DNA from: Flavobacteriales bacterium
Lineage (GTDB): Bacteria; Bacteroidota; Bacteroidia; JACJYZ01
Reading direction: 5' to 3'
Assembly: GCA_020435415.1 (NCBI GenBank)
Contig: JAGQZQ010000030.1
Coordinates: forward strand, 1-34,102
DNA: 34,102 nucleotides
Shown here: positions 1-34,102 of the stretch, in pieces
Layout of the letters: every line of letters begins with the position of its first letter
Position numbering within the stretch: position 1 is the stretch's first letter
Notes under the pieces: model-generated
The model's input: only the letters and a program-made list of their open reading frames with translations
Told to the model about the DNA's origin: nothing
The model's database searches: none
Made by a program: the position numbers and the translations under genes

Positions 1-1712
1 CCGCTGATCAGGTCCACCGGTGCACCCCACAGGCCGGGTACCAGGTAAATGGTGAAGGCCAGCGCCAGGATGCCCACAGTCATGCGTCCCCACCCTGGCC
101 TTTTCATGTTCAGCACGCCAAGGAGGTAGAGCGCCATCAGTCCGAAGATCACCACCCACAAGCCAATGAAGGTTTCCCGCACCAACAGGTTCCAGTGGTA
201 GGCCATATCTGCATTGGAAAAGAATTTGAGCGCCAGCGCCAGCTCCAGAAAGCCCAGCGTCACCTTCACAGTCCCCAGCCAGCTGCCGGAACGGGGCAGG
301 GCATTCAGCCATGCCGGAAATGCGGCAAACAGGGCAAAGGGGAGTGCCAGTGCCAGTGCAAAACCGGTCATGCCCAGGGCAGGTGCCAGGATATTGCGTT
401 GCACGGCGGCTTCAACCAGCAGGGTTCCGATAATAGGTCCGGTACAGGAGAATGAAACGAGGCTCAATGTAAATGCCATGAAAAAGATACCGATCATTCC
501 ACCCCGGCTAGACATGCTATCCATTTTATTTGCCCATGAACTGGGCAATGTGATCTCAAAAGCGCCGAAGAAAGAAATGGCAAACACCACAAAGATGACA
601 AAGAATGCCATGTTAAAATATACGTTGGCAGCCATATCATTCAGTGCCTGTGCGCCAACCGAAAGCGTAATGGCGAGTCCGAGTCCCACATAGATCACGA
701 TGATACTTGTGGCATACAAAAGGGCATTGCTCAGACCTTTCCTATACGTTGTGCTTGATTTGGTGAAGAAGGAAACAGTGAGCGGAATGATCGGAAAAAC
801 GCAAGGCGTAAGCAATGCGATGAAGCCACCCAGAAAGCCTGCGAGAAAGATGGCCACGAGTGACATGTTGCTGGATGTTACGCCTTCGATGGAGCCACAT
901 TCATCATCCATAAATGCCGTTCCCATATTACCTTGATCTGAGCCATCTGTTGCTGCCGTGGTGTCTTCAGGTATGGTATCCATGCCGGTCGGTCTTACAA
1001 CATCAGCGGAATCACCATCTACCGGCAGGACCTCGTTGCCTGGCATTGGTTCGTTTGTTCCCGTTTTTCCTTCGTCAGATGGTTCAGCCGTTTTCTGACC
1101 GTTGGTCTTTTGCTTTTCCGCACCACATCCGCACCGGCTCGTTTGCGCATCACCTTCAGGTAAAACGATGGTAAATGATTTTTGAAGCGGAGGGGTACAG
1201 GTGCCATCCACGCCACTGGAACACGCCATGTAATTGATACCTCCTTTAACCTGTGCGCCGGGAGCGGGGGCTTCCACGATCTGACAGAAGGCAACGCAAT
1301 TGCTGTATTGTTTCACCGTCATATCAAAGACATCCACATACTCTTCTTCGAGGTGTCCTGTTTCATTCACACGTCCCTTGAGGATGTAACCGTCGGGTTC
1401 CTGAAAGTAGAACTCCGTGGGCAGGGGACCCCCTTCTTCCAGATCCTGTGAGTAAAGGTGCCAGCCTTTATCGATCTTGGCTTTGAATACCACTTCATAT
1501 TTGCCATTCCCCAGGTTGGTTGCAAAAAAGTTCCAGTGCACCGGATCAAAGAGTTGGGGTGTAAAGGCGGGTTCAGCGGATTCGGGATGAACGTTCACAG
1601 ATATGGTATTTCCGGGAACCTTCTCTGTTTTGCCACGGCACGCCAGGATAGAAATCATAACAATCCCTGCGGTGAGCAGACTGAAGGATATGGCTTTTAC
1701 AGATTGTTTCAT
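1..1712 (-). CDS. dsbD: Thiol:disulfide interchange protein DsbD family, 3' part missing at the window edge
   Basis: The gene runs off the left edge; about 570 residues are visible. DsbD-type proteins carry electrons from cytoplasmic thioredoxin across the inner membrane to periplasmic disulfide proteins. The N-terminus is a signal sequence with a plausible lipobox (ILAC, Cys25). A DsbD-alpha-like periplasmic domain follows (about 60-185) with a likely redox pair C164/C172 in YMACSSGVDGTCTPP. A low-complexity acidic linker leads to a CcdA-like membrane domain from about residue 285 with both signature cysteines, C304 (LTPCVFP) and C423 (SFSCTGP). The C-terminal thioredoxin domain expected in the family would lie outside the window. 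Extra cysteines (C139, C143, C194, C196) are unusual. The ATG at 1712 gives the signal peptide. It follows yhhQ by 49 bases and may be co-transcribed with it. The family call is firm; lipidation is inferred. Confidence 0.93.
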   Translation of the reverse strand, partial: MKQSVKAISFSLLTAGIVMISILACRGKTEKVPGNTISVNVHPESAEPAFTPQLFDPVHWNFFATNLGNGKYEVVFKAKIDKGWHLYSQDLEEGGPLPTEFYFQEPDGYILKGRVNETGHLEEEYVDVFDMTVKQYSNCVAFCQIVEAPAPGAQVKGGINYMACSSGVDGTCTPPLQKSFTIVLPEGDAQTSRCGCGAEKQKTNGQKTAEPSDEGKTGTNEPMPGNEVLPVDGDSADVVRPTGMDTIPEDTTAATDGSDQGNMGTAFMDDECGSIEGVTSSNMSLVAIFLAGFLGGFIALLTPCVFPIIPLTVSFFTKSSTTYRKGLSNALLYATSIIVIYVGLGLAITLSVGAQALNDMAANVYFNMAFFVIFVVFAISFFGAFEITLPSSWANKMDSMSSRGGMIGIFFMAFTLSLVSFSCTGPIIGTLLVEAAVQRNILAPALGMTGFALALALPFALFAAFPAWLNALPRSGSWLGTVKVTLGFLELALALKFFSNADMAYHWNLLVRETFIGLWVVIFGLMALYLLGVLNMKRPGWGRMTVGILALAFTIYLVPGLWGAPVDLIS

Positions 1713-1761
1713 GGGACGCACAAAACTAAGGTGTTTTCGATAAAGTCGGTGGTTGCCATAT

Positions 1762-2448
1762 TCAATCCCTTATTTCCTCTCCGAATTTCAGGCCGAATGC
1801 CCTTCTGCACATCCAGGTGCAGATGTAAAAAGGAATGGTATCTGCCAGGGCGACCAGCACTTTAAACAAAAAACCGTTTTCAAGAAGAGACGGGAATTTA
1901 TCCCATGGTATTGCACCGCGGCTGCAAAGTACCACCAGAACGACGGTGGTATCCACCAGTTGGGAAATGATAGTAGAAAAATTATTCCGAAGCCAGAGGT
2001 GCTTACCATTGGTCAGGCGTTTCCAGAAATGAAACAGGCGGATGTCCACAAACTGCGCGGCCAGGTAGGCGGCCATGGATGCGCCAACCGCTGCGCCTGT
2101 CATCCCGAATACATGATTGAACTGGTCTTCGTTTACCGGCGACCATGCGGTAGCTTCGGCGGCGGAGGACAGCAGCACCACCCCCATGACAAATACGCTG
2201 GCGATGAGACCGGAGAGGACGACCTGGTTCGCTTTTTTTCGTCCGTAAATCTCAGAAATAATATCGGTGACGAGGAAGGTGATGGGGTAAGGCAGGATGC
2301 CAACGGATATCTCAAAGGTATACCAGCCGAAGGGGCTCCAGGTAAAGAATTTTTGAAAGATCAGGTTACAGGCGACCAGTGAGGCGATGAAAATGCCGGC
2401 AAGGATAAGAAAGAGGAGGTGGGCTTGTTGTTTCTTCGGTTCGGTCAT
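1762..2448 (-). CDS. yhhQ: Queuosine precursor transporter, YhhQ/VUT family (DUF165)
   Basis: A 228-residue protein with about six hydrophobic membrane segments. It shows the family's conserved second-helix region, FEISVGILPYPITFLVTD followed by IISEIYGRKKA, and the later polar helix with QLVDTTVV. Members take up queuine or 7-deazaguanine precursors for the queuosine modification of tRNA. Length matches the family. The ATG is preceded directly by the U-tract of a strong hairpin (2449-2480), so there is no Shine-Dalgarno sequence; no nearby alternative start exists. The family is recognised from sequence; the exact substrate (preQ0, preQ1 or queuine) cannot be told. Confidence 0.9.
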   Translation of the reverse strand: MTEPKKQQAHLLFLILAGIFIASLVACNLIFQKFFTWSPFGWYTFEISVGILPYPITFLVTDIISEIYGRKKANQVVLSGLIASVFVMGVVLLSSAAEATAWSPVNEDQFNHVFGMTGAAVGASMAAYLAAQFVDIRLFHFWKRLTNGKHLWLRNNFSTIISQLVDTTVVLVVLCSRGAIPWDKFPSLLENGFLFKVLVALADTIPFYICTWMCRRAFGLKFGEEIRD

Positions 2449-2480
2449 AAAAAAAGGCTGTGGCGTTTAACACCACAGCC
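2449..2480 (-). terminator. Rho-independent terminator/attenuator touching the yhhQ start codon
   Basis: On the minus strand a perfect 8-bp stem (GGCTGTGG/CCACAGCC, 2473-2480 and 2456-2463) with a 9-base loop is followed by seven T. The T-run ends exactly at the yhhQ ATG (2448-2446). It lies 24 bases downstream of the stop codon of the small protein at 2505-2807, so it should end that transcript; yhhQ and dsbD would need read-through or an internal promoter. Confidence 0.85.
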
Positions 2481-2504
2481 AAAATAACCATAAAATGCAG
2501 GTCG

Positions 2505-2807
2505 TCAAAAGATTCGCACTTCCCTGATGCAATGTATGGGAATGGTCCGGCCGCCTTTGAGTACGATATTGTTTTCCGTCGTGGCCCAAACAGTCGTTTC
2601 CACCTTATTCAGGTTTTCGTCTGTCTCAAAGAGGATCTTAACCTTTCTCCTATACACATTACCCAGCGTAGTGGCGATCTCCAATAGTTTCTTCCGCGCA
2701 AAAATATCTTCCTTACTATTCAGCACCTCAGTCTTTCTGAACCGCAAATTCCCGATAAGCTCCTTTTCAATGGCACGGGCATGGTTTAGTATTTCCTGTC
2801 CAAGCAT
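2505..2807 (-). CDS. Conserved small protein of unknown function
   Basis: A 100-residue soluble protein, charged and apparently without signal peptide or membrane segment. The N-terminal half is predicted helical (KELIGNLRFRKTEVL, then DIFARKKLLEIATTLGN); the C-terminal half looks like beta strands (KVKILFETDE, TTVWATTENNIVLKGG, IPIHCIREVRIF). I recall similar small proteins in Bacteroidota but no assigned function. It has its own promoter candidate upstream (2872-2902) and a strong terminator downstream, so it looks like a separately transcribed gene. The ATG at 2807 is the only sensible start. Confidence 0.75.
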   Translation of the reverse strand: MLGQEILNHARAIEKELIGNLRFRKTEVLNSKEDIFARKKLLEIATTLGNVYRRKVKILFETDENLNKVETTVWATTENNIVLKGGRTIPIHCIREVRIF

Positions 2808-2871
2808 AGGTTTGGTATTAAAAAAATGAAATAATCTGAAGAGGATCGAATGTCCTGTAGGAATATAAAAC

Positions 2872-2902
2872 GAAAGCTATGCAATTAAAGTTTCAAAGTC
2901 AA
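2872..2902 (-). promoter_or_regulatory. Candidate Bacteroidota-type promoter of the small protein gene
   Basis: On the minus strand TTG (2902-2900) is followed after 20 bases by TAGCTTTC (2879-2872), close to the Bacteroidota -33 TTG / -7 TAnnTTTG pattern. It lies about 65 bases upstream of the ATG at 2807. Seen by eye, with one mismatch in the -7 element. Confidence 0.4.
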
Positions 2903-2944
2903 GGGAAGTTTTCAACAGGTTATTCCCTTTATTTTCAATTGTTT

Positions 2945-4273
2945 TCACGGATTGGGCTTCCAGGTGAAGCGGATCACCCCGGTTGTTTTTCCAGTGACCT
3001 TTACATGGTCCGCCATGCGGTAACCAATCACCCATATCAGCTTGTTTCCCGCAAATAGCAAGGGAATCCGGTCCCTGTCGAGGCGATGGACCTTTTGTTC
3101 GGTGAAGAAATCGCTTAATTTCTTTTTTCCCTTCATACCCAGCGGTTTAAAGGCATCACCTTTTTTCCAGTAACGGATATGTAGATGACCATTCAGCTGA
3201 TCTTCATCTACATAGATGAAATGCCGTTGTGTCTTCAGGTTGGCAGGCGGTTTTTTGAGCCGGTTCATCAGCAATCTGCCAACAGGGGTCTCACATGTTT
3301 TTCCTTCAAAGGACCAGTCGGATGTTGCTTTCTTGTCTGTTTCCTTTTTCCGGATCACAATGCGGTCATGACCAACCACCAGTTGATGACTAGCAGATGT
3401 CAGCGTGTGGCCGGTGCGTAGTTTTTCCTTGCCGATCAGGTAAGTGGCCTCATCCTCACCAAAGCCGAATGGTTTCAAAACTTCAGCCATCATCAGGGCA
3501 AGTCCGGGTCTTGGGGTCAGGCACCACCGTTCAATGAAATGATCTTCCCTGTCCTGCTTCAGCACCTCCTCCCGAAACACCCTGAGGGTATCTTTTACGA
3601 TCGCCTCTGCCTGTCTGAACCGTTCGATGTTGGATGCCATGGTTTGCTCAACGGAGGGATTGATCTTCCTAAGTGCAGGGATCACATCATGGCGAATCAG
3701 GTTCCTTTGGTATTTCTTATCCAGGTTGCTCGCATCTTCCCTGAATTTGAGTTTACGCTGTCGTGCGTATTTCTCAATGTCCTTCCTGGAGGCGAAGAGC
3801 AGCGGCCGTATGAGGTGATCGTGATGCGGCAGGATGCCATGCAAACCCGCCAATCCGGTTCCTTTGGTGAGGTTCAGCAAAACTGTTTCCAGTTGATCAT
3901 CCTGATGGTGAGCAGTGGCGATGCGGTCATAATGGTGCTTACCGGCCAGTTCCCTGAACCATTCGTAGCGTGCGTCGCGTGCGGCCATCTGAACAGATCC
4001 CCCTTTGTTTCCCTTTTGTTTTAGCGCGTGCTCTTTGATGTGGCATGGTACCTTGTATTTTTTGGCCAGTGCTTTTACAAATCGCATGTCTTCTTCAGAG
4101 TCACGTCCCCGGAGTTTGAAATTCATGTGGGCCATGGCGAATGGAATACCCGCACGATGCATCAGATCCGTCAGCACCACGGAATCCACCCCTCCGCTCA
4201 CAGCAATCAGACAGTGTCTTTTGTCGTCGAGGAGATTCTGGGATTTGATGAATTTCTTAAATGCGTTCAGCAT
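2945..4273 (-). CDS. tilS: tRNA(Ile)-lysidine synthase TilS
   Basis: A 442-residue cytoplasmic enzyme that attaches lysine to C34 of the CAU-anticodon isoleucine tRNA, switching it to AUA decoding. The ATP-binding PP-loop SGGVDS is at residues 26-31. Next come the N-type ATP-pyrophosphatase core with ATAHHQDDQLETVLLNL (about 120-136) and GLAGLHGI, and a C-terminal TilS domain with RYWKKGDAFKPLGMKGKKKL, typical of the substrate-binding region. Length fits the family. The start ATG at 4273 lies 16 bases after the pabB stop, so the two are probably co-transcribed. Confidence 0.96.
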   Translation of the reverse strand: MLNAFKKFIKSQNLLDDKRHCLIAVSGGVDSVVLTDLMHRAGIPFAMAHMNFKLRGRDSEEDMRFVKALAKKYKVPCHIKEHALKQKGNKGGSVQMAARDARYEWFRELAGKHHYDRIATAHHQDDQLETVLLNLTKGTGLAGLHGILPHHDHLIRPLLFASRKDIEKYARQRKLKFREDASNLDKKYQRNLIRHDVIPALRKINPSVEQTMASNIERFRQAEAIVKDTLRVFREEVLKQDREDHFIERWCLTPRPGLALMMAEVLKPFGFGEDEATYLIGKEKLRTGHTLTSASHQLVVGHDRIVIRKKETDKKATSDWSFEGKTCETPVGRLLMNRLKKPPANLKTQRHFIYVDEDQLNGHLHIRYWKKGDAFKPLGMKGKKKLSDFFTEQKVHRLDRDRIPLLFAGNKLIWVIGYRMADHVKVTGKTTGVIRFTWKPNP

Positions 4274-4289
4274 AATTCTGTTTGTGATC

Positions 4290-5600
4290 TCAGGTGGATT
4301 TGCATTCCGGCGGCGAATTCAAAACGGAGGATGCTTTCAGCAGACATTCCTCATATTCCGTTTCAATGTTTGCCTGTATGGTCAGTGCGCTTCCGGTAGA
4401 CAAAGAGGTGTAGCCTGAATCGGCATGATACAACAAGGTACGGATCATCACATTGAAGTCGAAATTTCCTTCGGGATCGACATAACCCAGGGCTCCGGAA
4501 TAGAGTCCGCGTCCGGTGGCTTCGTAGCGATCAATAAGTTCCATGGCCCTGATCTTGGGAGCACCGGTCATGGAGCCCATTGGAAACGTGGCCCTGATGC
4601 ATTCTCCAAGGCTTACTGTTTCATTCAATGTAGCGCTGATGGTGGATACCATCTGATGCACCCTCGGAAAGCTTTGAATCCCGAACAACTCATCCACTTT
4701 TACGTTGACGGCGCCCTGAATCCGGGACAGGTCATTGCGTACGAGGTCAACGATCATCACATTTTCACTTTGCTCCTTACGGCTAAGTCTTAGCACATCG
4801 ATCAATTCGTTGTCCTCAGCCTTATCTTTCCCTTTGCGGATGGTGCCCTTCATTGGTTGGGAAATGAGCATCTCTCCTTCACGTTTGAGGTAACGTTCTG
4901 GGCTGGAAGATAACACGTGCAGGTCTCCGGTTTTGTAGTAAGCGGAGAACGGACTGGGGGCGTGTTCGGATAAATGCAGGAAGGCAGCCGGTGCATCCAG
5001 TTGCATGTGTTCGTTGTAAAATTCCTGGCAAAAGTTCATTTCATAAATGTCCCCTCTTCGGATATGGTCGATGATCGTCTCCGCCTGTTTCCGGTATGTG
5101 TCACGGGGCATGCGGCATTGCATGCGCATGTTTTCCGGCCATGACGATTGCAGCGGTTCGGTTCGGGAAATTTGATCAAAGACTTCTTCGGCGGATGCAG
5201 CGGTGCTGTTCTCCGCAACACCGATCTCCACATCCGTTCCCTGAATGCGGATCAGCCAGGTGGGGATGAAGAAGTGAATCAACGGAACAGGTGGATGAGG
5301 TTGATGGATGTTGCTGCCATCCTCAATCGAATCTTTCACATCATAACTGAGAAAACCGAACATCCAGTCGCGGTGTTGCTGCTGAAAGGCGTCCAGTTTT
5401 TCCAGGGCGCCTTCTTTTTCCGCATAGGAACATGAAAAAGAAGTGGTGGAACCGATGGCTGCCAGCGCATCAAAAGTTTGCGGTTGGTATCCGTTGCTGT
5501 TGAGCAGGGCGATGTTCTCATTACGTTGGGTGCACCATGCCAATAACCTGGGTAGGAAGTCGTGCGGGTGATTGATCCGGAAATGATGGTAGGATCGCAT
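4290..5600 (-). CDS. pabB: Aminodeoxychorismate synthase component I (PabB-type chorismate-binding enzyme)
   Basis: A 436-residue enzyme of the anthranilate synthase/PabB family that aminates chorismate on the path to p-aminobenzoate and folate. The chorismate-binding core shows GDIYEMNFCQEFY, SSSPERYLKR, QPMKGTIRKGKD, MIVDLVRNDLSRI, FPMGSMTGAPKIRAMELID (MTGAPK at about 344-349) and GLYSGALGYVDPEGNFDFN. The GDIYE[MV]NFCQ variant with no trpE-like feedback loop favours PabB over TrpE. No glutamine amidotransferase subunit or PabC lyase gene is in the window. It lies between hemH (30-base gap) and tilS. The choice between PabB and TrpE is inferred from motifs. Confidence 0.88.
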   Translation of the reverse strand: MRSYHHFRINHPHDFLPRLLAWCTQRNENIALLNSNGYQPQTFDALAAIGSTTSFSCSYAEKEGALEKLDAFQQQHRDWMFGFLSYDVKDSIEDGSNIHQPHPPVPLIHFFIPTWLIRIQGTDVEIGVAENSTAASAEEVFDQISRTEPLQSSWPENMRMQCRMPRDTYRKQAETIIDHIRRGDIYEMNFCQEFYNEHMQLDAPAAFLHLSEHAPSPFSAYYKTGDLHVLSSSPERYLKREGEMLISQPMKGTIRKGKDKAEDNELIDVLRLSRKEQSENVMIVDLVRNDLSRIQGAVNVKVDELFGIQSFPRVHQMVSTISATLNETVSLGECIRATFPMGSMTGAPKIRAMELIDRYEATGRGLYSGALGYVDPEGNFDFNVMIRTLLYHADSGYTSLSTGSALTIQANIETEYEECLLKASSVLNSPPECKST

Positions 5601-5630
5601 GGTTTAAATATTATCTGGTCCGAAGACGGG

Positions 5631-6665
5631 TCAGGCCGGCTGCTGCTCGGATTGTAAGGCCAGCTCCGCAACCGTTTGCACCCATTCAGGCCGGTCATTC
5701 AATCCGGGGACCAGCGTTACTTTTTCGCCTCCGAACTGTTGAAAGAGCTCCTGGTATTCCACACCGATCTCATAAATGGTCTCCAGGCAGTCGGCCACAA
5801 ATGCGGGGGAGAACACCAATAACTTTTTGTTGCCCTTCCTTCCCATTTCCTCGATTACCTTGTCCGTATAGGGTTGCACCCAGGGATCACTTCCCAGTCT
5901 GGATTGAAAACAAACGGTAAAACCGTTATCGGGTATTCGGAGGCGTTTGGCTACTTCCCTGGCGGTGTGAAAACAGGCAGCGCGGTAGCATTTTTCGTTC
6001 TTCTCTGATATCTGTCCGCAACAGGAGTCGTTGATGCGGCAAACGCCGGAATGATCATCCTTCAGAATATGTCTTTCGGGCACCCCATGAAAACTGAACA
6101 GGATGTGATCGTACTCTGCAAAGGAGATTCCGGAAGCGGAAGCGGCCACCGCATCCAGGTATGACGGATGGTCGTAGAATTTATCCACGATCCTCACCGG
6201 TATTTTCAAGCTGTATTTCTTAAAAATACGTCGCACCAATTCGATGGTGGATGTCGTGCTGGACGAGGCAGGTTGCGGATATAGTGGGATCACCACCAGC
6301 TCGCTGAGGTCATGTAATTCTTTCCATTGCGTGATGGTTTCCCCGATACCGGGGTGTTGGTAGCGCATGGCCCATTTGACCTGGTGGGATTCTCCCAGTG
6401 TTTCCTCTAAGCGTGTTGCCAGGTTACGGGTATGGATCAGCAGAGGGGATCCGTCCTTCGTCCAGATCTCTTTGTAAAGTTTGGCAGACTTGGGCGCCCT
6501 GAATGGTGCGATGATAAAATTCACCAGTAAAAACCGTTTCCATAAGGGAATGTCAATCACATAGGGGTCCATCAGAAATTCCCTGAGGTAAGTGCGCACG
6601 TCTCCTACAGATGGAGAATCCGGTGTTCCCAGATTGATCAGTAAAATACCGGTCTTTTGTTTCAT
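5631..6665 (-). CDS. hemH: Ferrochelatase
   Basis: A 344-residue protein that inserts ferrous iron into protoporphyrin (or coproporphyrin) in the last steps of haem synthesis. The N-terminus GILLINLGTPDSP is typical. The catalytic His is seen as H193 in FSFHGVPERH, the conserved Glu as E295 in DCLETIYEIG, and the FQSRLG segment at about 253-258. A cysteine-rich stretch (C209, C215, C216, C226, C231) follows the catalytic His. The start codon overlaps the lpdA stop by one base (TGATG), which points to translational coupling. I cannot tell the protoporphyrin from the coproporphyrin branch. Confidence 0.96.
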   Translation of the reverse strand: MKQKTGILLINLGTPDSPSVGDVRTYLREFLMDPYVIDIPLWKRFLLVNFIIAPFRAPKSAKLYKEIWTKDGSPLLIHTRNLATRLEETLGESHQVKWAMRYQHPGIGETITQWKELHDLSELVVIPLYPQPASSSTTSTIELVRRIFKKYSLKIPVRIVDKFYDHPSYLDAVAASASGISFAEYDHILFSFHGVPERHILKDDHSGVCRINDSCCGQISEKNEKCYRAACFHTAREVAKRLRIPDNGFTVCFQSRLGSDPWVQPYTDKVIEEMGRKGNKKLLVFSPAFVADCLETIYEIGVEYQELFQQFGGEKVTLVPGLNDRPEWVQTVAELALQSEQQPA

Positions 6666-8068
6666 CAGGTATGCAGGGCACGCTTATCGGTGGCATCCAG
6701 GGCAGCTTCTTTGATGGCTTCCGTGAATGTGGGATGTGCATGACAAATGCGTGCGATATCTTCGGCGGATGCTCTGAATTCCATGGCAACAACGGCCTCG
6801 GCGATCATATCTGCTGCCCTTGGGCCTATCATGTGTACACCCAGGATCTCGTCGGTATCCTTATGAGCCAGTACCTTCACAAACCCATCGGTGTCCATGC
6901 TTGCCCTGGCTCGGCCGCTGGCCTTAAAGGGAAATGAACCGGATTTATACGGGGTACCGTTCTCTTTCAGCATTTCCTCGGTAGCGCCTACAGATGCAAC
7001 CTCAGGCCAGGTATAAACCACACCGGGGATCAGGTTATAATCAATATGCGGTTTTTGTCCGGCGATCCATTCTGCGATATACACACCTTCTTCTTCGGCC
7101 TTGTGGGCCAGCATGGCGCCTTTCACCACATCACCGATGGCATAAATACCTTTCACATTGGTCTCGAGGTGTTCGTTTACTTCTACACGGCCACGTTCAT
7201 CGGTTTTTACACCGGCCTTATCCAATCCCAGTCCATCCGTGTACGGCCTTCTTCCCACAGCCACCAGACAATAGTCACCGGTGAAGCTTTCGGTTTCTCC
7301 TTTTTTATTCTCTGCTTTTACCGTAACCGTTTTACCTTTTACAGATGCGGACTGTACCTTATATCCCAGCTTGAAGGTCATGCCGAGTTTGGAAAGGGTA
7401 CGTTGCAGTTCTTTGGATAATCCGCGATCCATGGTAGGAATGATGGCATCCATATACTCCAGCACAGTCACCTTGGTACCCAGACGTGCGTAAACAGATC
7501 CGAGTTCGAGGCCGATGACACCACCACCGATCAGCACCAGGGTCTCCGGAACATTGTCCAGACTGAGGGCTTCCGTGGAGGTGATGATCCTTTTCTTGTC
7601 GATCCCGATGCCCGGCAGGGATGACGGTTTGGATCCCGTTGCGATGATCGTCTTTTTGGTCTTTATCTTTTGTATTTTTCCTTTATCATCTTTGATGGCA
7701 ATGGTATTGGCATCTTCGAAGGAACCTATGCCTTGCAGGACATCGATCTTATTCTTCTTCATGAGGTAGTTGATACCGTCTGTGGATTGCTTGACCACGT
7801 CATTTTTCCTCGAGACCATCTGTTTGAAATCCGTCTTAAGGCCGGACATCATGATGCCGTGGGTCTTGAAATGCTTTTCAGCATTGTGGTAATGCTCCGA
7901 AGAATCCAGCAGTGCTTTTGAAGGGATACAGCCTACGTTCAGGCAGGTACCACCCAGGGTTGCGTATTTTTCAACCAGTGCGGTCTTCATTCCCAACTGT
8001 GCGCACCGGATAGCGGCTACATACCCGCCGGGTCCGGATCCGATCACAGTGATGTCGTACTCAGTCAT
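6665..8068 (-). CDS. lpdA: Dihydrolipoyl dehydrogenase (E3)
   Basis: A 467-residue FAD enzyme that reoxidises lipoamide of 2-oxo acid dehydrogenase complexes with NAD+. The FAD-binding GSGPGG is at 10-15. The redox disulfide is C42/C47 in GGTCLNVGC. The NAD-binding loop is IGGGVIGLELGSVYARLG, the second FAD contact is GIYAIGDV, and the dimer-interface catalytic pair is H445/E450 in HAHPTFTE. I chose the ATG at 8068 because MTEYDITVIG begins the first strand; a longer frame from a TTG at 8086 adds six residues not expected in the family. It lies between lnt (36-base gap) and hemH (one-base overlap). No E1 or E2 subunit is nearby. Confidence 0.97.
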   Translation of the reverse strand: MTEYDITVIGSGPGGYVAAIRCAQLGMKTALVEKYATLGGTCLNVGCIPSKALLDSSEHYHNAEKHFKTHGIMMSGLKTDFKQMVSRKNDVVKQSTDGINYLMKKNKIDVLQGIGSFEDANTIAIKDDKGKIQKIKTKKTIIATGSKPSSLPGIGIDKKRIITSTEALSLDNVPETLVLIGGGVIGLELGSVYARLGTKVTVLEYMDAIIPTMDRGLSKELQRTLSKLGMTFKLGYKVQSASVKGKTVTVKAENKKGETESFTGDYCLVAVGRRPYTDGLGLDKAGVKTDERGRVEVNEHLETNVKGIYAIGDVVKGAMLAHKAEEEGVYIAEWIAGQKPHIDYNLIPGVVYTWPEVASVGATEEMLKENGTPYKSGSFPFKASGRARASMDTDGFVKVLAHKDTDEILGVHMIGPRAADMIAEAVVAMEFRASAEDIARICHAHPTFTEAIKEAALDATDKRALHT

Positions 8069-8104
8069 GCTAAAATTTTTTTCCAAAGGTAAACAATGCT
8101 GCGG

Positions 8105-9760
8105 TCAATGCATTGCAGAAGTGTGGCTTTCCTTTTTGTTCTGTTTTCCGTTTTTCAGTTTGATAGCGATGGCAAACAGAAGAAGAAAGCAACCCAGCCA
8201 GGCGGAAATGCGATAGAGGAAGTCTCCATACCTTGCATAGAAAGTGATTTCATCGCTCGCATTGATCTTGTCACGGATAGCTGTTGCAGTCCACCATCCC
8301 GTAGGTTGGATCACTTCCCCCAACGGGGAGATAAAGCCTGAAATGCCGGTATTTGCGGAACGTCCGACTCCCCGTCGGAATTCAATGGCCAGCAAGCGGG
8401 CGTAAGCCAGATGTTGAACGGAGCCCGGTGTATTGTCCCACCAACCGTCATTGGTGATGATGAAGATGGCGTCTGCGCCATTGCGCATATATTCTCCCAG
8501 ATAATCGCCATAAACGGATTCCCAGCAGATGACCGGAGCGATCTTGAAATCATTTGAGGATGATGTGAGCAACGTGCGTTCTTTCTGTGTGCCCAAAGTT
8601 CCGGTGGTGCCGCCAAGGTCGAATATCAGTTCCTGGATGGGATTGAACAACCAGGGGAAGGGCATTTTCTCTACACCTAATACCAACTGTGATTTGTGAT
8701 AGATGGTGATGGGGTCTCCTCCACCTGTCTGGAGCGCTGAGTTATAGAAATCCATCCAGGTTCCATCTTCTCTTTTACGTGCAGTCTCTGATGGTCGTTT
8801 GTTGGTGTCATAGTTTCGGTAACAGGAAAAGCCGGTTACCATTCGGGCGTCGGGGAAGGGTGCGAGGTATGCGTTGATATATTCCAGCAGGGGGTTGCTG
8901 TCCAACCGGTCGCAATTTATCGCTTGTGGCAGGGCGGTCTCCGGGCCGATCACATAGTCGACATTTTCATCCATCAGTGGTTGAGCCAATGAGAGCATTT
9001 TCTGAAGTTGCTCCTGTGGTGTCATACTGCCGAACTTCTCGCTGTATGGATCGATATTGGGTTGTATGACCACCAGATCTATGGGGTCATTCGGTTCCTG
9101 GTAGTTTGACCGGATCAGGGTAGACCAGATGAGCGGAAGGAAAATAACGGATACCGAGATGCCACCGAAAATTTTCCATCGCTTGTTGTGCGCACGGAAG
9201 TCGCGAATTGCCCGATACAGGAGAACATTCATCAGCAACACCCAAAGGCTTCCGCCACTGACACCGGTGTACTCATACCACTGTATCCAGGAAGTGGTAT
9301 CGGACCAGGCATTGCCCAGGGTAAGCCAGGGATAAGACAGGTCCCAGTGATAATGAAGGTATTCAAACGTCATCCAGAACAGCACGAAAGCGATATGTCC
9401 ACGCTGCACACCCAGGTGTCTTTTGGCAAACCGGAACAACCGCAGGACGATGGCCATGAACAGGCCATTCAATATAAATGCGGTGCCGGCGGAGATCAGC
9501 TTTGTAGCCAGGCCTTCTTTTACGCACCAGATCCACCAGGTGGTGAACATGTTCCACAGGAACATGGCCAGGAAGGCGTACCAGAAAAATCCTTTGTGGG
9601 ATTCCCCTGCTTCCCGTCGGGAGGCCAATTCATCTTCCAGCCAGAGAATCGGAACGAATGCTACAAACAGGAACCATGGCATGTTTCCGATACCGGGCCA
9701 TCCCAGGGCGAAGAGTCCGCCCGAGACTACCATCGCTGCAATGTATAATAGCCGTCTCAC
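8105..9760 (-). CDS. lnt: Apolipoprotein N-acyltransferase
   Basis: A 551-residue inner-membrane enzyme that adds the third acyl chain to the N-terminal cysteine of lipoproteins. The first half (about 1-225) is hydrophobic with several membrane spans starting at RRLLYIAAMVVSGGLFALGW. The second half is a nitrilase-fold domain with the triad visible: E274 (IGPETALPQ), K356 (YHKSQL) and C412 (PVICWESVYGDY), then IITNDGWW. A final span lies near the C-terminus, followed by a Lys/Asn-rich tail. The frame opens with a GTG at 9760; no ATG fits before the first membrane span. It appears to head the minus-strand run lnt-lpdA-hemH-pabB-tilS. Confidence 0.95.
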   Translation of the reverse strand: MRRLLYIAAMVVSGGLFALGWPGIGNMPWFLFVAFVPILWLEDELASRREAGESHKGFFWYAFLAMFLWNMFTTWWIWCVKEGLATKLISAGTAFILNGLFMAIVLRLFRFAKRHLGVQRGHIAFVLFWMTFEYLHYHWDLSYPWLTLGNAWSDTTSWIQWYEYTGVSGGSLWVLLMNVLLYRAIRDFRAHNKRWKIFGGISVSVIFLPLIWSTLIRSNYQEPNDPIDLVVIQPNIDPYSEKFGSMTPQEQLQKMLSLAQPLMDENVDYVIGPETALPQAINCDRLDSNPLLEYINAYLAPFPDARMVTGFSCYRNYDTNKRPSETARKREDGTWMDFYNSALQTGGGDPITIYHKSQLVLGVEKMPFPWLFNPIQELIFDLGGTTGTLGTQKERTLLTSSSNDFKIAPVICWESVYGDYLGEYMRNGADAIFIITNDGWWDNTPGSVQHLAYARLLAIEFRRGVGRSANTGISGFISPLGEVIQPTGWWTATAIRDKINASDEITFYARYGDFLYRISAWLGCFLLLFAIAIKLKNGKQNKKESHTSAMH

Positions 9761-10003
9761 CTTTCAGTTGTAAGGAAGGCGAAGATACATATTGATAAAA
9801 TAAATCAGGTAAACCCAAATCATGCATATAGAAGAAAGCTATTGCATGACGCATAAGAAAATCATAGGATACCGATTGTTTGCTTCGGAATGGATTCTTG
9901 ATTTTCTAATGCGGGATAACCCCAGCTAATACATATAGTTCAGCGCGAAAGGCGCCTCCTAATGCATAATCTGGGGTAAAGGGAATATGAATAGGAAGAA
10001 GCT
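9761..10003. other. 243-bp spacer between porU2-like 3' end and lnt, with an inverted repeat
   Basis: No reading frame here is convincing. ACCCCAG at 9919-9925 and CTGGGGT at 9971-9977 form a 7-bp inverted repeat enclosing a small GCGC-GAAAG-GCGC hairpin (about 9943-9955). It sits just after the stop of the long C25 peptidase gene and could be its transcription end, though no clean T-run follows. Upstream of lnt, TATCTTCG on the minus strand is a weak -7 candidate. Seen by eye only. Confidence 0.4.
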
Positions 10004-13000
10004 TTACCGGAAAAGATACATTTTGCCGAAGCCGCTGTGGAAATATTGGTCCAGGTTGCTGTCCATGTGCTCGATGTCCGATCCGTTGATACGGGTGACG
10101 ACCCGGTACAGGTAAAGGCCGTTTGCCAATCGGTCGCCGAACTGGTCGGTGCCGTCCCAGGCAAATGATGTAATATTCTTGCCGATCCGAAGGTCGCCCA
10201 GTTCTTCACGGCTGATCTCCCTGACCACTTTTCCTGACACGGTCATGATTTGAATGCGGAAATCATCAGGTATGGCGGAGCCAGTTAGGGTGAAGACGAA
10301 CCGGGTGGACGTGGTAAAGGGATTGGGATAATTGACCACATTCGTGATGGTCGATTGATTGACAATTTCAAACCGGATGGTATAATCATATACGCCGTTT
10401 CCGCTCCCGGAAATGTTCTTGGAAGCATCCTTCGCCCTGATCTGCATTTCATAACTGCCATCCAGGGTAAATACAGGATGGTAGGCAATTTCAAACCGGT
10501 TTTTGGGAAGGCTTGCCGGTGTCCAGTTCAACACAACCTGTCCGTTCTGTATAAAGTAGATTCGTTTGTTTTCAATGCTTCCCGGTTCTTTCAGGTAAAC
10601 TTCAAAAAGACTGGTGTCATCCAGTGCCAGCCAGGGATTTTCATCTGTAAGCCGGATAAATATTTCTGGTCTGGCTGAAATAATTTCACCGTTCAGGATA
10701 TGCATACCGTCGAATGTTACATCCAGGATCGGGTTCTCAATATCCTTGTTGATATGGACAGCGGTTTGAAGGATGTTGTTGAAATGGTATTGTTCCGGTT
10801 GATCGTAGGTTCCTTTTGATGCATTAAACGGATTGACCTCCACCCACACGGTGATGTCGCCGTTCAGTTGTTGGGTGGGAAGATCAAAGGCAATATTCAC
10901 CGTATCACTTACAAGTAGGCGTTTTACGCGGTAGACCGGAAAATCGTGACGATTGCGGTTGGCATCCTGGATCCAATACTGCACCAATAAACTGTCAGCC
11001 ATATCCACATCACCAATGTTGCCGGCTGCCAGGCGGACTTTGATAAACTCACCTTCCTGCACCGTATCGTTTTCCAGTGAGAAAGCGAGGTTTGGAAGGA
11101 GCGCTGCTTCCGGTGCAGGATCATAGACCACCTGCCAGCGTTTGATCTGAGTGGGTGTTCTTAAGGAGTCATCCTTGATAAATGCATTCAGTTTGAGATA
11201 AGGGAATTCACCTGATGGCACATCGGGATAAATCCAGAGGGAATCAACGGCGGTGGTATCGACCAAGGTTGCTTCGGACCCGTCCTTCCTGATACCGATC
11301 ACAGAAAGTCTGAGTTCGTCACTGGCACCGGCGTCCTGTGGTCGCTGCCTGTAATGCAGCGTATTCCATGCAGTGGCGGGACCGATGACGGTGGAGGTCA
11401 AGTCTCCCTGATACCATACGTTTGTCAGCAGTTTGTTGATCTCGATAGCGGCAAAGGAGTTGGCACCTGCTGTATCTATGGCAGAAGCAATATTGCCTTT
11501 CTGTGCAAAAAAGATATACGGTTGGTCATTTGCCAGACCGTTGATCAGGGTCGCACCCATAGCGGTCAGTTTATTTTTTAACGCACTACTCCACAGATTG
11601 AATTGTCCGCCAAAAACTGTATAAAGAAGAACGTAATTACCATTCGGTATTTTTTGGAGTAAACTTAGCAGTGAATCACGCTGAACAGCATCACCCGATC
11701 GAAAGATGAAGTAATTTTCTGGGCGCGCCCTGCCCGGGCAACAACCTAGACAATTTGCATGTCCAAAGTTTGTGTACTCCGCTGTATTCCACGGTTTCAG
11801 TGACAGAGAATCCAATATAGCTACGTGAATGGAGGGTGTTCCAGTGCAGGCGCCGTAGTCTGTAACCGTTCCGTTGATTGAATATTCATGAGGCCAGGGC
11901 GACGAATTGTTCGAGCCCTTGGTTTTACATTGCAGTGCTCCTGCATTGTTTACAAAATCAAAGTCGCGTTCCGGTTCATCAAAGCTGATCAGGTTGTATT
12001 TGTCTTTCCGGAATTGGAAAAAGTGTGCCTGCTCCCATCCGATCCGTCCATCGATGTATTGAAACGAGCTGTTACGCCAGTTAAAACCCTGGGTGGAGGT
12101 GGAGTCCGGACTGACCCGCCAGTAGTACACGGTGCTGTCTGTCAAAGTCAAGGCAGGTTGCCAGGAGATGACGCCACCAACACCAGACAACGTGGTGGAG
12201 GCTAATGGGGCAGAGAAGGCATCAGTGGTGTCAATCTCGAACCGGTATGATTTTAAAGGAGCCAGCGGGTCTGAGGTGCTTGCCTTGAGCGTGACCTGAT
12301 CATTCGGGACGATGGCAAACTCATAGGGATAAACGGGAAGGATGTCGTTGGACTTGATCAGGAAATCAACGGACAAGAAATTATTGTTCTCACTGAGTTC
12401 ATCGATCTCGTCCAGATCGTCAATTGAAATTTGCAGGCGGTTCAAACCGATTCCCAGGGCCAGGTCAACGGGAAGCCGGAATTCGATGGTGTCTTTGTAG
12501 GACGGTGCATCCGCAATATGGTTGATGACCTGTCCCAGCGTACCGTCCGGCAGGTAACGTTCTACCTCTACATAAAATGAATCGCGAATGGCCCTTCCCA
12601 GGTTCCTGATGATCAGGTGCACATCGAAACTATCGGTTTCATTGGTGATCTCTTCAGGGTTAAAGTAGACATATGGGGATGATATGGTATAATCCGGTTT
12701 GAGTTGGGTGTTGATGCGAACAGCGGGATCTCCGTGCAAGGTCATCTCAAGTACAGTTGCTTTCCAGGGCCACAGGGAACTCTGAATGTCACTGATCGTT
12801 TGCCTGATCTGGTCACCTACCGGCATGCCATACATATCACCAGAGAAATGCTGGAACAGGGTTTTCGAATAATCATGGGTGTAATATTCCACGCCAAGTC
12901 CAACCTGAGCGAGAAAAGCGATGGAGCCGCCATTGGCGGTCAGCATCCACTGTTCACTCACGCTGCCTGTTCCGGACAGATGGATGTTTCCTGCAAAACA

Positions 13001-14989
13001 GGAGTTAGCCACAATCCAGGGGTAGCGGTCTTTGTTGGAGAAGTTCTCCGGAGCATCCACATTCTGATCAAAACCGCTTGATGTGGCATGGCCAAAAAAT
13101 GTCATGATAGAGACCCCGCTGTTGATCAGTTGTGCAACTGAGTCGGACAGATTCACCTGAATCGGGTCGGCAGTAGATTTTGAAAACGTGTATACGACCG
13201 CACCGAAACTCGTATCGCTGATGGACTGTTCGTATTCATACAGATGGCCCTTGAATCTTTCTGCCTCATTGAAATCGGAACCTCCGCCAAAGTGAATGGC
13301 TCGCTTCATCCATTCTGCCGGTTCCTGGCTTTCATAGGAGATCACTTTGGCGAGGTAAAGCTGTACCTCTTCTGAACTGTTGGCGGCGAGTCTTCCGGTG
13401 GACAATGCAGGTTCCAGTCCACTGGCGCTTCCGAGTCCGGCGGTAAACAGTACATCGCTGGACGGATTACCGAAGCTGGGCACCAGGCAATTTTCAAAAT
13501 TTTGTTTGTTTCTCCGGAAGCCGAATGCGGTGTTTTCGTCATGGGCGTGGATGGATTTACCCATCAGAAAAAGGTATTTTGGTGGGCCGGCCCAGACATT
13601 CAATGCCATGTCACAAAAAGACCGGATGGCCAGCGGATGTTTTTTTACGCCATACGCATACTGATCGTATAACTCTTCAACATTCACCACGATCGGTTTA
13701 TATCCGCCGCCTGCTATACTTGCCCGGTAATTTTTGTATAAGCCGGCATCGATGACCAGTTCTTCACCCGCAATGATCAGGTAATCGTATGAATTAGCGG
13801 AAGAAGTGTAGTCGGTGAATTTGCCCGTGAATGTTGCTTTCCTGATATTCACGACCTCCGAAATACCATTTTCCGAAACCATCCAGCAGGTCTTGTTTTT
13901 ACCGCTGTTCGTTACCAGGGCATGGTATAAACCGCCGCTCTTAATCACCTTGATGCGCCTGTTAGAGGTTACATCATACAGCCATGTGGGGCTGCCCAGG
14001 TCGTTGAAGGAAGACATCCTCAGATACGTTTTTGATTGGCCGGTGGCATCAGGAACAGTAAAAGAAAAAGAAGTTTTGCCTTCAAGATTTGTCAGGTGTG
14101 GATAGGTCAGGTGAAACACGGCCAAGGCACTTCGGTCGGCCGGGGCACCCTGGTCATTGATGCTGGTGAGTGTCAGCGGGGTGATCGGATCAATGAGTCC
14201 GCTAACGGGCACGCTACCGTTGTGAGGAACATGACCATAACCGGAATAGATGGTATCCCAGGTTTGTCCGGCCATGGTTAGTCTGGTATGATGTGCCGTT
14301 CCGGAAGCGCCGTAGAGATCCATGGTATAGGTTGCATCGGGGCCGCCGGTAAATATCTTGCTAACAGGAAGGTTGTAAGTGGCACTTGCGCCGAGTGAGA
14401 GAGCAGGTCCCATCCATCCTTCGCCTGTGATGTATTCCGCATCACTGCTTCCCCTGCTGTCGAGCTTTCCCGGATAGTAGGTATTATTCAGAGCAACCTT
14501 GTAGGTTTTATAGAACCAGGATGCTTCGGTGTAGTTACCGAAAGCCACATCATTTTCAGAAGTCATCCGGCTATTCGTGGTAGACTGGTTCCAGGTGAGG
14601 AAGTAGTAAGCGGTATCGGTGAATAAACTGTAGTCAGGGTTGCCTTGTACGTTTCCGTTCTTATAGAGCTTTTGGTCAAGCCAACCATTATTACCGCTGG
14701 CATGGAATACGATGTAGTCTGAAGGATTAAAGATTCCATCAGATTCGCCTTCCACATAAATGAATATCTCCTGTCCACGTCCAAAAATCTGGAGATTTCG
14801 CGGATCAATGGTGTTCACAGGAACGCCGGCATTGGCCAGAGTGGTGAAGGATATCCTGTAGATACCATCGCTGGTAATTGGAAACTTAAAATAGGTTTGC
14901 TGATAGTTAATCCACTCATTTCCATATTGTGCTTTCGCGGGCATGATCATCCCCAAGCACAATACTCCTATGAATAGAAAAGTTCTCAT
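10004..14989 (-). CDS. Large C25 (gingipain-like) cysteine peptidase, PorU2-type type IX secretion sortase candidate
   Basis: A 1661-residue exported protein with signal peptide MRTFLFIGVLCLGMIMPAKA. Residues about 25-300 are beta-rich with the TSDGIYRISF motif seen in PorU-like N-termini. The peptidase C25 domain spans about 390-770 with an apparent catalytic His634 (FFGHATSSG) and Cys664 (ANSCFAGN). CARDB- and Fn3-like beta domains follow (about 780-1000 and 1290-1400), with a cysteine cluster at C1080/C1083/C1084. The C-terminus carries YPNPF and a FlgD-like strand set (FAWDGTDQFGDRLANGLYLYRV), as in proteins handled by type IX secretion. PorU trims and attaches T9SS cargo at the outer membrane. 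This longer form matches what genome annotation calls PorU2; that name is from memory. Its ATGA overlap with the PorV-like gene supports a functional pair. An ordinary secreted C25 protease is the alternative. Confidence 0.82.
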   Translation of the reverse strand: MRTFLFIGVLCLGMIMPAKAQYGNEWINYQQTYFKFPITSDGIYRISFTTLANAGVPVNTIDPRNLQIFGRGQEIFIYVEGESDGIFNPSDYIVFHASGNNGWLDQKLYKNGNVQGNPDYSLFTDTAYYFLTWNQSTTNSRMTSENDVAFGNYTEASWFYKTYKVALNNTYYPGKLDSRGSSDAEYITGEGWMGPALSLGASATYNLPVSKIFTGGPDATYTMDLYGASGTAHHTRLTMAGQTWDTIYSGYGHVPHNGSVPVSGLIDPITPLTLTSINDQGAPADRSALAVFHLTYPHLTNLEGKTSFSFTVPDATGQSKTYLRMSSFNDLGSPTWLYDVTSNRRIKVIKSGGLYHALVTNSGKNKTCWMVSENGISEVVNIRKATFTGKFTDYTSSANSYDYLIIAGEELVIDAGLYKNYRASIAGGGYKPIVVNVEELYDQYAYGVKKHPLAIRSFCDMALNVWAGPPKYLFLMGKSIHAHDENTAFGFRRNKQNFENCLVPSFGNPSSDVLFTAGLGSASGLEPALSTGRLAANSSEEVQLYLAKVISYESQEPAEWMKRAIHFGGGSDFNEAERFKGHLYEYEQSISDTSFGAVVYTFSKSTADPIQVNLSDSVAQLINSGVSIMTFFGHATSSGFDQNVDAPENFSNKDRYPWIVANSCFAGNIHLSGTGSVSEQWMLTANGGSIAFLAQVGLGVEYYTHDYSKTLFQHFSGDMYGMPVGDQIRQTISDIQSSLWPWKATVLEMTLHGDPAVRINTQLKPDYTISSPYVYFNPEEITNETDSFDVHLIIRNLGRAIRDSFYVEVERYLPDGTLGQVINHIADAPSYKDTIEFRLPVDLALGIGLNRLQISIDDLDEIDELSENNNFLSVDFLIKSNDILPVYPYEFAIVPNDQVTLKASTSDPLAPLKSYRFEIDTTDAFSAPLASTTLSGVGGVISWQPALTLTDSTVYYWRVSPDSTSTQGFNWRNSSFQYIDGRIGWEQAHFFQFRKDKYNLISFDEPERDFDFVNNAGALQCKTKGSNNSSPWPHEYSINGTVTDYGACTGTPSIHVAILDSLSLKPWNTAEYTNFGHANCLGCCPGRARPENYFIFRSGDAVQRDSLLSLLQKIPNGNYVLLYTVFGGQFNLWSSALKNKLTAMGATLINGLANDQPYIFFAQKGNIASAIDTAGANSFAAIEINKLLTNVWYQGDLTSTVIGPATAWNTLHYRQRPQDAGASDELRLSVIGIRKDGSEATLVDTTAVDSLWIYPDVPSGEFPYLKLNAFIKDDSLRTPTQIKRWQVVYDPAPEAALLPNLAFSLENDTVQEGEFIKVRLAAGNIGDVDMADSLLVQYWIQDANRNRHDFPVYRVKRLLVSDTVNIAFDLPTQQLNGDITVWVEVNPFNASKGTYDQPEQYHFNNILQTAVHINKDIENPILDVTFDGMHILNGEIISARPEIFIRLTDENPWLALDDTSLFEVYLKEPGSIENKRIYFIQNGQVVLNWTPASLPKNRFEIAYHPVFTLDGSYEMQIRAKDASKNISGSGNGVYDYTIRFEIVNQSTITNVVNYPNPFTTSTRFVFTLTGSAIPDDFRIQIMTVSGKVVREISREELGDLRIGKNITSFAWDGTDQFGDRLANGLYLYRVVTRINGSDIEHMDSNLDQYFHSGFGKMYLFR

Positions 14990-16098
14990 TTGTCGGTTCT
15001 GACGATATCCAGTTTAAGCGAGAAAATGTTGGAATAGATGGCCACGGACTGATCGCCTATATCCGTCATGGCATAATCGATGGACAGGCGTTTGAGTTTT
15101 AGCCCGAGGCCGAGGTTGGGTTGAAAGGTCCGTTCCTGTTCTCCGTCCAGATTGGTGACTTTCTGAATATTTCCAACACCGCCGCGTAAAAAGATCATTT
15201 TGTTGTAGCCCAATTCCAAACCCATGTGAGGGTCTGCACTGAACGTGTGGGCGGCGATCAAAACGTTACGTTTTCCATCGGAGGTGATGTCCACATTTAA
15301 TTCGGCGAGCAGAGAGAATTTCTGTTTGAACTCAATCATTCTTGCTGCGCCGAACTGAAATCTGGGCAGGGTGATCTCCAGAGAATTTTCGGGGATCTCG
15401 TTACCTGTTGCTGCAAACACCTGTTGCATCTGATCGCTCAGGCTATAACTCCATGCATTGAAGGTGGACGTAAGGTCACGTCCCATGACGCCGAATTGCC
15501 ACGGCCCCCATTCGTATTGTGCGCCCAGTTCCAATCCGAAGCCCCAGGCTCTTGCAAAGTCACCGACTTTGCGGTGAATGACCTTGGCATTGACACCGTA
15601 TCGCAATCCGGGAAGGAAGGGTGCCTTTCGGGCATATGAAAGCAGAAAACCATAGTCTACGGCAGAAAATGAGGTGATCCTGTCAAAATCAACATTGCCG
15701 TTGGCATCAATAAGTTCTGTGGTGTTGGGGATATCATCCACACCGAAGCGGATCAGGGACATGCCCAATGCGCTGTTGCTGTCGATGGGTGTGGCAAAGG
15801 AAGCGTAGTCATACTTGGCGATGCCTGCGAAATACTCAGCGTGCATCAGGGCGAGCTGGATGTTGCTTTCAATGCGTAGGAGTCCGGCGGGATTCCAATA
15901 TCCTGCGGTTGCATCATTTACGGAAGCCACCATGGCATTGGACATTCCCAAGGATCTGGCACCGACGCCGATGGCCATAAATTCATTGCTGTACTTTGGT
16001 GCCTGGGCATGGGAGATGGAGGGGCATAGGAATACGAGAAAAGTAATCGCACCGAGCCGGTAAAGTACTTTGTCTATCTTTAAACGCCCTGGTTTCAT
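14986..16098 (-). CDS. PorV/PorQ-family outer-membrane protein (PorV2-like)
   Basis: With the ATG at 16098 the product has 370 residues: a signal peptide (MKPGRLKIDKVLYRLGAI, then a hydrophobic core ending SHAQ) and a beta-barrel-like body. The family signature is YSNEFMAIGVGARSLGMSN followed by DATAGYWNPAGL, shared by PorV, PorQ and UPF0164 proteins. PorV shuttles T9SS substrates from the translocon to the PorU sortase. The 4-bp stop/start overlap (ATGA) with the C25 peptidase gene mirrors porU-porV neighbourhoods. A longer frame reaching 16197 was not used because it would overlap the divergent gene at 16166 and bury the signal peptide. Membership of the PorV/PorQ group is solid; the PorV2 role is inferred. 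Confidence 0.85.
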   Translation of the reverse strand: MKPGRLKIDKVLYRLGAITFLVFLCPSISHAQAPKYSNEFMAIGVGARSLGMSNAMVASVNDATAGYWNPAGLLRIESNIQLALMHAEYFAGIAKYDYASFATPIDSNSALGMSLIRFGVDDIPNTTELIDANGNVDFDRITSFSAVDYGFLLSYARKAPFLPGLRYGVNAKVIHRKVGDFARAWGFGLELGAQYEWGPWQFGVMGRDLTSTFNAWSYSLSDQMQQVFAATGNEIPENSLEITLPRFQFGAARMIEFKQKFSLLAELNVDITSDGKRNVLIAAHTFSADPHMGLELGYNKMIFLRGGVGNIQKVTNLDGEQERTFQPNLGLGLKLKRLSIDYAMTDIGDQSVAIYSNIFSLKLDIVRTDK

Positions 16099-16165
16099 AC
16101 AATCGGTGATTATACTTGGTAACAAGCAATTGGTTACATTCATGTGAGTCTCGTTATTAGCAAAG

Positions 16166-17509
16166 ATGAAAAAATACGGTGTATATAACATTCCCATCCG
16201 GCTATTTATTTTGATAGGCTTCGTGATACACGCAGTTGTTTTTGTTTATGCATGCTATGAGGTGAACCTTTATTATGGCTGGCCACTATCCGATGCAACG
16301 GATTATTTGCGATTGGCGGAGAATCTGCGGGTACATGGCCTGATGTATTGCGGAGACCTGAATGAACCGTTTCTTCCGGCATTGGTAAGCAGACGGCCAC
16401 CGTTTTATGGACTGTTCATAACGATGCTTCGTTTCATTTCATCCTCTCCATACCTGATCCTGGCGGCACAAAACCTGCTTGGCTTGCTGAATGTGTGGTT
16501 GATGCTTCTCTGCGTACGAAAGATCACAGGTGTAAAACAATTTCCATGGTGGCTACTGGTAATCCTGTGGTTTCCTTCCCAGTATATTTTGGCCAACGTC
16601 ATCATGTCGGAAGTTTTTTTTCAAACATGGCTGATCTGGGGATTATACCATGGCATATGTTTTTTAAAAACCAGTTCCACGCGTCATCTTGTGATCTGGC
16701 AGCTACTTATCGTGGCAGCCATGCTTACCAAACCCATTATGTACCTTTTTGTTATACCTATGATGGTATTGCTTGCGGTGATGATTTGGAAGAAGAAGGT
16801 CCGTCCCGTGGTTATGGTTGTGATTCTCATTCCATTATCGGGTATCATTTCATTATCCGCATATAATTTCAAGCAGACGGGGTATTTTCATTTTTCCAGC
16901 ATTCAAAATTTCAACCTTCTGAATTATAACACCGCTTATACCCTGAGAGAAGCATTGGGTCCGGATCCGGCCGATTCCGTGATGAATGAGTTGCACAATC
17001 GCCTTGATACCATACCTGATTTTGCAACGCGTGAGCGAGCCACGCAGCGGATATGTACGGCGAACCTTTATAGGTATAAGTGGACTTACCTCCGCATGGA
17101 GGTGCAGGGTATTATTAAGTTTTTTATAGATCCAGGAAGATGGGATCTTTATGACTTTATGGGAATGCGACCACAAAATGATCATGGTATGGCCTGGCAT
17201 TTTCGTAGAGAAGGTGTTTCAGGTTGGTGGCGATATGTGTCTTCTTTTCCTTTATTAGTATGGATGTACATGATCATTACATATGCCGTGAATTTCTGGA
17301 TTATTTTCGGGCTGATGCGTTTTACCCGGGCCACCGATATTTCCCCATGGATCCGGGTATGCCTGGTAACCGTTACTTTATACTTCGCATCGATCACCGG
17401 GCCGCTGGCGTCGGGAAGGTTCCGTGTTCCGGTTTATCCGGTAATAGCATGTATGGTATTATCTGGGTATGTCAGCAGGATGAAGCCAAAGCAATTGAAC
17501 GCATTGTAA
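16166..17509 (+). CDS. Multi-pass membrane glycosyltransferase, GT39/ArnT-like
   Basis: A 447-residue integral membrane protein with about ten hydrophobic spans. After the first span, an outside loop carries SDATDYLRLAENLRVHG, with D43 and D46 as candidates for the catalytic aspartate of the GT-C fold, followed by SRRPPFYGLFI. This is the layout of dolichyl/undecaprenyl-phosphate-sugar dependent transferases (PMT/ArnT). Such enzymes move a sugar from a lipid carrier to a protein or lipid on the periplasmic face. A large extramembrane segment (about 280-370) lies between helices. It starts a plus-strand run 38 bases ahead of pssA and is divergent from the PorV-like gene. Substrate unknown. Confidence 0.72.
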   Translation: MKKYGVYNIPIRLFILIGFVIHAVVFVYACYEVNLYYGWPLSDATDYLRLAENLRVHGLMYCGDLNEPFLPALVSRRPPFYGLFITMLRFISSSPYLILAAQNLLGLLNVWLMLLCVRKITGVKQFPWWLLVILWFPSQYILANVIMSEVFFQTWLIWGLYHGICFLKTSSTRHLVIWQLLIVAAMLTKPIMYLFVIPMMVLLAVMIWKKKVRPVVMVVILIPLSGIISLSAYNFKQTGYFHFSSIQNFNLLNYNTAYTLREALGPDPADSVMNELHNRLDTIPDFATRERATQRICTANLYRYKWTYLRMEVQGIIKFFIDPGRWDLYDFMGMRPQNDHGMAWHFRREGVSGWWRYVSSFPLLVWMYMIITYAVNFWIIFGLMRFTRATDISPWIRVCLVTVTLYFASITGPLASGRFRVPVYPVIACMVLSGYVSRMKPKQLNAL

Positions 17510-17547
17510 GACGAAAATCGTAGCTTTAACTTTTTATTCGTGAACCG

Positions 17548-18399
17548 TTGAGATACATACCTCACTTAATCACTTTGGGCAATCTGTTTTGCGGATGCCT
17601 GGCGGTCTTGTCAGCTTTCAAGGGTAATCTCCTCTGGGCTTCATACCTGATCGGGGTTGCTCTGATCCTGGACTTCCTGGATGGTTTTGTCGCCAGGTTG
17701 CTCAGGGTAACATCGGAGCTTGGTGTTCAGCTTGATTCACTGGCTGATGTGGTGACCTTCGGACTGGCACCGGGGGTGATCATGTTCAGGATGCTCGAGA
17801 TCAGCCGTATGCGGTATTTTTCCAGTATCTACATGGATGTATCCGCATTCCGGGACCTTGACATTACCAATATTCTTCTGCTGACCATACCATTCGTTTT
17901 TACTTTATGTGCGGCGTGGAGACTTGCCCGTTTCAACATCGACCCGGAGCAAAGAAGTTATTTTAAAGGGCTTCCCTCGCCTGCTGCTGCCATGGCGGTG
18001 GCCTCATTGCCGGTCATATTGCTAAAACAGATCGACGTAGGTTATCAGGCGTTGCCGTATGATGAGACGATCATCACCTTTCACAACATGGGGCACCTGA
18101 GCGAATTTGACAGCATGCTTGCCATGTTGCTGCTCAATACCAGGGTGCTCATTGTCTTCGGTCTGATCTTTTCATTGTGGATGATCGCTCCCGTGCGTAT
18201 GTTGTCATTGAAGTTTAAACACATGGAATGGAAGGGCAATGAAGCCAGATGGATGTTGCTGATTTTATCTGCGGGCATGTTGGCTGGACTGGGAATGTTG
18301 GCCGTTCCACTGATCATGGTTGTTTATATGGTGTTCTCCATTCTACATTTCAATATCTTTGCACGAAAGAAAGAAGAAGTTAAAACCATTACAACATGA
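17548..18399 (+). CDS. pssA: CDP-diacylglycerol--serine O-phosphatidyltransferase
   Basis: A 283-residue membrane enzyme that makes phosphatidylserine, the precursor of phosphatidylethanolamine. The CDP-alcohol phosphatidyltransferase motif D-x2-DG-x2-AR-x8-G-x3-D-x3-D is complete: D42, D45, G46, A49, R50, G59, D63, D67. Several membrane spans follow. The start appears to be TTG at 17548, because the frame is closed by a stop at 17527-17529 and the expected N-terminus (RYIPHLITLGNLFCG) begins right there. The stop overlaps the purS start (ATGA). No psd decarboxylase gene is in the window. Confidence 0.93.
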   Translation: MRYIPHLITLGNLFCGCLAVLSAFKGNLLWASYLIGVALILDFLDGFVARLLRVTSELGVQLDSLADVVTFGLAPGVIMFRMLEISRMRYFSSIYMDVSAFRDLDITNILLLTIPFVFTLCAAWRLARFNIDPEQRSYFKGLPSPAAAMAVASLPVILLKQIDVGYQALPYDETIITFHNMGHLSEFDSMLAMLLLNTRVLIVFGLIFSLWMIAPVRMLSLKFKHMEWKGNEARWMLLILSAGMLAGLGMLAVPLIMVVYMVFSILHFNIFARKKEEVKTITT

Positions 18400-18647
18400 A
18401 GTTCATAGCTGAGATTGACGTGATGCCGCTGAAGGCACTATTGGATCCGCAGGGAAAGGCGGTTTCTTCCACCATGAAAAATATCGGCCTGGCCTCGGTG
18501 GCCAACGTGCGCATCGGAAAACACATCAGTCTTGAAGTGGAGGCGGCGGATAAAGCGGCGGCAGAGGATATGGTGAATACCGCATGCAAAAAACTGCTCT
18601 CCAATCCGATCATGGAAAGTTACGATTTTCAATTGGTTCAGGTTTAA
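18396..18647 (+). CDS. purS: Phosphoribosylformylglycinamidine synthase subunit PurS
   Basis: An 83-residue protein of the PurS family: KFIAEIDVMPLKALLDPQGKA, then IGLASVANVRIGKHISLEV and a helix with AAAEDMVNTACKKLLSNPIME. PurS bridges PurL and PurQ in the fourth step of purine synthesis in organisms with split FGAM synthase. Neither purL nor purQ is in the window, so here it is detached from its partners. The start codon overlaps the pssA stop by the ATGA arrangement. Its stop codon lies inside the left arm of a repeat hairpin. Confidence 0.93.
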   Translation: MKFIAEIDVMPLKALLDPQGKAVSSTMKNIGLASVANVRIGKHISLEVEAADKAAAEDMVNTACKKLLSNPIMESYDFQLVQV

Positions 18648-18694
18648 GGTTTAATGTTTAAGGTTGACGGAACCTGTAACTTTAAACCTTAAAC
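18642..18694. repeat. Intergenic nested-hairpin repeat, copy 1 (purS/lptB convergent ends)
   Basis: Outer arms GTTTAAGGTTTAA (18642-18654) and TTAAACCTTAAAC (18682-18694) pair perfectly over 13 bp; an inner hairpin AGGTT-gacgg-AACCT (18661-18675) lies between. The left arm contains the purS stop codon and the element ends 5 bases before the lptB stop. It is well placed to end transcription from both sides. The same core occurs near 26151 and 27409. Confidence 0.85.
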
Positions 18695-18698
18695 TTTA

Positions 18699-19424
18699 CT
18701 ACCGTCTCAGTTCAAACTTCTCTCCGAGGTAAACCCTTCGCACCTGTTCATCCTGCGACAGCTCTTCTGCACTTCCCGCTTTGAGGATTGATCCTTCGAA
18801 AAGCAGGTAAGCCCTGTCTGTGATAGACAATGTTTCATGTACGTTATGGTCGGTAATGAGGATGCCGATATTCTTTTCCCGCAGCTTCGATACGATGTCC
18901 TGTATGTCTTCCACCGCGATCGGATCTACGCCTGCAAAAGGTTCATCAAGAAGGATGAAAGAAGGGTCCACGGCCAGGGCACGTGCAATTTCGGTACGCC
19001 TGCGTTCTCCACCCGAAAGGAATACCCCCAGGTTTTTCCGGATATGCCCCAGTCCGAATTCCTCGAGCAGTGATTCCATTTTGTGTCTTTGTTCCGCCTT
19101 ACTCAATTTCGTCATCTGCAGAACGGCCATGAGGTTATCTTCCACACTCAGTTTACGAAATACGGATGCCTCCTGTGGGAGGTAGCCGATACCCAGACGC
19201 GCACGTTTGTACATGGGCTCCTTGGTGATCACTTTGTTGTCGAGAAAAATGTTCCCACTGAAAGGTTTGATCAGCCCCACGATCATGTAGAATGTGGTGG
19301 TCTTACCTGCGCCGTTCGGACCGAGAAGCCCAACGATCTCGCCCTGGCTGACCTCAATGGAGACACCGTTCACCACATTGCGTTGCTTGTATTTCTTGAA
19401 GAGGTCCCGGGTTTGTAAAATCAT
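18699..19424 (-). CDS. lptB: LPS export ABC transporter ATP-binding protein LptB
   Basis: A 241-residue ABC ATPase that powers LPS extraction from the inner membrane with LptFG. Walker [10 protein letters not shown] (K41), Q-loop LPQEASVF, signature LSGGE (136-140), Walker B FILLDE (156-161) and the switch His193 (TDHNV) are all present. The LptB-typical insert [18 protein letters not shown] and a short C-terminus ending [11 protein letters not shown] identify it among ABC ATPases. I used the ATG at 19424 ([12 protein letters not shown]); an upstream TTG would add three residues. It is the last gene of the kdsD-tatC-DUF5686-lptB run. lptF, lptG, lptC and lptA are not in the window. Confidence 0.95.
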
Positions 19425-19478
19425 ATTTCTCAAATGAATGATGCCCCGAAAATAGCGAATCCCGGGACGGGATAAAAC

Positions 19479-21953
19479 TCAGAACATAACGGTAATGTTT
19501 CCGCGAATCCCCAATTTAGGTGCTCCGGGGTTGTCCAGGTGGGTGAGGCGGCGGTAGAGGTCAATGCGGATAATCTTAAAGATATTCTCAATGCCGATGC
19601 TTCCTTCCATGTATGGTGTGCCCAAATCCGACAGGCCTTCAGGGAAGATCACCACATCTTTGTTGGATGATTGCAGGGTGCCGTAAACCGTTTTACCGGA
19701 GATCACCTCTCGCCATTTTAATTTCCGGAAGAGGGGAATGCGGTTCAGGAAATATCCTTCGAAGTGGTGTGTGAAGGTCAGGCTGGCATATTGATCGCTG
19801 ACAAACTCGATGTAGTTCATCATGTTGAAAGCATATTCGTCCGAAGTATATGTTTCGTTGCCCTGGTGCAATTCGAGCAGTGAATATGGCAGCTTCCCCC
19901 ATATCTTACCGGCATCCAGGATGTATGACGTATATCCGTACGGACCGATGTAAAAGTAATGGCGCATATTCAGATTCACCCGGTGATAACCATAGTCACT
20001 GCTCCACAGATCTTTGATGCCCAGGGTATACTGGAACTGGATCACCGGATATTTTGTGCCCAGACTGATGCGGTCCATCTCCCCTGAAACATATTTCTCA
20101 TTGTGCGCGAACCGGGTGTAGAATTGGATCTCGCTGACGGCAATTTCTTCCTTGATCCTTAACTGGCCATCATCATCAATGTACTTATAACCCAGATTTG
20201 CCTGAGGAATGAATCGTTTGTGCATCATGCCGATGCGGTTCCTGAAACCGGGAAACCATTCGATGTCATAATAACCTTTGGCCTCACGTGTCATGATCAG
20301 CTGATCAAAGGGAGCCCGTCGAAGTACGGAAGCCAGGATGTTGTCTTCCCTGAATGCATTCTGGCTTTGCCCCAGTTGTTCCATGTCGTATTTGAATGAT
20401 CCTTCCAGCATCTGACGGGGATGCTTTGTGAACAGGTAACGGAAACCGCCACCATATTTGAACACCTCATCCTTGAAGCCATAGGCCACATATCCGTTCA
20501 GTTCAAGTTTCTTGCTGAACTTATTGCTGGTCCTTCCTCCGAACCGAAGCCGGTTTCCCTCCAGGGCGTTGAAACTGTATGTGGTAAAATAAGGTCCTAG
20601 TTCGAACAAGCCCCATTTTTCATAGCCGGTCACGAACATGGTTATAATGTCCACATAGGTTCGGAAGGCGGGAAGACTTTGAACCGAATCCACGGTGGCA
20701 TAAATGGTGGCCTCGGTTTTGGTGAGGGGTTCATGACGAGCTGTTTCCCAATACGCCTCATCTTTGGCATTGGCATCCTCAGCTACAATGATGTTATCTG
20801 CAGTATAGAAGGCATTGTCCTTGGGTTTGTTGATCACAAACTGATCATACATGGATGTCTTTCGCCCGAAAAATCCCATGGACTTTTCGGTCAGGTTGAA
20901 GTCTACCAGTAGCTCCTCCCGTGTCAACATCCAGACGCTGTCGGTCACCTCCCGGAATTCCTGTTTGATAAACATTTCATCCACATAGTTGAGATTGGCA
21001 CCTGGGGCGATCTCCATATCTATACTTGTAATGGCATAGGTGGTGTCGGTTACCCAATAGTGGCCCACCATGACCAGTTCTTGTTTGCGTTTTGGTTCGA
21101 AGACCACCTTGTAGCACCATTTTCCATCGATGGTGGCACTGTCCATGAGAAAGAGTTTATAATATGACAGGGCATTATCGGCAATGGGACTTACAAAGTT
21201 TTTTCCGAAGATCACCATGAAATTATCATAGATGTTGAAGTCCTGATACATATCTCCGGTAAACTGTGAAACACTTTGATTGTCGATGCCGGAAACGCGG
21301 CTTGCCTTGATAAATTCCTTTTGGGCGTGGGGTTTGTTCTTGTAATAGAAATCCGAGATGGATTCGCTCATCACCATGGGCAGGTAGGGCTTGCCGTTTT
21401 CCGCTGTATCCACATTGTCGAATACGAACCGGAAAGGTTTGAACATCCTACGGTCTTTGAATTTTTCATTAAAATTATTCAGATCGAATTCGATCTTGGT
21501 GTACACCTCGTACTGGTAGGCGTCCAGTTTATCTTTATTGTTCAGTTTCTTATGGGAAACGATATTCCGGTGAAGCAAATGGGCCGGGTTCTCAGTAGGG
21601 GCATAGATGACCATTTCTTCCAGGTCGATCTGACTGGATTCAAGCCGGATATCCAGCGTTTGTTTTTGATTCTTCTTAACGGGGTGGACCTGTGATTTGT
21701 AGCCTACAAAGCTGACTAACAATGAATCGGTTGGAAAATTGGTACTGAGAAAATAGTAGCCATCTTCATTGGTCGTGGTGCCTACCCGGCCATTCTTGTA
21801 GCTCACATTCACAAATGGCAGCACTTCTCCGGTGGCCGCGTCATAAACATGTCCGGATACTTCCGTCTGGGCTTGCGAAGACAGGACTCCTGCGAACCAC
21901 GTGACCAGAAGCAGGGCCAGGGCATATTTCCGATTTGTAAAAAGATACAACAT
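19479..21953 (-). CDS. Outer-membrane DUF5686 protein with carboxypeptidase-regulatory-like N-terminal domain
   Basis: An 824-residue exported protein. A signal peptide (MLYLFTNRKYALALLLVTW, cleavage near SSQAQ) is followed by a CarboxypepD_reg-like beta domain (about 30-115) with VSGHVYDAATGEVLPFVNV and TTTNEDGYYFL. The remainder matches the DUF5686 outer-membrane family: a long middle part, then a C-terminal series of alternating aromatic strands suggesting a beta barrel and ending ...GIRGNITVMF with a terminal Phe. The function of the family is not settled. I used the ATG at 21953, which gives a clean signal peptide; a TTG-started frame from 21974 does not. It sits between tatC and lptB in an envelope gene run. 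Confidence 0.88.
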   Translation of the reverse strand: MLYLFTNRKYALALLLVTWFAGVLSSQAQTEVSGHVYDAATGEVLPFVNVSYKNGRVGTTTNEDGYYFLSTNFPTDSLLVSFVGYKSQVHPVKKNQKQTLDIRLESSQIDLEEMVIYAPTENPAHLLHRNIVSHKKLNNKDKLDAYQYEVYTKIEFDLNNFNEKFKDRRMFKPFRFVFDNVDTAENGKPYLPMVMSESISDFYYKNKPHAQKEFIKASRVSGIDNQSVSQFTGDMYQDFNIYDNFMVIFGKNFVSPIADNALSYYKLFLMDSATIDGKWCYKVVFEPKRKQELVMVGHYWVTDTTYAITSIDMEIAPGANLNYVDEMFIKQEFREVTDSVWMLTREELLVDFNLTEKSMGFFGRKTSMYDQFVINKPKDNAFYTADNIIVAEDANAKDEAYWETARHEPLTKTEATIYATVDSVQSLPAFRTYVDIITMFVTGYEKWGLFELGPYFTTYSFNALEGNRLRFGGRTSNKFSKKLELNGYVAYGFKDEVFKYGGGFRYLFTKHPRQMLEGSFKYDMEQLGQSQNAFREDNILASVLRRAPFDQLIMTREAKGYYDIEWFPGFRNRIGMMHKRFIPQANLGYKYIDDDGQLRIKEEIAVSEIQFYTRFAHNEKYVSGEMDRISLGTKYPVIQFQYTLGIKDLWSSDYGYHRVNLNMRHYFYIGPYGYTSYILDAGKIWGKLPYSLLELHQGNETYTSDEYAFNMMNYIEFVSDQYASLTFTHHFEGYFLNRIPLFRKLKWREVISGKTVYGTLQSSNKDVVIFPEGLSDLGTPYMEGSIGIENIFKIIRIDLYRRLTHLDNPGAPKLGIRGNITVMF

Positions 21954-22026
21954 GGGTAAGCTGCAATTTACCAATTTGGTCAGACAGTTGGGTTGTCCGT
22001 CCGGTATTAATTGTTTACGTGGTTTG

Positions 22027-22848
22027 TCAGTCCTGGTTTGCTGCTTCCTTCTTCAGTACCCGCCCTGATATCCAGATACTGATCTGATATAGGATGAGCA
22101 ATGGGATGGCCATGAGTATCTGACTGGAAATATCCGGAGGTGTAATGATGGCGGCCAGGACCAGGTTGATCACAATGGCATGGCGGCGGTACTTCTTAAG
22201 GAATTCGGGAGAGATGAGCCCCATCTTCGTGAGGAAGTAAACCAGAACCGGCATTTCGAAGATGAGACCGGATGCTACGGTGATGAGCACCTCTGTCATG
22301 ATAAATGAATTGAGTGTGGGTTGGTTGGGCACCTGTGCGCTAACCTGGTAGGTTCCCAAAAACTGTACGGATAAAGGAGAGATCACAAAATAACCAAACA
22401 GCAGACCGCTGATAAAAAGAAATGAAGTATAGAATACCAGTCCACGCGCATACCGTCTTTCTTTTTGGTGAAGGGCGGGGCGGATAAAGCGCCAGATCTC
22501 CCAGAGGATATACGGGAATGCCATGACCAAGCCGCTGATAATGGACACCATAATGTGCAGGGTGAATTGCCCGGACATATCAATGTTGATGATCTGGAAC
22601 GGCAGGTCTGTCATGCAAAGAGATTCGTCCAGACCCAACTGTTGCGCCATTTTGCATAATACCACATAGGTAGGGAACGAACCGCTTTTCGGACCGAACA
22701 GGATGGTGTCAAAGATCAGGGGGCGGTTCACAAAGGCAATGGCAGCTAAGATGAACACGGCGATGCTGCTTCGTACGAGGTGCCACCTGAGTACTTCCAG
22801 GTGATCGAGAAAGCTCATCTCATCGGGATGTTTGTGTTCTGCTGCCAT
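22027..22848 (-). CDS. tatC: Sec-independent protein translocase TatC
   Basis: A 273-residue inner-membrane protein with six predicted spans; TatC binds the twin-arginine signal peptide of folded exported proteins. Family marks are MSFLDHLEVLRWHLVRS at the N-terminus and FIRPALHQKERRYARG in the first cytoplasmic loop after helix 2, then GYFVISPLSVQFLG. The periplasmic loop 1 is long (about 48-90). It starts 10 bases after the kdsD stop, so the two are likely co-transcribed. No tatA or tatB is in the window. Confidence 0.96.
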   Translation of the reverse strand: MAAEHKHPDEMSFLDHLEVLRWHLVRSSIAVFILAAIAFVNRPLIFDTILFGPKSGSFPTYVVLCKMAQQLGLDESLCMTDLPFQIINIDMSGQFTLHIMVSIISGLVMAFPYILWEIWRFIRPALHQKERRYARGLVFYTSFLFISGLLFGYFVISPLSVQFLGTYQVSAQVPNQPTLNSFIMTEVLITVASGLIFEMPVLVYFLTKMGLISPEFLKKYRRHAIVINLVLAAIITPPDISSQILMAIPLLILYQISIWISGRVLKKEAANQD

Positions 22849-22858
22849 ACCGATTGGT

Positions 22859-23824
22859 TCAGAGAATGCCTTCTCTTAGTAAGTCATGTAGATGAATAAC
22901 GCCCAGGTATTGGTCGTTTTCAGCAACGACCAATTGTGTGATCTGGAATTTCTCCATGACCTCCAGGGCAGCCACGGCGAGGGCTGACGGAGCGATGGAC
23001 TTCGGGGTCGTGTTCATGATATCCGCTGCCGTCAGATCATCGATGGGTCTGTTGCTCTCCAGCATTCTCCTCAGGTCACCATCGGTAATGACGCCCACGA
23101 GTTTTCCGTGGTTTATCACGGCGGTCATACCCAGGCGTTTGGACGATATTTCAACAATGGCCTGCTTGAGGGGTGTTTCCGGTTGAACCACCGGTTTTTC
23201 ATTGCCCTTGTATATGTCATCAACTTTCAGATAAAGTTGTTTTCCCAGGGCTCCTCCCGGATGTACGCGTGCAAAATCCTCCTTTGTAAAACCACGGCAT
23301 TCGAGCAGGGTAACCGCCAGGGCATCCCCCATAATCATCTGTGCGGTTGTGCTTGTGGTAGGGGCAAGGTTGTTGGGGCAGGCTTCCTGATCCACCGAGG
23401 TATCCAGCACCAAGTCTGACTCACGGGCCAGGTAGGAATTCATTTGTCCAACCATGGCCACCAACTTATGACCGCGGGACTTTATTAATGGAATGAGTGC
23501 TTTGATTTCGGGCGTCTCACCGCTTTTTGACAGGCACAACACGATATCGTCCTTCTGTACAATGCCCAGATCCCCATGGACGGCATCGGCTGCATGCATA
23601 AAAATAGCAGGACTGCCGGTCGAGTTCAGGGTGGCAACAATCTTACCCGCAACATGTGCACTTTTGCCAATCCCGGTAATGATGATCCGACCCCTGCTGT
23701 TCAGAATCAAACCAATACAGGATGCAAAATCATCTCCGATCCGGGAAGGAATGCTTGATATTGCTTGTAATTCCCGGTTAATCACCTGACGGCCTATGGC
23801 TATGATGTCTTCTTTTGATTTCAA
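22859..23824 (-). CDS. kdsD: Arabinose-5-phosphate isomerase, KpsF/GutQ family
   Basis: A 321-residue enzyme converting ribulose-5-phosphate to arabinose-5-phosphate, the first step towards Kdo for LPS. It has an N-terminal SIS domain (about 40-180) with ITGIGKSAHVAGKIVATLNS and MHAADAVHGDLG, then CLSKSGETPEI. Two CBS domains follow (about 205-321), with MTAVINHGKLVGVITDGDL and ITQLVVAENDQYLGVIHLHD. The only start that fits the family N-terminus is TTG at 23824, preceded by an A/T run; no ATG is available. It is divergent from recQ and probably first in the run kdsD-tatC-DUF5686-lptB, which fits a shared role in envelope building. Confidence 0.93.
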   Translation of the reverse strand: MKSKEDIIAIGRQVINRELQAISSIPSRIGDDFASCIGLILNSRGRIIITGIGKSAHVAGKIVATLNSTGSPAIFMHAADAVHGDLGIVQKDDIVLCLSKSGETPEIKALIPLIKSRGHKLVAMVGQMNSYLARESDLVLDTSVDQEACPNNLAPTTSTTAQMIMGDALAVTLLECRGFTKEDFARVHPGGALGKQLYLKVDDIYKGNEKPVVQPETPLKQAIVEISSKRLGMTAVINHGKLVGVITDGDLRRMLESNRPIDDLTAADIMNTTPKSIAPSALAVAALEVMEKFQITQLVVAENDQYLGVIHLHDLLREGIL

Positions 23825-23897
23825 AAAAAATAGGATGGAAATGGTAAATATTGTTATCTTTAAATGCGGGGTGAATTATCGGATCAAGTGATTTAGA

Positions 23898-26129
23898 ATG
23901 ACAAATGTATCTAATTTTAGTAAAATGAACCGGGAGCCCGTGCTAGAGGCCAACGGTCTTACAGAATACCTCAAGAAGTTCTTCGGTTTTGATAAGTTTA
24001 AAGGTGATCAGGAAGCGATCATCAAGAATGTCCTTAGCGGACGTGATACGTTTGTGATCATGCCCACCGGTGGCGGCAAGTCGATGTGTTATCAACTGCC
24101 CGCCCTGATGTCAGAAGGCACTGCCATTGTTATTTCACCGCTGATCGCCCTGATGAAGAACCAGGTGGATGCTTTGAGAAGTTTTGGTAATGAAGATGGG
24201 ATTGCTCACTTTCTCAATTCAAGCTTGTCCCGTCAGGATGTGGAGAACGTGAAGAATGATGTGCGTGATGGAAAGACGAAGCTGCTGTATGTGGCACCGG
24301 AATCGCTGACAAAGGAAGACAATGTCCGCTTTCTGAAAGAAATCCATATTTCCTTCTTTGCCATTGATGAAGCGCACTGTATTTCGGAATGGGGACATGA
24401 CTTCAGACCGGAATACCGTCGGCTCCGACCTATCATCGAACAAATTGGGCAAACACCGATCATTGCATTAACGGCCACCGCAACCCCCAAGGTGCAGCAG
24501 GATATTCAGAAGAATCTGGGAATGAGCAGTGCTTCGGTTTTCAAATCTTCCTTTAACAGGGAAAACCTTTATTATGAAGTCAGGCCGAAGGTAAATGTGA
24601 CCAAGGAGATCATCAAGTATATAAAGGCACACGCGGGTAAATCAGGGATTATTTATTGCCTGAGCCGGAAGAAGGTGGAAGAGCTGGCGCAACTGCTACA
24701 GGTAAACGGGATCAAAGCACTTCCGTACCATGCCGGTCTGGATTCCATCACGCGTGCCGAGCATCAGGATCGTTTTCTGATGGAGGATGTGGATGTGATC
24801 GTAGCAACCATCGCCTTCGGTATGGGCATCGATAAACCGGACGTGCGTTTTGTCATCCACCATGATATTCCCAAAAGTCTGGAAAGCTATTATCAGGAAA
24901 CAGGTCGTGCCGGAAGGGACGGACGAGAAGGAAACTGTGTTGCTTTTTACAGCTACAATGACATCCTGAAGCTCCAGAAGTTCATGAAGGGCAAGCCGGT
25001 GGCAGAGCAGGAGATCGGCAAACAGTTGCTTCTGGAAACGATGGCATACGTGGAATCCTCCATGTGCCGGAGAAAAACCTTGTTACATTATTTCGGTGAA
25101 ACGTATCCGCACGATCATTGCAATCTGTGCGATAATTGTCAGAATCCCAGGGAACAATTCGAAGGCCAGGAGAGCATGGTGTTGCTTCTTAATACCATTA
25201 TCCTTCTGAAGGAAAAGTTCAAGGCCCGTCATGTGGTGAATGTACTGACCGGTAAGGCAAGCAATACGGTAAAATCGTACAAACATAACCAGCTGGAAGT
25301 GTTCGGTGCCGGTGATGCTGAGGACGAGCGCTACTGGAATGCTGTGATCCGGCAGGCGCTGGTGGCCGGTTTTCTGTTGAAGGATATTGAGAACTACGGC
25401 TTGCTCAGGGTTGCTGATAAAGGCAGGGAATACCTGGCCAAGCCATATTCCATGATGCTTTCCAAAGATCAGGAGTATGAAGAAGAAGGCATGGACGAAG
25501 TGATCCCCACCAATGGCCATGCTAAGACAGGTGCGGCGGACATGGTTCTCTTCAATTTACTGAAAGATCTCCGGAGGTCCATATCCAAGGAAAAACAACT
25601 GCCGCCCTTTGTGATCTTTCAGGATCCTTCGCTCGAAGACATGGCCATCCAGTATCCTGTAACGATGGATGAACTGAACAACATCGTAGGGGTTGGCAGC
25701 GGAAAAGCCATGCGCTTCGGAAAACCTTTTCTGGCGTTGATAGAAAGGTATGTGAAAGAGAACAACATCGAACGGCCAACCGATATGGTCATTAAATCGG
25801 TGGTGAACAAGTCAGGCCTTAAAGTGCATATTATCCAGAACATAGACCGTAAGCTACCTTTCAATGATATCGCCAGTGCCAAAGGGATTTCTCCGGATAT
25901 CCTGCTGCATGAGGTTGAGACCATCGTGCTTTCCGGCACCAAACTGGATTTGTCTTACCATATCGATGAAATGGTGGATGAAGACAAGCAGGATATGCTT
26001 TTTGAATATTTTCAGGAAGCAGAGACCGACAGCATCGCCGAAGCACTGGAAGAATTCAAAGATGAAGAACTGAGCGAAGAGGAAGTCCGCCTCGTCAGAA
26101 TCAAATTTATTTCGGAGTTCGGGAATTAA
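23898..26129 (+). CDS. recQ: ATP-dependent DNA helicase RecQ
   Basis: A 743-residue 3'-5' DNA helicase of recombination and fork repair. Motif I PTGGGKS (K61), DEAH box D157-H160 in AIDEAHCISEWGHDFRP, motif III LTATATP, and motifs V/VI IAFGMGIDKPDVRFVIH and YYQETGRAGRDG are present. The zinc site is C390, C408, C411, C414. A winged-helix RQC region and an HRDC domain (about 555-625) follow. The extra C-terminal part (about 625-743) is helical with an acidic tail and resembles the helix-turn-helix extension common in Bacteroidota RecQ. An ATG at 23898 begins the frame; M10 is an alternative. Its end converges on the M20 gene across a repeat hairpin. Confidence 0.96.
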   Translation: MTNVSNFSKMNREPVLEANGLTEYLKKFFGFDKFKGDQEAIIKNVLSGRDTFVIMPTGGGKSMCYQLPALMSEGTAIVISPLIALMKNQVDALRSFGNEDGIAHFLNSSLSRQDVENVKNDVRDGKTKLLYVAPESLTKEDNVRFLKEIHISFFAIDEAHCISEWGHDFRPEYRRLRPIIEQIGQTPIIALTATATPKVQQDIQKNLGMSSASVFKSSFNRENLYYEVRPKVNVTKEIIKYIKAHAGKSGIIYCLSRKKVEELAQLLQVNGIKALPYHAGLDSITRAEHQDRFLMEDVDVIVATIAFGMGIDKPDVRFVIHHDIPKSLESYYQETGRAGRDGREGNCVAFYSYNDILKLQKFMKGKPVAEQEIGKQLLLETMAYVESSMCRRKTLLHYFGETYPHDHCNLCDNCQNPREQFEGQESMVLLLNTIILLKEKFKARHVVNVLTGKASNTVKSYKHNQLEVFGAGDAEDERYWNAVIRQALVAGFLLKDIENYGLLRVADKGREYLAKPYSMMLSKDQEYEEEGMDEVIPTNGHAKTGAADMVLFNLLKDLRRSISKEKQLPPFVIFQDPSLEDMAIQYPVTMDELNNIVGVGSGKAMRFGKPFLALIERYVKENNIERPTDMVIKSVVNKSGLKVHIIQNIDRKLPFNDIASAKGISPDILLHEVETIVLSGTKLDLSYHIDEMVDEDKQDMLFEYFQEAETDSIAEALEEFKDEELSEEEVRLVRIKFISEFGN

Positions 26130-26130
26130 C

Positions 26131-26179
26131 TGGTTTAAAGTTTAAGGTTTAAGGTTGACGAACCTTAGACTTTAAACCA
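26131..26179. repeat. Intergenic nested-hairpin repeat, copy 2 (recQ/M20 convergent ends)
   Basis: Outer arms TGGTTTAAAGT (26131-26141) and ACTTTAAACCA (26169-26179) pair over 11 bp; the inner hairpin is AAGGTT-gacg-AACCTT (26151-26166). The right arm includes the stop codon of the minus-strand amidohydrolase (26172-26174), and recQ ends one base before the left arm. It is likely a bidirectional terminator. Confidence 0.85.
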
Positions 26180-27362
26180 TCAACTCATTTACAGTCAACC
26201 ACGCCATCAGGCCCATGCCAGTTTCCAGGGCCGACTCATCAATATCAAACTTCGGCGTGTGTATCTGGGCGGTGATGCCACGGCTTTCGTTGCCGGTGCC
26301 CAATCTGTAGAAACAGGTGTCCGCCACCTGAGAATAGTAGGAAAAATCTTCTGAGGTCATGCGCAACGGCAGGTCGATCACATTGTCTTTTCCAAGGTAT
26401 GCAATGGCCTGCTCACGGGCACGTCGCGTCAATGCCTCTTCATTGACCAGGAACGGATAACCTTTCTCCACCCTGAAATCACAGGTGCCACCCATGCTTT
26501 TGGCAAGGGAGGTTCCCAGCTTTACCATCTGCTCGTGTGCTTTCTCGCGCCAGGCCTCGTCCATTGTGCGGAAGGTTCCTTCCATGTGCACTTCGTTCGG
26601 GATCACGTTGGTGGCTCCGTTAGCAATCACCTTTCCGATGGATAAAACACAAGGGATGGCAGGTGGTGCCATGCGGCTTACCAGCTGTTGCAGTGCTACA
26701 ATCAGATGGGCGGAGATCAATACAGGATCTACATTCTTATCAGGCATTGCACCGTGGCCGCCTTTGCCTTTTACCGTAATAAAAAGTTCATCTGCAGAAG
26801 CCATGTAGTGTCCCGGACGAAAGCCCACTTTCCCGGCGGGAAGGTCAGGTTGTACATGCTGTCCGTACATGGCTGAAGGCGCCGGGTTCTTCAGTGCTCC
26901 CGCTTCAATCATCAGCGAAGCGCCACCGGGGAGTTTTTCCTCACCCGGTTGAAAAATGAGTTTAACTGTCCCTTCAAACCGGTCTCTGAGTTGCATGAGA
27001 ATCCTTGCCGTTCCAAGCAAAGAAGAAGTGTGTACATCGTGGCCACAGGCATGCATGACGCCTTTGACGGTAGACTTATACGCCACATCATTCTCTTCCT
27101 GGATAGGTAATGCGTCCAGATCTGCCCGCAGGGCGATGATTTTTTTAGATGGGTTCTTCCCTTCGATGATGGCCACAATGCCGGTCTCTACCCAGCCTTT
27201 GGTAAAGGGGATGCCAAGCGCTTCCAGCTCCGATGCAACGAATGCCGAGGTCTCCTTCTCCTGGAAGGAAAGCTCCGGGTGTGCATGCATGTGCCGGCGA
27301 ATCCGGATCACTTCCGGGAGGTTCTCCTTCGCCAGTTTTTGTATGTCTTGTAAGAGGGACAT
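26172..27362 (-). CDS. M20-family amidohydrolase (N-acyl amino acid or hippurate hydrolase type)
   Basis: A 396-residue metallohydrolase of the M20D group, which splits acyl groups from amino acids or related amides. Metal ligands are visible: C106 and H108 in MHACGHDVHTSSLLG, the Glu pair E141/E142 in FQPGEE, H169 in MYGQHVQPDLPAG, and the C-terminal TAQIHTPKFDIDE histidine. The lid/dimerisation domain (about 185-295) contains ITVKGKGGHGAMP. No signal peptide, so it is likely cytoplasmic. The ATG at 27362 is the natural start. The stop codon lies within a repeat hairpin. Substrate cannot be predicted from sequence. Confidence 0.9.
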   Translation of the reverse strand: MSLLQDIQKLAKENLPEVIRIRRHMHAHPELSFQEKETSAFVASELEALGIPFTKGWVETGIVAIIEGKNPSKKIIALRADLDALPIQEENDVAYKSTVKGVMHACGHDVHTSSLLGTARILMQLRDRFEGTVKLIFQPGEEKLPGGASLMIEAGALKNPAPSAMYGQHVQPDLPAGKVGFRPGHYMASADELFITVKGKGGHGAMPDKNVDPVLISAHLIVALQQLVSRMAPPAIPCVLSIGKVIANGATNVIPNEVHMEGTFRTMDEAWREKAHEQMVKLGTSLAKSMGGTCDFRVEKGYPFLVNEEALTRRAREQAIAYLGKDNVIDLPLRMTSEDFSYYSQVADTCFYRLGTGNESRGITAQIHTPKFDIDESALETGMGLMAWLTVNELMV

Positions 27363-27395
27363 GGCGGCAAAGATAGTTAAAGGTTTACAGTTAAA

Positions 27396-27442
27396 GGTTC
27401 AAGGTTTAAGGTTGACAAACCTGCAACTTTAAACCTTGAACC
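27396..27442. repeat. Intergenic nested-hairpin repeat, copy 3 (divergent M20/asparaginase spacer)
   Basis: Outer arms GGTTCAAGGTTTAA (27396-27409) and TTAAACCTTGAACC (27429-27442) pair over 14 bp; the inner hairpin is AGGTT-gaca-AACCT (27409-27422). Compared with copy 1, a T-to-C change in the left arm is matched by A-to-G in the right arm, so pairing is kept. Unlike copies 1 and 2 it lies between divergent genes. A partial extra arm (TTAAAGGTTTACAG) precedes it from 27378. Confidence 0.85.
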
Positions 27443-27463
27443 CGATTCAGTACATTTTTTTCA

Positions 27464-27471
27464 TAAGTTTG
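27464..27471 (+). promoter_or_regulatory. Candidate -7 element of the isoaspartyl peptidase gene
   Basis: TAAGTTTG matches the Bacteroidota -7 consensus TAnnTTTG exactly and ends 20 bases before the ATG at 27492. A TTG lies 25 bases upstream, longer than the usual spacing. Confidence 0.4.
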
Positions 27472-27491
27472 ATTCACCCAAACCCATTCCC

Positions 27492-28562
27492 ATGAAAAAA
27501 ACAATCCTCGCCCTGGTATGTATGGCATTGCCGCTTTACATGTGGGCTCAACAAGAACAACAACCCATGAAAAATGTAGTGCTGGTGATCCACGGAGGTG
27601 CAGGCACCATCCTGAAAAAGAACATGACCGATTCCATGGAACAGGCCATCCGCAGCAAACTTACGGAAGCACTTCAAACCGGATACAAGGTGATCCAGAA
27701 TGGAGGTTCCAGTATGGACGCAGTGGAGCAGACCATCCACGTCATGGAAGACAGCCCGTTGTTCAACGCTGGCAAAGGAGCGGTATTTACCAATGCCGGT
27801 ACCAATGAACTGGACGCATCAGTGATGGATGGAAAATCCGGTATGGCGGGTGCTGTGGCCGGTGTACGCACCATCAAAAGCCCGATCAGCGCGGCCCGCA
27901 AGGTCATGGAGAAATCGCCGCATGTGATGATGACAGGATCCGGAGCTGAGACATTCGCCGTTAAAGAAGGACTGGAAATGGTCGATACGGCCTATTTCTT
28001 TACCCAAAAAAGATACGAACAGTTGCTTCGCCTGAAAGAGCAGGAGGAAATGAAACTGAACGATGACAAAGGGGAGGTGGCCCCGCTGGATGTGGAGTTT
28101 GATGAGCAGTGGTCTGGAAATCCGGAAGGCAACGGCGACCACAAATTCGGAACGGTGGGTGCTGTGGCGCTGGATAAGCAGGGCAACCTTGCTGCCGGAA
28201 CCTCCACCGGTGGGATGACCAACAAACGTTATGGCAGGGTAGGAGACTCACCCATCATTGGCGCAGGCACCTATGCAAGCAACAAAACGTGTGGTGTATC
28301 GTCAACCGGCCACGGAGAATATTTCATCCGAAATGTTGTGGCCTATGATATTGCTGCGGTGATGGAATATAAAAGTCAGACGGTATCGGAGGCTGCCGAG
28401 ACGGTGATCATTAAAAAGCTCACCGAAACCGGCGGCACCGGCGGCGTGATCGCACTGGATGCCAAAGGCAATGTCGCGATGACCTTCAACACGCCCGGCA
28501 TGTACCGCGGTTATATCACCGAGGATGGAACGGTGGTGGTGAAGTTGTATGCTGGGGAATAG
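27492..28562 (+). CDS. Secreted isoaspartyl peptidase/L-asparaginase (Ntn-hydrolase family)
   Basis: A 356-residue protein with signal peptide MKKTILALVCMALPLYMWAQ, so periplasmic or exported. It belongs to the plant-type asparaginase/isoaspartyl dipeptidase (T2) family. These are made as a precursor that cuts itself before a threonine, which becomes the N-terminal nucleophile. That residue is T221 in HKFGTVGAVALD. Other marks are the oxyanion/sodium-loop region VIHGGAGT near residue 33 and the substrate loop GTSTGGMTNKRYGRVGDSPIIGAGTYA. The region just before the cut (about 175-218) is a charged linker with EEMKLNDDKGEVAPLD. It removes beta-aspartyl residues from peptides or hydrolyses asparagine; which one prevails cannot be told. 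Confidence 0.93.
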   Translation: MKKTILALVCMALPLYMWAQQEQQPMKNVVLVIHGGAGTILKKNMTDSMEQAIRSKLTEALQTGYKVIQNGGSSMDAVEQTIHVMEDSPLFNAGKGAVFTNAGTNELDASVMDGKSGMAGAVAGVRTIKSPISAARKVMEKSPHVMMTGSGAETFAVKEGLEMVDTAYFFTQKRYEQLLRLKEQEEMKLNDDKGEVAPLDVEFDEQWSGNPEGNGDHKFGTVGAVALDKQGNLAAGTSTGGMTNKRYGRVGDSPIIGAGTYASNKTCGVSSTGHGEYFIRNVVAYDIAAVMEYKSQTVSEAAETVIIKKLTETGGTGGVIALDAKGNVAMTFNTPGMYRGYITEDGTVVVKLYAGE

Positions 28563-28593
28563 GCGTGGATTGCAGTTCGCGCTGATTATATAA

Positions 28594-28645
28594 TGTAGCT
28601 TCAAGCTACAAGATAGCCAGACGAAGGTGCAACCTTCGCCTAACG
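28594..28645 (+). repeat. REP element A
   Basis: A 52-bp bipartite element: palindrome GTAGCTTCAAGCTAC, spacer AAGATAGCCAGA, second hairpin CGAAGGT-GCA-ACCTTCG, and tail CCTAACG. It starts 32 bases after the asparaginase-type gene's stop and faces the DUF2513 gene. Four related copies lie at 29192, 29312, 30070 and 30190. Confidence 0.9.
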
Positions 28646-28797
28646 ATTCAGGGTCATTGGTCTGCCAATTGCAGTAAATAGAAATTAGTTGGTGATTTGC
28701 TTTAAGGTTGTTATGTAATTACTTACTGAAGATAAAAAATTGAAAGTGTGGCAGCAGTATTACCAATGAACAGAACCATTAATATACATAAGAACAT

Positions 28798-29166
28798 ATG
28801 CAAAGAGATATAGATTTAATCCGGCAAATACTGATTGAAGTGGAAAGGAAAAAATCACCAATGGGCTTGTTAGATATTGAGGTAGATAATTTTTCCAAGG
28901 AACAGATTTCTTACCATGTGAAATTGCTGGCAGAAGCTGGTTACCTGGATGCGAAGGACTTGATTACAAAAGATGGCTTTGAGTGGAAACCCGTTGGCCT
29001 TACATGGCTAGGACATGAGTTCTTAGATGCTGCAAGAGACAATACTGTTTGGAATAAGGCAAAGAAAAGTATTGGGAGTAAACTTGCTTCAACCTCCATT
29101 GAAGTGATTAAAGCGTTACTTATAAGTTTATGTAAGCAGGGACTGGGGATTGAAGACCATAGTTAA
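28798..29166 (+). CDS. DUF2513 family protein
   Basis: A 122-residue protein. MQRDIDLIRQILIEVE at the start and a winged-helix-like core (ISYHVKLLAEAGYLDAKD, then VGLTWLGHEFLDAARDNTVWNKAK) match the DUF2513 family. That family is frequent in mobile islands and near phage or plasmid genes, and has no settled function. The fold suggests a DNA-binding winged helix, which is an inference. It has no visible ribosome site and is more AT-rich than its neighbours, as is its leader (28680-28797). It is bracketed by REP A in plus orientation and REP B in minus orientation, so it looks like a recent arrival. Confidence 0.85.
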   Translation: MQRDIDLIRQILIEVERKKSPMGLLDIEVDNFSKEQISYHVKLLAEAGYLDAKDLITKDGFEWKPVGLTWLGHEFLDAARDNTVWNKAKKSIGSKLASTSIEVIKALLISLCKQGLGIEDHS

Positions 29167-29191
29167 CCGTAGCATATCAACCCCACCGATG

Positions 29192-29242
29192 CGTTAGGCG
29201 AAGGTTGTACCTTCGTCTGTTTATTCTGTAGCATTTGCTACG
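29192..29242 (-). repeat. REP element B
   Basis: Read on the minus strand: GTAGCAAATGCTAC, spacer AGAATAAACAGA, hairpin CGAAGGT-ACA-ACCTTCG, tail CCTAACG. The first palindrome differs from elements A, D and E (TT/AA changed to A/T) but keeps GTAGC/GCTAC. Same orientation as the transposase gene. Confidence 0.88.
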
Positions 29243-29311
29243 CAAAACCAACACCATCTTCAGCGTACTTTTTCCACCTCATCTCACCGTTGCATATCAA
29301 CCTCACCGATG

Positions 29312-29362
29312 CGTTAGGCGAAGGTTGCACCTTCGTCTGTTTATCCTGTAGCATGTGCTACG
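29312..29362 (-). repeat. REP element C
   Basis: Read on the minus strand: GTAGCACATGCTAC, spacer AGGATAAACAGA, hairpin CGAAGGT-GCA-ACCTTCG, tail CCTAACG. It starts exactly 120 bases after element B and lies 17 bases beyond the transposase stop codon (29379). Confidence 0.88.
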
Positions 29363-29378
29363 CAACCAACATCATCAC

Positions 29379-29945
29379 TCACCTCACCGTTTTCCACCTC
29401 AACACCGCCAGTTCGGTTTGAAACACAGCGTCTAATTCTGCATAACACCTGGCACTGCTGTAAAGATAATCTTCAGGTTTTTCCACCAGTCCGGCCCGTA
29501 CCGGGTTGTTATGGATGTATTCGATTTTCTGTTCAATGAACTTGTTTGAATATATAAGTTCTGCATGGTTCTCATGGGTCCATACCTGGAATGTTTTGTT
29601 GCGGTTATGTCCACGGGCGGCGTAGCGGAAGATCATCATCATCCAGTGCCTTCTACTCTCACTATTATCTTGAACGATGTTGAGTATTTGTTTTGCAGTG
29701 TGTCGTTTAAAATCCCTGATCGTTCCGCTTATGTCACCTTTTGTGCTTTGGGCAAGCAGGTGAATATGATTGGACATGATAACATAGGCATATATTTCTA
29801 ACCCTTTCTTATCACAACAGTATCTGAAGCCGTCAATGATAATGTCACGGTAGACTTTACGTGTGAAAATATCCGCCCATTGCACTACCTGGAGGGTCAT
29901 AAAATAAAGCGCAGATTGATCGAATATCTTATAACCGGTTGTCAT
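29379..29945 (-). CDS. REP-associated tyrosine transposase (RAYT, Y1 IS200-like)
   Basis: A 188-residue single-strand DNA transposase of the HUH class. The metal-binding motif is H60-I-H62 in VIMSNHIHLLAQ. The likely nucleophile is Y143 in IEYIHNNPVRAGLV, followed by the conserved YLYSSARCY. RAYTs bind and cut REP hairpins and are thought to spread them. The ATG at 29945 (MTTGYKIFDQSALYF) gives the family's normal length; a TTG at 29987 would add 14 residues. REPs C and B lie downstream and D and E upstream, in opposite orientation. The two catalytic motifs look intact and no frameshift is seen, so it may be active. The C-terminal codons (VLRWKTVR) lie inside the 120-bp tandem repeat. Confidence 0.92.
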   Translation of the reverse strand: MTTGYKIFDQSALYFMTLQVVQWADIFTRKVYRDIIIDGFRYCCDKKGLEIYAYVIMSNHIHLLAQSTKGDISGTIRDFKRHTAKQILNIVQDNSESRRHWMMMIFRYAARGHNRNKTFQVWTHENHAELIYSNKFIEQKIEYIHNNPVRAGLVEKPEDYLYSSARCYAELDAVFQTELAVLRWKTVR

Positions 29946-30069
29946 GGTGTTGTTCTGCTCAAATCTATAAAGACGGTCCGATAACAATGCGGAGTAAGTA
30001 CTTATATCCGATTAATATCGATTATCAAAACACGATGGCGTGGGAGAGGGTATTTTAAGATATGATTCA

Positions 30070-30121
30070 GGTAGCTTCAAGCTACAAGATAGTCAGACGA
30101 AGGTACAACCTTCGCCTAACG
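30070..30121 (+). repeat. REP element D
   Basis: GTAGCTTCAAGCTAC, spacer AAGATAGTCAGA, hairpin CGAAGGT-ACA-ACCTTCG, tail CCTAACG. It lies 125 bases upstream of the transposase start. A degenerate tail copy (AACCTTTGCCTAATG, about 30127-30141) follows. Confidence 0.9.
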
Positions 30122-30189
30122 GCAGAACCTTTGCCTAATGCCAAACAGGATTGAAAGGCTGTGGTTAAATATCTATCATGACACGTCAA

Positions 30190-30241
30190 TGTAGCTTCAA
30201 GCTACGGAATAGTCAGACTAAGGTACAACCTTCGCCTAACG
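30190..30241 (+). repeat. REP element E
   Basis: GTAGCTTCAAGCTAC, spacer GGAATAGTCAGA, then CTAAGGT-ACA-ACCTTCG with one mispaired base in the second hairpin, tail CCTAACG. It starts 120 bases after element D. GCAGAAC follows both D and E. A degenerate tail (AACCTTTACCTAAAT) lies at about 30258-30272. Confidence 0.88.
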
Positions 30242-30266
30242 GCAGAACGATCTGGGAACCTTTACC

Positions 30267-30274
30267 TAAATTTG
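30267..30274 (+). promoter_or_regulatory. Candidate -7 element of the LysE-type gene
   Basis: TAAATTTG matches TAnnTTTG exactly, 26 bases before the ATG at 30301. It overlaps the degenerate REP tail after element E. No good -33 TTG is seen at the usual spacing. Confidence 0.38.
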
Positions 30275-30300
30275 TCTTATCTGCTTAGACTAAAACCAAC

Positions 30301-30930
30301 ATGGAACCCCAACTCATCATCTCCTTCATTATCGCATCCGTATTGTTATCTCTCATGCCTGGCCCGGATAATCTGTTTGTTCTGACAGAGAGCCTGACCA
30401 AAGGACACAAAAACGGAATTTCCATCTCCATCGGACTTTGTTTGGGTGTGTTGATACACACGCTGGCAGCTGCGACAGGATTATCATTGATCATACAGAA
30501 GTCTGCATTTGTGTTCTCCATCATCAAATACCTGGGTGCGGCGTATCTGTTTTATCTGGCCTTCCGCGCTACGAAAGAAGGAAAACCGGAGTTAGACTTT
30601 CAGGCGGACCGGACAACGAATGAATTCAGGGTTTTGCCATTGATCAGAAAGGGCTTTTTTATGAATGTACTGAACCCGAAGGTATCCCTGTTCTTTATTG
30701 CTTTTTTGCCGCAGTTTGTTAGTCCCAATGGAATGAATGTCACATGGCAGATGGTTGCCCTGGGCTTGATCTTTATGGCGCAGGCGCTGGTCGTGTTCAG
30801 CCTGATTGCGATCCTGTCCGGCAGGTTGACAAAGCACATCAATAATCCTAAGCTTTGGAAGATTACCAGGTGGAGCAAGGTGGGTGTATTGTCAATTCTC
30901 GGTCTGACATTGGCCTTATCTAAAAAGTAA
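30301..30930 (+). CDS. LysE/RhtB-family amino acid exporter
   Basis: A 209-residue inner-membrane protein with about six spans. The family signature LMPGPDNLFVLTESLTKGHKNG is at the first helix; ISIGLCLGVLIHTLAAATGLS and FIKYLGAAYLFYLAFRA-like segments follow (read here as IIKYLGAAYLFYLAFRATK). The second half has GFFMNVLNPKVSLFFIAFLP, typical of the family's fourth helix region. Members export amino acids or related metabolites by proton exchange; the substrate cannot be read. Its upstream region is made of REP elements D and E. Confidence 0.92.
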   Translation: MEPQLIISFIIASVLLSLMPGPDNLFVLTESLTKGHKNGISISIGLCLGVLIHTLAAATGLSLIIQKSAFVFSIIKYLGAAYLFYLAFRATKEGKPELDFQADRTTNEFRVLPLIRKGFFMNVLNPKVSLFFIAFLPQFVSPNGMNVTWQMVALGLIFMAQALVVFSLIAILSGRLTKHINNPKLWKITRWSKVGVLSILGLTLALSKK

Positions 30931-31024
30931 AGTGATGGGCATGGAATGCAGCAGAACCCGGTTCTTCTTCAACTTTAATTAAATCACTCATAGCCCCGTA
31001 ATAACCAACATAATAGTTTAGGCA

Positions 31025-31483
31025 ATGGAAAAAATGCATTTTGAACAAACCATCAATGCGCCGGCAGAGAAGGTTTACGATACCATGCTCGGCACGAAGA
31101 ATATCAATACATATGAACAGTGGACCGCGGAATTCAATCCGACGTCAACCTATGAAGGAGAGTGGCAGAAGGGAGAGAGGATGTTGTTTGTCGGAACCAC
31201 GGATGATGGGAAGAAGGAAGGCATGGTTTCGGAAATAGTAGAGAACACACCCTTTCGGTTTGTATCGATCCGGCATATCGGAATGCTGAAGGGCGGACAG
31301 GAGATTACAGAAGGACCTGAAGTGGAAAAATGGGCAGGCAGTCTTGAAAATTATTCGTTTGAAGAGAACTCCGGCATAACCACTGTGTCGATTGAAATAG
31401 ATGTGGTGCCTGAGTACAAGGATTACTTCAGCGAGACCTGGCCGAGGGCATTAAATAAGCTTAAGGCATTGGCCGAGGGTTGA
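31025..31483 (+). CDS. SRPBCC-fold protein (START/AHSA1-like)
   Basis: A 152-residue protein without signal peptide. It begins with MHFEQTINAPAEKVYDTML, the classic first strand and helix of the helix-grip fold. Beta strands (MLFVGTTDDGKKEGMVSEI, RFVSIRHIGM) and a long C-terminal helix (FSETWPRALNKLKALAEG) follow. Proteins of this fold bind small hydrophobic ligands or act as chaperone activators; the role here is unknown. It is 94 bases after the LysE-type gene and on the same strand, without a clear terminator between. Confidence 0.85.
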   Translation: MEKMHFEQTINAPAEKVYDTMLGTKNINTYEQWTAEFNPTSTYEGEWQKGERMLFVGTTDDGKKEGMVSEIVENTPFRFVSIRHIGMLKGGQEITEGPEVEKWAGSLENYSFEENSGITTVSIEIDVVPEYKDYFSETWPRALNKLKALAEG

Positions 31484-31529
31484 TTCGGTTTCGACAGGCG
31501 CTCGATCTCTACCGGGCTTACCGTTGAAT

Positions 31530-32096
31530 ATGAAAACAGATCAGCCACTCACTTCCGGGGATGCGCTCACATTGCTTGCAAGAGGTGAGGGTATTCACAC
31601 CTGGTTGTCATTGACTGAATTCGTAAGGCAACTCCCGTATGGACGAAACCTCAATCGCTCTGACCTGTCGTTGGTGTTAAGGGAAAAGAAAGGTACGTGC
31701 AGTTCAAAACATGCACTCCTGAAACGCCTTGCTGATCTCAACAACGTTCCTGATGTGCAGTTGATCCTGGGAATTTATAAAATGAATGAAGCGAATACAC
31801 CGGGTATTGGTGAGGAACTTTCACGTCATTCACTGGACTTTATTCCGGAAGCACATTGTTACCTGAAGGTCGACGGTGAACGCATCGACCTTACCACAAA
31901 AGGATCTGATTATCGGAACATAGCAAAGGACGTGATGATCGAAACGGAGATACAACCTTCGCAAGTGGCAGCATTCAAGGTCAGCCACCACCAGGATTTT
32001 CTGAAACAATGGATAAGGGAAAGCGGTTGCCCGTTAGATTTTGATGAGATCTGGCAGGTCCGGGAGAATTGTATACGGAATCTGGCTGGCAGGTAA
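31530..32096 (+). CDS. Small transglutaminase-like protein
   Basis: A 188-residue soluble protein that I do not recognise as a named family. A possible transglutaminase-fold triad is visible: C57 at the start of a helix (KKGTCSSKHALLKRLA), H109 (PEAHCYLKV) and D120 (GERIDLT). The cysteine-helix, then two strands with His and Asp, is the order found in transglutaminase-like peptidases. No signal peptide. The ATG at 31530 is preferred over a TTG two codons upstream. It follows the SRPBCC gene by 46 bases. The catalytic role is inferred from motif order only. Confidence 0.6.
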   Translation: MKTDQPLTSGDALTLLARGEGIHTWLSLTEFVRQLPYGRNLNRSDLSLVLREKKGTCSSKHALLKRLADLNNVPDVQLILGIYKMNEANTPGIGEELSRHSLDFIPEAHCYLKVDGERIDLTTKGSDYRNIAKDVMIETEIQPSQVAAFKVSHHQDFLKQWIRESGCPLDFDEIWQVRENCIRNLAGR

Positions 32097-32180
32097 TTGC
32101 ACCACTTTCACCAGAAGATATTCCTTATTCTGAACATAGCCAGGTAATCATAATAGCGAACAAATCCGGGCAAAAAACGT

Positions 32181-32188
32181 TAAATTTG
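32181..32188 (+). promoter_or_regulatory. Candidate -7 element of the toxin-antitoxin operon
   Basis: TAAATTTG matches TAnnTTTG exactly and ends 17 bases before the GTG start at 32206. The short leader fits a toxin-antitoxin operon with its own promoter. Confidence 0.42.
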
Positions 32189-32205
32189 AACAAAACACAA
32201 TAACC

Positions 32206-32439
32206 GTGAGCATACAGGCGGAAAAACTGAAACTTATCGAGTGGTTGGTTAATCTGAAAGATAAAACCACCATTGAGAGGCTTAAGTGGCTTAAGGAAGA
32301 TACGGCTTCCGCGGCGGACTGGTGGGATGAAATTTCCGAAGCGGAAAGACAATCCATTGAGCGGGGTTTAAAAGACAGCAAAGAGGGCAAAGTAATACCA
32401 CACCAGGAAGTCCGAAAGAAGTATGAAAAGTGGTTGTGA
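32206..32439 (+). CDS. Antitoxin of a ParE-type toxin-antitoxin pair
   Basis: A 77-residue charged, mostly helical protein with a GTG start. It begins SIQAEKLKLIEWLVNLKD, a pattern seen in Bacteroidota antitoxins placed before ParE/RelE toxins. The C-terminal part (WWDEISEAERQSIERGLKD, then KEGKVIPHQEVRKKYEKWL) is the likely toxin-binding stretch. The gene overlaps the toxin gene by 17 bases, antitoxin first, which is the normal order. Assigned mainly from neighbourhood and length. Confidence 0.78.
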   Translation: MSIQAEKLKLIEWLVNLKDKTTIERLKWLKEDTASAADWWDEISEAERQSIERGLKDSKEGKVIPHQEVRKKYEKWL

Positions 32440-32728
32440 GGTCATCTGGACAGATGAAGCCTACAAAAATCTGAATAATACACTAACTTATATTGAAGGT
32501 CACTGGTCGGAAAAAGAACTAAGGAAGTTTGCCCGTCTGCTTGAGAAACAACTGCAACTGATCTCACAAAGACCTTTGATCTTTCCGGAAGCATTTAAAC
32601 ACAAAGACGTTAGAAGAGCGGTGCTTAGCAGGCAGACTACGATCTATTACAAGGTAAAGTCTGATTCCGTGGAGATACTTTCACTATTTGACAACAGGCA
32701 GGATCCAAGAAAGCTAAAAATGAAGTAA
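32423..32728 (+). CDS. RelE/ParE-family toxin
   Basis: A 101-residue protein with the ParE/RelE fold pattern: strand VIWTDEAYKNLNNTLTYIE, a helix pair (ELRKFARLLEKQLQLISQRP), then strands with RRAVLSRQTTIYYKV and VEILSLFDNRQDPRKL. ParE toxins poison gyrase; RelE types cut mRNA on the ribosome. The N-terminal helix hairpin and the FDNRQDP ending favour a ParE-like type, but this is not certain. Its end is 18 bases from the convergent tyrS stop, with no visible terminator between. Confidence 0.87.
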   Translation: MKSGCEVIWTDEAYKNLNNTLTYIEGHWSEKELRKFARLLEKQLQLISQRPLIFPEAFKHKDVRRAVLSRQTTIYYKVKSDSVEILSLFDNRQDPRKLKMK

Positions 32729-32746
32729 TGGTTTGCATTAAATCCT

Positions 32747-34021
32747 TTACACCGCTTTCACCAGAAAATAATTCTTCTTTCCTTTTTGTGCGAGGATATA
32801 TCTGTTGTTCAGCAGGTGGTCCGCATTCACCGTCGTACTGTCGGACACCTTCTCTTTATTAATGGAGATTCCGCCGCTTTGCAACATGCGTCTGGCTTCG
32901 CCTTTGGAAGGAAAGATGCCGGTCTTGGTGCTCAGGAATTCCAGGATATCCAGTCCGCCGTCCAGCTCGGATTTTCCGATTTCCACCTGGGGAACACCAT
33001 CTAATACCGATAGCAGGTCGGACTCGTTCAATGTACGAAGTTGTTCCGTTGTTCCTTTTCCAAAAAGGATGTCGGCAGCCATCATGGCTTTCTCATAGTC
33101 TTCTCGGGAATGCACCAGTGTGGTGATCTCCTCGGCGATCCGTTTTTGCAGTAAACGGGCGTGTGGTTCGGCGGCATGTGCTTTCTCCAGTGTGGTGATA
33201 TCTTCTTCCGACAGCATGGTGAAGATGCGGATGTAGCGCGCTGAATCTTCATCGGAACTATTCAGCCAGAATTGTGTGAACTTGTAGGGGGAGGTACGCT
33301 CCGGATCGAGCCATACATTACCCTCCTCGGTTTTTCCGAATTTGGAACCATCGGCCTTGGTGACCAGGGGTGAAGTGAGTGCAAATGCTTCACCGCTGCT
33401 TTTTCTGCGGATGAGTTCGGTACCGGTTACGATGTTTCCCCACTGATCGGAACCACCCATCTGCAACTTGCAGTTGTGTTCTTTATAAAGATGAAAAAAG
33501 TCGTAGCCCTGCACCAGCTGGTACGTGAACTCGGTGAAAGAAAGTCCGGTTTCAAGACGCTTCTGCACGGAATCTTTCCCCATCATGTAATTGACGGTAA
33601 TATGCTTACCCACGTCACGGATGAATTCCAGAAAGCCCATCTGTCCGAACCAGTCGTAGTTATTCACCATTACGGCAGCATTGGGTTTATCGTCGAATTC
33701 CAGGAATTTCTCCAGTTGTTTCTTTATGCTATCCGCATTGTGGCGGATGATGTCCTCGGAAAGGAGATTACGTTCCTGTGATTTTCCGGAAGGGTCACCT
33801 ACCATTCCGGTGGCGCCTCCTACCAGTGCAAAAGGTTTATGTCCCGCACGCTGGAAGTGCATCAGCAGCATGATCTGCACCAAACTACCGATGTGGAGTG
33901 AGTCAGCGGTTGGGTCAAATCCGATATAGCCCGCTGTCATTTCTTTGGCCAGTTGTTCTTCCGTTCCGGGCATCACGTCGTGTATCATGCCACGCCACCT
34001 GAGTTCTTCGATAAAGTTCAT
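32747..34021 (-). CDS. tyrS: Tyrosyl-tRNA synthetase
   Basis: A 424-residue class I synthetase that charges tRNA(Tyr). The HIGH-type motif is HIGS (43-46), the tyrosine-pocket loop is [12 protein letters not shown], and the anticodon/active-site segments [12 protein letters not shown] and [14 protein letters not shown] are present. The KMSKS-type loop is KFGKT (227-231). A C-terminal S4-like RNA-binding domain (about 355-424) carries [19 protein letters not shown]. Length is typical of the bacterial TyrS type. The ATG at 34021 gives a normal N-terminus. Confidence 0.97.
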
Positions 34022-34044
34022 GCATTCTGATTTAAGGACGTAAA

Positions 34045-34087
34045 GATAGGTTATAGTTTATAGTTCATAGTTTATGGTTTATAGTTG
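34045..34087. repeat. AT-rich repeat of TATAGTT-like heptads upstream of tyrS
   Basis: Near-direct repeats of TATAGTT/CATAGTT/TATGGTT run from about 34048 to 34086. A possible GATAG/CTATC pair (34043-34047 and 34090-34094) encloses them. It resembles the left arm of the window's other AT-rich repeats in composition, but the window ends soon after, so its full extent is not visible. Confidence 0.5.
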
Positions 34088-34102
34088 CGCTATCTGCCTA
34101 CT

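Follow-up and report, generated by a model that had tools for sequence, protein, structure and literature searches.

Double-hairpin repeats that flank a RAYT transposase and follow its clade in Bacteroidota

The closest described counterparts of the locus analyzed here are the RAYTs of subclass 2.6 (Quentin et al. 2018, PMC6006769), which correspond to group 5 of Bertels et al. 2017 as cited there. In the text of that paper, these Bacteroidetes proteins are marked by NH[LIV]H, YIH[QN]NP and WQ motifs, a HuH-Tyr separation of about 82 residues (median 82) and an SS tail, and their repeats are described only as "atypical secondary structures". In TIRtrons, as the text of Di Nocera et al. 2013 (PMC3733652) presents them, RAYT-like genes are flanked by inverted repeats, some formed of two palindromes, that recur in genomes; most are placed in subclass 2.1 in the text of PMC6006769. 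Recognition by E. coli TnpA_REP involves a stem irregularity and a foot located 5' beside the hairpin (PMC8266576). PMC6006769 and PMC3733652 were the only relevant papers that we found on REPs in Bacteroidota. In the literature we found no biochemistry for subclass 2.6, and no description for RAYTs of the recognition of two hairpins per end.

The window is a stretch of 34,102 nucleotides, contig C30 of a 3.48-Mb Flavobacteriales genome in 194 contigs. Searches by family and by order returned this genome as the only one of its family and order, and within the genome collection it is an orphan lineage of its class. An initial annotation of the window had described five bipartite elements of about 52 bp around an intact HUH RAYT. 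All five lie at the places given, and the RAYT frame is open (Table 1). Two copies are found 3' of the gene in its own orientation and two 5' of it in the opposite one, as had been reported, with the fifth further out. The doubled elements on the two sides of the gene (29193-29363 and 30069-30240) have an equal spacing of 120 bp, which would fit the nesting of one unit within a second, or their joint duplication. The fifth element is separated from the RAYT group by a DUF2513 gene, toward which the element tails point.

Table 1. Positions of the RAYT gene, the bipartite elements and associated features. Positions are those of the window, except for the last row.
Feature	Position	Strand	Remarks
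RAYT, TnpA_REP-like HUH/Tyr transposase	29379..29945	-	188 aa from the conserved ATG (probable start)
Bipartite element, 3' of RAYT, inner	29313..29363	-	covariance model E 5.7e-10; A = GTAGCACATGCTAC, B = CGAAGGTGCAACCTTCG, tail CCTAAC
Bipartite element, 3' of RAYT, outer	29193..29243	-	covariance model E 5.2e-10; A = GTAGCAAATGCTAC; 120 bp from inner copy
Bipartite element, 5' of RAYT, inner, orientation opposite to gene	30069..30120	+	E 1.7e-11; A = GTAGCTTCAAGCTAC
Bipartite element, 5' of RAYT, outer	30189..30240	+	E 6.5e-10; 120 bp from inner copy; one B stem mismatch (CTAAGGT)
Fifth bipartite element, beyond DUF2513 gene	28593..28644	+	E 3.0e-11
Fifth element, hairpin A	28595-28609		
Fifth element, linker	28610-28618		AAGATAGCC
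Fifth element, foot	28619-28621		AGA
Fifth element, hairpin B	28622-28638		
Fifth element, foot/tail	28639-28644		CCT-AAC
DUF2513 gene	28798-29166		
Putative unit [tail-B-A][tail-B-A]-RAYT-[A-B-tail][A-B-tail], GTT...AAC outermost	29193..30240	.	from outward geometry and ends of paralogous units
Long hairpin B variants, own genome	G000:C17:4851-4931, C17:40395-40474, C80:5839-5919, C103:1823-1903, and others		

Each element is about 52 nt long and comprises hairpin A, a 12-nt spacer, hairpin B and an AAC tail. All five copies in the window read GTAGC...GCTAC, the spacer, CGAAGGT-NNN-ACCTTCG and CCTAAC, apart from the single stem mismatch of the 30189 copy. The general plan is 5'-[hairpin A]-nnATAnnn-NGA-[hairpin B]-CCN'-AAC-3'. 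The length of the spacer was given correctly in the initial annotation, but B had been read as a 7-bp hairpin and the spacer is in fact partly paired. N-G-A, preceding B, pairs with C-C-N' on its far side except at an A·C mismatch, and hairpin B consists of 9 bp plus this one fixed mismatch. Read on the opposite strand, the mismatch is a G·T wobble and the AAC tail forms a 5' GTT foot of B. The foot pair N-N' in the genome is A-T, C-G or G-C, with a few exceptions such as AGA/CCC; the search pattern placed no demand on this pairing. Hairpin A varies among copies in the genome (GTAGCTTAAAGCTAC, GTAGCAAATGCTAC and AAAGCGGAACGCTTT) and stays palindromic. Three parts are fixed across loci: the AAC tail, the A·C mismatch at the foot of B and, in the clade of the window, the ATA linker. 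No T run follows hairpin B. The CGAAGGT hairpin alone was rejected as the repeat, since most copies also carry hairpin A. Longer variants of hairpin B contain a nested loop hairpin (CCCGGATCATTGCGATACCGGG); they are about 28 nt longer and usually form one half of a pair.

Folded as single-stranded DNA, the elements tested lie 4.3-5.7 standard deviations below dinucleotide shuffles, with none of 200 shuffles as stable. Covariation was analyzed in 33 elements, taken from the window genome and from others. In these 96.1% of cells are paired, compared with 72.8 when shuffled, the covariation score is 0.555 as against 0.146 in shuffles, and 12 of the 16 pairs exhibit two-sided changes. As these elements were selected via B and its foot, without using hairpin A, the latter provides the less biased test. 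Taken alone, hairpin A has two-sided changes in 6 of 7 pairs, and 92% of its cells are paired. The two hairpins had been described as unlike in sequence. This is true of the stems, but the tips of A and B are more alike within an element (similarity 6.12) than across loci (4.36±0.26; 0 of 2000 as high). Comparison with the reverse complement gives 4.89, below the same-strand value. The same-strand likeness points to a single protein surface as the reader of the two tips.

The RAYT frame runs from 29379 to 29987 on the minus strand, and up to the TTG at 29987 would encode 202 aa. The start is probably the conserved Met15, the ATG ending at 29945. The frame is intact, with an HUH motif N-H74-I-H76 and the catalytic tyrosine Y157 within YIHNNP. 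In an alignment of 74 relatives H74, H76, H159 and N161 are invariant, and Y157 is present in 73. In a profile search the protein scores 111 bits against NCBIfam NF047646 (REP_Tyr_transpos; cut-off 80), and it also matches the Y1_Tnp domain. Identity as an IS200/IS605 insertion sequence was rejected: the motif is Y---NP and not Y---Q, the family model NF033573 gives 26 bits, under its cut-off of 55, and the genome has a single copy of this RAYT type. The best PDB match of an AlphaFold2 model (mean pLDDT 86.5) is 4ER8 (E 5e-8), a complex of the E. coli RAYT with a REP hairpin, followed by the ISDra2 and IS608 transposases; 4ER8 is also the sole sequence relative in the PDB, with 18% identity. 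A distance of 80 residues separates H76 from Y157, and the SS tail motif is S177-S178. The W motif is W136-T137 (VWTHENH) rather than WQ, W-T being also the majority form among the aligned relatives. With NHIH, YIHNNP, the HuH-Tyr distance of 80, the SS tail and Bacteroidota relatives, the protein is likely a member of subclass 2.6/group 5 that departs in one consensus residue (WQ to WT). The genome also contains one IS200-like gene and two further RAYT-like genes (L024, G000:C55:15874-16407; L039, G000:C140:5244-5783), 43-44% identical to the window RAYT. Both adjoin another repeat, which has a single hairpin and reads GCTGGCGCGGA..TCCGTGC, and their HuH motif is SHLH.

If the island is a REPtron, further copies of its element are expected elsewhere in the genome. 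Counted over the whole genome with the covariance model R1 (E<=0.01), at least 60 copies are present. An open reading frame of at least 120 aa contains 1 of 30 sampled copies, compared with 71% of random positions. We collected 80 named Bacteroidota RAYT loci for comparison, in which the strict motif (foot, B and tail) matches 50 times, as against 0.05 expected from shuffles. From this excess, the folding relative to shuffles and the 60 copies in the genome, we conclude that the elements of the window are not due to chance. A generic search for adjacent double hairpins, made without any sequence requirement, gave a count of 92, compared with 0.85 in shuffles. These occur at 1.59/kb within 350 bp of a RAYT and at 0.06/kb beyond 1.2 kb on the same contigs; about half of 84 loci have no double hairpin by this test. 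Emticicia and Cytophagaceae RAYTs share the plan of the element, with CACA as the linker, and single hairpins flank several RAYTs of Flavobacteriaceae. The strict motif has zero matches in L153-L181; on inspection, the structures at L153-L155 are bipartite and their foot is paired throughout. The two-hairpin element had been proposed as a distinct class for this lineage. The related loci support both the class and the RAYT-REP island, and the class reaches far past the lineage. Judged by these comparisons, the two-hairpin design, with its sequences changed, flanks related Bacteroidota transposases and is a little-described class of mobile repeat, not a local oddity.

The type of element follows the RAYT tree. 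Elements of the ATA type cluster with the window, with 2 changes compared with 15.0 when shuffled (0 of 500), a few rows of the tree having been assigned to this type by inspection; a comparison of this kind had been proposed in the initial annotation. Copy number follows the RAYT type: genomes of the ATA clade have 1-81 copies in 11 of 11 cases, and those of other RAYT clades none in 7 of 7. The covariance model was trained on 1-3 elements from each of nine of the 11 genomes, L040 and L052 being outside the training set; presence in the nine is thus partly circular, while the further copies there are not. Within the clade, L040 and L048 have few or weak elements. The element would also not be expected to abound where RAYTs are lacking. 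In a class-wide sample of 296 genomes, 140 have a RAYT homologue and the element occurs in seven, all among the 140; it was found in 0 of 156 genomes lacking a homologue, in a many-genome scan that is insensitive. Neither of the two outcomes that the initial annotation had named as refuting its proposal was observed. At L043 the RAYT gene is split by a 322-bp direct duplication (97%) that bears an element-like hairpin. RAYT remnants adjoin elements at G297:C52:38341-38469 and C2:19379-19522, as expected of decayed units.

Neighboring elements have a preferred arrangement. In six genomes, 53 pairs of elements no more than 300 bp apart are tails-outward, with A inside, and three are tails-inward. 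The halves of a pair in the window genome are most often about 55 nt apart, with two separate A hairpins that differ in sequence. The spacing is 1-5 nt in the L046 genome (labelled Draconibacterium). In the Bacteroidales genome of L057 both halves share a single hairpin A; in the Bacteroidales genome G305 (L192, L193 and L194) seven pairs overlap by 19 nt, generating three-hairpin B'-A-B units. As single strands, paired units fold along their whole length. The pairs have the geometry of REPINs, being inverted doublets as the main arrangement, extragenic and foldable as a unit, and this is equal to the geometry around the RAYT gene. Some pairs in the window genome (L002, L020, L021, L031 and L032, on C9, C24, C35, C110 and C113) are alike for 20-60 nt past the tails (e.g. 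ACACCTCGGTATTACCATT). The true ends of these may therefore lie further out, within a larger repeat.

Two MAGs each have two intact RAYT paralogues. In L041/L048 (82% identical) the homology extends exactly from the GTT of one element to the AAC of the other. In L054/L055 (97.4% over 843 bp) it extends from CCCCGTGTT to AACGGGGGGC, ending within about 8 nt of the tails. In both cases the flanks outside the homologous blocks are unrelated. This is the pattern expected from transposition of a unit bounded by elements, though recombination between dispersed elements could also have produced it and, both pairs being from MAGs, binning error is a possible source. No contiguous match corresponding to an empty site for the L041 insertion was found among 40 relatives of that genome. 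With this one insertion searched, and the window genome alone in its family and order, movement of the window copy was not seen. The interval 29193..30240 may be read as such a unit from the ends of these two paralogue pairs, at or within 8 nt of GTT/AAC, and from its outward geometry, which is that of 53 of the 56 oppositely oriented neighbor pairs. That the island is self-contained, as the initial annotation supposed, stays a matter of inference which the tail-bounded paralogous units favor.

It is probable that the locus is a REPtron of Bacteroidetes RAYT subclass 2.6 (group 5) with cognate double-hairpin REPs. From the sequences, we interpret the elements as termini of a mobile RAYT unit and likewise of the non-autonomous REPINs belonging to it. 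Both a foot motif and an irregular stem are required by the E. coli RAYT (PMC8266576); the elements here have a fixed GTT/AAC foot and a fixed A·C (or G·T). The RAYT would bind the folded single-stranded element, reading the tips of the hairpins and this irregularity, and would have two binding sites at each end, A and B. Y157 would then cleave beside the outer GTT/AAC ends, the inverted pairs spreading as non-autonomous units and the whole RAYT-containing unit occasionally moving by the same route. By analogy the strand with the GTT foot would be closer to a REP, and the strand that is cut could be either one. More tentatively, these RAYTs could be more than domesticated genes, namely autonomous single-strand transposons with double-hairpin ends and the dispersed elements their non-autonomous derivatives, one protein or dimer reading two co-evolving hairpins at each end.

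Other explanations may be considered. Hairpin A might be the center of a B'-A-B REPIN rather than a second site for the protein, making the bipartite element a half or a relic. The overlapping pairs of G305, with one A between two outward B hairpins, and the inside position of A in nearly all pairs agree with this. Yet in the window genome each unit has two separate A hairpins, some 55 nt apart and unlike in sequence, A covaries independently, and its tip resembles that of B on the same strand. We consider this a real but less likely possibility; as a history of the element it is compatible with the REPtron interpretation. It is distinctly less probable that the elements serve the host as terminators, mRNA stability elements or gyrase sites, with the RAYT a domesticated binder and the clustering near its gene reflecting regulation, not mobility. 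The elements are extragenic, RAYTs are often regarded as domesticated, and REPs elsewhere bind host proteins. Against this, hairpin B lacks a following T run, neighbors have a fixed tails-outward arrangement, two diverged RAYT units per genome have homology ending at the tails, and the type of element changes with the RAYT clade. An additional host role could still accompany mobility.

The genome has other candidate enzymes in its two further RAYT-like genes and its IS200-like gene, and one of these might mobilize the dispersed elements, the RAYT locus being merely one site of accumulation. Since both RAYT-like genes adjoin a different single-hairpin repeat, and the elements follow the clade of the window-type RAYT (11/11 genomes as against 0/7), this seems very improbable. 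Least credible of all is a canonical REP, with GTAG as the foot of the GTAGC hairpin and a second hairpin present only by chance. The five copies in the window do start with GTAG beside a RAYT, and the initial annotation had linked this to the foot of REPs, but the resemblance is a coincidence. The GTAG is paired within the stem of A, where other copies of the genome (AAAGCGGAACGCTTT) and those of relatives have unrelated palindromes; the conserved parts are hairpin B, its foot mismatch and the AAC tail. In the text of PMC6006769, moreover, subclass 2.6 is without a GT[AG]G foot and its guide-reading region is unconserved. A canonical REP requires an unpaired 5' GT[AG]G foot, where here the foot is GTT/AAC, and was rejected.

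The "atypical" repeats of the Bacteroidetes RAYT subclass can now be defined and searched for (model R1), and they follow a cognate rule. Relative to the text of PMC6006769, the definition of the repeat, the covariation, the cognate rule and the role at unit ends are additions. The natural covariation data are open to testing with purified protein. The presence in one genome of two RAYT units, each delimited by its own repeats, bears directly on the question of mobile versus domesticated RAYTs.

Like IS200/IS605 elements (IS608, ISDra2), the locus has a transposase of HUH/Tyr fold whose gene has hairpins close to either end, but here the ends are mutually inverted with two hairpins each, and the family model scores under its cut-off. 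Like TIRtrons, it has genome-repeated inverted repeats, including two-palindrome forms, around RAYT-like genes; the covariation, linker and cognate rule found here are not in the text of PMC3733652. The REPINs of Pseudomonas and the BIMEs of E. coli (Bertels & Rainey 2011, PMC3116915) similarly spread as inverted, extragenic pairs that fold as whole units with a single-stranded feature at the outer ends. They differ from the pairs here, which have two hairpins per half, an outer foot GTT instead of GT[AG]G and, in some lineages, one shared central hairpin (B'-A-B). E. coli TnpA_REP (4ER8; PMC8266576) has the same fold, and its stem irregularity and foot have conserved equivalents here, but sequence identity is 18%, the elements here have no GTAG foot and a second hairpin, and the RAYT here sometimes exists in two intact copies bounded by its own elements. 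The closest correspondence is with subclass 2.6, in NHIH, YIHNNP, the HuH-Tyr distance of about 80, the SS tail, the occurrence in Bacteroidetes and the non-GTAG flanking structures repeated in the genome. The window protein differs from that consensus in having W-T, not W-Q, after the conserved tryptophan, and its repeats are defined beyond the text of PMC6006769 by two hairpins, a linker, a foot mismatch, the AAC/GTT tail, covariation, pairing and unit ends.
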